Shown here piece after piece: positions 1 to 64,000 of a stretch of DNA of 64,000 nt (positions are counted from its first letter, which is position 1; the number at the start of each line of letters is the position of its first letter). Under the pieces are notes generated by a model that had not been told where the DNA came from, did not search any database, and saw only the letters and a list, made by a program, of their open reading frames with translations. Origin of the DNA: Kaistia dalseonensis (lineage in GTDB: Bacteria; Pseudomonadota; Alphaproteobacteria; Rhizobiales; Kaistiaceae); contig NZ_JAUSVO010000004.1 of assembly GCF_030814715.1 (NCBI RefSeq), positions 310,001 through 374,000 on the forward strand, given 5' to 3'. Made by a program: the position numbers and the translations under genes.

Positions 1-1
1 G

Positions 2-121
2 GTCCCCGCCCAGGCCTTCGGGCGCGGAGTGCCCTGTTCGCGCTCCCGCATCCTCGATGCCGAACAGCCGCTGCTTTCGAATGCGGTCGTGCTCGGTCTC
101 CGCTCCGTACTCACCTCCTGA
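2..121 (+). CDS. C-terminal end of an unidentified protein (truncated at the window edge)
   Basis: An open frame runs from the first bases of the window to a TGA at 119-121 and translates to a plausible C-terminus that includes ILDAEQPLLSNAVVLGLRSV. The upstream part lies outside the window, so no family can be assigned. The composition (alternating hydrophobic and acidic residues, few arginine runs) is more protein-like than the other frames here, but 39 codons is too little for certainty. Confidence 0.35.
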   Translation, partial: VPAQAFGRGVPCSRSRILDAEQPLLSNAVVLGLRSVLTS

Positions 122-227
122 GAGCGCCGGCTTTGTCTCCTCGGCAGGGCGCGCCCGGCGTGGCATCCCGAAAGACCTGGAACGCTGCCGGCCTTAGTTC
201 GCTTGGCGACGCGTCAAGGGTTCCAGC

Positions 228-1886
228 ATGATCAAGCTCGAGGCCATCCTTGTCCTCCTTCTCGGAGTGGTCGTGACGCATTGGTGCGCGCAGGCGCTCC
301 GTGGCCGGCTCGCGCTGCCCATCATCCAGATCGCCATCGGCGCGCTGATCGGCCTGAAGACCGGTCTCAGCCTGCAGCTGGAGCCGGAACTCTTCTTCGT
401 CCTGTTCCTGCCGCCGCTGCTTTTCCTCGATGGCTGGCGCATCCCCACCGAGGACTTGAAGAAGAGCGCCGCGACCGTGCTCTCGCTCGCCTTCGGCCTC
501 GTCTTCTTTACCGTGCTCGGCGTCGGGCTGCTGCTGCATCTCCTCATCCCGCCAATGCCGCTTTCGGTCTGCTTCGCGCTGGCCGCGGTGCTCTCGCCGA
601 CCGATGTCGTGGCGGCCGGCGCCATGATGGCGAACATCAAGGTCCCGCAGCGCATGCTGCGCATTCTGGAGGGGGAGGCTCTCTTCAATGACGCCTCCGG
701 CCTCGTCTGCCTGAAACTGGCGACATCGGCCACCTTGACCGGCGCCTTCTCCCTCTGGGATTCGGTCGGCACGCTCGCCTGGACCGCCATTTGTGGTGTC
801 GCCATCGGCGCCGCTTCGACCGTGCTCGTTTCGCGCACCAAATCCTGGATGGCCTCCCGGCTCGGCGAAGAGACCCCGTCGCAGATCCTGATCAGCCTGC
901 TGACGCCCTATGGCGCCTATCTGATCGCCGATCAGCTCGGTTGCTCGGCCGTTCTGGCCGCGGTCACTGCGGGCATCGTGATGAGCAAGCTCGAGATCGG
1001 TGGCATCGTGCTGCCCGTCACCCGCGTGAGCCGCCGATCCGTGTGGGAAACACTGCAATTTACCCTGAACGGCGTCATCTTCCTGCTGCTCGGCGAACAA
1101 TTGCCGGGCATCCTCACGCATCTCAGCGCCAGCATGACGGAAGACGGACATCGTGGCGTCGGCTGGCTCGGCTTCTACATAGCCAGCGTCACCCTCGCGC
1201 TCGCGGCGCTGCGCTTCGTCTGGGTCTGGGTGACCGGCGCGATCTGGCTCGCCCGACAGAGCCAGCCGGGCAAACGGAGGCTGGATCCGAACTGGCGCTT
1301 CGTCGCGGCCATGTCGACGGCGGGCGTGCGCGGCGCCATAACGCTTGCCGGAGCGCTGAGCCTGCCGCTGGTCCTGCCGGATGGCTCGCCATTTCCCGCG
1401 CGCGATCTGGTGATCTCCATTGCGGCAGGCGTCATCATCGCCTCGCTGGTCTTTGCCAATCTGACTTTGCCTGTCCTCCTGCGGGGGCTCCGCCTGCCTG
1501 CAGCCGCGCCCGACGGTCGCGAGGAGAGCGCGGCCCGCATCCAGTCGGCGCAGGCGGCCCTTGCAGCGCTCGCCAAGGCGAGAGGCCAGAATACCAAGCA
1601 GCCGGAAGGGTTCCTCGCGGCTGCGGCTGGCATCGCGGAGCAATATCAGCGGCGGATCACGCAGTTGCGGCCCGAGACCACCGTCGACGCGGACGGCGCC
1701 ACGATCGACATTCGGGAGGCGCTGCAACACGAGCAGTCCCTCCGCCTGCTGGCGATCAAGGCGGAGCGCGCGGCGATCATCGGCATGGCGCGGCAGAGCC
1801 AGATCTCCGACAGCCTGGCGAAGAGGATGCTGCGCGAGACCGACCTCGCAGAGACATCCTATGACGCGGCGTCCGAGGCGGTCTGA
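228..1886 (+). CDS. CPA1-family Na+/H+ antiporter (NhaP-like)
   Basis: Inner-membrane cation/proton antiporter of the CPA1 (NhaP/NHE) family, expected to exchange Na+ or K+ for H+ in pH and salt homeostasis. The first ~420 of 552 residues are a run of hydrophobic segments, followed by a ~125-residue charged cytosolic tail. The CPA1 signatures are visible: LPPLLFLDGW near residues 61-70, SPTD at 123-126 and FNDASGLV at 153-160, whose Asn-Asp pair is the ion-binding site in the family. The ATG at 228 has AAGGG about 7 bases upstream. Peroxiredoxin and DsbA-like genes follow on the same strand, suggesting a stress-related unit. Whether Na+ or K+ is the substrate cannot be told. Confidence 0.93.
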   Translation: MIKLEAILVLLLGVVVTHWCAQALRGRLALPIIQIAIGALIGLKTGLSLQLEPELFFVLFLPPLLFLDGWRIPTEDLKKSAATVLSLAFGLVFFTVLGVGLLLHLLIPPMPLSVCFALAAVLSPTDVVAAGAMMANIKVPQRMLRILEGEALFNDASGLVCLKLATSATLTGAFSLWDSVGTLAWTAICGVAIGAASTVLVSRTKSWMASRLGEETPSQILISLLTPYGAYLIADQLGCSAVLAAVTAGIVMSKLEIGGIVLPVTRVSRRSVWETLQFTLNGVIFLLLGEQLPGILTHLSASMTEDGHRGVGWLGFYIASVTLALAALRFVWVWVTGAIWLARQSQPGKRRLDPNWRFVAAMSTAGVRGAITLAGALSLPLVLPDGSPFPARDLVISIAAGVIIASLVFANLTLPVLLRGLRLPAAAPDGREESAARIQSAQAALAALAKARGQNTKQPEGFLAAAAGIAEQYQRRITQLRPETTVDADGATIDIREALQHEQSLRLLAIKAERAAIIGMARQSQISDSLAKRMLRETDLAETSYDAASEAV

Positions 1887-2044
1887 GGATGGCGCGCCGC
1901 CTCGGCCAGATACGCACGTATGATCGCGCTGACCCAATGTTGGATAGGGCGGCCGCGCGTAGGGCTCTACCCTTCGGCCAGGCCAAGAGATGGCGACGGC
2001 GCGCCGTCGCCGCACCATTCCACCCCTGTTGGACGGAGACCACA

Positions 2045-2110
2045 ATGACCCATTCCTTGCCGCAACGGCGCCTGATGGCGGTGCGGCCCTGTCCTGAGAG
2101 GCTATCATGA
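2045..2110 (+). CDS. Possible 21-residue leader peptide coupled to the peroxiredoxin gene
   Basis: A short frame begins with ATG at 2045, preceded by GGAG at 8-base spacing. It encodes MTHSLPQRRLMAVRPCPERL plus Ser and ends at a TGA that overlaps the ATG of the next gene (ATGA at 2107-2110). That geometry is typical of translational coupling. No homologue is recognised, and the same frame extends upstream to another ATG at 1889 with a poorly placed ribosome site. It could be a leader peptide or chance. Confidence 0.3.
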   Translation: MTHSLPQRRLMAVRPCPERLS

Positions 2111-2625
2111 GCGCAGAACCCGCCGCAGCGCCGCCAAGCGCGCTTCAGCCGGGCCAGCCGGCTCCCGATTTCACACTGCCGTCGACACCCGATCAGCAGC
2201 TGTCGCTCTCCGACCTCAAGGGTCATCCGGTTATTCTCGCCTTCTTTCCGGCGGACTGGAGCCCGGTCTGCGGCGACCAGATGAGCCTCTACAACGAGGT
2301 CCTGCCGGAGTTTCGGCGCTATGGCGCGCAACTCGTCGGCATCTCGACCGATGGCGTCTGGTGCCATGCAGCCTTTGCCGAGCAGCGCCATCTGCATTTC
2401 CCCCTCCTTGCCGATTTCGAGCCGAAGGGCGAGGTCGCGCGCCGCTATGGCGTCTATCGCGTCCATGAAGGCACGTCGGAACGGGCGCTGTTCGTCATCG
2501 ACGCTTCGGGCCTGATCCACTGGAGCTTTGTGTCGCCCGTCGGGCTCAATCCCGGCGCGGACGGCATCCTCAACGCCCTCGACACGCTGGTTGAGGCCCC
2601 TCAGGAAACTGGAGTTCACCCATGA
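2107..2625 (+). CDS. Peroxiredoxin (AhpC/TSA family)
   Basis: Thiol peroxidase of the AhpC/TSA family, reducing H2O2 or organic peroxides in the cytosol; 172 residues. The thioredoxin-fold start (PAPDFTLP near 18-25) is followed by PADWSPVCGDQ with the peroxidatic Cys55. The usual Thr of the PxxxTxxC motif is Ser here, a change seen in many family members. Cys86 in GVWCHAAF may be the resolving cysteine. The C-terminal half (SERALFVIDASGLIHW) matches the family. Start ATG 2107 has GAGAGG 7 bases upstream. Its stop overlaps the DsbA-like start by 4 bases, so the two are probably translated together and may share a redox circuit. Confidence 0.92.
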   Translation: MSAEPAAAPPSALQPGQPAPDFTLPSTPDQQLSLSDLKGHPVILAFFPADWSPVCGDQMSLYNEVLPEFRRYGAQLVGISTDGVWCHAAFAEQRHLHFPLLADFEPKGEVARRYGVYRVHEGTSERALFVIDASGLIHWSFVSPVGLNPGADGILNALDTLVEAPQETGVHP

Positions 2626-3143
2626 CAACGCTCACACCCGCCGTCAGCGCCGACGATCATGCAGAGGGCCCCGCGGACGCACCGGTCACGCTGGTCGAAT
2701 ATGGGGACTATGAATGCCCCTATTGCGGCGCGGCCTATCCGGTCGTGAAGGCGGTCCAGCGCGCGATGGGCGATCGGCTCCGGTTCGTGTTCCGGAACTT
2801 CCCCATCACCGAATCCCACCCCCATGCCGGCCACGCGGCCGAGTTCGCCGAAGCGGCCGCCCGGATCGGACGGTTCTGGGAAGCGCATGATCTGCTCTAC
2901 CAGCACCAGGATGCGCTCGATGACGCCTCGCTGATTTCCTATGGCGCCAAGATCGGCCTCGATCGCTCGGCGGTGGTTGCGGCCTTTGGCGGCGAGCAGG
3001 ATGACCGGATCCGTCGGGATTTCAGGGGCGGACTGCGCAGCGGCGTGAACGGTACGCCGACTTTCTTCATCAACGGCCGGCGCTATGATGGCGAGCGCGA
3101 CGTGCAGAGCATGGTCGATGCCCTGAACGACGCGGCGCGGTAG
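2622..3143 (+). CDS. DsbA-like thioredoxin-fold oxidoreductase
   Basis: Two-Cys thioredoxin-fold protein of the DsbA/thioredoxin_4 group, 173 residues. CPYC lies at 32-35 after the strand VTLVEYGDYE, and the cis-proline loop GTPTFFINGRRYDG is near 144-157. There is no signal peptide, so it should act in the cytosol, unlike classical DsbA. This domain is known as a C-terminal fusion on some NhaA antiporters; here it is separate but lies two genes after a CPA1 antiporter. It probably supplies electrons to, or is oxidised by, the coupled peroxiredoxin. Function is inferred from motifs and context. Confidence 0.9.
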   Translation: MTTLTPAVSADDHAEGPADAPVTLVEYGDYECPYCGAAYPVVKAVQRAMGDRLRFVFRNFPITESHPHAGHAAEFAEAAARIGRFWEAHDLLYQHQDALDDASLISYGAKIGLDRSAVVAAFGGEQDDRIRRDFRGGLRSGVNGTPTFFINGRRYDGERDVQSMVDALNDAAR

Positions 3144-3169
3144 CCAGGCCGATTCTGGCTGGCGGCACG

Positions 3170-3188
3170 GCGGGACAGCCCGCTTTTT
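3170..3188 (+). terminator. Rho-independent terminator after the antiporter/redox cluster
   Basis: Stem GCGGG (3170-3174), loop ACAG, stem CCCGC (3179-3183), then five T. It lies in the convergent gap between the DsbA-like gene and the response-regulator gene and is oriented for plus-strand transcription. Confidence 0.6.
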
Positions 3189-3265
3189 CCAATATCTTCG
3201 ACGACATCGGATGGCGGCACGCCCGTTCCGGTGTCGCCAGACCGAGCTGTACTCGATGCCCGGCG

Positions 3266-4018
3266 CTAAACGATCTTCTTCAGATTGCCGACGAAGCGAA
3301 CGCCGATGGTGTGAACGACCAGGAACGGAAGGTCTATCTGGGCCTTGCTGGCCTTGTCCTTGAGGCGTCGCAGCGCGGCATCCAGCCCCCGGTGGTTCGG
3401 GCCGGGCGCGCCGTAGCCCATGACCGAGGCGAGATAGGATCGCGAAAGCGGCTTTTCCTTCGCCTTCTCGAACATCTCCAGCAACATGACCTCCTTGCCG
3501 GTCAGGACGAGGAGCTTGTCATCCGGCGAAATCAGCAACTTGCGGGCAACGTCCAGCCGCCAGGTCAATCCCTCCGGGCCGGGCCGCGGACGGTGCGCGC
3601 GGGACTGGATGACCCGCTTGGCCAGATTGCGAACGGCCAGCACGAGCTCGCCATTGTCGACCGGCTTGGTCAGATAGAGATCGGCGCCCTCGGTATATCC
3701 CCGCAGGCGATCCTGGCGCCCTGCGCGCGCCGTCAGGATGATGATCCCGGGACGATCATCCTGGCCGCCAATATCATGCGCCAGCTCGAAGCCACTTGCG
3801 TCGGGCAGGTTGATGTCGATGATTGCAACATCAACTTCACTCATGGCGATGGCCGTGCGGAATTCGGAGCCGGTTGCGGCTTCATGCACGGTCAGGCCGT
3901 TCAGACGCAGGTTTTCTGCGAGGCCTTCGCGAAGCTCGATGTCATCCTCGACAAGCAACACATGCGCTGCCTGCGGTTCGGGATTTGGGATTTGAACGGG
4001 TGACCCTTGCATCGCCAT
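3266..4018 (-). CDS. Response regulator, OmpR-like winged helix
   Basis: Two-component transcription factor of 250 residues. The receiver domain (about 18-135) has the acidic pair in LLVEDD, phospho-acceptor Asp68 in IIDINLPDASGFEL and the conserved Lys in YLTKPVDN. The C-terminal part (about 150-250), with LTGKEVMLLEMFEKAKEKPLS and a GVRFVGNL hairpin, is a winged helix, though diverged from standard OmpR. It is divergent from a 7TMR-DISM histidine kinase about 80 bases away and is almost certainly its partner. The giant surface protein beyond the kinase is a plausible target. Confidence 0.9.
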   Translation of the reverse strand: MAMQGSPVQIPNPEPQAAHVLLVEDDIELREGLAENLRLNGLTVHEAATGSEFRTAIAMSEVDVAIIDINLPDASGFELAHDIGGQDDRPGIIILTARAGRQDRLRGYTEGADLYLTKPVDNGELVLAVRNLAKRVIQSRAHRPRPGPEGLTWRLDVARKLLISPDDKLLVLTGKEVMLLEMFEKAKEKPLSRSYLASVMGYGAPGPNHRGLDAALRRLKDKASKAQIDLPFLVVHTIGVRFVGNLKKIV

Positions 4019-4052
4019 GTCAGCCGGAGATCTCCTTGCGTCAGCCTTCCGG

Positions 4053-4068
4053 CGAACGAAGCCGTTCG
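4053..4068. promoter_or_regulatory. Inverted repeat between response regulator and kinase genes
   Basis: CGAACG-AAGC-CGTTCG is a perfect 6-bp inverted repeat with a 4-base spacer in the ~80-base divergent gap. Its position suits a shared operator, perhaps autoregulatory, but nothing in the sequence identifies the binding protein. Confidence 0.35.
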
Positions 4069-4098
4069 TAACCCTTATTGTCGGTGTATCCAGACTAC

Positions 4099-6150
4099 AT
4101 GACCCAGCGTCAATCGCGAAACGCTTCTGCCTTTGCCTTTGCGGCCATCCTCATCATTCTGCTGCTGGTCGCGCTCCACGCGAAGGCGGAGGATGCTGCG
4201 TCGCGGGCGTTTCCGACCATGGCGGTCGCGGTCCTCAAGGATCGCCCGGGCACGATGACGCTCGACGATGTCCGCAGCGAGGGAGTCCGCAAGGACTTCA
4301 AATCCATCAGCGGCAGCAGCATCAATTTCGGCTATACGCGCGATACGATCTGGCTGCGGCTCGACATCCGCTCGACCGAGAGCCGCGAGATGCTGGTCTC
4401 GCTGACGCCGAACTTCGTGGATTTGATCGACGTCTATGTCCTTCCCCCCAATGGAGGGGCAGGCGCGCCGGTCCATTACGCCATGGGCGATCACCGCCCT
4501 CTCTCCGACGACGCCTTGTCCGGATTGGACAATGTCGTCCCGATCGCGCTGGAAGCCGGGCAACTGACCGAGGTCTTCGTGCGAGCGGCCGCGACCAACT
4601 CCGTGATGACGCTGCAAGCATCGCTCTATTCTCCGACGGATCATACGAGCAGGACATCCGTCTCGAGCCTTATCTTCGGCTGGTGGTTCGGGGGAATGAC
4701 GATCCTGCTGATCATCCAGCTCGTATTCTTCTACTATAATCGCATGCCGGCATTTGCTCTGCTGGCCGTGTCGACCTTCTTCGCCATGATGGTGTATTTC
4801 GGCACGCTCGGTCTCTCGCGGATCTTTCTCTTCCCATCGGGCGGAGAGGGAAACGACATGTTCACCGCGATCGTGAGCTGGCTCGGTATCAGTGCCAGCG
4901 TGCTGGCGGCCCGTTCGATCCTCGACGTTCCCGGCAAGGCACCCTGGGTCGACCGGATATTCATCGCCGGCGCGTTGATCGGCGCGGCGGGCGGTGTATT
5001 GGCGCTGGTCGGCTACAATATTGAATTCGGTCCGTTTGCCCATTTGACGATCGTCATCGTGGTGCTGACCGGGGCGGTTCAAAGCATGCGCACCATCGAA
5101 CCGTCGGATTCGAGCACCAAGCTCCGCGCTGCCGCCTTTCTCGTCCTGGCGGTGGGCGTTCTCTTCACCATGGCGCAACGATCGGGTGTCGTTCCGTTGC
5201 CCGATTGGGTCGCGCATGGTTATGCGGCGAGCACCGTGATGCACTCTGTTCTCCTGACCGGTGCGTTGGCCGTTTATTTGCGCACGTCGGAGGTGATGAG
5301 CGCCCGGATCACGCAGGAAGCCCTCGCCATGGCGCGCGATGCCGAGGGACGGGCGATTGGCCTCGTCGAGGAGAGGACGCGCGATCTCGCTGTCGCGAAA
5401 TCGGTCGCCGAGGAGGCGCTCGCGGCGGAACTGGCATCCAAGGAGCAGCAGATCCGCTTTATGGAGGTGATCAGCCACCAGTACCGCACGCCGCTGGCGG
5501 CGGTCCAAACCCATATCTCCAACATCGGCATGTCGCTGCCGAAGGACGATGCCGCCAACAGGCGGCGTCTCGACCGCGTGCGCAAGGGAATCGCGCGTCT
5601 GGTGGAGGTGCTGGAGGTCAATCTTTCGAGAAGCCGATTGCAGGGCAGCGCGTTCGAACCCCGCCTCGAACGACATCTCGCCGTGCCGTTGCTGGAGGCG
5701 GCGGTGGCGCGTGCGCGCGACCTGCTGCAGATCGAGCTGACCTGCGTGGTGGCTCCCGATGCCCGGCACCAGATTGTGGAGGCCGATACGGACATGTTGG
5801 AGATCGCCGTCATCAATGTTCTCGAAAACGCCGCCAAATTCAGCCATCCGGCCTCCAAGGACGCGATTTCGGTGGGTGTTTCGGTGACTGGCGATGCCCT
5901 GGTCATCGAGATCGCCGATCAGGGAATCGGAATTCCGGACGGGGAACTGCCGCGTCTGCTGGAGCCGAATTTCAGGGCCTCCAACGCAACGAAGGTACCC
6001 GGAACAGGAACCGGACTGTCGCTCGTGGCACGGGTCGCGGCCACCCACAGAGGCAAAGTTGAGGTCCGATCGACGCTTGGCGTGGGCACGACCGTGCGCA
6101 TGCTGATCCCCCTAGCTGATCGGGGCCGCCCCAGTTCCGGTGCCGCATAG
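4099..6150 (+). CDS. Sensor histidine kinase with 7TMR-DISM sensor region
   Basis: Membrane histidine kinase of about 683 residues. A signal/anchor helix is followed by a periplasmic 7TMR-DISMED2-like beta domain (LRLDIRSTESREMLVSLTPN), then seven hydrophobic segments (about 185-400), a coiled coil, and HisKA with the phospho-His in VISHQYRTPLA (about residue 460). The HATPase domain has N-box NVLENAAKF, ADQGIGIP and GTGTGLSL. The extracellular domain type is thought to bind carbohydrates or related ligands. An in-frame TTG at 4078 could add seven residues; neither start has a clear ribosome site. It pairs with the divergent response regulator. Confidence 0.92.
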   Translation: MTQRQSRNASAFAFAAILIILLLVALHAKAEDAASRAFPTMAVAVLKDRPGTMTLDDVRSEGVRKDFKSISGSSINFGYTRDTIWLRLDIRSTESREMLVSLTPNFVDLIDVYVLPPNGGAGAPVHYAMGDHRPLSDDALSGLDNVVPIALEAGQLTEVFVRAAATNSVMTLQASLYSPTDHTSRTSVSSLIFGWWFGGMTILLIIQLVFFYYNRMPAFALLAVSTFFAMMVYFGTLGLSRIFLFPSGGEGNDMFTAIVSWLGISASVLAARSILDVPGKAPWVDRIFIAGALIGAAGGVLALVGYNIEFGPFAHLTIVIVVLTGAVQSMRTIEPSDSSTKLRAAAFLVLAVGVLFTMAQRSGVVPLPDWVAHGYAASTVMHSVLLTGALAVYLRTSEVMSARITQEALAMARDAEGRAIGLVEERTRDLAVAKSVAEEALAAELASKEQQIRFMEVISHQYRTPLAAVQTHISNIGMSLPKDDAANRRRLDRVRKGIARLVEVLEVNLSRSRLQGSAFEPRLERHLAVPLLEAAVARARDLLQIELTCVVAPDARHQIVEADTDMLEIAVINVLENAAKFSHPASKDAISVGVSVTGDALVIEIADQGIGIPDGELPRLLEPNFRASNATKVPGTGTGLSLVARVAATHRGKVEVRSTLGVGTTVRMLIPLADRGRPSSGAA

Positions 6151-6554
6151 GGCGTATCGTCCGCCGCCCGCAGGCCGGAGCGCCCCGCGCAAACCGGGCG
6201 CCGGCCCGAATCGCCGGCAAGCAATACAGAAAACAGCTGCTTCAATAATCGCTCTGGTTCCTGGCCTCATAGGCGCCGGCTTACGCAGCTGCGTCCTCCG
6301 GCTTACGCAGCTGCTGAATGGAACGATATGTAACGAAAGGGAACGGTTTTCGTGCCCATTGCGCGACAGTCTGCAGAAATGATGGCGATCACCGTCTGCC
6401 GGTTGGCGAAGGCTTGGAGCCGGACGCTAGAGATGCAGCAATCATATCGAGGGTGCGTGCAGAACGATGGTCCAGCGGCGGATCGGGCAATCGTCTTTAC
6501 CACCTGAGGCGATGACGGCATTGCCGCGGGCAGGCGGCGCAGATCGGGCGGGGC
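6151..6554. other. 404-bp intergenic region upstream of the giant surface gene
   Basis: No convincing gene is present; open frames here are shadows or lack ribosome sites. The stretch carries two copies of a 17-bp direct repeat (listed separately) and lower G+C patches near 6230-6270 and 6318-6350, consistent with a promoter/regulatory region for the long gene at 6555. Confidence 0.5.
6276..6314. promoter_or_regulatory. Two 17-bp direct repeats at 22-bp spacing
   Basis: CCGGCTTACGCAGCTGC occurs at 6276-6292 and again at 6298-6314. The start-to-start distance is 22 bp, two helical turns, as in tandem sites of OmpR-type regulators. It lies about 240 bp upstream of the giant surface gene and just after the kinase gene. 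It could be the target of the neighbouring response regulator (inference). Confidence 0.45.
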
Positions 6555-9500
6555 ATGATGACGGCAATTGCGAATCGGGCGAACAGCTTCCGAGCCTTTC
6601 ATTGCGTCCGTCTCGGTCTGATGGCCTTCATCGCCGCCTTCTGCTTCCTCGCCACAAGCGCGAACCCGGCCGCCGCAGCTTCCGTCGCGACACTGTCGAG
6701 CCTGAGCCTGAGCGTGGGGACACTCGATCCGGTCTTCTCGCCGGGGGTGACCAGCTACAGCGTCAATGTTCCAAACCTGACCACGACGATGACGGTAACG
6801 CCGACGGCAACCGACTCCGGCGCCACGATCAAAGTCAACGGTGTGTCGGTCGCCTCCGGCGGCAGTTCGAAGCCGCTCGATCTGAGCGTGGGCGTCAACA
6901 CGATCGAGATCGTCGTCACGCCGACCTCGGGACTGCAATCGACCTATACGATTGCGGTCACCCGCCTTAAGCCCTTTCTGATTGCACCCGCCGCGGCCAC
7001 GACATTTTACGCCCCCCTCGGTGCGCCGTACCAGACCCAGATCACGGCCAGTGGTGGACTTGCGCCCTACAGATTCGAGCTTCGCAGCGGCAGCGATAAT
7101 TTCGCGAGCCTGTTCAGCGTGTCGACGGATGGCATCCTGTCGGGAACCGCGACCATCTCCACCACCTGGACAATTTCAGTGCTGGCTACCGACGCGCTGG
7201 GAAGCACGTCGATAGGCTCCTACAATATGGTCTCGCTGAAAGACGGCGAAGCGTTCGCCGTCAGCCCGGCTGAAGGCCTTCTCAGTCAGGGCAGCGTCGG
7301 CTCGGCTTACAGCGTTCGCTTCAGTGTGAACCCAGGCTCCGCCTCGGATCTCACGCCCTCCATAGCCTCCGGAAGCTTGCCGCCCGGCCTCACCATCAGT
7401 CTCATCGGCACGAGGCTGGCGATCAGTGGCACGCCGACCGCGCCCGGCCGCTACACCTTCGTTGTCAAGTTCAGCAAGGTCGACAGCGCGATATACCGGG
7501 AATATACGATCGCGGTCGATCCGACCTCGGATGCTCGCCTGTCGGGCCTCAACTTGAGCGCCGGCAGTCTCACCCCGACCTTTGCCTCGGGCACGACCAG
7601 CTATAGCGTCGACGTTCCCAATGAAACGACAACGACGACGGTGAGCCCGACAGCCGTGGATGCCGGCGCCGCGATCAAGGTCAATGGCACGCCGGTGGCG
7701 TCAGGCGCCACCTCCGGCGCGATACCGCTCGATGTCGGCGCCAATGCGATCACAGTCGCGGTTGCGGCGTCGGACGGGGTGACGAGCGAGACCTATACGG
7801 TGACGGTCAACCGCGCCGCTCCGGCATCGACGGATGCGGCGCTGTCGAATCTGGGCCTGAGCGTCGGCAGCCTTGATCCCGTCTTCGCATCGGAGACGAC
7901 GCGTTATAGCGTCAACGTTCCCTATAAGACGACCACGATGATGGTGACGCCCACGGCCACAGATGCCGGCGCGACCATCAAGGTGAACGGCACATCGGTC
8001 ACATCAGGCGTCAGCTCGGGGGCGCTCGCTCTGAGCGTGGGCGTCAACACCATCGAGATCGTCGTGACGCCGACCTCGGGACCGCCATCGACCTACACGA
8101 TCGCCGTCACGCGTCTGGAGGATCTCGACCTCACACCCGCTGTGTCAACGGTATTCACGACCAAGGTCGACACGCCGTTTCAGACCCAGTTCACTGCGAG
8201 CGGCGGGCTTGGACCCTACACATATGAGCGTGTCAGTTCGTCTCTTTTGCCGGCAAGTATGTTCAGCGTGTCGGCGGATGGCGTCCTGTCGGGAACCGCT
8301 TCGATCGCCGCCTATTGGCCATTCTCGGTGCGGGCCACCGATGCGCTGGGCAGCACAGTCGTGCACAGCTACACTTTGGCATCGCTGAAAGATGGCGAGG
8401 CTTTCGGTGTCAATGTCCCTGAAGGGCTGCTGTCTCAGGGTAGTGTCGGCGCGCCTTACGGCGTTCGGTTCGGGGTAAGCACCGGCGTCGTTTCGAGCGT
8501 TACGCCATCGATCTCTTCCGGGAGTTTGCCCCCCGGCCTGACGATCACGCGCGTCGGGGAGAGGATGGCAATAGATGGAACGCCGACTGAGCCCGGCCGC
8601 TACACATTTGTCGTCAAGTTCAGCAGGACCGACAGCGAAATATTCCGACAATATACGATATTGGTGGATCCGGCCTCTGACGCCAGCCTTTCGGACCTGA
8701 GCTTGAGCGCCGGCGCATTGGAACCGGCCTTCGTCTCGTCAACGACGGGCTACAGCGTCGACGTCCCGAACGAGACCGCGGCCACCACGGTGACGCCCAC
8801 GGCGAGGGATGACGGCGCGACGATTACGGTGAACGGCTCGCCGGTTACCTCTGGAGGTAGTTCCGGCGCTATCAGTCTCGATTTGGGCGCCAATACCATC
8901 ACGGTCGCGGTAACGGCCGAGGACGGGGTGACGAGCGAGACCTATACGGTGACGGTCAACCGCGCCGCGCCGGCATCGACGGATGCGACGCTGTCGAATC
9001 TGGGCCTGAGCGTCGGCAGTCTCAGCCCGGCCTTCGCATCCGGCACCACGAGCTACAGCGTCATGGTTCCGTATCTGTCCGCGACGATGACGGTCACGCC
9101 GACAGCGACGGACGCCGGCGCGACGATCACGGTCAACGGCACGTCCGTTACCTCTGGAGGTAGTTCCGGCGCAACCAGCCTCAAGGTCGGCGCCAACACG
9201 ATCTCCATCGTCGTCACGCCGCGCTCCGGCCCACAAACCACCTATACGGTCGTCGTCACGCGGCTCGCTCTCATGGGGATGACCTCGAGCGGCAGCTCCA
9301 CCTCGAACTTCACCGGAAAAGTGGGTGTGCCGGTCGAGATCCAATTCTCCGGCTACGGCGGATTGGCACCGTATACCTATGAGTTCGTATCGTCGACCCA
9401 ACTGCCCGAGAACACATTGAGCCTGTCGGCGGATGGCGTCCTGTCAGGGCCAATTCCCATCTCCACCTATTGGACGTTCTCCATCCGCCTCACCGACGCG

Positions 9501-12500
9501 CTGGGAGACACCTATCTCGGGCAATATACTTTTGCAGCCTTGGCCGATGACGAGACGTTCACCATCAGGCCGCCGGAAGGCCCGTTGCCTGAGGGTCATG
9601 TCGGCGTTCCCTACCAACTCCCATTGGTGGCCATGCCGGGCGGCTTCTCCGACATCACGCTATCCATATCTTCGGGAAGCATGCCGCCTGGTCTGGCCCT
9701 GGCCGGCGCCGCATCAAGGCGGTCGATCGCGGGAACACCCACCGCGCCGGGCTCATACAGCTTTGTCCTCAAATTCAGCAAGACCAGTGGCGATCTATAC
9801 CGGGCCTATACGGTCCTCGTCCGTTCGACCTCGGATGCGACTTTGTCAGACCTGAGTCTGAGCGCCGGCGCGCTTGAGCCAGCCTTCGCTTCGGGTACGA
9901 CGAGCTATAGCATCGACGTGCCGAACGCGACCGCGACCACGACGGTGACGCCCACGGCAACGGATGTTGGGGCCACGATCACGGTCAACGGCACGCCGGT
10001 CAGCTCAGGCAGCAGTTCCGGCGCGATCGACCTCGATGTAGGCGCCAATACGATCACGGTCGTGGCGACGGCCGAAGATGGCGTGACGATCGAGACCTAT
10101 ACGGTGACGGTGAACCGTGCGGCGCCGGCCTCGACGGATGCAACGCTGTCGAGCCTGAGCCTCAGTGCCGGCGCGCTGGAACCAGCCTTCGCTTCGTCCA
10201 CCACGAGCTACAGCATCGATGTGCCGAACGAGACCGCGACCACGACGGTGAGCCCGACGGCAACGGATGCTGGGGCCACGATCACGGTCAACGGCACGCC
10301 GGTCACCTCGGGCGGTAGTTCCGGCGCGATCGATCTTGATGTCGGTGCCAATACGATCACGGTCGCGGTCACGGCCGAGGACGGGGTGACCATCGAGACC
10401 TATACGGTGACGGTGAACCGTGCGGCGCCGGCCTCGACGGATGCGACGCTGTCGAGCCTGAGCCTCAGTGCCGGCGCGTTGGAGCCAGCCTTCGCTTCGT
10501 CGACGACGAGCTACAGCATCGACGTCCCGAACGCGACGTCGACCACGACGGTGAGCCCGACAGCGACGGATGCCGGTGCGACGATTGCAGTGAACGGAAC
10601 GCCCGTCACCTCCGGCAGCAGTTCGGGCGCCATCAGCCTCGATGTCGGCGCCAATACGATCACGGTCGTGGCGACGGCCGAGGATGGGGTGACGATTGAG
10701 ACCTACACGGTGACGGTGAACCGTGCGGCGCCGGCCTCGACGGATGCGACGTTGTCGAGCCTGAGTCTGAGTGCCGGCGCGCTGGAGCCAGCCTTCGCTT
10801 CGGGTACGACGAGCTACAGCGTCAATGTTCCGTATTTGGTGGCGACCATGCGCGTGACGCCCACGGCGACCGATGCCGGCGCCGTCATCACGGTCAACGG
10901 AACACCGGTCACCTCGGGCAGTAGCTCTGATGCGCTCGACCTCGCTGTGGGGGCCAATACGGTCGAGATTGTCGTTACGCCGGTCTCGGGACCGACATCG
11001 ACCTATACGGTCATCGTCACGCGCCTGGCGGCGCTCGTCATCGCGCCCGACTTGTCAACGGTATTCACCGGCCAAGTTGGAACACCGTATCAGACACAGT
11101 TCACAGTCAGCGGTGGCGTTGCGCCCTACACTTTCGCAATTTTCGGCTCGTCTCAATTGCCGGCAAGCATGTTCAGCCTGTCGGCGGATGGCGTCTTGTC
11201 GGGCACCCCGACGATTGCGACGACCTGGCCGTTCTCGGTCTTGGCCACCGACGCGCTGGGCAGCACGGTGGTGGGCTCCTATAGTTTTGCCGCGCTGGCG
11301 GACGGAGAAGCGTTCACCGTCACGCCGGCCGCGGGGCTTTTGCCCGACGGAAGTGTGGGCTCGGCCTACACCGTCCGGTTTACCACCCGTCCTGGCGTGA
11401 CTTCGGATGTCACCCCTTCGATATCGTCCGGAAGCCTCCCGCCCGGCCTGACATTCGGATTCGCTGGCACAAGGCTGTCGATAGCGGGAACACCAACCGC
11501 GCCCGGCCGCTATACATTCGTAGCCAAATTCGGCAGGGCGGACGGCGATATCTATCGGGAATATACGATCGCCATAGATCCGAACTCGGATGCCCGCCTG
11601 TCGGGCCTCAGTCTGAGCGCGGGCGCGCTGGAGCCGGCCTTCGCCCCATCCACCACGCGCTACAGCATGGACGTGCCGAACGAGACGGCGACCACAACGG
11701 TGACGCCGGTGGCGGCTAATGCCGGCGCAACGATCGCGGTCAATGGCGCGCCGGTCGCCTCGGGCGGCAGTTCCGGCGGGATACCTCTCGACGTCGGCGC
11801 CAATACGATCACGGTCGAGGTCGCGGCGTCGGACGGCGCGACGAGCGAAACCTATACGGTGGCAATCAACCGCGCCGCACCCGCCTCAACGGATGCGACT
11901 TTGTCGGACTTGAGTCTGAGCGCCGGCGCTTTGGAGCCAGCCTTTGCCTCGTCCACGACGAGCTACAGCATCGACGTGCCGAACGCGACGTCGACGACAA
12001 CGGTAAGTCCGACGGCAACGGATGCTGGGGCCACGATCACGGTCAACAGCACGCCGGTTACCTCTGGAGGTAGTTCCGGCGCGATCGACCTCGATGTCGG
12101 CGCCAACACGATCACGGTCGTGGCGACGGCCGAGGATGGGGTGACCAGCGAGACGTATACGGTGACGGTGAACCGCGCCGCTCCGGCCTCGACGGATGCA
12201 ACGCTGTCGAGCCTGAGCCTCAGTGCCGGCGCGCTGGAGCCAGCCTTCGCTTCGGGTACGACGAGCTACAGCATCGACGTGCCGAACGCGACGTCGACGA
12301 CAACGGTAAGTCCGACGGCAACGGATGCTGGGGCCACGATCACGGTCAACGGCACGCCGGTTACCTCTGGAGGTAGTTCCGGCGCGATCGACCTCGATGT
12401 CGGCGCCAACACGATCACGGTCGTGGCGACGGCCGAGGACGGGGTGACCATCGAGACCTATACGGTGACGGTGAACCGTGCGGCGCCGGCCTCGACGGAT

Positions 12501-14984
12501 GCAACGCTGTCGAGCCTGAGTCTGAGTGCCGGCACGCTGGAGCCAGCCTTCGCTTCGTCCACCACGAGCTACAGCATCGACGTCCCGAACGCGACGTCGA
12601 CCACGACGGTGAGCCCGACGGCGGCGGATGAAGGCGCCACGATCACGGTCAACGGAACACCTGTCACCTCCGGCAGCAGTTCGGGCGCCATCAGCCTCGA
12701 CGTCGGCGCCAACACGGTCACGGTCGCCGTGACGGCCGAGGATGGGGTGACCAGCGAGACCTATACGGTGACGGTGAACCGCGCCGCTCCGGCCTCGACG
12801 GATGCGTCGCTGTCGAGCCTGAACCTCAGTGCTGGCGATCTTACCCCAGCCTTCTCCGCGTCCACGACGAGCTACAGCGTTGACGTTCCGAACGCGACGT
12901 CGGCGACAACGGTAAGTCCGACGGCAACGGATGCTGGGGCCACGATCACGGTCAACGGCACGCCGGTCACCTCTGGAGGCAGTTCCGGCGCGATCGACCT
13001 CGATGTCGGCGCCAACACGATCACGGTCGTGGCGACGGCCGAGGACGGCGTGACGATCGAGACCTATACGGTGACGGTGAACCGTGCGGCGCCGGCCTCG
13101 ACGGATGCAGCGCTGTCGAGCCTGAGCCTCAGTGCCGGCACGCTGGAGCCAGCCTTTACTTCGTCGACGACGAGCTACAGCATCGACGTCCCGAACGCGA
13201 CGTCGACCACGACGGTGAGCCCGACCGCGGCGGATGCCGGGACCACGATCACGGTCAACGGCACGCCGGTCCGCTCCGGCAGCAGTTCCGGCGCCATCAG
13301 CCTCGATGTCGGCGCCAACACGATCACGGTCGTGGCGACGGCCGAGGATGGGGTGACCAGCGAGACCTATACGGTCGTCGTGACGCGCCAGACGGCCTCG
13401 ACGCTCGTGATGACACCAGCCAGCGGGTCCCGGCTGCCGCAAGCCATGGCCGGCGAAGACTATTCCTTCGCGATCACCGCGACCGGCGGGGTCGGGGCTG
13501 TCCTGTTCCAGACCGTGGGCGGCGCGTTGCCGGACGGCATGATCCTCAACGTATCGACCGGCGCACTGTCCGGTCCGCTCGGCGACAACACCGAAGGGGA
13601 CTACAGCTTTACGATCCAAGCCAGCGACAGGAATGGCAATACGGCGACGGCGAGCTACCAACTGACAGTCGGGGATCGGGTCGTCACGGTTTCGGACTAT
13701 GAAATCACCGTGCCGGAAGGCGAAGCGCCGCCGAACTTGGATTTGACCCGTGGCGCAACTGGGGGGCCATTCCTCGATGCGCGGATCGTCTCGGTGCAGC
13801 CGCGCAATGCCGGCGAAGCCAAGATCGTCGATACGCAATATGCGCAGGCCAGCGGGTCCACGCCGCTGCAGTTCTATCTCAAGTTCATCCCCAATCCGGC
13901 CTATTCTGGCCAGGCCAGGGTGACGTTCCAACTCACCAGTTCGCTGGGCACCTCCAATGTCGGGAGTGTCACCTATAATCTAAGCTATGACCGCGTCGTG
14001 GTCGCGGCCGCGATCGACACTCTGGTGCGCGGCTTCGTGCAGACGCGACAGAACCTGATCGCCTCGACGATCAAGGTGCCAGGACTGGTCGAGCGTCGCC
14101 GCATGGCGACGGCGACAAGCGCCACGTCGTCGGACCTGTCGCCGTCCTATGATGGCCTCAGCTTCAACTTTTCCACCAGCCTGAGCCAGATCACGGCAGC
14201 CACCAGCGCAGGCGATCGCCCGGCCGGCGCGGCGGCCTATTCGGCGCCCTTCAACATGTGGATCGACGGAACGTTCGCGGTCCATAATCGGGAGGAGAAC
14301 GGCAACCAATGGGGCAGCTTCGGCATGGTGTCGGCCGGGGCGGACTATCTGGTCAGCGAGAAGGCTCTCGTGGGCCTATCCTTCCACTTCGACCGGATGA
14401 CCGATCCGACCAATGGGGATGACCAGATCACGGGCAATGGCTGGCTCGCGGGGCCCTATGCTTCTTTCGAAGTCGGCAGTGGCGTCTATTGGAATGCGAG
14501 CCTGCTCTATGGCGGCTCTTCGAATTCGATCGAAACCGATTTCTGGGATGGATCGTTCGACTCGCGGCGCTGGCTGCTGGACAGTTCGATCGATGGTGAG
14601 TGGCAACTCGACGACGTCACCACCGTCACGCCGAAACTGCGGGCCGTCTATCTCAATGAGGACGTCCCTGACTATGATGTGCAGAACGGCATTGGCAACC
14701 TGTTGGCTGTTCAGGGCTTCGCGACCGAACAGTTGCGGGTCAGCCTCGGCGCGGAAATCACGCGGCAGTTCGCGCTCGGGGATGGCTCCCTTCTCGCGCC
14801 GAAACTGGGTCTCACGGGCGGCTTCGCGGGGCTCGATGGTTCGGGCGCCTTCGGCCAGATCTCTGCGGGGCTGAGCCTCAACACGCCGACCGCCTGGACG
14901 GTCGATGGCGGGTTCCTCTTCAACATCGAAGGTGACGGCCAGATGGCGGTCGGTGCAAAAGCCGGCGTGGGGGTGAAGTTCTGA
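6555..14984 (+). CDS. Giant secreted repeat protein, cadherin-like/Ig-like modules with C-terminal autotransporter barrel
   Basis: 2809-residue predicted surface protein. Residues 1-42 form a long signal peptide (hydrophobic stretch LGLMAFIAAFCFLATSA, Ala-rich cleavage region). There follow 15 cadherin-like beta-sandwich modules of about 90-101 residues (hallmarks LSSLSLSAGALEPAF, TTSYSIDVP, GANTITV, ETYTVTVNR) and four ~190-residue blocks of paired putative-Ig domains (SGGLAPYTF, GSLPPGLT, GTPTAPGRYTFVVKF). A last Ig-like domain lies near 2280-2375. The final ~250 residues look like an autotransporter/outer-membrane barrel and end in Phe (GVGVKF). Tandem modules are nearly identical at DNA level. 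Likely an adhesin or surface filament; ligand unknown. The preceding two-component pair may control it. Confidence 0.9.
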   Translation: MMTAIANRANSFRAFHCVRLGLMAFIAAFCFLATSANPAAAASVATLSSLSLSVGTLDPVFSPGVTSYSVNVPNLTTTMTVTPTATDSGATIKVNGVSVASGGSSKPLDLSVGVNTIEIVVTPTSGLQSTYTIAVTRLKPFLIAPAAATTFYAPLGAPYQTQITASGGLAPYRFELRSGSDNFASLFSVSTDGILSGTATISTTWTISVLATDALGSTSIGSYNMVSLKDGEAFAVSPAEGLLSQGSVGSAYSVRFSVNPGSASDLTPSIASGSLPPGLTISLIGTRLAISGTPTAPGRYTFVVKFSKVDSAIYREYTIAVDPTSDARLSGLNLSAGSLTPTFASGTTSYSVDVPNETTTTTVSPTAVDAGAAIKVNGTPVASGATSGAIPLDVGANAITVAVAASDGVTSETYTVTVNRAAPASTDAALSNLGLSVGSLDPVFASETTRYSVNVPYKTTTMMVTPTATDAGATIKVNGTSVTSGVSSGALALSVGVNTIEIVVTPTSGPPSTYTIAVTRLEDLDLTPAVSTVFTTKVDTPFQTQFTASGGLGPYTYERVSSSLLPASMFSVSADGVLSGTASIAAYWPFSVRATDALGSTVVHSYTLASLKDGEAFGVNVPEGLLSQGSVGAPYGVRFGVSTGVVSSVTPSISSGSLPPGLTITRVGERMAIDGTPTEPGRYTFVVKFSRTDSEIFRQYTILVDPASDASLSDLSLSAGALEPAFVSSTTGYSVDVPNETAATTVTPTARDDGATITVNGSPVTSGGSSGAISLDLGANTITVAVTAEDGVTSETYTVTVNRAAPASTDATLSNLGLSVGSLSPAFASGTTSYSVMVPYLSATMTVTPTATDAGATITVNGTSVTSGGSSGATSLKVGANTISIVVTPRSGPQTTYTVVVTRLALMGMTSSGSSTSNFTGKVGVPVEIQFSGYGGLAPYTYEFVSSTQLPENTLSLSADGVLSGPIPISTYWTFSIRLTDALGDTYLGQYTFAALADDETFTIRPPEGPLPEGHVGVPYQLPLVAMPGGFSDITLSISSGSMPPGLALAGAASRRSIAGTPTAPGSYSFVLKFSKTSGDLYRAYTVLVRSTSDATLSDLSLSAGALEPAFASGTTSYSIDVPNATATTTVTPTATDVGATITVNGTPVSSGSSSGAIDLDVGANTITVVATAEDGVTIETYTVTVNRAAPASTDATLSSLSLSAGALEPAFASSTTSYSIDVPNETATTTVSPTATDAGATITVNGTPVTSGGSSGAIDLDVGANTITVAVTAEDGVTIETYTVTVNRAAPASTDATLSSLSLSAGALEPAFASSTTSYSIDVPNATSTTTVSPTATDAGATIAVNGTPVTSGSSSGAISLDVGANTITVVATAEDGVTIETYTVTVNRAAPASTDATLSSLSLSAGALEPAFASGTTSYSVNVPYLVATMRVTPTATDAGAVITVNGTPVTSGSSSDALDLAVGANTVEIVVTPVSGPTSTYTVIVTRLAALVIAPDLSTVFTGQVGTPYQTQFTVSGGVAPYTFAIFGSSQLPASMFSLSADGVLSGTPTIATTWPFSVLATDALGSTVVGSYSFAALADGEAFTVTPAAGLLPDGSVGSAYTVRFTTRPGVTSDVTPSISSGSLPPGLTFGFAGTRLSIAGTPTAPGRYTFVAKFGRADGDIYREYTIAIDPNSDARLSGLSLSAGALEPAFAPSTTRYSMDVPNETATTTVTPVAANAGATIAVNGAPVASGGSSGGIPLDVGANTITVEVAASDGATSETYTVAINRAAPASTDATLSDLSLSAGALEPAFASSTTSYSIDVPNATSTTTVSPTATDAGATITVNSTPVTSGGSSGAIDLDVGANTITVVATAEDGVTSETYTVTVNRAAPASTDATLSSLSLSAGALEPAFASGTTSYSIDVPNATSTTTVSPTATDAGATITVNGTPVTSGGSSGAIDLDVGANTITVVATAEDGVTIETYTVTVNRAAPASTDATLSSLSLSAGTLEPAFASSTTSYSIDVPNATSTTTVSPTAADEGATITVNGTPVTSGSSSGAISLDVGANTVTVAVTAEDGVTSETYTVTVNRAAPASTDASLSSLNLSAGDLTPAFSASTTSYSVDVPNATSATTVSPTATDAGATITVNGTPVTSGGSSGAIDLDVGANTITVVATAEDGVTIETYTVTVNRAAPASTDAALSSLSLSAGTLEPAFTSSTTSYSIDVPNATSTTTVSPTAADAGTTITVNGTPVRSGSSSGAISLDVGANTITVVATAEDGVTSETYTVVVTRQTASTLVMTPASGSRLPQAMAGEDYSFAITATGGVGAVLFQTVGGALPDGMILNVSTGALSGPLGDNTEGDYSFTIQASDRNGNTATASYQLTVGDRVVTVSDYEITVPEGEAPPNLDLTRGATGGPFLDARIVSVQPRNAGEAKIVDTQYAQASGSTPLQFYLKFIPNPAYSGQARVTFQLTSSLGTSNVGSVTYNLSYDRVVVAAAIDTLVRGFVQTRQNLIASTIKVPGLVERRRMATATSATSSDLSPSYDGLSFNFSTSLSQITAATSAGDRPAGAAAYSAPFNMWIDGTFAVHNREENGNQWGSFGMVSAGADYLVSEKALVGLSFHFDRMTDPTNGDDQITGNGWLAGPYASFEVGSGVYWNASLLYGGSSNSIETDFWDGSFDSRRWLLDSSIDGEWQLDDVTTVTPKLRAVYLNEDVPDYDVQNGIGNLLAVQGFATEQLRVSLGAEITRQFALGDGSLLAPKLGLTGGFAGLDGSGAFGQISAGLSLNTPTAWTVDGGFLFNIEGDGQMAVGAKAGVGVKF
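9831..11026 (+). repeat. Four tandem ~303-bp cadherin-like module repeats (modules 6-9)
   Basis: Coding repeats inside the giant gene. Each unit begins with a Ser-(Thr)-Asp-Ala-(Thr/Ser)-Leu-Ser motif and runs 101 codons. Long identical DNA stretches recur about 303 bp apart (for example around 10137 and 10440), pointing to recent duplication or gene conversion. Confidence 0.85.
11586..13390 (+). repeat. Six tandem ~303-bp cadherin-like module repeats (modules 10-15)
   Basis: Second uninterrupted coding array in the giant gene, after the fourth Ig-like block. Units differ in a few codons, such as GGSSGAIDLD versus SSSSGAISLD-type loops and EDGVTIET versus EDGVTSET, and variants alternate between units, as expected from unequal exchange. 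Confidence 0.85.
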
Positions 14985-15236
14985 CGTGTGGCCAAACGAC
15001 GTCTGGCCCGGAGCCGCGTGGTCCAGGGGAAGCGCGGCCCGGAATGGTGTTTCTTGCCGTGGATGCCGCATTGCGGCTGAAAACGCCATACCACGCGCTT
15101 CGTGCATCGGGTCGAAGCCCGTTCCACGGGCTCACCAGACGCGATGTTTTCGAACACCAAACATCCCGCAAGGCACGAGTTCATGGCTCGGAAGACCGAG
15201 GCCAGGGATACGGTGCCAAATATCGGAAGGTATAAT

Positions 15237-15312
15237 TGGTGGAGCCGAGGGGAATCGAACCCCTGACCTCTGCAGTGCGATTGCAGCGCTCTCCCATCTG
15301 AGCTACGGCCCC
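15237..15312 (-). tRNA. tRNA-Ala (anticodon CGC)
   Basis: Read on the minus strand, the 76-nt sequence folds as a cloverleaf. Acceptor GGGGCCG pairs with CGGCTCC (one G-T pair), and the discriminator A and CCA are encoded. The D arm begins TAGCTCAG; anticodon stem CTGCA/TGCAG encloses loop ATCGCAC with anticodon CGC, which reads Ala codon GCG. The T arm has GGTTCGATTCC. It stands alone between the giant surface gene and yggT. Confidence 0.96.
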
Positions 15313-15469
15313 GTCGCTGAGCGACGGGCGCCATTTAGGGTGTGGCGCCCATCGCTGTCAAGCTTCTGCTCCTGCCTCATTTCGCATGCGGCGAGCGGGT
15401 TGCAGGGCGGTCGGTGCGCGGCTACATGAAGGGACGTCCGCTTCCTCCGCGATTGCTACCGGGAACCCA

Positions 15470-15760
15470 ATGCGCGCCATTCTCGACGTCGTCATGATCG
15501 CCCTCAACCTCTATTGGTGGATCGTGATCGCCAGTGCGATCTTCAGCTGGCTCTATGCCTTCGGGGTGGTCAATCCTCGCAATCAGGTCGTCTCGTCGAT
15601 CGGCAATTTCCTCTACCAGGCGACAGAGCCGGTATTGCGGCCGATTCGCCGTGTGGTGCCGACGCTAGGTGCCATCGACATCTCGCCGGTCATCCTGCTG
15701 CTCGGCGTCATCCTGATCCAGCAGGTCATCATCCGCTACATCTACCCCTACGTCTTTTGA
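15470..15760 (+). CDS. yggT: YggT-family membrane protein
   Basis: Small inner-membrane protein (96 residues) of the YggT family, linked elsewhere to membrane organisation and osmotic tolerance. It has a hydrophobic hairpin near 5-28 (VVMIALNLYWWIVIASAIFS), the conserved NPRNQVV and TEPVLRPIRRVVP loop, and a second hydrophobic stretch (SPVILLLGVILIQQVI). The ATG at 15470 was chosen because the family starts with MRAILD-like sequences; upstream codons do not match. The stop overlaps the DUF167 start, a pairing common in proteobacteria. Confidence 0.9.
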   Translation: MRAILDVVMIALNLYWWIVIASAIFSWLYAFGVVNPRNQVVSSIGNFLYQATEPVLRPIRRVVPTLGAIDISPVILLLGVILIQQVIIRYIYPYVF

Positions 15761-16077
15761 GCGACCGATTCTTCCGCTGCGTGGCGGATGGCGCGCTGCT
15801 CGACGTGCGGCTGACCCCCAGAGGCGGGCGCGACCAGATCGATGGCGTGGGCACCCTGTCAGACGGCCGCCGCGTGGCGCTGGCGCGCGTGCGCGCCGTT
15901 CCGGAGAAGGGGGCGGCCAATGCGGCGCTCGAACTACTGGTCGCCAAGTCGCTCGATTGGCCGCGTTCCGCGGTGAGCGTCGTCGCGGGCCACACGGCGC
16001 GGCTGAAGACCGTCCGCCTCGTCGGGGATGCCGTGGAACTCGCTCGTAGGCTGGAGGCGCTCGCCCTGAAGGGCTGA
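15757..16077 (+). CDS. DUF167/YggU-family protein
   Basis: 106-residue DUF167 protein. The family core is visible: DVRLTPRGGRDQIDG, RVRAVPEKGAANAALELLVAKSL and VVAGHTARLKTVRL. The TTG at 15757 overlaps the yggT stop and gives the family-typical length; a GTG at 15781 is an alternative that would remove eight residues. Molecular function is unknown. Its tight link to yggT is conserved widely. Confidence 0.88.
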   Translation: MSDRFFRCVADGALLDVRLTPRGGRDQIDGVGTLSDGRRVALARVRAVPEKGAANAALELLVAKSLDWPRSAVSVVAGHTARLKTVRLVGDAVELARRLEALALKG

Positions 16078-16081
16078 GCGC

Positions 16082-16549
16082 TCAGTGCGTATAGAGCCCG
16101 CGCAGCGAGCCTTCGCTCCAATGGATATCGGCGATGCGCCAGCCCTTGGCCGTTCGCACCATATCAATGTCGATCGCCTTTGCCTCGCCCATATTGTCGA
16201 AGGTGACATGGCCGGACGCGCTGTCCGGTCCGCTGGCATCGGTGGTGGCCTTGAGATTGGCGAGGTCCCAATCCTGGGCGTCGACGAAGGGATCGCCGTT
16301 GAGCTCCGGCAGATCGTCGACTTCGGCCGCCTGCGCGGCGTCGTCATTGATGAGTTTGGCCAGCGTCGGCTCGAAATAGCGTTCCACCGTCGCTGGGTTG
16401 TCGAGCGGCACGCCCATGCCGCCCTCGCCGGTATAATGGCTGTAGATTTCGGCCAGGAAAGCCCCGGCGGTCTCTGCCGCCAGGGCCGGTGCCGTTGCCA
16501 GTGGCGCGGCTGCAAGGAGGGTCAGGACGCTGCGCCGCGTGGGGTCCAC
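16082..16549 (-). CDS. Secreted DUF3828-like hypothetical protein
   Basis: 155 residues from a GTG at 16549. An Arg-Arg/hydrophobic signal (PTRRSVLTLLAAAPLATAPA, cleavage near ALAAE) precedes a small alpha/beta domain with YFEPTLAKLINDD, DWDLANLK and TAKGWRIADIHW. This resembles DUF3828/lumazine-binding-like secreted proteins. It starts 5 bases after the pyrophosphatase stop and is probably in its operon. Longer starts would run into the pyrophosphatase gene. Role unknown. Confidence 0.72.
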   Translation of the reverse strand: MDPTRRSVLTLLAAAPLATAPALAAETAGAFLAEIYSHYTGEGGMGVPLDNPATVERYFEPTLAKLINDDAAQAAEVDDLPELNGDPFVDAQDWDLANLKATTDASGPDSASGHVTFDNMGEAKAIDIDMVRTAKGWRIADIHWSEGSLRGLYTH

Positions 16550-16554
16550 GGACG

Positions 16555-17085
16555 TCAGGCCTTCTTGGCGCGCTCGATCGCGTCGACGATCAGCGATTCG
16601 GCCTCGGCGAGATCGCCCCAGCCTGTGATCTCGACCCACTTGTTCTTCTCGAGATCCTTGTAGTGGCGGAAGAAGTGCTCGATCTGCTGCAGCGTGATCT
16701 CGGGCAGGTCCTTGTAGCTCAGGACCTTCTCGTAACGCCGCGTCAGCTTGTTCGACGGCACGGCCAGGATCTTCTCGTCTTCGCCGCCCTCGTCGCGCAT
16801 CTTCAGCACGCCGACCGGGCGGCAGTTCATGATCGCGCCGGGGACGATCGCACGCTGGTTGGCGACGAGCACGTCTATCGGGTCACCGTCACCGCAGAGC
16901 GTGTGCGGGACGAAGCCGTAATTGCCGGGATAGCGCATCGGCGTATAGAGGAAGCGATCGACGTAGAGCGCGCCGGCTTCCTTGTCCATCTCGTACTTGA
17001 TCGGTTCTCCGCCGACGGGAACCTCGATGATGACGTTGATATCCTGCGGGGGATTCTTGCCGATCGGAACAGCATCGATGCGCAT
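16555..17085 (-). CDS. ppa: Inorganic pyrophosphatase
   Basis: Family I soluble pyrophosphatase, 176 residues, hydrolysing PPi to phosphate in the cytosol and pulling biosynthetic reactions forward. Matches are full length: [36 protein letters not shown] and the Mg-binding DGDPIDVLV (66-74). Further conserved acidic and lysine residues lie in the C-terminal half ([13 protein letters not shown]). Length equals the usual bacterial size. Confidence 0.97.
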
Positions 17086-17199
17086 GAAAGATTTCCTTGG
17101 GTGAGAACGAGGCTGTCTTAAGCGGGGCGCCCGTCATCGGCAAGGATGAATTGTTGCAGCGCGTCGAAGGCCGTGCGGCCGTCGCTTCCGAGCGCGGCC

Positions 17200-17712
17200 T
17201 CAGCCGCGCGCAAAGGCGAAGGCGACCTTGGCCAGGGTGGCGTTGCCGAAGCGTTCGCTGCCGCGCGCCACCTTGCGTCCACCGGCGTTCTTGTAGAAGC
17301 GGCAGGCGCCTTCATTGTCGGCGAGGGCCCAGACGACGGCGGAATCGAAGCCATGGCGCAGAAGTTCCCGCCGCGCCGCCAGGAAGAGGCGCGAGCCGAG
17401 GCCGACGCCCTGATATTCGGGCCTCAGATAGATTTCATAGACTTCGCCGCGCTGGATCAGATTGCGCGCCCGGTTCGGACCGAAGGTGGCATAGCCGACC
17501 ACGGCGCCGCCGACATCGATCACCAGAATGCCGGTTCCGCGCCGAATGGCGCGATGCCACCAGTTCGGACCGCGCCGCACGATCATGCGGGTCAGTTCGC
17601 GTGCGGGGATCAGGCCGTTATAGGCCTGACGCCAAGCACTATCATGGACTGCGGCTATCGCTTCCGCGTCACTCGCTTCAGCCCGGCGGACACCGATCGA
17701 CAGAGTGCTCAT
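17200..17712 (-). CDS. GNAT-family N-acetyltransferase
   Basis: 170-residue GNAT acetyltransferase using acetyl-CoA; substrate unknown. The fold is clear: N-terminal IGVRRAEASDAEAIAAVH, the acetyl-CoA loop in LRPEYQGVGLGSRLFLAARREL (Q/R-x-x-G-x-G/A form), and C-terminal ALADNEGACRFYKNAGGRKV. ATG 17712 is preferred over a TTG nine bases upstream; neither has a strong ribosome site. It lies downstream of typA on the same strand with a ~140-base gap. Confidence 0.88.
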   Translation of the reverse strand: MSTLSIGVRRAEASDAEAIAAVHDSAWRQAYNGLIPARELTRMIVRRGPNWWHRAIRRGTGILVIDVGGAVVGYATFGPNRARNLIQRGEVYEIYLRPEYQGVGLGSRLFLAARRELLRHGFDSAVVWALADNEGACRFYKNAGGRKVARGSERFGNATLAKVAFAFARG

Positions 17713-17849
17713 GTCGATCAAGATAGGACCGCTTTTCGCTTCGCGGAAGAGGGTTTGTCGCAGTTTGGAAACGCTCTTTGGAACGAAGTGGCCGGGACGT
17801 CACAGCAGCGCTTTCACGCCAGCGCGACATCCCGGGCCATTTCGCTCGA

Positions 17850-19670
17850 TCAGGCGGTCTTGCTCGAACGATCGGCGCGCTTGCGCTCCGTCGGATCGAG
17901 GATCGTCTTGCGCAGGCGCACGGATTTCGGCGTCACTTCGACGAGTTCGTCGTCCGAGATCCAGGAGAGCGAGCGCTCCAGCGTCATGCGGATTGGCGGG
18001 GTGAGGCGAACCGCCTCGTCCTTGCCGGCCGAACGGACGTTGGAGAGCTTCTTGCCCTTGAGGACGTTGACCTCGAGATCGTTGTCGCGCGTATGCTCGC
18101 CGACGATCATGCCCTCATAGACCTTCCAGCCGGGCTCGATCATCATCGGGCCGCGATCTTCCAGGTTCCAGAGCGCATAGGCGACGGCCTCGCCGGATTC
18201 GTTCGCGATCAGCACGCCGTTGCGGCGGCCGGCGATCTCGCCCTTGTAGGGAGCATAGGCGTGGAACAGGCGGTTCATGATCGCCGTGCCACGCGTATCG
18301 GTCAGCAACTCGCCCTGATAGCCGATCAGGCCGCGCGTCGGGGCATGGAAGACCAGACGCAGGCGATCGCCGCCGGAGGGGCGCATCTCGATCATCTCGG
18401 CCTTGCGTTCGGCCATCTTCTGCACGACGACGCCGGAATGCTCCTCGTCCACGTCGATGATGACTTCCTCGATCGGCTCCAGCGTCTGGCCGCTCTCGTC
18501 CTTCTGGAAGACGACGCGCGGGCGCGAAACGCCGAGTTCATAGCCTTCGCGGCGCATGTTCTCGATCAGGATGGCGAGCAGCAATTCGCCGCGGCCCGAC
18601 ACGATGAAGGCGTCCTTGCCGGCCGATTCCTCGATCTTCAGCGCGACATTGCCTTCCGCTTCCTTCATCAGGCGATCGCGGATCATGCGGCTGGTGACCT
18701 TGTCGCCTTCGGTGCCGGCGAGCGGGCTGTCATTGACCATGAAGGTCATGGAGACGGTCGGCGGATCGATCGGCTGGGCGGCGATAGGCTCGTTGATCGA
18801 GGGGTCGCAGAAGGTGTCGGCGACGGTGCCCTTGGTCATGCCGGCAATCGCGACGATGTCGCCCGGGACGCCTTCCTCGATCGGCTGGCGCTCGATGCCG
18901 CGGAAAGCGAGGATCTTCGAGACGCGGAAGCTCTCGACGGTCGAGCCGTCCTGCGACAGGACCTTCAGCATCTGCGTCGGCTTGACCGTGCCGGACGTGA
19001 TGCGGCCCGTGATCAGGCGGCCGAGATAGGGATTGGCTTCCAGAAGCGTGCCGATCATGCGGAACGGACCGTCCTCGACATGCGGCTCCGGAACGTGCTC
19101 GAGCACGAGGTCGAAGAGCGGCGCCATGCCGGCGTCATGCGAGGCGTCAGGCGAGCGGCCCATCCAGCCCTGCTTGGCCGAACCATAGAGGATCGGGAAA
19201 TCGAGCTGCTCGTCGGTGGCGTCCAGGGCGGCGAAGAGGTCGAAGACCTCGTTCACGACTTCCTGGATGCGCGCGTCGGGCTTGTCGACCTTGTTGATCG
19301 CGACGATCGGCTTCAGGCCGACCTTGAGCGCCTTGCCGACGACGAACTTCGTCTGGGGCATCGGGCCCTCGGCCGCATCGACAAGAACGATCACGCCATC
19401 GACCATATTGAGGATGCGCTCGACCTCGCCGCCGAAATCGGCGTGGCCGGGGGTGTCGACGATGTTGATGCGGACATCCTTCCAGACGATCGATGTCGCC
19501 TTGGCGAGAATGGTAATTCCGCGCTCTTTTTCGATGTCGTTCGAGTCCATGACACGTTCAGCGACGCGCTGATTGTCACGGAACGAGCCCGACTGCTGCA
19601 GAAGCTTGTCGACCAGCGTGGTCTTGCCATGATCGACGTGCGCGATGATGGCGATATTGCGTAGGGTCAT
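17850..19670 (-). CDS. typA: Ribosome-associated GTPase TypA/BipA
   Basis: 606-residue translational GTPase that binds the 70S ribosome and supports ribosome assembly and stress adaptation. G1 AHVDHGKTT (10-18), the switch region ERGITILAK, G3 DTPGHADFGGEVER and G4 NKVD are present. EF-G-like domains and the BipA-specific C-terminus follow (GDRLRLVFHAPTRGLIGYQ, LWNLEDRGPMMIEPG). Length is normal for the family. Confidence 0.98.
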   Translation of the reverse strand: MTLRNIAIIAHVDHGKTTLVDKLLQQSGSFRDNQRVAERVMDSNDIEKERGITILAKATSIVWKDVRINIVDTPGHADFGGEVERILNMVDGVIVLVDAAEGPMPQTKFVVGKALKVGLKPIVAINKVDKPDARIQEVVNEVFDLFAALDATDEQLDFPILYGSAKQGWMGRSPDASHDAGMAPLFDLVLEHVPEPHVEDGPFRMIGTLLEANPYLGRLITGRITSGTVKPTQMLKVLSQDGSTVESFRVSKILAFRGIERQPIEEGVPGDIVAIAGMTKGTVADTFCDPSINEPIAAQPIDPPTVSMTFMVNDSPLAGTEGDKVTSRMIRDRLMKEAEGNVALKIEESAGKDAFIVSGRGELLLAILIENMRREGYELGVSRPRVVFQKDESGQTLEPIEEVIIDVDEEHSGVVVQKMAERKAEMIEMRPSGGDRLRLVFHAPTRGLIGYQGELLTDTRGTAIMNRLFHAYAPYKGEIAGRRNGVLIANESGEAVAYALWNLEDRGPMMIEPGWKVYEGMIVGEHTRDNDLEVNVLKGKKLSNVRSAGKDEAVRLTPPIRMTLERSLSWISDDELVEVTPKSVRLRKTILDPTERKRADRSSKTA

Positions 19671-19856
19671 TTGTGAATCCGAATAGGCGGCGGCGCCGAG
19701 AGGAGCTCGTCACGGCCGGTCGATTTTGCGGCGCAAAATGCTCGAAACGCTTTGAAAACGCAACCTCGATCGAACATGACGCCGATATTGGCGATCCGGG
19801 GTCATGTCCTGAAGGTTACAGGGCGTTCAATTTGCGCGCATACGTTGATCACGTTA

Positions 19857-19885
19857 TTGACTAGAAAAATCAAATTCTATATTAT
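19857..19885 (+). promoter_or_regulatory. Sigma70-type promoter of the MarR gene
   Basis: TTGACT at 19857-19862 and TATTAT at 19880-19885, separated by 17 bp, in a conspicuously AT-rich island within high-GC DNA. Transcription would start about 30 bases before the TTG start codon at 19922. Confidence 0.65.
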
Positions 19886-19901
19886 ATGGACAACGTATAA
19901 T
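19881..19901. promoter_or_regulatory. Probable MarR operator overlapping the -10 element
   Basis: A 21-bp imperfect palindrome with outer arms ATTATA and TATAAT around a 9-base centre (TGGACAACG); 7 of 10 positions per arm pair are complementary. It overlaps the -10 box and start site of the MarR-family gene, the classic autoregulatory position. Confidence 0.55.
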
Positions 19902-19921
19902 CTGTATAGGGGTGTCACCTT

Positions 19922-20374
19922 TTGGCTGCGACCATAGAAGATCCGCTTGGTTTTGTCCTGGTCGACGTCGCGCGATTGTTGCGCAGACGCTTCGAAAAGG
20001 CGTTGGAAAATGGCGGGCTCGGTCTAACGGTCGCAGAGGCGCGCACGCTCGCCTTCATCAGCCGACGTCCCGGGCTTCGTCAGTCGACGCTGGCGGACGA
20101 GCTCTGTGTCGAGCCGATGACGCTGGTGGGCTTTCTCGATCGGCTTGAGGCTGCAGGCCTCGTCGAGCGCATCCCCGACCCGGCCGATCGTCGGGCGAAG
20201 CTGATCCGCCTGACGCCCAATGCCGCCAGCATGGTCCGACGCATTCGCACGATCGGCAAGTCTGTCCGCGAAGACGCGGAACGCGGCATTGATCCCGAAG
20301 TCGTCGAAACGTTGCGCCTCACCTTGCTCCGCATGCAGGACAACATCCTGACGAGCACTGAAGTCGTCTCCTGA
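19922..20374 (+). CDS. MarR-family transcriptional regulator
   Basis: 150-residue winged-helix regulator. LTVAEARTLAFISRRPGLRQSTLADELCVE is the helix-turn-helix region, and LDRLEAAGLVERIPDPADRRAKLIRLT is the wing with the MarR-typical DRRAK sequence. The start is TTG at 19922, with AGGGG about 9 bases upstream; no ATG lies at a sensible place. A palindrome over its own -10 element suggests autorepression. The ligand and target genes are not evident; neighbours are typA (divergent) and a PhnD-like gene (convergent). Confidence 0.92.
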   Translation: MAATIEDPLGFVLVDVARLLRRRFEKALENGGLGLTVAEARTLAFISRRPGLRQSTLADELCVEPMTLVGFLDRLEAAGLVERIPDPADRRAKLIRLTPNAASMVRRIRTIGKSVREDAERGIDPEVVETLRLTLLRMQDNILTSTEVVS

Positions 20375-20423
20375 ATCCTGACCGCACGGGCTGCGGCGTA
20401 GCGCGTGGCGCTGCCGACATGGA

Positions 20424-21365
20424 CTATGGCTGGTCCGTGAAGGTGAGGGAATCCGATAGGCGCGCCGCGGCGAGCGACGCGGCAAACCGTCGGTACAGCA
20501 AGGGATCGGCTTCCACGAAGCCCCCGGAGAAGCCTGCCTCGACGGCGTCATAGGCTTCCGGCGCAGAGGCCTGCAGGCTAAGCAGCGTCTGGAGGATCGC
20601 GGCGCGTGCCTCGGGTGGCAAATCGGTTCTCACGACATGCGGGCCGAACGGAACCAGGTCCGATTGCCAGATCAGCCGAAGCGGGGGCAGGGGTTCGGCT
20701 CCATCGACCGGAATATTGCCGAGAGGACCGCTGCCAGAGGCCCGGCTCATCGGGTCAGGCGCGGTCGACCAGGCAACCGCAAGATCGGCCTCGCCGGCAG
20801 CCAGCGTGTCCAATGCCGCCTTCGCGTCCTTCGTCTCAATGATGCGAGCGAAATACTCATCCGGCTCGATACCTTCGGATGCGAGTCCGGCAAAAGGCGC
20901 AATCCGGCCCGACAGCGAATCGCGGGCGCCGATCGCGAGCCGCGCGCCCTTGGCGTCAGCGAGCGTGCGGATCGGGCCATCCTCCTTCGCTACGATCATG
21001 GCGCGAAAACCACGCGAGCCGGCATCGGTGACCGGCTGGGCAATCGGTTCGCCGCAGTGGCAGCGCTCATCTAGCGCGACAAAGGCCAACGACGACAGGA
21101 TCGCATATTGGATGCGCCCGCTCGCTTCGGCCTCGATCAGCGCGCTGTAGCTGCGAGCGGGGAAGAGCTCCACCGGCACAGCCAATCCAGATTGGAGCTG
21201 CCACCGAAAGCTCTCCAATCGTGTGACCGCATAGGATGGATTCTCGCCTGCCAGGAAGCCGACCCGCAGGACCTTCAGATCATCGCGCCAGCCGGCCGCG
21301 GCGGGCTGGGAGAAGATGATCGCCGCGGCGATCATCGAGCCGACGAACGATGCGGTGCGGCGCAT
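20424..21365 (-). CDS. PhnD-like periplasmic substrate-binding protein
   Basis: 313 residues with a Sec signal (about 1-24, ending SQPAAAG) and the PhnD/phosphite-type binding-protein fold: LRVGFLAGENPSYAV, YAILSSLAFVALDERC, RTLADAKGARLAIGARDSLSG and LAAGEADLAVAW. Such proteins feed ABC importers of phosphonate, phosphate, or other small oxyanions. No permease or ATPase is nearby. Instead it follows adenosine deaminase by 9 bases, presumably in one transcript. It may be a solitary sensor or scavenger; ligand unknown. Confidence 0.85.
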   Translation of the reverse strand: MRRTASFVGSMIAAAIIFSQPAAAGWRDDLKVLRVGFLAGENPSYAVTRLESFRWQLQSGLAVPVELFPARSYSALIEAEASGRIQYAILSSLAFVALDERCHCGEPIAQPVTDAGSRGFRAMIVAKEDGPIRTLADAKGARLAIGARDSLSGRIAPFAGLASEGIEPDEYFARIIETKDAKAALDTLAAGEADLAVAWSTAPDPMSRASGSGPLGNIPVDGAEPLPPLRLIWQSDLVPFGPHVVRTDLPPEARAAILQTLLSLQASAPEAYDAVEAGFSGGFVEADPLLYRRFAASLAAARLSDSLTFTDQP

Positions 21366-21374
21366 GAAATCTCC

Positions 21375-22352
21375 TCAGTCCGTCAGTCTGGCGAGAAGGC
21401 GGGATCGCGTTGCCTCGTCGACAAAGGCTGCTTCGACGGCGGTCCGGTTGATTTGAGCGAACTCGGCCTCGTCAAATTGCTGGTCGTGCTCGAGCCACTC
21501 ATATTCCGCGCCGATGGACGAGCCGAAATAGGGCGGATCGTCGGAACTCACCGTGACCCTGACGCCCGCCTCCATCAGTCTGCGGAAGGGATGGCTGGCA
21601 ATATCGGGGTAGAGGCCGAGCGCAACATTCGAGCCGGGGCAGAGCTCCAGCACGACCCCCTCGCTCACAATGCGTTCGACCAGCGCCGGATCCTCGATCG
21701 CGCGGACGCCATGCCCGATGCGGCTTATGTTCAAATGGTCGAGCGCCGCGCGCACGCTTTCCGGGCCGCAAAGTTCCCCGGCGTGGGCCGTGAGCCCGAG
21801 ACCCGCTTCGCCCGCGATCCGGAAGGCATCGATGAAGTCGCGCGGATGATGCATCCGCTCGTCGCCGGCGACCCCAAATCCAGTGACCAGCGGATGCGGC
21901 TCATTGGCGGCGATTTCCGCGGCGGCGCGCACACGGTCCGGTCCGAAATGGCGCACGCCAGTGGCGACCATGCGGCCGACGATGCTCGTTTCAGCCTCGG
22001 CGTCCAGAATGCCCTGAGCGAGCCCGCCGACATAATCCGCATAACTGAGGCCGGAGGCGAAGCCATGGTCGACCGAAATGAAGACCTCGCCGTAGATCGC
22101 GCCCTCGGCTGCGATGGAGGTGAAATGGGTGAAGGTCAGGTCCCGGAAGTCCTCCGGCGTCCGAAACACGGCCGAGGCCTGGTCATAGGCCCCGAGGAAG
22201 GAGCTGAAATCATGCCAGAGGAACTGGCCCTCCGCGTCGAAGAGGCCGGGAAGATCGATACCGTTCCGTGCCGCCACGCGTTGCACCAGCGCGGGAAACG
22301 CGGCGCCTTCGACATGGCAGTGCAGTTCCACCTTGGGGCGAAGGACGCTCAT
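21375..22352 (-). CDS. add: Adenosine deaminase family protein
   Basis: 325-residue metal-dependent deaminase converting (deoxy)adenosine to (deoxy)inosine, or a related adenine/aminodeoxyfutalosine-type substrate. Zinc ligands and catalytic residues are visible: HCHVEGA (HxH near 11-13), HAGE with the catalytic Glu, IGHGVR and SSDDP. The canonical second-motif leucine is Cys (HCH). The gene faces upp (uracil salvage), so the region is salvage-related. It is followed closely by the PhnD-like gene. Confidence 0.9.
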   Translation of the reverse strand: MSVLRPKVELHCHVEGAAFPALVQRVAARNGIDLPGLFDAEGQFLWHDFSSFLGAYDQASAVFRTPEDFRDLTFTHFTSIAAEGAIYGEVFISVDHGFASGLSYADYVGGLAQGILDAEAETSIVGRMVATGVRHFGPDRVRAAAEIAANEPHPLVTGFGVAGDERMHHPRDFIDAFRIAGEAGLGLTAHAGELCGPESVRAALDHLNISRIGHGVRAIEDPALVERIVSEGVVLELCPGSNVALGLYPDIASHPFRRLMEAGVRVTVSSDDPPYFGSSIGAEYEWLEHDQQFDEAEFAQINRTAVEAAFVDEATRSRLLARLTD

Positions 22353-22617
22353 GCTCCGCGCCTCGCGCAGTCACGGACTGTCGCGGCCGAGGCCGTGCGA
22401 AAGGTTGCGGGGAGGGGGGTGGAACGAATCGGTCGGGTGCAGCACATGGCGCTGAAGGCTCCTAAGGGGCGGCAAGTTTAGGACGGGCCGACGGCAGCGG
22501 GCAAGATCATGCCAGTTCAGGGCCGATCGGCGGGGACAAAGTGCTCCCGATCACGGCAGACGTTTGCAGCGCGAAAGCGGCGCGCTAGTTTGTGCCATCC
22601 AGCAAGAGAGGCGAGCA

Positions 22618-23247
22618 ATGAACAGCGTAACGGTGATCAACCATCCCCTGGTCCAGCACAAGCTGACCATCATGAGGGACAAGCACACCTCGACAGCCGG
22701 TTTCCGCCAGCTTCTGCGCGAGATCGCGACGCTGCTCTGCTACGAGGTCACGCGCGATCTCGAACTGACGACAACCACGATCGAGACGCCGCTCGCCGAG
22801 ATGAAGGCGCCGACGCTCGCCGGCAAAAAGCTCGTCTTCGCCTCCGTGCTGCGAGCCGGCAACGGACTGCTCGAAGGCATGCTGGATCTGGTGCCGGCGG
22901 CACGTGTCGCCCATATCGGGCTCTATCGCGATCCCAAGACCCTGACGGCCGTGGAATACTATTTCAAGGCGCCGGACGATCTCGATGAGCGGCTGACCGT
23001 CGTGGTCGATCCGATGCTGGCCACCGCCAACTCGGCGATCGCGGCCATCGACCGGCTGAAGGAGCGCGGCGCCAAGGATATCCGCTTCGTCTGCCTGCTC
23101 GCCGCGCCTGAGGGCATCAGTCGCTTCCATGGCACGCATCCCGACGTGCCGGTCTTCACCGCATCGATCGACAAGCAGTTGAACGACAAGGGCTATATCA
23201 TCCCGGGCCTCGGCGATGCGGGCGACCGGATGTACGGCACCAAGTGA
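22618..23247 (+). CDS. upp: Uracil phosphoribosyltransferase
   Basis: 209 residues, the standard UPRT length, forming UMP from uracil and PRPP. It has [19 protein letters not shown], the [16 protein letters not shown] region, the PRPP loop [12 protein letters not shown] and the uracil-binding C-terminus [22 protein letters not shown] 22618, with GAGAGGCGAGCA just upstream, is chosen over an earlier in-frame ATG that adds a non-conserved extension. It is divergent from add. Confidence 0.97.
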
Positions 23248-23287
23248 TAGAAGGACGTGATCCAGGACTGTTTGCCGAGGCCGCCGG

Positions 23288-24109
23288 TCAGGCGGCCGCG
23301 GCCTGGGTCACTTCTTCCGTGATGACGGTGAACTGGACGAGCGCCGCACTGCCGAAGCTGTTGGTGATGGCGACATCGGTTGCATCACGACCACGCGCCA
23401 TGACGATGCGCCCGATGCGCGGCTTGTTGTGGCGCGCATCGAATGTGTACCAGCGACCGCCCAGATAGGCCTCGAACCAGGCGGAGAAATCCATCGGGGC
23501 CGGGTCATGCGGCACGCCGATATCGCCGAGATAGCCGGTGCAATAGCGGGCCGGAATGTTCATGGCCCGGCAGAACGCGATCGAGAGATGGGCGAAGTCG
23601 CGGCAAACGCCCGTTCCTTCGTTATAGGCTTCGAGTGCCGTCCGCGTCGGGCGGGCCAGTGGATAGCTGAAACGAAGATGACGATGCACATAGTCGACGA
23701 TCGATTGAACGCGCGTCCAGTCGGCGGGGAGATGGCCGAAGATCGACCAGGCCAGGTCTCCCAACCGATCGGTCTCGCAATAGCGGCTGCCGAGGAGGTA
23801 GACGAGGCATTCGGAGGGCAGCTCCTCGACCTTGTGGATCGGTGCATGCGGCACCACGGGATCAGGGACGCCGGGGTCGGCGATCAATCCGTCAGCCTGC
23901 AAATGCGTTCGTCCCTGCGGCAGCACGGCGCGGCTGACGCGATTGCCGAACCCGTCGACATAGCTGTCGATGGCGATGCCGCGATCCGACCGCAGCGTAT
24001 CCGGGCGGATCAGGTTGCCTTCGCGCGACGGATGGACGCTGAGCGCCATCAGGGTCGGGGTCGGTTGCTGGCAGTCAAAGGCTATGTCGAAACCAATGCG
24101 AATGTGCAT
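23288..24109 (-). CDS. Transglutaminase-like cysteine protease family protein
   Basis: 273-residue cytosolic protein with an N-terminal beta domain (about 1-110) and a transglutaminase core. The nucleophile Cys is in GTGVCRDFAHLSIAFCRA; the Asp position is in WYTFDARHN. At the usual catalytic His (HAW) the sequence is DFSAWFEAYL, a Ser, as I recall from a subset of alphaproteobacterial relatives. It might be a protease/amidase or a modified-activity protein. It is convergent with upp and divergent from the ThiF-like gene. Confidence 0.85.
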   Translation of the reverse strand: MHIRIGFDIAFDCQQPTPTLMALSVHPSREGNLIRPDTLRSDRGIAIDSYVDGFGNRVSRAVLPQGRTHLQADGLIADPGVPDPVVPHAPIHKVEELPSECLVYLLGSRYCETDRLGDLAWSIFGHLPADWTRVQSIVDYVHRHLRFSYPLARPTRTALEAYNEGTGVCRDFAHLSIAFCRAMNIPARYCTGYLGDIGVPHDPAPMDFSAWFEAYLGGRWYTFDARHNKPRIGRIVMARGRDATDVAITNSFGSAALVQFTVITEEVTQAAAA

Positions 24110-24223
24110 GTCATCCTCTCGAAGTGCTGAAACATTGCAGGCTCAATGTCGGAGGATGGTTGTGTGTTCCCGAAAGACGTGCAGCCTCTCGTCAGGGCAG
24201 GCTCCTGCGCCTAGATAGGACGG

Positions 24224-24967
24224 ATGATGTTCTCAGCCGAAGAAGTCGAGCGCTATGCACGCCATCTGGTTCTCGCCGAGGTCGGCGGTCCGGGTCAGCA
24301 GAAACTGAAAGCGGCCAGCGTTCTCGTTGTCGGTGCCGGCGGGCTCGGTGCTCCCGTGATCCAATATCTCGCGGCCGCCGGTGTCGGCCGGCTCGGCGTG
24401 GTCGATGACGACGTCGTCTCGCGTTCGAACCTGCAGCGACAGGTCCTGTTCGACACTGCCTCGATCGGCTCGGCCAAAACGGAAAGCGCCCGCGACGCGG
24501 TTTCGCGCCTCAATCCCCACGTCACGGTGATTCCTCATCCTGTTCGTCTCGACGCCGGAAACGTCGACGAAATCCTCGCAGGCTATGACGTCATCGCCGA
24601 CGGATCGGACAATTTCGAGACCCGGTTCCTTCTCGCCGATCGCTGCGAGGCGCTGCGGAAGCCGCTGGTCACGGCGGCCGTGGGCCGTTTCGACGGTTCG
24701 ATCACAACCCTGTTGCCTTGGGAAAACACAGATGGCCGCGCCAATCCGGGCTATCGCGATCTCTTCCCCGCGCCTCCGCCGGCTGGCCTGCTGCCCAATT
24801 GTGCCGAAGTCGGCATATTGGGAGCGCTGGTCGGATTTGTCGGCAGTCTGCAGGCGACCGAAGTGCTGAAGCTCATCCTCGGCATCGGCGAACCTCTCAT
24901 CGGCCGATTGCTGCTCGTCGACGCCCTGTCGATGCGCTTCGAGACGATCCGCTATCGCCGCCGCTGA
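24224..24967 (+). CDS. ThiF/MoeB/HesA-family adenylyltransferase
   Basis: 247-residue E1-like enzyme that adenylates the C-terminus of a small sulfur carrier (MoaD/ThiS type). Nucleotide loop GAGGLG is at 37-42, DDDVVSRSNLQRQVLF follows, and the catalytic-region Cys193 is in LLPNCAEVGILG. The zinc-binding CxxC pairs of E. coli MoeB are missing: the first is GYRDLFP (176-182) and the C-terminus ends RYRRR. This looks like the short zinc-free class. No thiamine or molybdopterin genes adjoin, so the partner is unknown. Confidence 0.88.
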   Translation: MMFSAEEVERYARHLVLAEVGGPGQQKLKAASVLVVGAGGLGAPVIQYLAAAGVGRLGVVDDDVVSRSNLQRQVLFDTASIGSAKTESARDAVSRLNPHVTVIPHPVRLDAGNVDEILAGYDVIADGSDNFETRFLLADRCEALRKPLVTAAVGRFDGSITTLLPWENTDGRANPGYRDLFPAPPPAGLLPNCAEVGILGALVGFVGSLQATEVLKLILGIGEPLIGRLLLVDALSMRFETIRYRRR

Positions 24968-25146
24968 TGGTTCGCCGGAAACTGATGCGAAGACATCAAC
25001 GCCGCGGCACCGGCATTCATAGCGATGATGAGCACAGACAGCGGGTCGAGAAGACGGCGCGGCCGGGCTTCCGCTTCGGTCGGGGCCTCGATTTCCTCGA
25101 ACCGGTCGCGATACATGGACTTGAAGAAATAGCTGGCGGGAATCAT
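24952..25146 (-). CDS. LacI-controlled 64-residue protein of unknown function
   Basis: ATG at 25146 is preceded by GAGGATTAACC, a clear ribosome site. The product starts MIPASYFFKSMYRDRFEEIE, is acidic/basic in the middle, has a hydrophobic segment (LLDPLSVLIIAMNAGAAAL, about 31-49) and ends in Arg. Its 3' end overlaps the ThiF-like gene by 16 bases on the opposite strand. Upstream are three LacI-type operators shared with the divergent lacI gene, which strongly suggests it is a real regulated gene. It may be a small membrane-associated protein. Confidence 0.6.
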   Translation of the reverse strand: MIPASYFFKSMYRDRFEEIEAPTEAEARPRRLLDPLSVLIIAMNAGAAALMSSHQFPANHQRRR

Positions 25147-25171
25147 GGTTAATCCTCTCGATTCAGAGATA

Positions 25172-25185
25172 ATGAATCGATTCAA
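25172..25185. promoter_or_regulatory. LacI-type operator 1
   Basis: ATGAATCGATTCAA, containing the perfect 12-bp palindrome TGAATCGATTCA, lies 26 bases upstream of the small gene. It matches the two other sites as TTGAAYCGRTTCAA. Confidence 0.65.
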
Positions 25186-25205
25186 TTTGTGTTCAGCCGG
25201 ACGCT

Positions 25206-25219
25206 TTGAACCGGTTCAA
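25206..25219. promoter_or_regulatory. LacI-type operator 2
   Basis: TTGAACCGGTTCAA is a perfect 14-bp palindrome with the central CG expected for LacI/GalR operators. It is centred 34 bp from operator 1. Confidence 0.7.
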
Positions 25220-25253
25220 TCTAGGCTTGAGTGGATACGCCGTCAAGGGGAAT

Positions 25254-25267
25254 TTGAACCGATACAA
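25254..25267. promoter_or_regulatory. LacI-type operator 3
   Basis: TTGAACCGATACAA differs from operator 2 at two positions and lies about 30 bases before the lacI-family start, 48 bp from operator 2. It suits autoregulation of the regulator gene. Confidence 0.6.
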
Positions 25268-25296
25268 GCAATGAGGTAGCGTCGGATGCCAAGGGG

Positions 25297-26370
25297 ATGG
25301 ACGTGAAGCGAATGATCAAGCTCTCGGATGTGGCGAAGGCTGCCGGCGTGTCGCAGGGCACGGCTTCGAACGTCTTCAACAGGCCGCAGATTGTTCGGCC
25401 GGAAGTGCGGGAAAAAGTCGAAGCGGTCGCCCGGGAGCTCGGCTATTCCGGTCCTGATCCGAAAGGCCGCCTGCTTAGGGCCGGAAAGGTGAATGCGATC
25501 GGGGTCGCGACTGCCGAGCCGCTGTCCTATTTCTTTGACGATCCGTTCGCGCGCGTTCTGATGTCGGGCATTTCCGAAGCGCTCGATGTGCATGGCGCCG
25601 GCATCTCATTGGTCTCGTCAGCCAATGACGAGAAACTCGCCTGGAACATCCAGAGCGCCATCGTGGATGGCTTCATTCTCCTTTGCATCGAGGGTGGCAA
25701 TCGTCTTGTAGAGCTGACCCGCGATCGGAAATTGCCGTTTGTCGCGCTGGAACTCGATACAGACGACGAGACGATCGCCCAGATCGGCATTGATGATTTC
25801 GACGGAGCGCGCCGTATCGCCGAACATGTCGTCGATCTGGGGCATCGAGAGATCGCTGTTCTGTCGCTGCAACTGGTCGACGATCGAACCGGCCGCGTTA
25901 CGCCCGACCAGATCGACACCGCGATCTACTCCGCAACGCGGGATCGTCTTCGCGGCTATTTCGCATCGCTCAAGGCCGCCGGGATCGATACGGATGCCGT
26001 CCCGGTCTATGAGACCGAGAACGATCGCAAGAGCGTCAACGCCGCGCTCGAGGCACTCTTCGATGGCAGTGCAACCCATCCGACCGCCTTGATCGCCATG
26101 TCGGACCGCGCCGCGCTGTTCGCGATCGAGTGGCTGCGGGGCAGGGGAGTGGCCGTCCCGGAGGACGTATCGGTGGTCGGTTTCGACGGCGTGCCAGAAG
26201 GCGCCTTCTCGGACCCGCCGCTCACGACCGTGACGCAGCCGATCGCGGCCATGGGTCGGCTGGCGGTCCAGATGATCCTCGAGGGGCCCAGCATGGCGCG
26301 TCGTCAGATGCTCGATGTCGAGTTGACGATTCGCGCTTCGACCGCGCCGCCGCGCGTACTGGGAGCGTGA
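25297..26370 (+). CDS. LacI/GalR-family transcriptional regulator
   Basis: 357 residues. The N-terminal helix-turn-helix and hinge are textbook: IKLSDVAKAAGVSQGTASNVFNRP, then GYSGPDPKGRLLRAGKVNAIG. A periplasmic-binding-protein-like sensor domain follows (DGFILLCIEGG, VSVVGFDGVPEGAFSDPPLTTVTQP). The exact start may be ATG 25297, GTG 25303 or ATG 25312, because AAGGGG sits just before 25297 and is best spaced for 25303. Three palindromes of one consensus between it and the divergent small gene identify likely autoregulated targets. Effector unknown. Confidence 0.93.
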   Translation: MDVKRMIKLSDVAKAAGVSQGTASNVFNRPQIVRPEVREKVEAVARELGYSGPDPKGRLLRAGKVNAIGVATAEPLSYFFDDPFARVLMSGISEALDVHGAGISLVSSANDEKLAWNIQSAIVDGFILLCIEGGNRLVELTRDRKLPFVALELDTDDETIAQIGIDDFDGARRIAEHVVDLGHREIAVLSLQLVDDRTGRVTPDQIDTAIYSATRDRLRGYFASLKAAGIDTDAVPVYETENDRKSVNAALEALFDGSATHPTALIAMSDRAALFAIEWLRGRGVAVPEDVSVVGFDGVPEGAFSDPPLTTVTQPIAAMGRLAVQMILEGPSMARRQMLDVELTIRASTAPPRVLGA

Positions 26371-27366
26371 TCAGAGCATCGAAGGCAGCACGCGGTCCGG
26401 CGGCTTGTGACCATCGAAGAAGGCGCGGATGTTGATCAGCACCTTTTCGCCCATCTCGATGCGGCCTTCGATCGTGGCGGATCCCATATGGGGGAGCAGC
26501 ACGACCTTGCCCTTGGCGGCGAGGCGCAGCAGCTTCGGGCTCACGGAAGGCTCGTGCTCGAATACGTCGAGGCCGGCCCCGGCGATCGCATCGGCCTCGA
26601 GCAGTCGCGTCAGCGCCGCCTCGTCGATGACTTCGCCGCGTGACGTATTGACCAGATAGGCCTCTGGCCGCATCAGCTTCAGCCGGCGCTCGGAGAGCAG
26701 GTGATAGGTGCCGGGCGTGCGTGGGCAATTGACGGAGATGATATCCATGCGCGCCAGCATCTGGTCGAGGCTGTCCCAGTAGGTTGCCTCCAGAGCCTCC
26801 TCGACCTCGGGCGCGACCCGATGGCGGTTATGATAGTGGATCGAGAGACCGAAGGCCTTGGCCCGGCGCGCGACCGCCTCGCCGATCCGACCCATGCCGA
26901 CAATGCCGAGACGCTTGCCGGAAATGCGGCGGCCGAGCATCCAGGTCGGTGTCCAGCCGGCCCAATCCCGGTCGACATCGAGCACGTGCGCGCCCTCGAC
27001 CAGCCGGCGCGGCACGGCGAGGATCAGCGCCATGGTCATGTCAGCCGTGTCCTGGGTCAGCACGCCCGGCGTATTCGTGACGACGATGCCGCGCGCCAGG
27101 GCCGTCTCGACGTCGATATGATCGAAACCGTTGGAAAAGCTGGCGATCAGCCGCAATTGCGGCCCGGCCTCCGTGATCAGGGTGGCGTCGATGCGGTCGG
27201 TCACAGTCGGCACCAGCACGTCCGCTGTCTTCACGGCCTCGACCAGTTCGGCGCGGCTCATCGGCCGATCGTCGATGTTGAGCCGGGTGTCGAAAAGTTC
27301 ACGCATCCGCGTCTCGACGGCGTCCGGCAGGCGCCGCGTTACGATGACGTGGGGCTTCTTCTTCAT
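26371..27366 (-). CDS. D-2-hydroxyacid dehydrogenase (glyoxylate/hydroxypyruvate reductase type)
   Basis: 331-residue NAD(P)H-dependent D-isomer-specific hydroxyacid dehydrogenase, resembling GyaR-type D-glycerate dehydrogenases. The Rossmann motif is in GKRLGIVGMGRIGEAVARRA. Active-site regions follow: VNTSRGEVIDEAAL (Arg), DVFEHEPSV (Glu) and LPHMGSAT (His). It likely reduces glyoxylate or hydroxypyruvate. The ATG at 27366 (MKKKPHVIVTRRLP) matches family starts; the frame continues upstream without support. Its stop abuts the lacI stop from the other strand. Confidence 0.92.
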   Translation of the reverse strand: MKKKPHVIVTRRLPDAVETRMRELFDTRLNIDDRPMSRAELVEAVKTADVLVPTVTDRIDATLITEAGPQLRLIASFSNGFDHIDVETALARGIVVTNTPGVLTQDTADMTMALILAVPRRLVEGAHVLDVDRDWAGWTPTWMLGRRISGKRLGIVGMGRIGEAVARRAKAFGLSIHYHNRHRVAPEVEEALEATYWDSLDQMLARMDIISVNCPRTPGTYHLLSERRLKLMRPEAYLVNTSRGEVIDEAALTRLLEADAIAGAGLDVFEHEPSVSPKLLRLAAKGKVVLLPHMGSATIEGRIEMGEKVLINIRAFFDGHKPPDRVLPSML

Positions 27367-27543
27367 GGGACTGCGAGCCTCTCGTTGAGGGCGTGTTAAC
27401 CACGGGCCGGTGAAACTGACCTCGACGGCTGGCATCGCCCTCCTGCGCTCGATCATACGCGAAGCGCATCGACAGATACGAGACTACCGATGCTTCAGCC
27501 TTCCGGAAAGATGGCGGTCCTTCAGGGCGGGCGGCGAAGAGGG

Positions 27544-28149
27544 ATGGTGGCGGCGATGACAATGCGGGATATCGGGGTGAAGGCTCGGAAAGGTGCGGCG
27601 CTCAGCCGGCGCCAGATCGGGAAATGCCTCGGTCTGGCCGCTGCAACGCTGCTGGCGACGGCGCATGGTGGCGCGCAGGCGCAGGCCCAGGGTGCTGCGG
27701 GCGCCGCAACCAAGCTCGGGCCGAGCGGATTGCCGCTGCCGCGTTTCGTGTCTTTGAAGGCCGGCCGCGTCAATGTGCGCGTCGGGCCGGGGCAGGATTA
27801 TCGTGTCTCCTGGGTGTTCACCCGCTCGGGCCTGCCGGTCGAGGTCGTGCAGGAATTCGACACCTGGCGCCGCATCCGCGATTCGGATGGAACGGAGGGC
27901 TGGGTCTTCCACAGCCTGCTCGTCAGCAAGCGCACGGCCGTGGTCGCGCCCTGGGAAACCGGTGACCCGCTCCCGATCCGCGCCGAGCCGAATGATGCGG
28001 CGGAGATCACTGCCTATCTGCAGCCGAAGGTCGTCGGCACCGTCACGGCCTGCGAGAACGGCTGGTGCCGATTGGTCGATTCGCGTTTCAGAGGCTGGAT
28101 CCGCCAGGATCGGCTCTGGGGCGTCTATCCCGATGAGACGATCGACTGA
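27544..28149 (+). CDS. Secreted SH3-domain protein
   Basis: About 200 residues from ATG 27544 (27559 and 27490 are alternatives). An export signal (ALSRRQIGKCLGLAAATLLA, cleavage near AQAQ) precedes two bacterial SH3 (SH3_4-type) repeats: GRVNVRVGPGQDYRVSWVF...GWVFHSLL and PLPIRAEPNDAAEITAYLQP...GWIRQDRLWGVYPDE. Such proteins are periplasmic and probably bind cell-wall peptides or protein partners. It is common in Rhizobiales next to hydroxyacid dehydrogenase genes. A strong terminator follows. Confidence 0.85.
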   Translation: MVAAMTMRDIGVKARKGAALSRRQIGKCLGLAAATLLATAHGGAQAQAQGAAGAATKLGPSGLPLPRFVSLKAGRVNVRVGPGQDYRVSWVFTRSGLPVEVVQEFDTWRRIRDSDGTEGWVFHSLLVSKRTAVVAPWETGDPLPIRAEPNDAAEITAYLQPKVVGTVTACENGWCRLVDSRFRGWIRQDRLWGVYPDETID

Positions 28150-28171
28150 TCGACGAGCGATCCGCTCAAGC

Positions 28172-28196
28172 AAAAGGGCCCGACGGGGCCCTTTTT
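28172..28196. terminator. Bidirectional terminator between the SH3 gene and irr
   Basis: AAAAGGGCCC (28172-28181), loop GACG, GGGCCCTTTT (28186-28195) and a further T. The A-tract on one side and T-tract on the other allow termination in both directions between the convergent genes. Confidence 0.85.
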
Positions 28197-28227
28197 CATG
28201 TCGATCTGCTAACGGCGCCGATCTCGA

Positions 28228-28713
28228 TCACGCATCCTTGCGGCGGAGTCGGACAATGATGTCCACACGGGCAATCTCCATGCCCGGCATCGGCTCGGGC
28301 AGATCCTCCACGCGGAGGTTCGACATCGGAATATCGACGACCTGATTCTCTCCTTCGATGAAGAAGTGATGATGGTCCTCGGTATTGGTATCGAAATAGG
28401 TCTTCGAGCCGTCAACGGCGACTTCGCGCAGCAGTCCGGCCTCGGTGAACTGGTGCAGCGTGTTGTAGACGGTCGCGAGCGATACCGGCACGCGGTGGCC
28501 CATGGCCTCTTCGTGCAGGCCTTCGGCCGAGATATGGCGGTTGCCCTCCGCAAAGAGGATTTCGGCGAGAGCGAGGCGTTGACGCGTCGGGCGCAGGCCG
28601 GCCGAACGCAACATCGTGCGAACTTCCGACACTTTCTTGTCGGCTGCTCGATTTGCCTTCCTGACCAGATCCATACGCATGCGTCGCCCGTCCATCCTCT
28701 TGCCGTGCACCAT
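28228..28713 (-). CDS. irr: Irr, Fur-family iron-response regulator
   Basis: About 161 residues. LRPTRQRLALAEILFAEGNRHISAEGL and SLATVYNTLHQFTEAGLLREV form the Fur-type winged helix. The His-rich TEDHHHFFIEGE is the metal/heme site of Irr. Irr controls iron and heme genes in Rhizobiales. The N-terminal Cys-Pro heme-regulatory motif of Bradyrhizobium Irr is absent, as in many rhizobia. ATG 28713 is one of several candidates (28722, 28695, 28680); the frame is open to 28788, but a GTTAGGTTAGAATTGTATA stretch there looks like promoter/iron-control sequence, favouring a downstream start. Confidence 0.9.
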   Translation of the reverse strand: MVHGKRMDGRRMRMDLVRKANRAADKKVSEVRTMLRSAGLRPTRQRLALAEILFAEGNRHISAEGLHEEAMGHRVPVSLATVYNTLHQFTEAGLLREVAVDGSKTYFDTNTEDHHHFFIEGENQVVDIPMSNLRVEDLPEPMPGMEIARVDIIVRLRRKDA

Positions 28714-28887
28714 GCCCGGCATCCTGCGCACGCCTACCAGACGCGCGGTATACAATTCTAACCTAACTTTCTTGTGCAGGTTTAGCAACTGCTCCCTTCA
28801 AGATAAGGCCGATCGTGCCGTTCGAACAGAGGCGACACCGAAGCCGGAAGCCGGTCATCGGTGTCGCGGATCGCAATTTGCAGATCG

Positions 28888-30474
28888 TCAGGCGTTTTTG
28901 GGCTCGAGATCGATCGACCAGAGCGCGTTGTCGGCGGTATCGCGCAGCGTCACCGTCATGACACGGCTATCCGCCGCGATCGCCACATGGCCGAAGAACT
29001 GCAGCCCCGATGCGGGCGACAGATTGACCTGACCCTGCGGCGGCGCCTTCACGAACTTCACTTCCGGACCGAAGGTCATGTCGAGATCGTTCGGGCCGAA
29101 GGTGCCGGCATGGATCGGACCCGAGACGAATTCCCAGAACGGATCGAAATCCTGGAAGGCGGCCTTGTTCGGATCGTAGTAGTGCGCGGCGGTATAGTGG
29201 ACGTCGGCGGTCAGCCAGACGGTGTTGCGGATCTTGGCCGCCTTGATGAAGCGCAGCAGGTCAGCGAATTCGAGCTCGCGGCCGAGCGGCACACCGGCAT
29301 TGTTGTTCGAGACGGCCTCGAAGCCCTTGCCCTTGTTGTCGACGAAATTGTCCCAGACGACGAGCGACAGCGGCATGTCGGCGGCGATCACCTTCCAGGT
29401 CGCCTTCGAGGCCAGGAGCTCGCGCTTCAGCCAGGCGAGCTGCTCTGCGCCGAGGAACGCCGCGACGCCGCCTTCGACCGGCTCCAGATTGTCGCCATTC
29501 GGACCGCGATAGGTGCGCATGTCGAGCATGAAGACGTCGAGCAGCGGGCCATAGGCGATCTTGCGATAGACGCGCTGCGGCTCGACCAGCGTGGTCGCGA
29601 TCGGCATGTATTCGTGGAACGCCTGCGCGGCGCGGGAGGCCAGGACGCGGATGTTCTTCTCGGTATAGGCGTTGCCGAGGACCTTCGAATCCGACCAGTT
29701 GTTCGTCACCTCATGGTCGTCCCACTGGGTGATGACGGGCACGTTCGCGTACAAGGCGCGGACGTTCTTGTCCATGAAGTTGTATTTGTACTGGCCGCGG
29801 AATTCGTCGAGCGTTTCCGCAACCTTGGACTTTTCCGGCGTGACGACGTTCTTCCACTTGGTGCCGTCGGGCAGGTCGACCTCGGCCTTGACCACGCCAT
29901 CGGCATAGACGTTGTCGCCGGAGTGGATGAAGAAATCCGGATTGTGCTTCAGCATGGTCGAGTAGCCGATCATGCCGCCGGCATCCTCGTTGATGCCCCA
30001 GCCCTGGCCCACCGTATCGCCCGACCAGACGAACGAGACGTCGCGCAGGCCGGCCGGCGCGGTACGGAAATGGCCGGTCAGCGGCTCGCTCGCCGCGTTG
30101 ACGTCGCCCAGATTGTTGAAACGGACGCGGTAGAAGATCTCCTGGTCGGCCGGCAGGCCCTCGGCCAGGATCTTCACGGTGTAGTCGCTGTCGGGCGCCG
30201 CATAGAGCGTCGGCAGCGCATGCGCGTCCTTGAAGCTCTCGGTCGTCGCCCATTCGAACACCGCCTGGGCCGGACGATCGGTGCGCGACCAGAGCACGGC
30301 GCGGTCGAAACCGACATCGCCCGACTGGACGCCATGCGTCACGACAGGCCGGTCGGCGGCGCGGCTGATGCCGGGCATTGCAAGGCTGCCGCCGACGGCG
30401 AGCAGGCCGGTGGCGGCGCTCGATTGAAGAAAGCGGCGGCGGGACAGCCGGTTTTCGGTCACGCGCAGGGCCAT
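28888..30474 (-). CDS. phoD: PhoD-family alkaline phosphatase (Tat-exported)
   Basis: 528-residue phosphodiesterase/phosphomonoesterase of the PhoD family. It has a Tat signal (SRRRFLQSSAATGLLAVGG, cleavage near 40) and an N-terminal Fn3-like domain (THGVQSGDVGFDRAVLWSRT). The metallophosphatase core includes VWSGDTVGQGW, FFIHSGDNVYADG, QWDDHEVTNNW and WLTADVHYTAAHYY. Substrates are phosphate esters or teichoic-like polymers in the periplasm. It lies 106 bases after argG on the same strand with a large hairpin between, so it is likely a separate unit; no Pho box was recognised. Confidence 0.94.
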   Translation of the reverse strand: MALRVTENRLSRRRFLQSSAATGLLAVGGSLAMPGISRAADRPVVTHGVQSGDVGFDRAVLWSRTDRPAQAVFEWATTESFKDAHALPTLYAAPDSDYTVKILAEGLPADQEIFYRVRFNNLGDVNAASEPLTGHFRTAPAGLRDVSFVWSGDTVGQGWGINEDAGGMIGYSTMLKHNPDFFIHSGDNVYADGVVKAEVDLPDGTKWKNVVTPEKSKVAETLDEFRGQYKYNFMDKNVRALYANVPVITQWDDHEVTNNWSDSKVLGNAYTEKNIRVLASRAAQAFHEYMPIATTLVEPQRVYRKIAYGPLLDVFMLDMRTYRGPNGDNLEPVEGGVAAFLGAEQLAWLKRELLASKATWKVIAADMPLSLVVWDNFVDNKGKGFEAVSNNNAGVPLGRELEFADLLRFIKAAKIRNTVWLTADVHYTAAHYYDPNKAAFQDFDPFWEFVSGPIHAGTFGPNDLDMTFGPEVKFVKAPPQGQVNLSPASGLQFFGHVAIAADSRVMTVTLRDTADNALWSIDLEPKNA

Positions 30475-30527
30475 GGATCCATCTCCTCAGATATTGGAAG
30501 AGTTCCAGAATGGCCCAGGCGGATGAC

Positions 30528-30569
30528 GGGCGCGTGGCCGTCGCATGAAGCTGCGATGACCACGCGCCC
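30528..30569. other. Large imperfect hairpin between argG and phoD
   Basis: GGGCGCGTGG (30528-30537) pairs with CCACGCGCCC (30560-30569); an inner TCGCA/TGCGA stem surrounds a 6-base loop. There is no T-tract, so it is not a standard intrinsic terminator. It may stabilise the argG 3' end or act with Rho. Confidence 0.5.
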
Positions 30570-30580
30570 GCAGGTCAGTC

Positions 30581-31801
30581 TCAGGCGTCGCCGAGCTTCT
30601 TGCGCGCGGCGAGCGTGCGCAGGCGCAGCGCGTTCAGCTTGATGAAGCCGGCCGCATCCTTCTGGTCATAGGCGCCGCGATCGTCCTCGAAGGTGACGAG
30701 GGCGTCGGAATAGAGCGACTTCGGCGAGGAACGGCCGACGACGATCGTGTTGCCCTTGTAGAGCTTGAGCCGGACCGTGCCCTCGACATGCTCCTGGCTC
30801 TTGTCGATCAGGGCCTGCAGCATCTCGCGCTCGGGAGCGAACCAGAAGCCGTAATAGATCAGCTCCGCATAGCGGGGCATGATCGAATCCTTCAGATGCG
30901 CGGCCTCGCGGTCGAGCGTCAGGCTCTCGATGGCGCGGTGGGCGGCGAGCAGGATCGTGCCGCCCGGCGTCTCGTAGATGCCGCGCGACTTCATGCCGAC
31001 ATAGCGGTTCTCGACCAGATCGAGCCGGCCGATGCCATTGTCATGGCCATATTCGTTCAGCTTGGTCAGCAGGGTCGCAGGCGACATATGCACGCCATTG
31101 ATCGAGACGGGATCGCCCTTCTCGAAGCCGATCTCGATATAGGTCGCGACATCGGGCGCATCCTCGGGCGCAATGGTGCGCATGAAGACGTAGGGCGGCG
31201 GCTCCTGCGACGGGTCCTCCAGCACCTTTCCTTCGGAAGAGGAGTGCAGGAGGTTCGCATCGACCGAGAACGGCGCCTCGCCGCGCTTGTCCTTCGCCAC
31301 CGGAATCTGGTTCTTCTCGGCGAAATCGATCAGGTCGGTGCGCGACTTGAAATCCCAGATCCGCCAGGGCGCGATCACCTTGATGTTGGGATCGAGCGCA
31401 TAGGCGGAGAGCTCGTAGCGCACCTGGTCGTTGCCCTTGCCGGTCGAGCCATGCGCGACCGCGTCGGCGCCGACTTCATGCGCGATCTCGATCAGGCGCT
31501 TGGCGATCAGCGGGCGCGCGATCGAGGTGCCGAGCAGGTAAGTGCCCTCGTAAAGCGCATTGGCGCGGAACATCGGGAAGACGAAATCGCGGACGAACTC
31601 CTCGCGCAGATCATCGATATAGATCTGCTTGACGCCCAACAACTCGGCCTTCTTGCGCGCCGGCTCGAGTTCCTCGCCCTGGCCGAGATCGGCCGTGAAG
31701 GTGATGACTTCGGCATTATACTGCTGCTGAAGCCATTTGAGGATGATCGAGGTATCGAGCCCGCCGGAATAGGCGAGGACGATCTTCTTGATGTCGGACA
31801 T
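30581..31801 (-). CDS. argG: Argininosuccinate synthase
   Basis: 406 residues, full length. Joins citrulline and aspartate with ATP to give argininosuccinate in arginine biosynthesis. The PP-loop AYSGGLDTS (10-18), [31 protein letters not shown] and [21 protein letters not shown] are diagnostic. It stands alone, not in an arg cluster. Confidence 0.98.
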
Positions 31802-31875
31802 TTGGGAACGGTTCCGCGAGAAGGGAAAGGGATGCCCGGCTTATAGACCCGGCCTTTCGAGCCGGCAACACCGCG

Positions 31876-33405
31876 TCAGTCCGGGTCCTGGCACAAAGGG
31901 ACCGTCTGCAGCGGGCCGCGCAGCCCGTCGAGCCGGTAGAGGATATAGTCGCGCCACGAATTGACCCCCGTCGGCACGCGCATCATGCCGAGGAGCTTGA
32001 TGTCGCTGAAGAAGGGCGCCAGATGGTCGGGCATGGCGCAATCGGCGACGAGCAGCGCCGGCCCCTGCGGCGGATGATCGACCGTGCTCATCGTCAGCTC
32101 GAAATGATGATCGGGCGAGGGATCGTCGGGCCAGACCGTCAGGTTGAAGCCCTCATCGCGCAGGTAGTAGAGCAGTTCCGCGATCTCGGGCCGCTCGGTC
32201 GTGATGATGTTCTTCGTCCCGGCCTCCTTTGCCGCGACCCGCAGCCGGTCGGCGAGATCGTGCCAGCCGATCATCGCCTTGAAGAGATCGCCCGAGCGCG
32301 AGAGATAGGGCGTGTGCAGCACCGGCGCGAAGGCGCCGCCGACCGAAACCGCGACCTGGGCGAACAGCCCGAGCGCGAGGCCGATCGTGATCCAGCGCTC
32401 CTGGCGCATGCGCAGCAGAACCGCCGTGCCGATCACCGCCGCGCCGACGAAGGCGGCGGCGCCCCAATTGGCATTGGTGCGGGTGAAGAAGCCGGCGCCG
32501 GTGACGACGAGGCTGACGGGGAGCGAAAAGGCGAGCACGACCCGGTCGCCATCGCGGTCGCGGCCCTTCCAGACCTGCCAGGCGGCGATCAGCAGGCCCG
32601 CGAAGATGACCGGCCCGATAATGCCGAATTGCGAGGCGAAGAAGCCGAGCGCCCCGAGCGGCTGGAAATGGAAGCCGCTGCCTTCGATGTTCTCGCCCGT
32701 ATGCGAGAAGGTGACAAAGCTGTTGGCGAAGTTCCAGAGAATGTTCGGCGCGATCATCAGTACGCCGATCAGGATCGCGAGCGCAAAGCGGCGCGACAGA
32801 ACGACGGCGCGCGACGGCCTGTCGAACACGGCCGCGATCAGCGCGCAGCCGACGAAGTAGATCATCGCATATTTGGCGAGCAGCCCGAAGCCGATCGCGA
32901 CCCCGAGCAGCACGGCGAAGCCTAACTCCGCATCTTCGCGCAGCCGCAGGAACGCGTAGAGGCCGAGCGCCCAGCAGAAGAGCAGCAGCACGTCGGTCGA
33001 CATGATGCCGGAGGAGAGCGCCACGCCCGGCGCGAGCGCGAAGCCGAGCGCCGCGAAGAAGCCCGTCCGCGCGCCGTAAAGCCGGCGTCCGGTGGCGTAG
33101 ATGATGAGCGCCGAGCCGCAATGGAAGAGCGGCGCCGGCAGGCGAACGGCGAATTCGCTGTTGCCGAAAAGCGCGCTCGCAAGCCCGATCACCCAGGCGA
33201 TCAGCGGCGGCTTCGAATAATAGCCGAAGGCGAACTGGCGCGACCAATCCCAATATTGCGCCTCGTCGACCTGCAGGTCGGTCGCCGAGAATGCCAGCGC
33301 CACAAGGCGCGCCAGCGTCAGCAGGCCGAGGATGAGCGCCAGCCGGCCGAGGCCGAAGCGCGCCGTCTCGCCGGCGGAATCGCTCGTGGCCACGCTCGCC
33401 CTCAT
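31876..33405 (-). CDS. GT39-family (ArnT/PMT-like) membrane glycosyltransferase
   Basis: 509-residue polytopic inner-membrane protein. The first periplasmic loop has the GT39 acidic motif DEAQYWDW (47-54) followed by GYYSKPPL (61-68), as in lipid-linked sugar transferases such as ArnT. About 10-12 hydrophobic segments follow, then a C-terminal soluble domain (~390-509). It likely transfers a sugar from an undecaprenyl or dolichol-type carrier to lipid A or another envelope acceptor. Its ATG overlaps the stop of the PAP2 gene by 4 bases, so they work as a pair. Confidence 0.9.
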   Translation of the reverse strand: MRASVATSDSAGETARFGLGRLALILGLLTLARLVALAFSATDLQVDEAQYWDWSRQFAFGYYSKPPLIAWVIGLASALFGNSEFAVRLPAPLFHCGSALIIYATGRRLYGARTGFFAALGFALAPGVALSSGIMSTDVLLLFCWALGLYAFLRLREDAELGFAVLLGVAIGFGLLAKYAMIYFVGCALIAAVFDRPSRAVVLSRRFALAILIGVLMIAPNILWNFANSFVTFSHTGENIEGSGFHFQPLGALGFFASQFGIIGPVIFAGLLIAAWQVWKGRDRDGDRVVLAFSLPVSLVVTGAGFFTRTNANWGAAAFVGAAVIGTAVLLRMRQERWITIGLALGLFAQVAVSVGGAFAPVLHTPYLSRSGDLFKAMIGWHDLADRLRVAAKEAGTKNIITTERPEIAELLYYLRDEGFNLTVWPDDPSPDHHFELTMSTVDHPPQGPALLVADCAMPDHLAPFFSDIKLLGMMRVPTGVNSWRDYILYRLDGLRGPLQTVPLCQDPD

Positions 33406-34256
33406 GCCTTGCGCTCCGGCCCGTCCTTGTGCGCACCCTTGCCGCTCGCGAACTGGCGCAGCCCGATGCCGGCGCGTGTCAGCGCACGCTCGACCGCGCG
33501 GTCGATGCGGGGCCCGAGCGGACCCAAGATGATGACGCGATGGAGCACCAGGATGATCAAGAGCGTAATGCCCCAGGAAATCATGACATCGGAGGCGAAA
33601 TGGCCGCCAAAGGCCATGCGGTTGATCGAAAGCGCCAGGATCACGACGCCGAGCGGCACGGCGAAGAAGGGGCGCAGCGTCTTCGGCGCCAGCAGGACCA
33701 ATGATACCAGCCAGATCGCCGTCGCGGCCTCGCCGGAGATGAACGAGCAATTTTGCACGCATTGGCCGCCGAACTGCCAGGCGCGCATGAACATGTCGGG
33801 GCCGCCGAACAGATCGACCTGGATCGGCCGCGGCCGGCCGGAGAAATTCTTGAAGATCGCATTGACCACCAGCCCCGGCCCGAGCGCGAGGCCGGCGACG
33901 AGGAAGACGATCGAGCGCGGGCGCACGCCCATCGGCCTGAGCGGCCATAGGATCTTGGCGAGGATGGCCGCGAGCAGCACGATCAGCACGAAGCCGATCG
34001 TCTGCTCGCCGAAATGGCGCAGCGCCACCAGCGTGGCAATCCGGCTGGCCGGGAAGCCGGTCTGGTCATGGAAGAGGCCGGCAATGCCGGTATCGATGCC
34101 GGGGAAGATGGCGAAGAGGGCCGATACGGCGACGAGATAGACGAGCGTCGCGACGATCGGATCGCGCCAGCCGGGCCAGGCGAGACCGCGCTTCGGCGCC
34201 GCCGTCGCGCCGCCCATCGCTTCCTCCGCCGTCTCGTCCTTGCGCCGTTCCGCCAT
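33402..34256 (-). CDS. PAP2-family lipid phosphatase (LpxE/LpxF-like)
   Basis: 284 residues with about six membrane helices. Phosphatase motifs are KNFSGRPRP (136-144), SFISGEAA (171-178) and SINRMAFGGHFASD (210-223). The middle motif has Glu where generic PAP2 proteins have His (SGH); I recall this from lipid A phosphatases of rhizobia. It probably removes phosphate from lipid A or an undecaprenyl-pyrophosphate carrier at the periplasmic face. ATG 34256 follows ACAAGG at 6-base spacing; 34277 is an alternative. It is coupled to the GT39 gene, suggesting envelope lipid remodelling. Confidence 0.88.
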   Translation of the reverse strand: MAERRKDETAEEAMGGATAAPKRGLAWPGWRDPIVATLVYLVAVSALFAIFPGIDTGIAGLFHDQTGFPASRIATLVALRHFGEQTIGFVLIVLLAAILAKILWPLRPMGVRPRSIVFLVAGLALGPGLVVNAIFKNFSGRPRPIQVDLFGGPDMFMRAWQFGGQCVQNCSFISGEAATAIWLVSLVLLAPKTLRPFFAVPLGVVILALSINRMAFGGHFASDVMISWGITLLIILVLHRVIILGPLGPRIDRAVERALTRAGIGLRQFASGKGAHKDGPERKA

Positions 34257-34277
34257 CAAATCCCTTGTCCCGCCCAT

Positions 34278-35175
34278 CCCTGTTCCGCCGTCCGCACCCG
34301 GCGCCATCCGGCTGGCCGCGTCCCGCGCCTCGCACATTGTGGGCAAAGCGGGTAGCGGACGCCGCGCCCGCGCGCAACCCGTCGCATTGTCCCGCCCGGA
34401 CACGCCTTTGCGAGCGGCGCTGCTCGGCACGGGCGGTGGCGCGGTGTGAGGATGATCCGGAGGCGATGGGCGCCGGCTCTGTTCCTGGTGCCGGGTCCGT
34501 TCTTCGCGCTGGATGTGGGCAGCATGAGCAGGTCGGCAAGGCCGTGCGTCGCTTGTCGCGCGGGTGCGGTCCCGCATTCCCGCGGCGGAACGCCCGGGTT
34601 GTGGCTGGCGTCCCAGAACGCCCGGTTTCCGGGCCGTGCGCCCGGCGATGGCCGGGGGGAGGCGGATGCGCGAGAAGCACCGCTTGGGGATAGTTCCGTA
34701 TATGGCGCTCGTCGCGCATCCGCCGCGGCGGTTTCTGTCCTCCGATCGGCCCTGGCGGGAGGGAGACGGCTCGACGCGCGCTGCGCGAAGGCAACTCTGG
34801 CGCCCGGGCCGGCAGCGATCTTTCGTTTCGCTGCAGATATCCCCGGACTGATCCCTGTCCCTGGTGCGCGGCACGCTTTGCGCCGCTCACGACGGATCAT
34901 AGTGTCCGCTGGCATGATCGCAGGCCTCGCGGAGACGAAGGACCGGTTTCCCCCGCCTGCACGCGCCGCTCCCTTTGGACGCATCAGGCAAGGACCGGAT
35001 CCAGGCCCGCCCCCGGCGCGTCACGGGATGAGGGGAGCATGCCGGAAAGGGGAGGGACATGTCAAGGAAATTATTCCTATATCGAGGCCCATGCGCTGGC
35101 GGAGGCCAACTGGCTGGAGGTGGCCAATCGAAAGACGCCTCAGCCCTCTCCCGTACCGTCCTCCCCCTCCAGCGC
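34278..35175. other. ~900-bp region without a recognisable gene
   Basis: Several frames are open on both strands, but their translations are Arg/Pro/Ala-rich shadows of the G+C content with no family resemblance and no good ribosome sites. It contains a strong inverted repeat near 34661-34724 (listed separately), an AT-rich spot at 35060-35080, and at the right end the first dispersed palindromic repeat. It may host an RNA or gene remnants. Confidence 0.5.
34661..34724. ncRNA. Candidate structured RNA or cis-element (13-bp stem)
   Basis: GGCGGATGCGCGA (34661-34673) and TCGCGCATCCGCC (34712-34724) are perfectly complementary. A further AGC/GCT pairing is possible inside, leaving a loop that contains TTGGGGATAGTTCCG. 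There is no T-tract after it, and flanking sequence on both sides can form more GC-rich stems. The fold and lack of a gene suggest an RNA, but no known family is recognised and the strand is unknown. Confidence 0.3.
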
Positions 35176-35288
35176 CGTCATCCCCGCGAAAGCGGGGACC
35201 CATTCAGCCGGAGCATTGGGCGTGACGGGCAAGGATCGCTCAGGCTGCATGGGTCCCGGGTCTGCGCTTCGCTCCGCCCGGGATGACG
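35176..35288. repeat. Dispersed palindromic repeat (CGTCATCCC type), copy 1
   Basis: Begins CGTCATCCCCGCGAAAGCGG and ends in CGCCCGGGATGACG. The ends form two GC hairpins facing each other. Related copies are at 54013, 56316 and 59345, all intergenic. Confidence 0.75.
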
Positions 35289-35327
35289 GCTCAGATGCTG
35301 GATCACAAGCGTCACCCCAAGCTCGGT

Positions 35328-35521
35328 CCAAACCCTCCCCCTGAGGGAGGGTCAAAACCGCAAAGCGGTTTTGGGGAGGGGGCGCGTTGATCGGGCCGTC
35401 CTCTGTTCTTTCCGACATCCGCCGACACCAACCGCCAAGCACGCTTCGGCAAGGGCCGAAGCTACCCCCGCCCCGAAAACGCGATAGCCGCGTTTTCGAC
35501 CCGCCCTCCAGGGGCGGGTTA
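35328..35521. repeat. Five-hairpin ~195-bp repeat, copy A
   Basis: Consecutive palindromes: ACCCTCCC/GGGAGGGT, AAAACCGC/GCGGTTTT, GCTTCGGC/GCCGAAGC, CGAAAACGCG/CGCGTTTTCG and ACCCGCCC/GGGCGGGT. Copies B (35650) and C (36309) lie in the same orientation, with more than 85% identity by eye outside hairpin 4. Confidence 0.85.
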
Positions 35522-35649
35522 AGCGGAGCCATGCTCCTCTGCCCTTTGCTTCACCGCAGGACGACCGGGAGCAAGACGTAGATGCCCGCAATGAATGAGG
35601 GCATGACGACCTGTGAGTTCGGAGCGCTGCAGACCGCCATGGGCTCGAT

Positions 35650-35847
35650 CCAAACCCTCCCTCAGGGGGAGGGTCAAAACCGCAAAGCGGTTTTGGGGAG
35701 GGGGCACGCTCATCGGGCCGGACACCATCCTTTCCGACATCTGCCGACACCAACCGCCAAGCACGCTTCGGCGAGGGCCGAAGCTACCCCCGCCCCGAAA
35801 GTGCTGCGCACTTTCGACCCGCCCTCCAGGGGCGGGTTTGACGGCGC
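35650..35847. repeat. Five-hairpin ~195-bp repeat, copy B
   Basis: Same order of palindromes as copy A, but hairpin 4 is CGAAAGTGC/GCACTTTCG. It lies about 100 bp before the DUF559 gene. Confidence 0.85.
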
Positions 35848-35944
35848 CTCATCCTACAAGAATCGACCGCTGGCTCGTGATCGCGCTTTACGACAACTTG
35901 TGCCTGTCGAATGATCGGCGTCAGAGACAGGTATTGGGGTCATC

Positions 35945-36325
35945 ATGCCGCGACGCGAGGTCGAGCCGCGCTTGCGTGGTTTTGCGAAATCGATGCGCAA
36001 GGCCATGACGGAGGCGGAACTCCACCTCTGGATGCATCTGCGCCGTCAGAGACTGCGTGGCTTCAAGTTTCGCCGGCAGGTGCCGATCGGCCCTTTCATC
36101 GTCGATTTCTTCTGTGCGGAACTGCGATTGATCGTCGAGATCGATGGTGGCCAGCATTTCGACGACGAAGCCGTGGCCGCCGACGCGCGCCGCACGGCCT
36201 GGCTGCAGGCGCAAGGCTATCAGGTGCTTCGCTTCACCAATCGCGATGTCGTGCAGAACATGGACGGCGTCTGGGCCGTCCTAGCGGAGTTGGCCCGCCA
36301 GCGCCGGCCCAAACCCTCCCCCTGA
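35945..36325 (+). CDS. DUF559 nuclease-fold protein
   Basis: 126 residues of the DUF559 family, related to Vsr-type PD-(D/E)XK endonucleases. RKAMTEAELHLWMHLRRQRL is followed by GFKFRRQVPIGPFIVDFFC (Asp), ELRLIVEIDGGQH (acidic site IEIDG-like) and GYQVLRFTNRDVVQNMDGVW. The function of stand-alone DUF559 proteins is not established; DNA nicking or repair is inferred. The last codons (KPSP and stop) lie inside hairpin 1 of repeat copy C, and copies A and B lie upstream, so gene and repeats form one block. No methylase or other restriction gene is nearby. Confidence 0.87.
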   Translation: MPRREVEPRLRGFAKSMRKAMTEAELHLWMHLRRQRLRGFKFRRQVPIGPFIVDFFCAELRLIVEIDGGQHFDDEAVAADARRTAWLQAQGYQVLRFTNRDVVQNMDGVWAVLAELARQRRPKPSP

Positions 36326-36506
36326 GGGAGGGTCAAAACCGCGAGGCGGTTTTGGGGAGGGGGCGCGTTGATCGGGCCGTCCCCTGTCCTATCCGACATC
36401 CGCCGACACCAACCGCCAAGCACGCTTCGGCAAGGGCCGAAGCTACCCCCGCCCCGAAAGTGCTCTGCACTTTCGACCCGCCCTCCGGGGGCGGGTTTGA
36501 CGGCGC
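36309..36506. repeat. Five-hairpin ~195-bp repeat, copy C (contains the DUF559 stop)
   Basis: Third copy in the same orientation. Its loop in hairpin 2 is GAG rather than AAA, and hairpin 4 is CGAAAGTGC/GCACTTTCG with loop TCT. The TGA inside the first hairpin ends the DUF559 frame. Confidence 0.85.
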
Positions 36507-36564
36507 TTAATTCTGCTGGAGGCCGTCGCGGATCGGCATCGTGTCCTCACTAACCATCCTCGCC

Positions 36565-37821
<1,257 letters not shown>

Positions 37822-37898
37822 CGGGGATCACGCTGGCTGGGGGCCAAATCCCTCCCGCAGGGGGAGGCTCGGGGACGGAAACAGGCGCAGCAGGGCCA

Positions 37899-38411
37899 TC
37901 ATGTGGCCTGCTGGCAGCGGGCGCAGAGGCCACGGATCTCGATCACCGGCGCGCGCGGCGCGAAGCCGGCCGCATGCGTCACGGCGGCGAGCGCCTCGGT
38001 CAGCGCGGGCGAACTCGCCTCCGCCGCGGCGCCGCAGCGCTCGCAGAGCAGGAAGACGGTCGCCGCGCCATGGCCGGCCTCGCCGCGCGAGCAGGCGACA
38101 TAGGCGTTGCGGCTCTCGATGCGGTGGGCGAAGCCGTTCTCGACCAGGAATTCGAGCGCGCGATAGACCGAGATCGGCGCCGGGCGCGGGCCCTCGGCGG
38201 CGAGGCGGTCGATCACCTCATAGGCGCTGGCGGGCACATGGCTGGTGGCGAGCGCGGTCAGCACCTTGCGGCGCTGGTCGGTGAAGCGCAGGCCCGTCGC
38301 GGCGGAGATCGCCTCGGCATGGGCGATCGCGTCGCGCGCGCAATGGTCGTGATCGTGATCGGAATGCTCGATCACGTTCTGCGCCTCGGTGCCGGCTGTC
38401 GCCGTGCTCAT
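37899..38411 (-). CDS. Fur-family metal regulator, probably Zur
   Basis: 170 residues. The N-terminus carries a His-rich HSDHDHDHC stretch (about 17-24), then RFTDQRRKVLTALATSHVPASAYEVIDRL and ISVYRALEFLVENGFAHRIE, the Fur winged helix. Structural-zinc cysteines are CERCG and the C-terminal CARC. This pattern fits zinc-responsive Zur better than Fur or Irr. ATG 38411 has GAGGAAT upstream. No zinc transporter adjoins, so targets are elsewhere. Confidence 0.85.
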   Translation of the reverse strand: MSTATAGTEAQNVIEHSDHDHDHCARDAIAHAEAISAATGLRFTDQRRKVLTALATSHVPASAYEVIDRLAAEGPRPAPISVYRALEFLVENGFAHRIESRNAYVACSRGEAGHGAATVFLLCERCGAAAEASSPALTEALAAVTHAAGFAPRAPVIEIRGLCARCQQAT

Positions 38412-38595
38412 GCGTTCATTCCTCAACCTTGTCGCGGCCAGGCTTGCCAACCGGTCCGCATCGGGTTCTACCATGGATCGAACCGCCTTTGGACCCTGCG
38501 GCACGCCGCCGCCGCCACCTGTTCGTCGTCTTGCGCTGCAATATAATGATCGGGGACGCGCTTCTCACCCCAAAAACCCATATGGAGACGTTTTG

Positions 38596-39393
38596 ATGTC
38601 GGCTGACGGTCATTTGAAGGACAAGACGGCGCTGGTCACGGGCTCGACCTCGGGCATCGGCCTCGGCATCGCCAAGGCGCTCGCAAGCGCCGGCGCCAAT
38701 GTCGTGTTGAACGGCTTCGGCGACGCCACGGAAATCGAGAAGCTGCGCGCCGAGATCGCCGCCGAGCATGGCGTCGCCGTGCGCTATTACGGCGCCGACA
38801 TGACGAAGGAAGACGAGATCGCCAAGATGATCGGCGATATCGAGAAGGAATTCGGCGCGATCGACATTCTCGTCAACAATGCCGGCGTGCAGTTCGTGGC
38901 GCCGATCGACGAATTCCCGGTCGACAAGTGGAACCTGATCATCGCGCTCAATCTCTCCGCCGCCTTCCATGCGATCCGCCTGGCGCTGCCGGCGATGCGG
39001 AAGAAGGGCTGGGGCCGCATCATCAATACGGCGTCGGCGCATGCCCTCGTCGCCTCGCCGTTCAAGGTCGCCTATGTCGCGGCCAAGCACGGCATTGCCG
39101 GCATCACCAAGACGGTGGCGCTCGAAGTGGCGCAGGAGGGGATCACCGTCAATGCGATCTGCCCGGGCTATGTCTGGACGCCGCTGGTCGAGAAGCAGAT
39201 CCCCGATACCGCCAAGGCGCGCGGCATCACCGAGGAGCAGGTCAAGAAGGACGTGCTGCTCGCCGCCCAGCCGACCAAGGAATTCGTCACCGTCGAGGAG
39301 GTCGCGGGGCTCGCGCTGTTCCTGACGACGGATTCGGCGAAGAACATCACCGGCGCGCTGCAGTCGATCGACGGGGGTTGGACGGCCGAATGA
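38596..39393 (+). CDS. bdhA: D-3-hydroxybutyrate dehydrogenase
   Basis: 265-residue SDR oxidising D-3-hydroxybutyrate to acetoacetate with NAD+, a step in polyhydroxybutyrate use. TGSTSGIGLGIAKALA (15-30), LVNNAGVQFVAPI, INTASAHALVASPFKVAYVAAKHG (Ser/Tyr/Lys) and NAICPGYVWTPLVEKQIPDTAK (BdhA-specific) are seen. ATG 38596 follows GGAG at 8 bases. The patatin gene starts at its stop (ATGA), so the two form an operon that may link lipid or polymer breakdown to hydroxybutyrate oxidation. Confidence 0.95.
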   Translation: MSADGHLKDKTALVTGSTSGIGLGIAKALASAGANVVLNGFGDATEIEKLRAEIAAEHGVAVRYYGADMTKEDEIAKMIGDIEKEFGAIDILVNNAGVQFVAPIDEFPVDKWNLIIALNLSAAFHAIRLALPAMRKKGWGRIINTASAHALVASPFKVAYVAAKHGIAGITKTVALEVAQEGITVNAICPGYVWTPLVEKQIPDTAKARGITEEQVKKDVLLAAQPTKEFVTVEEVAGLALFLTTDSAKNITGALQSIDGGWTAE

Positions 39394-40454
39394 AGATGCC
39401 CAACCCCTTCGCCCGGCGTCAGGCGGCGGTTGTCGTCGCGCCGGGGCAGAAGCGGATCAACCTGGCGCTCCAGGGCGGCGGCGCGCATGGCGCCTTCACC
39501 TGGGGCGTGGTCGATGAACTCCTCACCGATGGCCGTCTCGCCTTCGAGGGGATTTCGGGCACGAGCGCGGGGGCGATGAACGCCGCCGTGCTCGCCGACG
39601 GCTTCGTGCGGGCCGGCGCGCCCGGCGCACGCGAGCGGCTGGCGGAATTCTGGACCGGCGTCAGCCGCGCGTCGAATTCGATCGGCTCGACGCAGGACAT
39701 GCTGCAGAGCTGGATGGGCTTCTGGAAGGTGCCGGCCTTCAAGCCGACGCAATGGCTCGACGTCGTCTCCAACATGACGTCGCCCTATGGCTTCAATCCG
39801 CACAACATCAATCCGCTGCGCGAATTGATCGTCGATCTGGTCGATTTCGAGATGGTGCGGGCCTGCGACAGCCTGAAACTGTTCATTTCCGCCACCAATG
39901 TCCGGAACGGCAAGATCAAGGTCTTCACCGATGGCGAGGTGACGGCCGATGCCGTCATGGCGTCGGCCTGCCTGCCCTATCTGTTCCAGACCGTGGTGAT
40001 CGACGGCGAGCCCTATTGGGATGGCGGCTTCATGGGCAATCCCGCGCTCTATCCCTTCTTCACCGAGACCAAGGCCGAGGACATCCTGCTGGTGCAGATC
40101 AACCCGATCGAGCGCAACGAGATCCCCACCGGCACCAAGGAAATCCTCGAGCGGATGAGCGAGATCACCTTCAACGCCTCGCTCCTGCGCGAATTCCGCG
40201 CCATCGATTTCGTCAATCGCATGCTCGACGAGGGCCGGCTCGACCCGGCGCGCTACCGGCGCAACCGCGTGCACAGGATCGATGCCGGCAAGGCGCTGGA
40301 GCATTTCTCCGCCTCGACCAAGTTCGACACCTCGCTCTCCTTCTTCGGCGAACTGCACAAGGCCGGCCGCGAGGCCGCGCGCACCTGGCTCGACGCGCAT
40401 TTCGACGATGTCGGCGTGCGCGAGACGGTCGATCTCAGGGCGCAGTTCCAGTGA
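39390..40454 (+). CDS. Patatin-like phospholipase
   Basis: 354-residue lipid acyl hydrolase. The oxyanion loop GGGAHGAF (29-36), nucleophile elbow GTSAG (57-61, Ser59) and catalytic DGG (in PYWDGGFMGN, near 213) are intact, and the C-terminal half resembles alphaproteobacterial patatins adjacent to bdhA. No signal peptide is seen, so it is cytosolic. Translation is coupled to bdhA by a 4-base overlap. It may act on membrane lipids or PHB granule-associated lipid; the exact substrate is unknown. Confidence 0.93.
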   Translation: MKMPNPFARRQAAVVVAPGQKRINLALQGGGAHGAFTWGVVDELLTDGRLAFEGISGTSAGAMNAAVLADGFVRAGAPGARERLAEFWTGVSRASNSIGSTQDMLQSWMGFWKVPAFKPTQWLDVVSNMTSPYGFNPHNINPLRELIVDLVDFEMVRACDSLKLFISATNVRNGKIKVFTDGEVTADAVMASACLPYLFQTVVIDGEPYWDGGFMGNPALYPFFTETKAEDILLVQINPIERNEIPTGTKEILERMSEITFNASLLREFRAIDFVNRMLDEGRLDPARYRRNRVHRIDAGKALEHFSASTKFDTSLSFFGELHKAGREAARTWLDAHFDDVGVRETVDLRAQFQ

Positions 40455-40465
40455 GGATGGCGGGC

Positions 40466-40930
40466 ATGACATTTTCCGACCTGCGGCAGAGGCCCGATTT
40501 CATCGATACGATCGGGGATCGCATGTGGCAGGCCTGGTGGCGCGATGCCGGCCAGCCTGTCGAGGCGGTCACGGGGCATTTGCGCGAATTCCTCGATGCG
40601 GCGACATTTCCGCTCGGCATCGTCGCGCATGAGGGTGATCGCTATGTCGGCTCGGTGCTGCTGATCGCGAACGATCTCGACGAGCGCGCGCATCTGACGC
40701 CTTGGGTGGCGGCGCTCTGGGTCGAGCCGGACGACCGGGCGCGGGGCGTCGGAGCCGCACTGGTCGAGCGCGCGGTTCAGGCCGCATTCGCGCTCGGCTA
40801 TCCCAGCGTCCATCTCTGCGCCCAGCCGGCGAAGAGCGATTTCTATGCCCGCCGCGGCTGGAGCGAGATCGAGCGCGGCGTCGGCGCGCACGATCTGACC
40901 GTGTTCAGGCGGCACGCCGTGGAAAGCTGA
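40466..40930 (+). CDS. GNAT-family N-acetyltransferase
   Basis: 154 residues. It has GIVAHEGDRYVGSVLLIAND, then LTPWVAALWVEPDDRARGVGAALVERAV with the acetyl-CoA loop (RARGVGAA) and a C-terminal AKSDFYARRGWSEIERGV. ATG 40466 was chosen because GAGG lies 9 bases upstream; ATG 40457 is too near that site. It follows the patatin gene closely. Substrate unknown. Confidence 0.87.
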   Translation: MTFSDLRQRPDFIDTIGDRMWQAWWRDAGQPVEAVTGHLREFLDAATFPLGIVAHEGDRYVGSVLLIANDLDERAHLTPWVAALWVEPDDRARGVGAALVERAVQAAFALGYPSVHLCAQPAKSDFYARRGWSEIERGVGAHDLTVFRRHAVES

Positions 40931-41000
40931 GCGACAATGCCAGGGCGCTTCGGTCTTAAAGGACACGCGGGGGCCGTCGCTCCCTTTCAAGGGTGAGCTC

Positions 41001-41091
41001 CGTCATGGCCGGGCTTGTCCCGGCCACCCACGCCTTTCTTGTGAGCGCCATAAGCAAGTCGTGGATGGCCGCAACAAGTGCGGCCATGACG
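41001..41091. repeat. Dispersed palindromic repeat (CGTCATGGCC type)
   Basis: Outer arms CGTCATGGCC (41001-41010) and GGCCATGACG (41082-41091). Inner hairpins GGCCGGGCTTGTCCCGGCC and GGCCGCAACAAGTGCGGCC (the latter imperfect) lie just inside the ends. It occupies the gap between the GNAT and gamma-glutamyltransferase genes. The sequence type is common in Hyphomicrobiales genomes (from memory). Confidence 0.7.
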
Positions 41092-41140
41092 GCGCTAGGG
41101 ATGGCAAGGCCCACTCCGATTCCAACGAAACAAGAAAGCC

Positions 41141-42739
41141 CTAAAACGCTGCCGCGTGCCCGTCCTTGCGCGGGTCCGATCCGGCGACATAGCCATCCGC
41201 AGTCTTGGCGATGATCTGCGCGCCGCCAAAGGCGAAGAACGCATCCGGCGCCTCGACGGTGATGCTGTGGCCCCTGGCGCGCAGGCCCTCGACCAGAGCC
41301 GGGTCCATGCTCGCCTCGACGGCGACCTCGCGACCGGCGCCGACGCGCCAGCGCGGGGCATCGGCGGCCGCCTGCGGGTTCTGGCCATAGCGCATGATGC
41401 GGAGCGCCATCTGCAGATGGCCCTGCGCCTGCATCGGACCGCCCATGACGCCGAAGGAGAGCAGCGGCTGGCCCGTGCCATCGAGCGCGAAGCCGGGAAT
41501 GATCGTGTGGAAGGGGCGCTTCCGCGGTCCGACCTCGTTGGCGTGGCCGCGCTCCAGCGTGAAGCCGGTGCCCCGGTTCTGCAGGCTGATGCCCGTGCCC
41601 GGCACGACGATGCCCGAGCCGAAGCCCATATAATTGGACTGGATGAACGAGACCATCATGCCGGAGGCGTCGGCGGCGGTGAGATAGACCGTGCCGCCCG
41701 GCTTCGGCGCGCCGTGCCGGGGGTCTCTGGCGCGGGCGCGATCGATGAGGCGGGCGCGCTCGGCCGCATAGGCGGGATCGAGCAGGGCGCTCGGATCGAT
41801 CGCCATGGCGTCGCGATCGGCGATGTAGCGGGCCGTATCGGCGAGCGCCAGCTTGGTCGCCTCGATCGCGAGGTGAACCGTCTCGACATCGTCGACGGGG
41901 CGGTCGCCAATGCCGGCCGCTTCCAGCAGGCCGAGCGCGATCAGCGTGGCGATGCCCTGGCCGTTCGGCGGGATCTCGTGCACGCTGCCGCCGGCAAAGG
42001 GCGTGGAGAGCGTGCCGACCCAATCGGCCTGGTGGGCCGCGAGATCGTCCTCGGTCATCGTAGCCTCGGGAATGGCGCTATGGGCGCGGGCATGGGCGGC
42101 CATCCTGGCCGCGAGATCGCCGCGATAGAAGGCCTCGCCCTCGGTCTCGACGATGCGCTCCAGCGTGGTGGCGTGATCCAGGAGGCGGATGCGCTCGCCG
42201 GCCTTTGGCGCGCGACCGCCCGGCAGGAAGGCTTCAGCGAAGCCCGGCTGGTCGCCGAGCAGCGCGCCGCCCTGCGCCCAGAGGCGGGCGATGATCGGCG
42301 AGACGGGAAAGCCCTCGCGCGCATAATGAATGGCCGGCGCGGCGATGGTCGCAAGCGGCAGGCTGCCGAAGCGGCGCCAGAGCGCGATCCAGGCCGAGAC
42401 GGCGCCGGGCACGGTGACGGCATCCCAGCCGCGCTCGGGCATCTTCGTCAATCCGGCGAAGCGCTCCGGCGTCCAGCCGGCGGGCGAGCGGCCGGATGCG
42501 TTGAGGCCGTGCAGTTCCTTGCCGTCCCAGAGGATGGCGAAGCCGTCGCTGCCGATGCCGCAGCCGGTCGGCTCGACCACGGTCAGCGTCATGGCGGCGG
42601 CGATCGCCGCATCAACGGCATTGCCGCCGGCGAGCAGCATGCGCAGCCCCGCCTGCGCCGCGAGCGGCTGCGAGGTCGCGACGACGTTTTCGCCGAGCAC
42701 GGGCGAGCGCGCGGCGGCGTAAGGCTGCGAAAAGTCCAA
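41141..42739 (-). CDS. Gamma-glutamyltransferase family protein
   Basis: 532-residue Ntn-hydrolase proenzyme that cleaves or transfers gamma-glutamyl groups, or acts as a related acylase. GGNAVDAAIAAAMTLTVVEP and the SDGFAILWDG region open the large subunit. The autoprocessing Thr is at about 350 in PGGTVYLTAAD, followed by SFIQSNYMGFGSGIVVPGTG. No signal peptide is visible, unlike secreted GGTs. The start is TTG 42739 with GGAG at 6 bases; upstream ATGs give a non-conserved extension. Confidence 0.92.
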   Translation of the reverse strand: MDFSQPYAAARSPVLGENVVATSQPLAAQAGLRMLLAGGNAVDAAIAAAMTLTVVEPTGCGIGSDGFAILWDGKELHGLNASGRSPAGWTPERFAGLTKMPERGWDAVTVPGAVSAWIALWRRFGSLPLATIAAPAIHYAREGFPVSPIIARLWAQGGALLGDQPGFAEAFLPGGRAPKAGERIRLLDHATTLERIVETEGEAFYRGDLAARMAAHARAHSAIPEATMTEDDLAAHQADWVGTLSTPFAGGSVHEIPPNGQGIATLIALGLLEAAGIGDRPVDDVETVHLAIEATKLALADTARYIADRDAMAIDPSALLDPAYAAERARLIDRARARDPRHGAPKPGGTVYLTAADASGMMVSFIQSNYMGFGSGIVVPGTGISLQNRGTGFTLERGHANEVGPRKRPFHTIIPGFALDGTGQPLLSFGVMGGPMQAQGHLQMALRIMRYGQNPQAAADAPRWRVGAGREVAVEASMDPALVEGLRARGHSITVEAPDAFFAFGGAQIIAKTADGYVAGSDPRKDGHAAAF

Positions 42740-42830
42740 GGCGATCTCCGTTCGTGCGCGGCGCAATCTTCTCCATGCCCATAAAGGACAGGGCACCGCC
42801 GCCGATCAAGGGAATTGGGCGCTGGGCCTA

Positions 42831-42930
42831 GATCACTTCATCGTTTCACCGAAACGCTGAAGTGATCTATCTATTTGATCTGAAACGTTTCCTTCACGCG
42901 AACCGGTATCCACTTGCGCTCGGAAACGCT
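42831..42930. repeat. Hairpin repeat (GATCACTTCA type)
   Basis: GATCACTTCA-T-CGTTTC, loop ACC, GAAACG-C-TGAAGTGATC forms a near-perfect 37-base hairpin (42831-42867). It is followed by a stretch with GAAACGTTTC and GAACCGGTATCCACTTGCGC that I associate with a dispersed Hyphomicrobiales repeat. It lies between the SnoaL-like and GGT genes. Confidence 0.6.
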
Positions 42931-43387
42931 AGCCCTTCTTGCCGTAGGAGCGAGGCGGGGTGCCGCTGAAGAGCGACATATGGGTGTGGTTGGCGACCCA
43001 GGGCTCGTCGACGGATTTGCGCTCGAGACCGACGGTCGCGCGGCCGGAGCGCGGATAGGGGGTGCCGTCCTCATGGAAGCCGGTCGAATCGAAGATGCCG
43101 AGGCCCATGGCGAACAGCCGGTCGGGCGAGACGAAGGCGCGGACATCGTCGAGGCGGAACTGGAAATCCTCGATGAAGGTCCAGACATGGCGCCACTGGT
43201 TGCGCTCGGCCGACTCGCGGCCCGGCTCGAACGCCGCGACCGTGCCGAAGGCGAGGAAATCATCGAGGAAGAGCGGATAGGCGCCCTCGAAATCCTTGGC
43301 GCGGACCTGCGCCGTCAGCTTGGCGAACCAGTCGCGTACGGTTTCGAGGTCTGCCGCCTCGGCGCGAAGGCCCGGCTCGGTCGTCAT
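42929..43387 (-). CDS. NTF2/SnoaL-like protein
   Basis: 152 residues with the NTF2-like cone fold: VRDWFAKLTAQVRAKDFEGAYPLFLDDFLAFGT, then a WTFIEDFQFRLDDVRAF and ALGIFDSTGFHEDG beta region, ending HTHMSLFSGTPPRSYGKKG. This class includes ketosteroid-isomerase-like enzymes and stress proteins used for nuclear-factor-like binding pockets. ATG 43387 is used; longer frames upstream are unsupported. Function unknown. Confidence 0.75.
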   Translation of the reverse strand: MTTEPGLRAEAADLETVRDWFAKLTAQVRAKDFEGAYPLFLDDFLAFGTVAAFEPGRESAERNQWRHVWTFIEDFQFRLDDVRAFVSPDRLFAMGLGIFDSTGFHEDGTPYPRSGRATVGLERKSVDEPWVANHTHMSLFSGTPPRSYGKKG

Positions 43388-43610
43388 CTTGGTCGGCTCC
43401 GTCTCTCTGGATACAGTATGGAATCCCAGCGGATGAATGTGTCCGCTACGGCGCCGATTTTGAAGAATCGGCCTGCACAAAGAATAGCCGCGGGCGAAGA
43501 AATTATCAGCATACTGATGGAACTGCGTACCGACGCGCGGAATGGCGATCCGCCCATGGTCCAGCCCCGCCCATCGCGGGGCCGGGGAGGGCGAGCGTGC
43601 CTGATCAACC

Positions 43611-45944
43611 TCAGTCGATCCTGGCTGACCGCAACCGCAGCGCATTGCCGATCACGCTGACCGAGGACAGCGCCATGGCGGCGGCGGCGACCACGGGCGA
43701 GAGCAGGACGCCGAAGACGGGATAGAGCAGGCCGGCGGCGAGCGGGATGCCGGCCGCGTTGTAGATGAAGGCGAAAAACAGGTTCTGGCGGATGTTCTTC
43801 ATCGTCGCCTGCGAGAGATGCCGCGCCCGGACGATGCCGGTGAGATCGCCCTTGAGCAGCGTCACGCCGGCGCTTTCCATCGCGACATCCGTGCCCGTGC
43901 CCATGGCGATGCCGATATCGGCGGCCGCGAGCGCGGGGGCGTCGTTGACGCCGTCGCCGGCCATGGCGACGACACGGCCTTCGCGGCGGAGCCTTTCCAC
44001 CACCGCGCTCTTCTGGTCGGGCAGCACATCGGCCTCGACCTGGTCGATGCCGAGCGCGCGTCCGACCGCCTCGGCGGTGATGCGATTGTCGCCCGTCAGC
44101 ATGACGATGCGGATGCCGTCGCGCTTCAGGCCGGCGATCGCTTCCGGCGTCGTCGCCTTGACCGGATCGGCGATGGCGAGCAACCCCGCGACGGCGCCAT
44201 CGATCGCCACGAACACGACGGTGGCGCCGTCGGCACGCCGTGCATTGGCCTTCGCCGCCAGCGCGTCGGTCGCAATGCCGGTTTCGCCGAGGAAGGCCGC
44301 ATTGCCGATCGCAAGCCTGTGCGCCTCGACCGTGCCGGTGACGCCCTTGCCGATGGGCGAGTCGAAATCCCGGGGTTCGGCGAGGTCGAGATGGCGCGCC
44401 TCGGCCGCCTCGACGATGGCATCGGCGAGCGGATGCTCGCTCGCCCGCTCCAGGCTCGCGGCGAGGCGCAGGAGATCGTCCTCGCGCCAGTTGCCTGCCG
44501 TTTCGATCGCGGTCAGCCGCGGCCGTCCCTCCGTCAGCGTGCCTGTCTTGTCGACGACGAGGGTATCGACCTTTTCCATGCGCTCGAGCGCTTCGGCATT
44601 CTTGATCAGCACGCCCGAACGCGCCCCACGGCCGACGCCGACCATGATCGACATCGGCGTGGCGAGGCCGAGCGCGCAGGGGCAGGCGATGATCAGCACG
44701 GAAACCGCCGCGATCAGGCCGAAGGCGAGGCGCGGCTCGGGGCCCCAGATCGCCCAGGCGGCAAAGGCGAGCACGGCGATCGCGATCACCAGCGGCACGA
44801 ACCAGCCGGCGATCTGGTCGGCGAGGCGCTGGATCGGCGCGCGCGAACGCTGCGCCTCCGCCACCATCTGCACGATCCGGGCGAGCATGGTGTCGCCGCC
44901 GACCTTTTCCGCGCGCATGACGAAGCCGCCGCTGCGGTTGAGCGTGCCGGAGATGACAGGCGAACCGGGCTCCTTGGTGACGGGCATGGATTCGCCGGTG
45001 ACGAGGGATTCGTCGACCGAGCAGCGGCCTTCCAGCACGACGCCATCGACCGGGATCTTCTCGCCGGGGCGGACGCGCAGCCGGTCGCCGACCGCGATGA
45101 GTTCGAGGGCGACTTCCTCATCCGTGCCATCGTCGCGCAGCCGGCGGGCGCTCTTGGGCGCCAGCGCCAGCAACGCCTTGATCGCGCCGGAGGTCTGGTC
45201 GCGGGCGCGCAGTTCCAGCACCTGGCCGAGCAGGACCAGCACGGTGATGACGGCGGCGGCCTCGAAATAGACCCCGACCGCGCCATCCATGGTGCGGAAA
45301 TCGTCCGGGAAGATCTGGGGAAAGAGTGTCGCCACGACGCTGAAGACATAGGCGACGCCGGTTCCAAGCGCGATCAGCGTGAACATGTTCAGGCTGCGAT
45401 GCACCAGCGATTGCCAGCCGCGCACGAAGAACGGCCAGCCGGCCCAGAGCACGACGGGCGTGGCCAGCACCAGCTGGACGCCGTTGAGCAGCCCGCCGCT
45501 GATCCAGTGGTGCAGGTCGACGACATGCGAGCCCATCTCCAGCACGAAGACGGGAAGGGTGAGCGCGAGGCCGATCCAGAAGCGCCGGCTCATATCGGCG
45601 AGCTCGGGATTGGGGCCGCTTTCCGCCGTGACGGTCAGCGGCTCCAGCGCCATGCCGCAGATCGGGCAATGGCCCGGCCCGGGCATGCGGATCTGCGGAT
45701 GCATCGGGCAGGTATAGATCGTGCCGGCCGGCGCTGGCGTCCCCGGACGGGCGGCATGGCCGCGATGATCATGAGCGGCATGATCATGCATCATGGCGGT
45801 GTGGTCAGCGTGGTCGTGGGCCGTGTGCTCGTGGGGCATGTCCTCGTGCGTCATGTGGTCGTGCGGATGGCCGGCATGCGGCGCGCCATCAGCCGCCTTC
45901 GGCGCCGCACCCATCCTCCTGCCGTCGTCATCCATGTCCGCCAT
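43611..45944 (-). CDS. copA: Copper-type P1B ATPase with His-rich N-terminus
   Basis: 777-residue Cu+-exporting ATPase. Residues 1-65 are extremely His/Met/Asp-rich. A heavy-metal-binding domain has CPMHP (79-83) and CPICGM (93-98), replacing the usual GMTCxxC HMA domain. The eight-helix core has [14 protein letters not shown] (421-430), [11 protein letters not shown] (phospho-Asp465), HPLADAIVE and [16 protein letters not shown]. It extrudes Cu+ or Ag+ across the inner membrane. ATG 45944 is preferred to an upstream in-frame start. No copper chaperone or regulator adjoins. Confidence 0.95.
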
Positions 45945-46191
45945 GAGATCTCGCCGCCTCCATCCACGCTGCTCGCCATAACTTGCGGGCTTCCCAAGCG
46001 GGAAGGTCAAGCCCGGTGAGCGGCGAAGGTCGCTCCAATGCGGGGAATGTCATTCCCGGCAAGCGGGCTGGCCGGATATCGGTTTCTCTGTTCGCCGCGC
46101 AAGTTGGAATGGCATCGGGCGGCGGACACACTATTTCGGCTAGACTGGGACAACGGGCGTGGGCCGCGGTTCGCGGCGAAGGAGAAAACGA

Positions 46192-47520
46192 GTGGCGGAC
46201 AGGAAGCAGTTGAAGCTCGGGGCCTTCATGCGGCCGATCAGCATCCACACCGGCGCATGGCGCTATCCGGGCGCCTGGCCCGATGCCAATTTCAATTTCG
46301 GCCATATCAAGCGGCTGGCCCAGACGCTGGAGCGCGGCAAGTTCGACGCCTTCTTCATGGCCGACCACCTCGCCGTGCTGAACATGCCGGTGCAGGCGCT
46401 GAAGCGCAGCCACACGGTGACCTCGTTCGAGCCGTTCACGCTGCTCTCCGCGCTTGCCGGCGCCACCGAGCATATCGGCCTCGTTGCCACGGCCTCGACC
46501 ACCTATGACGCGCCCTATCACATTGCGCGCCGCTTCGCCTCGCTCGATCATATCTCCGGCGGCCGCGCCGGCTGGAACATCGTCACCACGGCCAACCCGG
46601 ATTCGGCGTTGAACTTCAATCTCGACGAACATGTCGACTATGCCACCCGCTATCGTCGGGCGCGCGAATTCTACGATGTCGTCACCGGGCTCTGGGACAG
46701 CTTCGCCGACGACGCCTTCATCCGCGATGTCGAGAGCGGCATCTATTTCGATCCCGAGAAGATGCATGTGCTCGACCATAAGGGCGAGCAGCTCTCCGTG
46801 CGCGGCCCGCTCAACATCGCCCGGCCGGTCCAGGGCTGGCCGGTGATCGTGCAGGCCGGCGCCTCCGAGCCCGGCCGCCAGCTCGCGGCCGAGACGGCGG
46901 AGGTGGTCTTCGCCGCCTCCCATACGCTCGCCGACGGCAAGAGCTTCTATGCCGATGTGAAGGGGCGCATGGAAAAGCTCGGCCGCGCGCGGGATGAACT
47001 GAAGATCCTGCCCGGCGCCTTCGTCGTGGTCGGCGACACGCTGGAAGAGGCGCGGGCGACGCGCGAGCGGCTCGACAGCCTCGTCCATCCCGATAGCGGC
47101 CTCGCCTCGCTCTCGATCGCGCTCGGCACCGACGCGACGCATTTCGACCTCGACGCGCCGCTGCCCGATATTCCCGATACCAATGCCAGCAAGACCGGCC
47201 GCGCCAACACGATCGCGCTCGCCAAACGCGAAGGCTTGACCGTGCGCCAGCTCGCGCAGCGGCTCGGCGGCTATTCCGGCCTGCAATTCGTCGGCACGCC
47301 GCAGACGATCGCCGACGAGATGGAGCAATGGCTGGTCGAGGAAGGCTCGGACGGCTTCAACATCATGTTCCCCTATCTCCCCGGCGGCCTCGACGATTTC
47401 GTCGACAAGGTCATCCCGGAACTGCAACGGCGCGGCATCTTCCGCACCGAATATGAGGGCAAGACGCTGCGGGAAAATCTGGGCCTGAAGCGGCCGGCAA
47501 ACCGGTTCTTTCCGGGGTGA
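46192..47520 (+). CDS. LLM-class flavin-dependent monooxygenase (NtaA/SnaA/DszA family)
   Basis: 442-residue FMNH2-dependent monooxygenase of the nitrilotriacetate monooxygenase group. QLKLGAFMRPISIHTGAWRY, FMADHLAVLN, HISGGRAGWNIVTTAN, RYRRAREFYDVVTGLWDSF and the C-terminal FVGTPQTIADEMEQW are family signatures. The start is GTG 46192 with AAGGAG at 7 bases. It needs a separate flavin reductase, none of which is seen here. Members attack aminopolycarboxylates, sulfur heterocycles or long alkanes. It opens the accessory catabolic region. Confidence 0.93.
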   Translation: MADRKQLKLGAFMRPISIHTGAWRYPGAWPDANFNFGHIKRLAQTLERGKFDAFFMADHLAVLNMPVQALKRSHTVTSFEPFTLLSALAGATEHIGLVATASTTYDAPYHIARRFASLDHISGGRAGWNIVTTANPDSALNFNLDEHVDYATRYRRAREFYDVVTGLWDSFADDAFIRDVESGIYFDPEKMHVLDHKGEQLSVRGPLNIARPVQGWPVIVQAGASEPGRQLAAETAEVVFAASHTLADGKSFYADVKGRMEKLGRARDELKILPGAFVVVGDTLEEARATRERLDSLVHPDSGLASLSIALGTDATHFDLDAPLPDIPDTNASKTGRANTIALAKREGLTVRQLAQRLGGYSGLQFVGTPQTIADEMEQWLVEEGSDGFNIMFPYLPGGLDDFVDKVIPELQRRGIFRTEYEGKTLRENLGLKRPANRFFPG

Positions 47521-47540
47521 GGCGCAGGCCGGCGCGCCGC

Positions 47541-47867
47541 CTATTCGTCGAACAGGTCGGCATGCGTGCCGGCGCGGACGAATATGACCGTGCCGGCCCC
47601 GCCGGCCTCGTCGAGGCGGTAGATCAGCAGAAAGTCGCCGCCTATATGGCATTCGCGGTGGCTTTCCCATGGCCCCTTGAGCGGGTGGCCGAGCCATTCC
47701 GGACCGAGCGGCGCATCATTGGCGATGAGAAGGAGCATGGCCTGCTTCAACCGGTTCATGTCGAACCGGCCGGAACGCGACAGACGCTCCCAATCCTTCA
47801 GGAAGGATCTCGTATAGTCAGACGCACGCGGCGGCGCCGCGCGCTTACTGGCCGCCGGCCTTTTCAA
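47541..47867 (-). CDS. yafQ: YafQ-type mRNA interferase toxin
   Basis: 108-residue RelE/ParE superfamily toxin closest to YafQ: SDYTRSFLKDWERLSRSGRFD, LGHPLKGPWESHRECHIGGDFLLIYRL, and the C-terminal VRAGTHADLF, which matches YafQ's catalytic His region. It would cleave mRNA on the ribosome. The TTG start at 47867 overlaps the antitoxin by 23 bases; no ATG occurs before MNRLKQ. It is paired with a DinJ antitoxin upstream. Confidence 0.85.
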   Translation of the reverse strand: MKRPAASKRAAPPRASDYTRSFLKDWERLSRSGRFDMNRLKQAMLLLIANDAPLGPEWLGHPLKGPWESHRECHIGGDFLLIYRLDEAGGAGTVIFVRAGTHADLFDE

Positions 47868-48126
47868 GGTCGTCCAGCAATGCGTCGGCCGTCGTGAAGC
47901 GTGCGCGCCGCGATTGGATCATCTCATCGGCTTCCGCCATCGCGTCCCGCGTCTCGCTGTTGGGCACCTTCAACTCCAGCGGAAACGCTTGGTCCGCGAC
48001 GATACGGTGCAGGAGAATGCGCACCGCATCCGACACGGAGAGGCCCATCGCGTCGAGCGCGGCGGCGGCCTTTTCCTTGATCTCGTCGTTCACGCGGACA
48101 TGCAGCATCGAGCTATGCGTCGCCAT
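47845..48126 (-). CDS. dinJ: DinJ/RelB-type antitoxin
   Basis: 93-residue antitoxin. MLHVRVNDEIKEKAAAALDAMGLSVSDAVRIL is the ribbon-helix-helix DNA-binding domain of DinJ. The C-terminal half (ETRDAMAEADEMIQSRRARFTT) is the toxin-binding tail. ATG 48126 has AAGGAGG upstream. A perfect palindrome at 48160-48173 is the likely operator for the pair. Confidence 0.9.
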   Translation of the reverse strand: MATHSSMLHVRVNDEIKEKAAAALDAMGLSVSDAVRILLHRIVADQAFPLELKVPNSETRDAMAEADEMIQSRRARFTTADALLDDLEKAGGQ

Positions 48127-48159
48127 TATGCCGGCCTCCTTCGCAGGCACGTTATGTGT

Positions 48160-48173
48160 ATCTCATATGAGAT
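48160..48173. promoter_or_regulatory. Operator palindrome of the DinJ/YafQ pair
   Basis: ATCTCATATGAGAT is a perfect 14-bp palindrome, extending imperfectly to 20 bp (TGTATCTCATATGAGATGCA), 34 bases upstream of the antitoxin ATG. Confidence 0.7.
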
Positions 48174-48274
48174 GCAATCAAGATCGATTTGCGCTCGCGC
48201 GCGAGATAGACCGCCACGCGGCGGCGCCGTTCCTGTATGATCTTCAACGACTTCGGATCAAGGTGGACATCGAT

Positions 48275-49021
48275 ATGGGCAAGCTTGACGGACGGCGGGC
48301 GGTTGTAACGGGCGGGGCGAGCGGGATCGGGCGCGGCATCGCCGAACTGTTCGCGCGCGAGGGCGCGGTCGTCGCGATCCTGGACCGCAACGAGGCGCAG
48401 GCCGAAGCGGTGGCGGAGGGTATTCGCGCGGCCGGCGGCGCGGCCTCGGCCTTTGCCTGCGACGTCTCGGACGAGAATGCGGTCGCGACCGCCTTCGCGC
48501 TGGTGAAGGCCGAGATCGGCGCGGTCGACATTCTCGTCAACAATGCCGGCATCCTGCGCGACGTGCCGTTCGAGGAGCTCTCGATCACCGAATGGGACCG
48601 GATGATCGCGACCAATCTGCGCAGCGTGTTCCTCTGCACGCGGCAGGTGATCGGCGGCATGCGGGCGCGAAAATGGGGCCGCATCATCAACACCGCCTCG
48701 CAACTCGGCCATAAGGGCTCGCCCATGCTGGTGCATTACGCCTCGGCCAAGGCCGGCGTCATCGGCTTCACCAAATCGCTTGGCCATGAGGTCGCGCGCG
48801 ACGGCGTCACGGTCAACGCGATCGCGCCGGGCGTGATCGAAACCCCGATGGGCGCTGACATCACGCCGGCGGGCCGGGCGGCCAAGGAGGCGGAACTGCC
48901 GATCGGCCGGTTCGGCCGCGTCGATGAAGTGGTCGAAGCCGCCCTCCTGCTCGCCAGCGACGCCGGCTCCTATTTCATCGGCTCGACCGTCAACATGAAT
49001 GGCGGCGACTACATGATCTGA
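48275..49021 (+). CDS. Short-chain dehydrogenase/reductase
   Basis: 248-residue classical SDR. TGGASGIGRGIAELFA near 12-27, VDILVNNAGILRD, TASQLGHKGSPMLVHYASAKAG (Ser/Tyr/Lys) and VNAIAPGVIETPM are present; the C-terminus GSYFIGSTVNMNGGDYM is FabG-like. NAD(P) substrate unknown. ATG 48275 has AAGGTGG at 8 bases. It lies between the toxin-antitoxin pair and the esterase-led cluster. Confidence 0.91.
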   Translation: MGKLDGRRAVVTGGASGIGRGIAELFAREGAVVAILDRNEAQAEAVAEGIRAAGGAASAFACDVSDENAVATAFALVKAEIGAVDILVNNAGILRDVPFEELSITEWDRMIATNLRSVFLCTRQVIGGMRARKWGRIINTASQLGHKGSPMLVHYASAKAGVIGFTKSLGHEVARDGVTVNAIAPGVIETPMGADITPAGRAAKEAELPIGRFGRVDEVVEAALLLASDAGSYFIGSTVNMNGGDYMI

Positions 49022-49062
49022 GCAGGCCTGCAATGTTGCTCGGGCTGCGCCCTGTGGATGGG

Positions 49063-49929
49063 CTAGAGAAGGCCCACCCGTTCCAGCACCGCCTGTTGCA
49101 GCACGCTTCCCTTGTCCGCGATCGTCTCGATCACGGCGAAATGGTGAAGGCCGGCGACCTTGATTGTGGGGCAAATGCCGCCGGCCCCCTCCAGGGCAGC
49201 CGCGAAGGCCGCCTGTTGTCGTTTGAATTCGTCGGATTCCGCGCCGCCGACCACCAGCGTCAGCGGCGGCATTGCGTGTTTCACATGATGGATCGGGCTG
49301 TTGCGCCTTGCCATGGCCGCGTCGAGGCCGACCGTCTCGTTGAGATAGGAAAGGCGGATCGGCTCGAGGTCATAGAGGCCCGATATGGCGACGCCACCGG
49401 CCACGATCTCGGCCGGGAGTTCCGGGTCGAAGGCCGGCCAGTCCGTCGCGGCCGCGATGCCGGTCAGATGGCCGCCGGCGGAGTGGCCGGAAAGAAAGAG
49501 GCGGCTGCGATCGCCCGGTATGAGGCCGCCGGCATTCTTCCAGACGAAGGCGACCGCGGCGCGGACCTGGCGCACGATCTCGTCCATGTCGACATGCGGC
49601 GTCAGTGCGTAGTTGATCACGACCAGATTGACGCCTTCGTCGACGACGCCTTCGGCCACAAAGCGGAAATCGACCTTGTCCTTCCAGATCCAGTAGCCGC
49701 CATGGATGTAGATCAGGATCGGGCCGTTCGGGTCGCTTGACGGAAACACGTCGAGCTTTTCCGTCTCGGATGGGCCATAGGCGATATCGAGCGTGGCCGG
49801 GCGGCGCGCGGCGCTCTCGTCGCTGCGGCTGCGCCAGCGATCGAAGATCGCGTAGGAATCGGGCGCGACCAGCCGCTCATATTGCTGGTCGAGGCCCTGC
49901 TGATCGTAATCGCGATAGATCGCGCTCAT
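49063..49929 (-). CDS. Alpha/beta hydrolase (kynurenine-formamidase/esterase type)
   Basis: 288 residues. HGGYW (oxyanion region), NYALTPHVDMDEIVRQVRAAVAFVW and the nucleophile elbow SGHSAGGHLTGI are seen; the acid and His are expected in VVGGAESDEF and AGLHHFAVIE. The sequence resembles arylformamidase-like carboxylesterases and may hydrolyse an amide or ester in the local pathway. Its start overlaps the epimerase stop by 4 bases. Confidence 0.88.
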   Translation of the reverse strand: MSAIYRDYDQQGLDQQYERLVAPDSYAIFDRWRSRSDESAARRPATLDIAYGPSETEKLDVFPSSDPNGPILIYIHGGYWIWKDKVDFRFVAEGVVDEGVNLVVINYALTPHVDMDEIVRQVRAAVAFVWKNAGGLIPGDRSRLFLSGHSAGGHLTGIAAATDWPAFDPELPAEIVAGGVAISGLYDLEPIRLSYLNETVGLDAAMARRNSPIHHVKHAMPPLTLVVGGAESDEFKRQQAAFAAALEGAGGICPTIKVAGLHHFAVIETIADKGSVLQQAVLERVGLL

Positions 49930-50921
49930 GCCGCGCTCCGTTCCAGGCCGAAGAAGCCATGCGCCTCGTGCCAGTTCATCAGATGGTCGAAGGCCGCGTC
50001 GAGATCATGCGTGCCGGTCGGGCCGAATTCCTCGGTGAAGCGCGCGCCGGAGAGGATGCCGCCATCGCTGTCGCCGTAAAGATCGATCGGGCTGCCTTCG
50101 CCTTCACCGACCGAGATCGTGAATTGCGGGAAGTGTCCGGCGAGCCGTTCGCACCAGTCGCCGATCGACCAGACATAGGGCGTGCCGAGATTATAGATGC
50201 GGTGCTGGTGGGCGGGCGCGAGCAGCAGGGTCGAGAGGGCGGAGGCCGCGTCGCGCGAGAAATGCCAGTTGCTCCTGCCGGGGCGTGGCAATGTCGCCGC
50301 CGCGCCGTCAAAGGCGAGCGTATTGGCCTGGAACACCGGGTTCATCGTGTCGCGCAGGCCGGTGCGATACTCCCACGGGCCGAACACGCCGGCGAGCCGT
50401 CCCGCGACCCAGTCGAGCCCGGCCGAGGCGCCGAGCTTTTCCAGGATCATCTCGCCCGTCCATTTGGAGAGCGCATAGATGTTGCCGGGATTCTTCGGAT
50501 AATCCTCGTGCAGCAGTTCGTAATCCGGCGTGCCGCCGCCGAAGATCGCATTGGACGAGACGAAGACGAAGCGTTCGACGCCGTGCTGCGCCGCGGCGCT
50601 CGCCACCGCCGTCAGGCCGCCGAGATTGACGCCGACCGTCTGGCTCGCCTGCGTGCGCTCGCGCGCCGCATTGGAGGTGATGGCCGCCGCATGAATGACG
50701 CGCGTGACGTTATGCTCCCCCATGATCCGGCGGATGCTGCTTTCCTGGCGGACATCGGCGACGATGCCGATGTAATGGCCGGGGAGGCCGGCAAATTCGA
50801 ACCGGGCGATGGCGGGGAGATCGCGGTCGGCTATGCCGACCACGTTGCGTCCCTCTGCCAGGAGATGCTCGACGATGTTGAGGCCGACAAACCCGCTCGA
50901 CCCCGTCACGAGAATGGTCAC
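49926..50921 (-). CDS. NAD-dependent epimerase/dehydratase
   Basis: 331-residue extended SDR. The NAD-binding VTGSSGFVGLNIVEHLL lies at 5-21; VIHAAAITSNAA, FVFVSSNAIFGGG and YALSKWTGEM (Tyr-x-x-x-Lys) follow. It is closest to sugar epimerases, but related proteins act on other hydroxylated compounds. It is packed between the esterase and GntR genes with 4-base overlaps, so it belongs to this operon. Confidence 0.88.
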   Translation of the reverse strand: MTILVTGSSGFVGLNIVEHLLAEGRNVVGIADRDLPAIARFEFAGLPGHYIGIVADVRQESSIRRIMGEHNVTRVIHAAAITSNAARERTQASQTVGVNLGGLTAVASAAAQHGVERFVFVSSNAIFGGGTPDYELLHEDYPKNPGNIYALSKWTGEMILEKLGASAGLDWVAGRLAGVFGPWEYRTGLRDTMNPVFQANTLAFDGAAATLPRPGRSNWHFSRDAASALSTLLLAPAHQHRIYNLGTPYVWSIGDWCERLAGHFPQFTISVGEGEGSPIDLYGDSDGGILSGARFTEEFGPTGTHDLDAAFDHLMNWHEAHGFFGLERSAA

Positions 50922-51586
50922 GACAGTTCTCCGATCGCCTGAAGGGCCGCGTGTCGTGCGGCTACGATATGGGCTGTGCTGAGCCGGGCGGCCTCGACGC
51001 CGTCGCCGGCCTTGAGCGCGGCGAGCAGGGCCTTGAGTTCACGCAGGCTTTCCGCGGGTCGTCCGGGCCGCGACATCGAGGTGGAGCGCAGATAGCTGAC
51101 GCGACTGTGGAGCGAGCCGAGGATCTGCCCGAGCACGACATTGCCGGCGGCGGCGAAGATCTCGTCGTAGAAGCGGCCATTGCTGGCGCGTTGGGCGTTG
51201 CGGTCGCCCGATCGGGCCGAGGCCTCGATCGCCACCATGGATTCGTCGAGCGCGCGCATACGCTCCGCCGTCATGCTGGCGGCGCAAAGCTCGCAGGCGC
51301 GCGCTTCGAGCAGGATGCGGACCTCGTAGAGATCGAAGATCTCCCGGCTCGACATCGTCGCAACCACGAAGCCGTGACGGCGATTGCTCTCGATCAGCCG
51401 CTCGGCCTCCAGTTCGCGGATGACTTCGCGCGCAATGGTGCGGCTGACGCCATACATTTCGCAGATCTGCCGTTCCGTCAGCCTGTCGCCGGGCGCGAGT
51501 TCGCCATCATAGATCGCGACGCGCAGCATCTCGCTCGTCTGCTGGCGGACGGAGAGGAGCATGGGCGGCGAGAGCGGTCCCGTCAT
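50918..51586 (-). CDS. GntR-family (FCD) transcriptional regulator
   Basis: 222 residues. The N-terminal winged helix reads ELAPGDRLTERQICEMYGVSRTIAREVIRELEAE. The C-terminal FCD ligand domain has YEVRILLEARACELCAA, NGRFYDEIFAAAGN and AHIVAARHAAL (metal-binding His residues). It overlaps both neighbours and probably regulates the hydantoinase cluster. TTGT-N3-ACAA and TGGT-N3-ACCA sites at 57166 and 57385 match the FadR-subfamily consensus. Confidence 0.9.
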   Translation of the reverse strand: MTGPLSPPMLLSVRQQTSEMLRVAIYDGELAPGDRLTERQICEMYGVSRTIAREVIRELEAERLIESNRRHGFVVATMSSREIFDLYEVRILLEARACELCAASMTAERMRALDESMVAIEASARSGDRNAQRASNGRFYDEIFAAAGNVVLGQILGSLHSRVSYLRSTSMSRPGRPAESLRELKALLAALKAGDGVEAARLSTAHIVAARHAALQAIGELS

Positions 51587-52185
51587 CAGCGCAATCCGTC
51601 CAGTCCCTCGATCTCGCCGGCAGCGAGTCCGCCGAGGCGATGATTGAGACGGCCGCGATTGGCGAAGCAGCAGATGATGGCGACCTCGTCGGGCAGCGGC
51701 GCATCGGGAAGCTGCACCGTCATGCCGTCATAATGCGAACGGACATAGAGCGCGTGCTTGTGGGCGAGCGGCACGTCGATCGGCGTTCCCGGCGCGGCGC
51801 GCTTGGAGAAGGACGATATCCACGCCGCGCCGCCGCCGATCGCGGCGCGCAGCGCGTCGCCGAAGGGCGTGGTGATCAGCGCGATGCCGTGTTCCTGCTC
51901 GCCGGCAAGCCCGATGATCGCGGCCTTGCCATAGCTCTCTATGTCGTAGGGGCCCATCGCCTCGAGCCCGGCCTTGGCCATCGATGCGCCGAGCGCCGCG
52001 CTCTCGCGGATGAAGAAATCGAGATTTTCGGCATAGGTGCCGGCATAGGGGTTCTTGATGACGGCGGCGACGGCGACCTTGCGCAGCGGCAGGTCGCTTT
52101 CGACGCCCTGTTCCGCAAGGCTGGTCTCGACCAGCACGAACTGGCGGCGGATCGTGAGGGCATTGTGGGAGAAGGGGGCATTCAT
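51586..52185 (-). CDS. AA_synth family protein (PF06684-like)
   Basis: 199 residues. RKVAVAAVIKNPYAGTYAENLDFF, YGKAAIIGLAGEQEHGIALITTPFGDALRAAIGGGAAWISS and DEVAIICCFANRGRLNHRLGG match the family annotated as amino acid synthesis. Its chemistry is not settled; genes of the family often sit with hydantoinases, amidohydrolases and isochorismatase-like hydrolases. It overlaps the HyuB start by 4 bases. Confidence 0.85.
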   Translation of the reverse strand: MNAPFSHNALTIRRQFVLVETSLAEQGVESDLPLRKVAVAAVIKNPYAGTYAENLDFFIRESAALGASMAKAGLEAMGPYDIESYGKAAIIGLAGEQEHGIALITTPFGDALRAAIGGGAAWISSFSKRAAPGTPIDVPLAHKHALYVRSHYDGMTVQLPDAPLPDEVAIICCFANRGRLNHRLGGLAAGEIEGLDGLR

Positions 52186-53939
52186 CGGGCGGCTCCCATT
52201 TCGGTTCGCTTTTTGGTTGTCGCGGCCGCGTCGAGCGCCAGCCCTTCATTGATGATCACGCCATAGGCGGACGCCGCATAGGCGCGGGTGCAGAAGCCGT
52301 CGAGCACGTCGTCCAGCACGGTTTCGGCCGGCCGCTCGAGCGGATCGCCGAAGCCGCCGCCGCAGGGCGAATAAAAGGCCATGGTATCGCCCGGCTGCAT
52401 GACGACTCCGGAGATCTTGGCATATTGCGCCGTCGCATCGTCCGGCGTGGCATGGTTGAAGATGTCGACCCGGCCCGGCGCGCCCTCATGGCCGCCGAAC
52501 AGGCCCCAGGGCGCATCGGTGTGGCGCTCGGCCTCATGCGTCAGCCAGCCGCCCTCGAGCAGGCGCTGCTCCTTGACCACGCCGATGCCGCCCCGGAACT
52601 TGCCGGCGCCGCATTCGACATCGTCGCGCAGCTCATAGCGGTCGCAGATCATCGGCAGATGCATGCCGAGATCCTCGATCGGGTTGTTGCGGGTGTTCGC
52701 CATCAGATTATCGATCGAATCCGGTCCGTCCGAGCGTGGCCTGCCGCCATAGGCGCCCTCATTGACCTCGATGAAGACCCAGTAGTCATTGTTCGCCTTG
52801 CGCAGGCCCGAATAGGCGACGAAGGAGAGCGAGGCCGAGGAGCCGGCGATGACCGAATCCGGCAGGACCGGCGAGAGCGCGCGGATGATGCAGTCGATCA
52901 TGCGGTTGCACTGGGAGAAACGCGCCGAGGCGGCGGTCGGGAAGATCGGGTTGAAGATCGTGCCCTTCGGCGCCGTCACCTTGATCGGCCGGAACGAACC
53001 TTCATTGGCCGGCACCGGAACCGGCGACGTATAGGCATCGAGCAGCAGGCTGCGGAACGCCACATAGCAGGCGACCTTGGTCGAGCCCTCGAACGGTACG
53101 TTGAAGGCGGTCGGAACCTGCGGCGAGGAGCCGGTCAGATCGACTTCGGCTGAATCGCCGCGAATGCGGACGCAGACCTTGATCGGGAGGCGCACATTGC
53201 GGTTGCGGCCATCATCGTCGAGCCAGCTCTCGGCGTAATAATCGCCGTCCGGGATCTCGGAAATGCGCCGGCGCAGCATCTGCTCGGTATAGTTCATCAG
53301 TTCGGCCGAGGCGTTCTCGACCGTATCGGCGCCATAGGTGGCGTAGAGTTCCTGGAACCGCCTTGCGCCGAGTTGGGCCGAGGCGATCTGCGCGCCGAGA
53401 TCGTCCTGCAATTGCTTGCCGACGCGGCTATTGTTGCGGAGATAGCGCCAGAGTTCCTCGTTGCGCACGCCGGCGTCATAGAGCTTCGCCGCCTTGAACA
53501 GCATGCCCTCGCCGAAAATATCCTGGATGTCGACGATCAGGCCCGGCGTCGCCGAGCCGATATCGACATGGTGCGCGGTGTTGGCGGCGAAGCCGACATG
53601 TCGGCCTTCATAGAAGACCGGCACCACGACGGCGATATCGGGCGAATGGCTGGCGCCGAAATAGGGGTGGTTGTGGATGACAACGTCGCCCTCGCGCCAG
53701 GGCGTCGTCATGGTCTCGTCAATGCCGCGCAGGTAGCCGGGGATCGAGCCGATATGGAGCGGGGTGTTGTCGCTTTCGCAGAGCGTCGCGAAATTGCGGT
53801 CGAACAGGCCGGCGCCCAAATCCTCGCTCTCGCGGATGATCGAGGAAAACGACATCCGGTAGAGAACGTAGGCCATCTCCTTGGCGATGGTATGCAGTGC
53901 GCCGCCAATGACCTGGAGCGTGACGGGATCGATGGTCAT
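52182..53939 (-). CDS. hyuB: Hydantoinase/oxoprolinase subunit B
   Basis: 585-residue HyuB. The opening TIDPVTLQVIGGALHTIAKEM is diagnostic. DVVIHNHPYFGASHSPDIAVV and FAANTAHHVDIGS carry metal-binding His/Asp residues, and CGGGFGDPLERP lies near the end. With HyuA it forms ATP-dependent hydantoinase, N-methylhydantoinase, oxoprolinase or acetone/acetophenone carboxylase-type enzymes. A dispersed repeat separates it from hyuA. Confidence 0.95.
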   Translation of the reverse strand: MTIDPVTLQVIGGALHTIAKEMAYVLYRMSFSSIIRESEDLGAGLFDRNFATLCESDNTPLHIGSIPGYLRGIDETMTTPWREGDVVIHNHPYFGASHSPDIAVVVPVFYEGRHVGFAANTAHHVDIGSATPGLIVDIQDIFGEGMLFKAAKLYDAGVRNEELWRYLRNNSRVGKQLQDDLGAQIASAQLGARRFQELYATYGADTVENASAELMNYTEQMLRRRISEIPDGDYYAESWLDDDGRNRNVRLPIKVCVRIRGDSAEVDLTGSSPQVPTAFNVPFEGSTKVACYVAFRSLLLDAYTSPVPVPANEGSFRPIKVTAPKGTIFNPIFPTAASARFSQCNRMIDCIIRALSPVLPDSVIAGSSASLSFVAYSGLRKANNDYWVFIEVNEGAYGGRPRSDGPDSIDNLMANTRNNPIEDLGMHLPMICDRYELRDDVECGAGKFRGGIGVVKEQRLLEGGWLTHEAERHTDAPWGLFGGHEGAPGRVDIFNHATPDDATAQYAKISGVVMQPGDTMAFYSPCGGGFGDPLERPAETVLDDVLDGFCTRAYAASAYGVIINEGLALDAAATTKKRTEMGAAR

Positions 53940-54012
53940 GCCGATGCTCCAAGTTCAAGAGTTTGGGAACAGGCTGGGGTACTCACACTCAGCCCGCCAG
54001 ACCCCCTCCGCC

Positions 54013-54119
54013 CGTCATCCCGGGCGAAGCGCAGCGAAGACCCGGGATCCATGCAGCCGTGAGCTTCACCGTCGATCCGCAACCCGGCTGAATGGATCCC
54101 CGCTTTCGCGGGGATGACG
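54013..54119. repeat. Dispersed palindromic repeat (CGTCATCCC type), copy 2
   Basis: CGTCATCCCGGGCGAAGCGC at one end and CCCCGCTTTCGCGGGGATGACG at the other, the inverse arrangement of copy 1. It lies in the hyuA-hyuB gap. Confidence 0.75.
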
Positions 54120-54168
54120 GAGAGGGTGGGGAGGTGAGGAGCGATAAGTTCGAGGGCGCCAAGCATTC

Positions 54169-56265
54169 TCAACCCTCCCGCGCGATGATGATGTTCGACG
54201 ATTTCGTCACGCGGGCGGTGTAGCCGGGCGGGACGAGCGTGGTCGAATTGTGCTGGATGATGATCGCGGGGCCGGGCACGACATGGCCGGCGAAGAGCTT
54301 GTCGCGGTCATAGCGGGGCGTGGTGACCGTCTTGCCGTCGTCGAAGGTGGTCGGCCGCGTATAGAGCAGCGCGCCGGAGATATCGGCGGACGCTGCATCG
54401 GCCAGTTCCGGCCATTGCAGCGGCGCCACTTCGGCGAAGCCGATGACGCGGAGCGTCACGATCTCGACGATGGCGTCATCGAAGCGATAGCCATAATCGC
54501 GCTCATGCACGCCATGGAAGGTCGCGACCACGTCGTCGGCAATCTCGGCCGAGAGCGTGCCGTCCAGCGGGGCGCGGAGTTCGAAACCCTGGCCCTGATA
54601 GCGGCATTCGGCGACGCGCTCGAACTGATGCTGCGCGGGATCGATGCCGTCGGCGCTCAGGCGTTCGGCGGCGAGCGCGGTCAGCTCGGCCAGTGTCGCA
54701 TTGGCGAGGGCGAAATCGCTCGGCGCGGGGCCGTTCAACAGCGTTGGCGTCGAGCGGGTGAACTCATAGGCCATGCGGGTCGCGAGCAGGCCCATCGCCG
54801 CCGTGATGCCGGGGGCAGGGGGCACGATCACATCCTTGGCCGAAACGGCCTCGGCGAGCGCCACGCCATGCAGCGGGCCGGCACCGCCGAAGGGCATCAG
54901 CGAGAAGCGGCGCGGATCGAAGCCGCGCGCCACCGAATTGGAGCGGATCGCCAGAGCCATGTTGGAATTGACGATGGTGACGATGCCCAGCGCCGCCTGT
55001 TCCAGCGTCATGCCGAACGGCGTCGCGATCTTCTCCTGCACGGCTTTTCGCGCCAGCTCAGGATCGATCGACATGTCGCCGCCGAGGAAGCGCTCGGGAT
55101 CGAGCCGGCCGAGCACGACGTGCGCGTCGGTGACGGTCGGCTCCGTGCCGCCATTGCCATAGCAGGCCGGTCCCGGCGAGGCGCCGGCCGAGCGCGGGCC
55201 GACGCGGAACAGCCCGCCATCGTCCCGGAAGGCAATGGAGCCGCCGCCGGCGCCGATCGTATCGAGATCGAGCATCGGCGCGAGCACCGGATGGCTCGCC
55301 ACCACGGTATCGCGCGGGTTCATGATGCGGATCTGGCCGTCGGCGATAACGCCGATATCGGCCGAGGTGCCGCCAATATCGATGGTGATGACATTGTCGA
55401 CATCCGACATGGCGCCGGCCCAGCGGCCGCCAATGACGCCGCCGGCGGGTCCCGACATCAGGATCGTCACCGGGCGTTCCGAGCAGGTCGCGACCGTGCC
55501 GATGCCGCCATTCGACTGCATGATGCGTAATTCCGCATCCATGCCCTCGCGCTTCAGCCGGCTTTCGAGATTGTTCAGATAACGCGCCGTGCGTGGGCCG
55601 ACATAGGCGTTCATCGCCGTCGTCGAGAAGCGCTCGAACTCGCGGATGACGTTGGCGACTTCAGACGAGCCCGAGACGAAGGCGTCGGGCATTTCCTCGC
55701 GCACGATTTCGAGCGCCGCCTTCTCATGCGCGTCATTCAGGAACGAGAACAGGAAGCAGACGATCACCGCCTCGACGCCGTTCGCCTTCAATTGTCGGGC
55801 GCTCGCGCGGACCTCGTCGAGATCGATCGGCGTCTCGACCCTGCCATCCGGCGGCATGATGCGCTCGGTGATGGGCAGCCGGTTGCGGCGCTTCACCAGC
55901 GGGTTCGACTGCCACGGCACGTCGAAATGCAGCGAGAAATTATGCGGGCGCTTGTGGCGGGCGATGTGGAGCAGGTCGCGGAAGCCCCTTGTCGTGAGCA
56001 TGCCGACTTCGGCGCCGTTCTGCTCGATCGTGATGTTGGTCGCGACCGTGGTGCCGTGCACGACCAGATCGACATCGGCCGGATCGACGCCGGCATGGGC
56101 GCAGATGGCGAGGATGCCGTTGACGACGCCGATCGACTGGTCCGCCGGGGTCGAAGGGACCTTGTGGACGAAGACGGTGCGGCCATCGGCGCCGGCTGCG
56201 CTCTTCTCCAGCACGAGGTCGGTGAAGGTGCCGCCGACATCGACGCCGATCTTGACGCTGGCCAT
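54169..56265 (-). CDS. hyuA: Hydantoinase/oxoprolinase subunit A
   Basis: 698-residue ATP-dependent subunit. ASKHA-type phosphate loop KIGVDVGGTFTDLVLEK is at the N-terminus; VDLVVHGTTVATN, ERFSTTAMNAYVGPRTA, MSGPAGGVIGG, TIDIGGTSADIG and AGGGSIAFRD follow. It cleaves cyclic amides such as hydantoin or N-methylhydantoin, or 5-oxoproline, together with HyuB. ATG 56265 is correct, since upstream codons come from a dispersed repeat. Next upstream in the operon is the carbamoylsarcosine-amidase-like gene. Confidence 0.95.
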   Translation of the reverse strand: MASVKIGVDVGGTFTDLVLEKSAAGADGRTVFVHKVPSTPADQSIGVVNGILAICAHAGVDPADVDLVVHGTTVATNITIEQNGAEVGMLTTRGFRDLLHIARHKRPHNFSLHFDVPWQSNPLVKRRNRLPITERIMPPDGRVETPIDLDEVRASARQLKANGVEAVIVCFLFSFLNDAHEKAALEIVREEMPDAFVSGSSEVANVIREFERFSTTAMNAYVGPRTARYLNNLESRLKREGMDAELRIMQSNGGIGTVATCSERPVTILMSGPAGGVIGGRWAGAMSDVDNVITIDIGGTSADIGVIADGQIRIMNPRDTVVASHPVLAPMLDLDTIGAGGGSIAFRDDGGLFRVGPRSAGASPGPACYGNGGTEPTVTDAHVVLGRLDPERFLGGDMSIDPELARKAVQEKIATPFGMTLEQAALGIVTIVNSNMALAIRSNSVARGFDPRRFSLMPFGGAGPLHGVALAEAVSAKDVIVPPAPGITAAMGLLATRMAYEFTRSTPTLLNGPAPSDFALANATLAELTALAAERLSADGIDPAQHQFERVAECRYQGQGFELRAPLDGTLSAEIADDVVATFHGVHERDYGYRFDDAIVEIVTLRVIGFAEVAPLQWPELADAASADISGALLYTRPTTFDDGKTVTTPRYDRDKLFAGHVVPGPAIIIQHNSTTLVPPGYTARVTKSSNIIIAREG

Positions 56266-56315
56266 CAGTGCACCGCCGTCGTCGAGAGGGAGGCGGGCGC
56301 TCGGTAGACCACTGC

Positions 56316-56397
56316 CGTCATCCCTGCGAAAGCGGGGATCCATTCAGCCGCGATCAGTCCTCCGCTGAATGGATCCCGGGTCAAGCCCGGGATGACG
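56316..56397. repeat. Dispersed palindromic repeat (CGTCATCCC type), copy 3
   Basis: CGTCATCCCTGCGAAAGCGG at the left, CCCGGGTCAAGCCCGGGATGACG at the right, with GGATCCATTCAGC and GCTGAATGGATCC as inner complementary arms. It lies between hyuA and the cysteine-hydrolase gene. Confidence 0.8.
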
Positions 56398-56442
56398 GAG
56401 GGTGTTGCAATGGCGGCGAAAGCCTGGACGGTCATGGCGGGA

Positions 56443-57126
56443 TCAGACATTCGGACCCGCCAATCCATCGAGATAGGCGAGCACGGTTTCGAGCGGCTCG
56501 ACATCGCCGAACTTCGCGTCGATGTCGAACAGGTTCCATTCGACCGCGCCGGCGATGCGGTCGCCGACGCATTCGCGCACGACGATCGGCCGGAAGCCGG
56601 CCCAGAGCGCATCCTCGCAGGAGATACGGACGCAGGAGGAGAGTGTCACGCCGGTCAGGATCACCGTGTCGATGCCGAGGCTGGTGAGATAGCCGGCGAG
56701 ATCGGTGCCCTCGAAGGCGGAGGCGCGCTTCTTGACGATCAGGCGTTCGTCGGCGCGGCGTTCGAGCCGGTCGTCGATCTCGCAGAGCGGGCTGCCGGCC
56801 TTCAGATGTTCGAGCGGGATCTTCCTGCCCCAGAGGCCCGTATCGGCCAAGGGGCCTTCGACGATGTCATAGGCGCAGGTGGTGAAGACGATCGGGATGC
56901 CGAGCGCGCGGCCGGCTTCATTCAGCTTCTGCGTCGCCGGAATGATCGTCTCCATGCCGTCGCAGGCAAAGGCGCTGCCCTTCTCGGTCCAGGCCTTGGC
57001 GAGATCGACATTGACGATCGCAGGCCGCGACCCGAAGCCGAGCCGCCGCATGAATCCGCGCCCCTTGTAGAACGCCGAATATTCGCGAAACGCGGTCTGG
57101 AGCGCCGCCTCGAAATCCTGATCCAT
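56443..57126 (-). CDS. Cysteine hydrolase, N-carbamoylsarcosine amidase-like
   Basis: 227-residue isochorismatase-superfamily amidohydrolase. Catalytic Asp41 (VNVDLAKAW), Lys132/133 (VKKRASAFEGT) and Cys165 (TGVTLSSCVR) are in place. The late sequence EWNLFDIDAKFGDV resembles the HEANLFDIDAKYGDV-type end of N-carbamoylsarcosine amidohydrolase. It would release ammonia and CO2 from a carbamoyl amino acid, the step after HyuAB. ATG 57126 has GAGG at 7 bases. A 2,5-dihydroxypyridine-pathway amidase is a possible alternative. Confidence 0.88.
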   Translation of the reverse strand: MDQDFEAALQTAFREYSAFYKGRGFMRRLGFGSRPAIVNVDLAKAWTEKGSAFACDGMETIIPATQKLNEAGRALGIPIVFTTCAYDIVEGPLADTGLWGRKIPLEHLKAGSPLCEIDDRLERRADERLIVKKRASAFEGTDLAGYLTSLGIDTVILTGVTLSSCVRISCEDALWAGFRPIVVRECVGDRIAGAVEWNLFDIDAKFGDVEPLETVLAYLDGLAGPNV

Positions 57127-57165
57127 CGTCAATCCTCAGTCGAGAATGAGGCGAGGTTCGTATGA

Positions 57166-57176
57166 TTGTATGACAA
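57166..57176. promoter_or_regulatory. FadR/GntR-type operator, site 1
   Basis: TTGT-ATG-ACAA, an inverted repeat matching the TNGT-N3-ACNA form bound by FCD-type GntR regulators. It lies 40 bases upstream of the amidase start. Confidence 0.5.
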
Positions 57177-57384
57177 AGTCAAAGCCCAAATTGACTTAAT
57201 TTCAGGCTTGGTCATTTATTGCGCTTTGACTGAACAATCCGGCTTGGCCGATGGCGCGCCATCGTCGATCCCGTGCCTGGCACGGGTGGCCACGCAGATA
57301 CGCCGAGGCGATATTCGCCAGCGTTTTGCCGGGCCATAGCCCTGTTCAATCTCGTCTGGTGACGATAGTTTCTTTTGTGATGAT

Positions 57385-57395
57385 TGGTGAAACCA
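57385..57395. promoter_or_regulatory. FadR/GntR-type operator, site 2
   Basis: TGGT-GAA-ACCA, the same consensus with the FadR-like TGGT half-site, about 185 bases upstream of the adenine deaminase start. Confidence 0.5.
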
Positions 57396-57579
57396 TAGTT
57401 CCAGATGTGCCGCCTTGTCACGCGAAATGTCGGCTTGGCCTGCGGGACATCGCGTCCATCGCCTCGGCTCGATGGGCCGGCGATGCCCCCGCGATTGACG
57501 ACGGGTCGGAATCTTGGGAAGCCGGGCCGGCGCTGACAACAGGCACGGGCATGGCGCCTGGATGAGAAGGGACGATGCG

Positions 57580-59292
57580 ATGACGGATGCGGCGGCGCTG
57601 ACACGGATGATCAAGGCCGGCGCGGGCGAAATCCCGGCTGATCTGGTCATCCGCGACGTTCGGCTGCTCGATGTCATCACCGGCGCGATCGTCGATACGG
57701 ATATCGCGATCGTCGCGGACCGGATTGTCGGCACGCATGGCCGTTACCAGGGCGCGCGCGTCATCGAGGGGGCCGGGCGCTTCTGCGTCCCGGGCTTCAT
57801 CGATACGCATCTCCATGTCGAATCCTCGCTGGCGACGCCGTTCGAGTTCGATCGCTGCGTGCTGCCGCATGGCGTGACCACGGCCGTCTGCGATCCGCAC
57901 GAGATCGCCAATGTGCTGGGCGCGACCGGCATCCGCTATTTCCTCGATTGCGCCGAGCGGACGGCGATGGACCTCAGGATCAACCTCTCCTCCTGCGTGC
58001 CCGCGACGGAGTTCGAGACGGCCGGTGCGCGGCTGGAGATCGAGGACCTGCTGCCCTTCGCCGATCATCCCAAGGTGATCGGCCTTGCCGAATTCATGAA
58101 TTTCCCCGGCGTGCTTGGCACAGATCCGGGCGTCATCGCCAAGCTGGTGGCGTTCCAGGGTAAGCACATTGACGGCCACGCGCCGCTTCTGCGCGGTCTC
58201 GGCCTCAATGGCTATCTCGCCGCCGGCATCCGCACCGACCACGAGGCGACGAGCGCGGCCGAGGCGCGCGAAAAGCTCGCCAAGGGCATGGCGGTTTTCA
58301 TTCGCGAGGGCTCGGTCTCGAAGGACCTGAACGCGCTCGCGGAAGTGCTCGACGAGCAGACCTCGGCCTTCATGGCGCTCTGCACCGACGACCGCAACCC
58401 GCTCGATATCGCCGAGGAAGGCCATATCGATGGCTTGGTCCGCATGCTGATCGCCAAGGGACGGCCGCTGCATCACGTCTATCGCGCCGCGAGCTGGTCG
58501 GCGGCGCGCGCCTTCGGCCTCAGGGATCGCGGCCTTGTCGCGCCGGGCTGGCGCGCCGATATCGTGCTGCTCGACGATCTCGAACGCTGCACCGTCTCGG
58601 ATGTCTTCACCGCCGGCCGGCTGGTCGATGAAGCGCTGTTCGCGTCGCGCGGCAGCGTGCCGGCAGTCGGCTACCATTCGGTCAAGTCGCGCGTTGTGAC
58701 GGCGGAGGATTTCCGCGTCTCGGGCCGGCGCGGCAATCAGGAAAGCCCCGTCATCGGCGTCAAGGCCGGGCTGATCATCACCAGCCATGAAAAGGCGGTC
58801 CTGCCGGTGGAGGATGGCGTCACCGTGCCGGATCTCGCCCGCGATATCGTCAAGGTCGTCGTCATCGAGCGCCACGGCAAGAACGGCAATATCGGCCGCG
58901 GCTTCGTTACCGGCTTCGGGCTGAAGCGCGGCGCGATCGCTTCCTCGGTCGGCCATGACAGCCACAATGTGACGGTCATCGGCGCCAATGACGCCGACAT
59001 GGCCGTCGCCGCCAACCGTCTGCGCGAGACCGGCGGCGGTTTTGTCGTGGCGGAGAACGGCGCCGTCGTGGCCGAACTGGCGCTGCCGGTCGCGGGCCTG
59101 ATGTCGGAACTCGCCTTCGACGATGTCCGCCACGAGCTGCATCATCTGCGCGAGGCGGCCTATGATCTCGGCTGTACGCTGCCGGAACCCTTCCTGCAGA
59201 TCGCCTTCCTGCCGCTGCCGGTGATCCCGCACCTGAAGATCACCGACAAGGGCATGTTCGATGTCGATCGCTTCGAGCTGATCCCTGAATGA
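57580..59292 (+). CDS. ade: Adenine deaminase
   Basis: 570-residue amidohydrolase converting adenine to hypoxanthine. The first metal site is [20 protein letters not shown]; later [36 protein letters not shown] and [18 protein letters not shown] define bacterial Ade. ATG 57580 follows AAGG; earlier starts are unsupported. With a PfkB kinase and an ADP-ribosylglycohydrolase-family gene downstream, it fits breakdown of an adenine-containing nucleoside or ribosylated adenine. Confidence 0.95.
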
Positions 59293-59344
59293 GATACATC
59301 TTCTTTCTGCGACCGGGCGTAGGCGCCATCTCATCACGCACCGC

Positions 59345-59427
59345 CGTCATCCCCGCGAAAGCGGGGATCCATCGGGACCTGATGCGCCGCCGGCTGAATG
59401 GATCCCGGGTCTTCGCCCGGGATGACG
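59345..59427. repeat. Dispersed palindromic repeat (CGTCATCCC type), copy 4
   Basis: CGTCATCCCCGCGAAAGCGG left end, CCCGGGTCTTCGCCCGGGATGACG right end, between ade and the PfkB kinase gene. Confidence 0.8.
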
Positions 59428-59497
59428 GCAGCTCGGGCACCCAAATGCAAACTGTCAGATACCACGACCTTGCGACCCCAGCCGAAAGCCCCCTCCC

Positions 59498-60397
59498 ATG
59501 AGCCGCATTTACTGCCTGAGCACCGTGGATCTCGACCGGGTGTTCCAGGTCGACCACCTGCCGGCGCATGACGAAAAGCTGTTTGCGACCGCCTATAGCG
59601 AGGGCGCGGGCGGGCAGGGCGTCTATGTCGCCCGCGCGCTCGCCGGCCTCGGCGCGCCTGTCACCTTCGTCGGCACGGTCGGCGACGACATGACCGGCGC
59701 GGCGCTGGTCGCAGCCATGGAGGCGATTCCCGGTCTCGACGTCCAGATCACCCGCCTGCCGGGCGAGGCATCCGGCTCCTGCGTGATCCTCGTCGATGGA
59801 ACCGGCGAGAAGGCGCTGGTGCTCGCGCCGATATCGAATGCGCTGGTCGAAAAACTCGGCGCCGACCTGACCGTAGAGCCCGGCGATATCGTTACGGCGA
59901 ATTTCTTCCACCCGCTCTCGATCCAGGCTCTCTTCAAGCGGCTGCGGAACGCGGGCGCGCTGACCATGATCGACATCGAGAAGACGGGCGTCGCGGTCTG
60001 GGGCTGGCCGGCCGCGCTTGATACGGCGGCGAGCGCCGATGTCATCTGCGCCAATCAGGTGACGCTCGACGACTGGTGCGCGCGCGAAGGTGTCACGGGC
60101 GGCCAGATCGAACGGGCCGAAGCCTTTGCCCGTGCGCTCGCGGGCGAAAGCCGCCGCGTCTGCGTCACGCTCGGCGCCGATGGCGTGCTGGCTTTTGCCA
60201 ACGGGGACGCCGTTCATATTCCCGCCCTGCCGATCAAGCCGGCCAACACCACCGGCGCTGGCGACAGTTTCCTCGGCGGCCTCGCCTTCGCGCTGCGCAG
60301 GGGGGATGATTTCACCGCCGCCGCGCGCTTCGCCTGCGCTGTCGCGGCTGATTTTCTCGTCCATGGGGCAGTGGACCCGCGCCGTCTCGGCGTGTAG
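59498..60397 (+). CDS. PfkB-family sugar kinase
   Basis: 299-residue ribokinase-type kinase. The first signature region (EGAGGQGVYVARALAGLGAPVTFVG) and the second, NTTGAGDSFLGGL with catalytic Asp256, are present. The Gly-Gly-x-Gly start has Gln where ribokinase has Asn. Likely substrates are ribose or a nucleoside/pseudouridine-like compound. It stands between adenine deaminase and an ADP-ribosylglycohydrolase-family gene, consistent with capture of the released sugar. Confidence 0.9.
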   Translation: MSRIYCLSTVDLDRVFQVDHLPAHDEKLFATAYSEGAGGQGVYVARALAGLGAPVTFVGTVGDDMTGAALVAAMEAIPGLDVQITRLPGEASGSCVILVDGTGEKALVLAPISNALVEKLGADLTVEPGDIVTANFFHPLSIQALFKRLRNAGALTMIDIEKTGVAVWGWPAALDTAASADVICANQVTLDDWCAREGVTGGQIERAEAFARALAGESRRVCVTLGADGVLAFANGDAVHIPALPIKPANTTGAGDSFLGGLAFALRRGDDFTAAARFACAVAADFLVHGAVDPRRLGV

Positions 60398-60433
60398 TCC
60401 GATGCCAATCTGATTTTTGAAGAGGTTGATCGC

Positions 60434-61480
60434 GTGAGCTTTGATCCGTCGCAGGCGCTTGCCAAGCGCATCTACAATGTCATTCTTTCCGCCTGCCTCG
60501 GCGATGCCCTCGGTGCGCCGACCGAATCCATGTATCCCGACGAAATTCTCGATGTGTTCGGCGGCCGCGTGACGGCCTTCGTGCCCGCGCCGCCGCGCGC
60601 GCCCTTCTCCATGGGCTCGGCGCCGGGCTCGCTGACGGACGACGCCACGCAGATGCTGGAAATGGCGCGCACGCTGATCGCCGCCAAAGGCACGCCCACT
60701 GTGGATGACGCCGCGCGCGGCCTGATCGCCTGGTTCGACGATCCGCGCGGCTTTGGTCGTTTTGCCGGTCCGACCACGCGCGTCGCGATCGAGCGGCTCA
60801 AGGCCGGTGAAGACCCGAGCGTCGTGGCGACGCCGGTGCTCTATTCCGCCACCATGGGCACCACCAATGGCGCCGCCATGCGCGCGCCGGTCGCGGGCTG
60901 CGTTCGTCCGGGTGATATCGAGGGCGCGGTCGCGGTTGCGGCGATCCTCTCGACGCCGACGCACAACACCCAGATCGCCTATGCCGGCGCAGGCGCCGTC
61001 GCGGCTGCGGTCGCGATCGGCCTCGGCGGCCCCTGCGGCCTGTCGCTCTCTGATGCCGCCTTCCGTGGCGCCGACGAGGGCGAACGGATCGCGGCGAAGA
61101 GCGGTCGCTTTGCCTCGGGCGCCAGTGTCCGCCGCCGGCTCGAACTCGCCGTCGCGATCGGCGATCGTTATCGCGGTGACGCCGAAGGCTGCATCGCCGA
61201 ACTCGAAGCCGTCATCGGCGCCGGCCTGCCGATGAACGAGGCGGTTCCCACCGCCGTCGGCCTCGCCATCGCGGTCGGCCCCAATCCGTGGGAGGCGATC
61301 GTCGCCGCCGCCAATATCGGCAATGATTGCGACACCGTAGCGCTGATCGCCGGCAGCATCGCCGCCGCCTGGTCGGAGGATGTCGGCGCGCCGGCCGAGA
61401 TCGTGGCGGAGCTCGAAAAGGTCAACGGCCTCGATCTGAAGACGGTCGCGCACCAACTCGCGGAATCCGTTCCGGCCTGA
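60434..61480 (+). CDS. ADP-ribosylglycohydrolase family protein
   Basis: 348 residues. The family's Mg/active-site motifs are CLGDALGAPTESM near 19-31, TDDATQM near 73 and NIGNDCDTVALIAG (294-307). Members remove ADP-ribose from proteins (DraG) or cleave N-glycosidic bonds of small molecules. Here the neighbours (adenine deaminase, PfkB) favour a small-molecule nucleosidase-like role. GTG 60434 follows AGAGG at 9-base spacing. No DraT or nitrogenase gene is nearby, which argues against classical DraG. Confidence 0.9.
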   Translation: MSFDPSQALAKRIYNVILSACLGDALGAPTESMYPDEILDVFGGRVTAFVPAPPRAPFSMGSAPGSLTDDATQMLEMARTLIAAKGTPTVDDAARGLIAWFDDPRGFGRFAGPTTRVAIERLKAGEDPSVVATPVLYSATMGTTNGAAMRAPVAGCVRPGDIEGAVAVAAILSTPTHNTQIAYAGAGAVAAAVAIGLGGPCGLSLSDAAFRGADEGERIAAKSGRFASGASVRRRLELAVAIGDRYRGDAEGCIAELEAVIGAGLPMNEAVPTAVGLAIAVGPNPWEAIVAAANIGNDCDTVALIAGSIAAAWSEDVGAPAEIVAELEKVNGLDLKTVAHQLAESVPA

Positions 61481-61522
61481 TGCGCGACAGCCAAGCCGGC
61501 CTCCGCGGGGCCGGCTTCCCGC

Positions 61523-62299
61523 TCAATCGTGATAGAGCACGGAGCGCCCGCCATCGATGACGATGCAGGCCGCGTTGATGAAGGGCGCCTCGTCGGAGGC
61601 GAGGAACACCACCGTCATCGCGACCTCTTCCGGCCGGCCGATCCGTTTCGGCGGGTGGAGATCGTAGGTCTGTTGCCGCGCGGCCGCCGGGTCGGCGAAG
61701 CTGTTCCAGTAATCGACGGCGATCTGCGTCTCGATATAGCCGGGCGCGATCGCGTTCACGCGGATGCCTTCCGCCGCATAATCGATGCCGAGCGCCCGTG
61801 TCAGCCCGAGCAGGCCATGCTTCGCCACCGGATAGGGGAAGCAGCCGGGAATGATCGAGAAGGCGTGCGAGGAGGCGATGTTGACGATCGCGCCGGATTT
61901 CTGCGCGCGCAGATAGGGCAGCACCGCCTTCGACATGCGCCACGCGCCATCGAGGTCGACGGCGAAGCAGCGGCGCCATTCCTCTTCGGTGGTATCGTGC
62001 GGCGCGTGGAAGACGTTGATGCCGGCATTGTTGACGAGGATGTCGATCGTGCCGAAGCGGGCAACGGCCGCTTCCGCCGCCGCCAGGACCGAGGCATCGG
62101 AGGTCACGTCGGTCGGCACGAAGAGCACGTCGCCGCCGGCCGCGCCCAGTTGATCGGCCATGGCCGCGCCGGTCGTCTCGTCCTTCTCGGCGATGATCAC
62201 CGAGGCGCCTTCGCGCAGAAAGGCGTGCGCCGTCGCCGCACCGATGCCGCGCCCGGCTCCGGTGATGATCGCAACCTTGTCCTGAAGCCGTCCGCTCAT
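61523..62299 (-). CDS. Short-chain dehydrogenase/reductase (sugar-type)
   Basis: 258-residue SDR. MSGRLQDKVAIITGAGRGIG opens the Rossmann fold; ILVNNAGINVFHAP, NIASSHAFSIIPGCFPYPVAKHG (Ser/Tyr/Lys) and VNAIAPGYIETQ follow. The insertion VDYWNSFADPAAARQQTYDLHPPKRIG resembles sugar dehydrogenases (L-fuconate/galactose-type). It begins 5 bases after the enolase-superfamily gene stop, so the two are one transcript and probably one pathway. Confidence 0.9.
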   Translation of the reverse strand: MSGRLQDKVAIITGAGRGIGAATAHAFLREGASVIIAEKDETTGAAMADQLGAAGGDVLFVPTDVTSDASVLAAAEAAVARFGTIDILVNNAGINVFHAPHDTTEEEWRRCFAVDLDGAWRMSKAVLPYLRAQKSGAIVNIASSHAFSIIPGCFPYPVAKHGLLGLTRALGIDYAAEGIRVNAIAPGYIETQIAVDYWNSFADPAAARQQTYDLHPPKRIGRPEEVAMTVVFLASDEAPFINAACIVIDGGRSVLYHD

Positions 62300-62304
62300 G
62301 CTGA

Positions 62305-63480
62305 TTACCAATCGACGATCGTGCCGTCGGGCATGACGGCATCGCGTGTGGGAAAGGGTTCCTGCTTCCATGGATGCTTCGCCGCAACGGCGAGGTCAAC
62401 CTCCACGCCGAGCCCGGGAGCCTCCGGGATCTGCCAGGCGCCCTCGACCCGCTCGATCGGCCCGCGCACGACGTCGAAATACCAGGGCACCGCGCCGGTC
62501 ATTTCCTCCTGGATGATGAAGTTCGGCGTGGCGATATCGAAATGCAGAGCGGCGACGCCGGCGATGGGACCGAGTGGATTATGCGGCGCGATGCCGATGC
62601 CGGCGACTTCGGCGAGCGCCGCAATGCGTCGCGCCTCGGTGAAGCCGCCGCAATGGCAGAGATCGGGCTGCGCCACCGTCATCGTCCGCGCCTCGATATA
62701 GGGCGCGAATTCCGCCGCGCTGGTCAGCCTCTCGCCATGGGCGATCGGGACATTGGAGGCCGAGGCGATCGCCTTCATCGAGACGACGTCGCCGGGCGGG
62801 ATCGGCTCCTCCGCGAACATGACGCGGAAGGGTTCGAGCGCGCGCAGATAGGAGAGCGCCGCACCGGCCGAGGCGCAGCGGCCATGGAAATCGACCATCA
62901 GTTCGATCTCGGGCCCGACCGCCGCGCGCAGTGCCGCCATGCTGTTTACGAAATCGTCGATCGCTGCCGGCGTCGCCGTATAGTGCGTATAGGGCACGTT
63001 GACGATCTTCATCGCCCGGTAGCCCTGCTCCTTCACCTTGAGGCCGCGCTCGACCAGCGAGGATGCGTCCATCGAATGATAGACCGCATCCATCTGGCCG
63101 AGGCCGAGATGGGTGTAGATCGGCACGCGGTCGCGCACCTTGCCGCCGAGCAGCCGCCAGACCGGCACGCCGAGCGACTTGCCGAGAATGTCCCAGAGCG
63201 CCATCTCGATGCCGGAGAGCGCCGTCATGCCGATGACGCCGAGCGGCTGCCAGAAGCCGTGCTTCTTCATCGCCCGCACGGCATGCTCGATGTCGCGCGG
63301 GTCGAGGCCGATCAGGATCGGTTCAAGGTCCTGTACCGCGCCGACGACGGCGCGGGCCTTCCATTCCAGCGTCGCCTCGCCCCAGCCATAGAGGCCGGGC
63401 TGGTCGGTCAGGACGCGGACGAAGATCCAGTTGCGCATTTCGGCGTTGACGACATGGGTCTCAATCCCGGTGATCTTCAT
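62305..63480 (-). CDS. Enolase-superfamily dehydratase, D-galactonate dehydratase type
   Basis: 391-residue mandelate racemase/muconate lactonizing family protein. It has MKITGIETHVVNAE, YGWGEATLEWKARAVVGAV, GIEMALWDILGKSLGVPVW, the metal Asp in MVDFHGR, EEPIPP, IAHGER and QPDLCHCGGFTEARRI. APHNPLGPIA is typical of the DgoD (galactonate dehydratase) group. It would dehydrate an aldonate to a 2-keto-3-deoxy acid. Start ATG 63480 fits the family. It is divergent from a FadR/DgoR-like regulator. Confidence 0.92.
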   Translation of the reverse strand: MKITGIETHVVNAEMRNWIFVRVLTDQPGLYGWGEATLEWKARAVVGAVQDLEPILIGLDPRDIEHAVRAMKKHGFWQPLGVIGMTALSGIEMALWDILGKSLGVPVWRLLGGKVRDRVPIYTHLGLGQMDAVYHSMDASSLVERGLKVKEQGYRAMKIVNVPYTHYTATPAAIDDFVNSMAALRAAVGPEIELMVDFHGRCASAGAALSYLRALEPFRVMFAEEPIPPGDVVSMKAIASASNVPIAHGERLTSAAEFAPYIEARTMTVAQPDLCHCGGFTEARRIAALAEVAGIGIAPHNPLGPIAGVAALHFDIATPNFIIQEEMTGAVPWYFDVVRGPIERVEGAWQIPEAPGLGVEVDLAVAAKHPWKQEPFPTRDAVMPDGTIVDW

Positions 63481-63721
63481 GTCGATGGTCCGCCCCGCCG
63501 TCCCAGCGCGCGCATATTGGCGCCATGCCGATGCGCCCGCCCGTGCCTGTAGCGGAATAATCAGATGTTTGAGAGGGGTGTCAATCCGCATTGGCGCGGC
63601 GCGCTTGGATCGGGCAGAGTCGTGCCGGTATCGACCGAGAATCGGCCAGATTTGATCCGATGATCGTGTGCCCCGGATCGGGCGATGGCGGGCGGCCGAC
63701 AGTCTTGACGGAGTTGTTGCG

Positions 63722-64000
63722 ATGGCGGCGAAGGAGAGAGCGACCCTGCCGAAGGCCAAGCCGCGCGTGCATCACCACGTCGTCAGGACGCTGGCACTAC
63801 GGCTCCTGCGCGGCGAATGGGCCGAGGGATCGGCGCTCCCGCCCGAAATGGAGCTTTGCCGCGAGCTCGAGATCAGCCGCAGCGCCCTGCGCGAGGCGAT
63901 CAAGGTGCTCGGCGGCAAGGGGTTGGTGAGCGTGCGCCCGCGCACGGGCACGGCGGTGCGGCCGCGCGACGAATGGAACCGGCTCGACCCCGATCTGCTC
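63722..64000 (+). CDS. FadR/DgoR-like GntR regulator (truncated by window end)
   Basis: The first 93 codons of a GntR-family regulator. VHHHVVRTLALRLLRGEWAEG precedes the winged helix ALPPEMELCRELEISRSALREAIKVLGGKGLV and the wing VRPRTGTAVRPRDEWNRLDPDLL. This matches FadR/DgoR-like regulators that control aldonate dehydratase genes. It is divergent from the galactonate-dehydratase-like gene, its probable target. The ligand domain lies outside the window. Confidence 0.9.
   Translation, partial: MAAKERATLPKAKPRVHHHVVRTLALRLLRGEWAEGSALPPEMELCRELEISRSALREAIKVLGGKGLVSVRPRTGTAVRPRDEWNRLDPDLL

Follow-up and report, generated by a model that had tools for sequence, protein, structure and literature searches.

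DUF559 genes (PF04480) and the repeats that neighbour them very probably form a real cognate partnership, which spans Alphaproteobacteria, Escherichia coli, Xanthomonads, Bacteroidota and other groups. Adjacency of gene and repeat, a match between repeat class and DUF559 clade, inverted pairing and covariation of the repeat units, and joint presence or absence at one locus were all observed. No RAYT gene was found in the genus Kaistia, and E. coli chromosomes with the DUF559 gene ycjD carried more copies of the BoxC repeat. For a repeat family whose origin is unexplained, DUF559 may supply the enzyme, missing so far, by which copies are spread or maintained.

Repeat elements and DUF559 gene in the window

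The window, a 64,000-nt stretch of Kaistia dalseonensis DNA, carries three direct copies of a ~190-bp element, in the same orientation, around one DUF559 gene (Table 1). Three same-orientation copies with five hairpins each had been proposed in the preliminary description, and this layout was confirmed by sequence identity and by the single-strand folds of elements 1 and 3. In ungapped comparison the outer copies were 73% and 89% identical to the middle copy, and in gapped comparison 88% and 89%. Elements 1 and 3, on which folding was run, both formed five hairpins as single-stranded DNA (z = -7.2 and -5.8, respectively), with 0/200 shuffles equally stable in either case. The five hairpins are accounted for by two inverted ~55-bp units that flank one linker hairpin. 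Each unit consists of a hairpin with a pyrimidine 5' arm and a purine 3' arm, a second hairpin and a G-rich third tract.

Table 1. Features of the DUF559 locus in the window (window coordinates).
Feature	Position	Strand	Basis
Element 1, class A, inverted unit pair with linker	35328..35520	+	Sequence comparison, single-strand fold
Element 1 left unit, pyrimidine/purine-arm hairpin (hairpin 1)	35332..35352	+	Fold, covariation
Element 1 left unit, second hairpin	35353..35373	+	Fold, covariation
Element 1 left unit, third tract GGGAGGGGG, covarying with hairpin 1 stem	35374..35382	+	Sequence, covariation
Element 1 linker hairpin GCTTCGGC..GCCGAAGC, GTAG beside it on - strand	35443..35462	+	Sequence, fold
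Element 1 right unit, third tract (CCCCCGCCCC on +)	35465..35474	-	Sequence, fold
Element 1 right unit, second hairpin	35474..35498	-	Sequence, fold
Element 1 right unit, pyrimidine/purine-arm hairpin	35499..35519	-	Sequence, fold
Element 2, class A	35650..35838	+	Sequence comparison
DUF559 (PF04480) gene, 126 aa, stop codon inside element 3	35945..36325	+	ORF, profile search, predicted fold of aligned family
Element 3, class A	36309..36497	+	Sequence comparison, fold; right edge is one end of 944-bp similarity to C3 DUF559 locus
ispG (gcpE), conserved neighbour of DUF559 gene	36565..37821	-	Sequence search, comparison of sister species

Covariation was followed in the 41 distinct class-A units of the loci fetched, in which counts overstate the number of independent events because class-A copies are related by descent: the variable pair of hairpin 1 was complementary in 41/41 (G-C in 21, T-A in 20), 366 of the 369 pairs of hairpin 2 formed, several positions having changed on both sides, and in 40/41 the third tract's variable base followed the stem base of hairpin 1. 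Because this class-A third base follows the stem even without the standard purine triad, alternative Watson-Crick pairing is as possible as a triplex. Inverted pairing was counted for two classes; pairs less than 250 bp apart comprised 38 of the 46 class-A units in the window's genome (G000) and 81 of the 100 class-C units in genome G001.

Directly before the class-A linker hairpin, read on the minus strand (window 35443-35466; elements L005-L025), 12 of 17 elements have GTAG and the other 5 TTAG or TCAG. GTAG is the tag of RAYT-type REPs, yet a Y1 transposase was not found in the Kaistia genomes (n = 14). The sequence immediately upstream of element 1, at about 35170-35300 of the window, contains a palindromic repeat of CGTC type (CCGTCATCCCCGCGAAAGCGGGGACC ... 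GGGATGACGG), and a similar repeat adjoins a second DUF559 locus of the same genome, on contig C3 (L003).

The DUF559 ORF was the only gene found between the three copies, as the preliminary description had stated. It matched PF04480 with an E-value of 1.1e-38 and 131.8 bits, against a curated cut-off of 20.6, and its stop codon falls within the first hairpin of element 3. The predicted structure of the protein (mean pLDDT 84.9) matched the DUF559 structure 3hrl with E 8.6e-8. The next-best fold match was I-Bth0305I (Foldseek E 4e-5; profile E 8e-4), and similarity to Vsr was weak (1vsr, E 1e-2 with the structure model; 1cw0, profile E 0.3). By the curated cut-off and the known fold, the window's gene is a member of the DUF559 family. 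Residues R18, E25, FRRQ42-45, D54, D67 and H71 were invariant in 21 proteins; by analogy, we take E25, D54, E65/D67 and H71 to be candidate catalytic residues.

Association of genes and repeats within Kaistia

A profile search with PF04480 over 14 Kaistia genomes, including that of the window (G000:C4:310001-374000), yielded 21 stand-alone DUF559 genes. Four weak matches inside frames of 1233-1896 aa were not counted as stand-alone; these frames, from four genomes (L043, L044, L053, L055), apparently encode large multidomain proteins. Units matching the pattern of one of several classes were present within 350 bp of all 21 stand-alone genes. Five genomes have a class-A DUF559 gene; a hand count of pattern matches placed 19 of their 94 class-A units at most 700 bp from such a gene, and in the window's genome this hand count gave 10 of 46 where about 0.03 were expected. 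The enrichment of copies near DUF559, which the preliminary description had put forward as a test, was strong, and the association extended to other classes and phyla.

Unit numbers per genome are listed in Table 2. Reversed-pattern controls gave 0 matches, save for one class-D match in G011. Unit totals over all classes were 35-240 in the nine genomes that have a stand-alone DUF559 gene, and 9, 98, 0, 83 and 4 in the five that lack one (G005, G008, G009, G011 and G012). DUF559-less Kaistia genomes are thus often nearly empty of units, with G011 and the metagenome-assembled genome (MAG) G008 as clear exceptions. The preliminary description had named abundance of copies in genomes without DUF559 as evidence against a link; such abundance was encountered in these two genomes and was absent from the other three. 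Some repeat classes also occurred without a matching DUF559 gene, namely class C in G001 (100 units), class A in G007 (17 units) and classes B (87 units) and A (12 units) in G010. A profile search for the Y1/RAYT transposase (PF01797) found no match in the 14 Kaistia genomes, and the same search matched in 5 of 14 control genomes.

Table 2. Repeat units in 14 Kaistia genomes (pattern matches, forward plus reverse).
Genome	A	B	C	D	Remark
G000	46	4	0	46	
G001	0	5	100	4	Only DUF559 gene is D/E-type
G002	16	33	4	16	
G003	15	85	30	0	
G004	13	106	103	0	
G005	0	1	1	7	Without stand-alone DUF559
G006	4	4	26	1	
G007	17	10	30	23	Only C- and D-type DUF559 genes
G008	1	64	33	0	Fragmented, 92%-complete MAG; without stand-alone DUF559
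G009	0	0	0	0	Without stand-alone DUF559
G010	12	87	115	0	Only DUF559 gene is C-type
G011	0	44	16	23	Without stand-alone DUF559
G012	0	4	0	0	Without stand-alone DUF559
G013	0	81	159	0	

Beside ispG, DUF559 and class-A units were present together in four genomes (G000, G003, G004 and G006) and both absent in nine. Among the latter, G013, G008 and G001 had a short ispG gap with neither gene nor units, and in G002, G005, G007, G009, G011 and G012 the flanks of ispG were different ones, which also lacked both (the readable flank was 985 bp long in G011 and 492 bp in G012); in G002 one class-D unit was located about 1.4 kb from the ispG locus. In G010, the ispG locus carried a lone class-A unit and no DUF559 gene. 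Extra short C-terminal fragments of ispG (48-84 residues matched) were seen beside full ispG in three Kaistia genomes (L150 in G007, L151 in G005, and G012:C20).

The window's genome contains a second class-A DUF559 gene with flanking elements (C3:185815-186117), whose product is 98% identical to the window's protein. The two loci share 944 bp at 94.5% similarity. One end of this shared stretch is the outer edge of a repeat, and the other is blurred by further repeats.

Correspondence of repeat class and DUF559 clade

Repeat-class labels on a DUF559 tree required 19 changes, against a mean of 49.4 for shuffled labels (0/200 shuffles as low), in a tree of 94 rows that included near-copies and 14 rows without a repeat label and that rested on a short alignment with many open forks. 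For the 21 Kaistia rows alone, 4 label changes were sufficient for 4 labels. The tree left out L056, which duplicates L047, and seven loci whose matched stretch contained a stop (L057, L068, L075, L084, L089, L102 and L116). Since paralogues of one genome sit with different classes, a shared genome alone does not explain the match between class and clade.

A survey of 150 genomes of the order (89 genera) detected class-M units in four genomes (G036, 13; G082, 71; G117, 184; G147, 78) and M-type DUF559, at E 1e-38 or better, in four (G082, G117, G147 and G157). Three genomes, all of one genus, shared units and gene; G036, with 13 M units, had no M-type DUF559 at E 1e-38. M-like units were identified by eye near 5/5 M-type DUF559 loci fetched. 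Class F units (AAATCCCCCC nnn CCCCCCTTT loop AAAGGGGGG) adjoin a well-supported DUF559 clade (SH-aLRT 99; L087, L100, L118, L126) from MAGs of beta- and gammaproteobacteria, in which L100 is near-identical to L126. Matched classes ranged from 4 to 184 copies per genome.

Association beyond the genus

Beyond Kaistia, the best 80 of 570 confirmed DUF559 loci, chosen solely by similarity to the Kaistia protein, were analysed; they span Rhizobiales, Sphingomonads, Xanthomonads, Legionella, Betaproteobacteria, Bacteroidota and others. A pyrimidine-arm hairpin was present at most 300 bp from DUF559 in 75 of these best 80 loci, and on both sides in 37. Control ORFs of 100-200 aa from the same loci had such a hairpin in 14/184 cases, with both sides in 1 (Fisher p 8.7e-45 for 75/80 versus 14/184), and control intergenic gaps in 38/434. 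The density of pyrimidine-arm hairpins was 5.9 per kb within 100 bp of DUF559 and 0.08-0.13 per kb beyond 300 bp; for perfect-stem hairpins of at least 8 pairs, the corresponding values were 6.9 and 0.5-0.7 per kb. These controls led to rejection of a chance association. That palindromes merely accumulate in gene-poor, permissive gaps in which DUF559 is a dispensable gene is strongly disfavoured by the same controls and by the match between class and clade, even if gene and repeats could both be dispensable and accessory, and of all explanations considered it is the least probable.

Five of the 80 loci lacked a pyrimidine-arm hairpin (L057, L062, L077, L084 and L115), with imperfect units at L057 and L062, and in at least two of the 75 the hairpin was not of unit form (L063, A-rich; L133, poly-C). 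At the Legionella loci L063 and L084, inspection by eye revealed BoxC-like flanking arms whose short loop is replaced by a long internal stretch.

A tract mirroring the pyrimidine arm was found in 63 of the 73 loci with room for it, where shuffles gave an expectation of 6.9. A direct repeat of the arm occurred in 39/73 loci; 27 loci had the mirror only and 3 the direct repeat only. In a short-gap mirror test (score at least 0.85), which is weaker than the per-locus test with wider gaps, 54/148 units near DUF559 and 17/89 far pyrimidine hairpins scored (p = 0.05). The general unit is a pyrimidine-arm hairpin with an arm-mirroring third tract, spaced by a few nucleotides or a small hairpin.

BoxC/PIT/TM_ECO and ycjD in Escherichia coli

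The BoxC/PIT motifs of E. coli, known since the 1990s, have no explained origin. By sequence comparison, class B is this motif, with the same arms, third tract and inverted pairs. BoxC/PIT/TM_ECO has been described as an intrastrand-triplex motif of E. coli and relatives with 23 copies in strain K-12; its sites are unstable between strains, no mobility gene is reported near it and its origin is left open (Holder et al., 2015; PMC4666352). In pattern matches against the consensus and Table 1 of that publication, the motif form CCCTCNCCC-loop-GGGNGAGGG-N3-GGGNGAGGG was matched by class B units only; in the other classes the unit architecture is kept with other letters. The reading frames of class-B DUF559 genes run on into the adjacent repeat, which encodes C-terminal tails, for example PHPNPLPEGEG (L001, L035, L036, L038, L039, L045).

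The DUF559 gene of K-12 is ycjD (1351407-1351760). It is separated by 167 bp from TM_ECO no. 9 (1351204-1351239), and a second, degenerate unit extends over the 3' end of the gene. The main text of PMC4666352 mentions neither ycjD nor endonuclease nor DUF559. A search of the PMC literature, which lacks most subscription papers, found none that connects DUF559 or ycjD to the repeats described here; this does not prove absence.

The ycjD gene was present in 3,365 of the 5,426 E. coli genomes that are complete. BoxC-like places (matches up to E 0.1) were counted in a spread sample of 59 chromosomes, from which H190, a 231-kb record, had been left out. Chromosomes with ycjD had 13-29 places (median 21, n = 37), including the place at ycjD itself, and chromosomes without ycjD had 1-15 (median 4, n = 22), a difference with p 8e-10 in statistics that ignore relatedness. 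Because all 22 ycjD-minus rows matching fabI break at the same base, the absence of ycjD, and hence the BoxC contrast, probably reflects one historical event. In strain CUVET19-1396 (L160), which lacks ycjD, the place that this gene takes after fabI in K-12 is occupied by TetR and RND efflux genes.

Three BoxC sites were aligned between E. coli strains. At hrpB-mrcB, strain 07_3636 retained a single-hairpin remnant in place of the pair and strain Eco-15 had a repeat-free allele; at alx-sstT, a single-hairpin remnant replaced the pair in strain 21368; and fepB-entC showed a larger indel of ~186 bp. No clean insertion with both edges or a target duplication was seen at these three sites. The losses of pairs can be explained as plain deletion between arms.

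Possible mechanism and alternative explanations

We consider, with a probability of roughly 0.6, that DUF559 drives the spread or maintenance of the repeats, a reading under which present data do not separate restoration, spread and protective repair. Of the suggestion in the preliminary description that a DUF559 protein maintains or moves the repeat family, the association itself held up, and moving or maintaining is its best reading. The steps of binding, cutting and copying, like the direction of cause, are our inference, as follows. A nuclease with a Vsr/I-Bth0305I fold (EDxHD) would recognise its folded cognate unit, probably while the unit is single-stranded at replication, and would nick or cut it. 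Repair might then copy the pair to new sites or restore lost copies, and gene and repeats would thereby persist together, in a manner resembling RAYT-REPIN with an unrelated enzyme. The chances are about even for the more specific proposal of a transposase-free second class of repeat system, in which DUF559 nucleases recognise triplex- or branch-forming pairs and copy them, and in which YcjD is the long-missing BoxC/PIT enzyme. Several observations run counter to spread or maintenance by DUF559: repeats occur without a matching DUF559 in G011, G008, G001, G010, G007 and G036, the E. coli contrast resembles a single event, no insertion with both edges was captured, a Caulobacter DUF559 protein is tied to methylation and repair, five of the 80 loci lack a pyrimidine-arm hairpin, and the mirror tract is also found at far pyrimidine-arm hairpins (17/89).

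DUF559 might instead be a Vsr-like repair or anti-instability enzyme that processes hazardous repeat structures and is kept near the repeats while not spreading them. Vsr is a distant fold relative, and the Caulobacter protein VsrA, which contains a DUF559 domain, is tied by genetics to DNA damage and repair linked to cytosine methylation (PMC12907096). Tolerance of the repeats would likewise result in more BoxC in E. coli with ycjD, and the instability of BoxC sites between strains, in the literature and in our alignments, fits such a role. Repair alone, however, does not explain why units of its own class lie beside each DUF559 clade, even among the paralogues of one genome, and this explanation appears unlikely.

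Less probable again is that the repeats are landing sites and that DUF559 genes are small mobile or hitch-hiking genes, inserting at or carried by repeats that another enzyme spreads. In favour of such insertion, the 944 bp common to both class-A loci of the window's genome stop at a repeat's outer edge, a relative of the protein, I-Bth0305I, is a homing endonuclease, and the linkers of most class-A elements contain a GTAG-tagged hairpin as in RAYT-type REPs. In addition, ISPpu9 is reported to sit inserted in REP sequences, and some insertion sequences target REP. A Y1/RAYT gene that might spread the repeats was, however, absent from all 14 Kaistia genomes, the repeat class matches the DUF559 clade, and the gene stays by ispG in four species.

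It is very improbable that DUF559 solely regulates itself by binding the units at its own gene as operators or terminators, with dispersed copies being decayed or unrelated. Units do reach over the 3' ends of both ycjD and the window's DUF559 gene, but the same units occupy many sites per genome, mostly as inverted pairs in the two classes counted. A function of the units as transcription terminators was rejected because they are present on both sides of the gene and are dispersed.

If DUF559 does spread or maintain the repeats, a widespread domain of unknown function would acquire a role, REP-like repeats in genomes without RAYT would have a second enzyme class, and differences in BoxC copy number between E. 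coli lineages would in part be explained. The partner gene in K-12 makes the origin of BoxC testable by simple gene removal.

Comparison with known systems

Vsr acts on T:G mismatches at Dcm sites. Vsr shares a related fold, and VsrA the DUF559 domain, with the proteins studied here, whose genes are marked by flanking repeats. I-Bth0305I, the best fold match after 3hrl, is an intron-homing EDxHD enzyme for which we know of no repeat family. Gene and units are jointly present or absent at ispG, and an allele-level homing event was not seen among the 14 Kaistia genomes. CGTC-tagged REPs have been reported as palindromic repeats without a dedicated transposase (PMC3733652) and differ from DUF559 units in tag and sequence. 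To BoxC/PIT/TM_ECO, the present results add a partner gene and the further classes A, C, D, M, F and G.

The closest parallel is provided by REP/REPIN sequences and RAYT, which share with the DUF559 system palindromic units, inverted pairs, many dispersed copies and a dedicated gene beside its own repeat class. Like a RAYT gene in a REPtron, DUF559 is flanked by repeats of its own class that are dispersed and often form inverted pairs. In contrast, the RAYT enzyme is an HUH Y1 transposase (PF01797) and the gene described here encodes a Vsr-fold protein of PF04480; assignment of DUF559 as a RAYT was rejected on these differences in family and fold. GTAG, located at the hairpin foot in RAYT/REP systems, stands here beside the class-A linker hairpin, outside the unit patterns, and DUF559 units differ from REP units in carrying a mirror or third tract.
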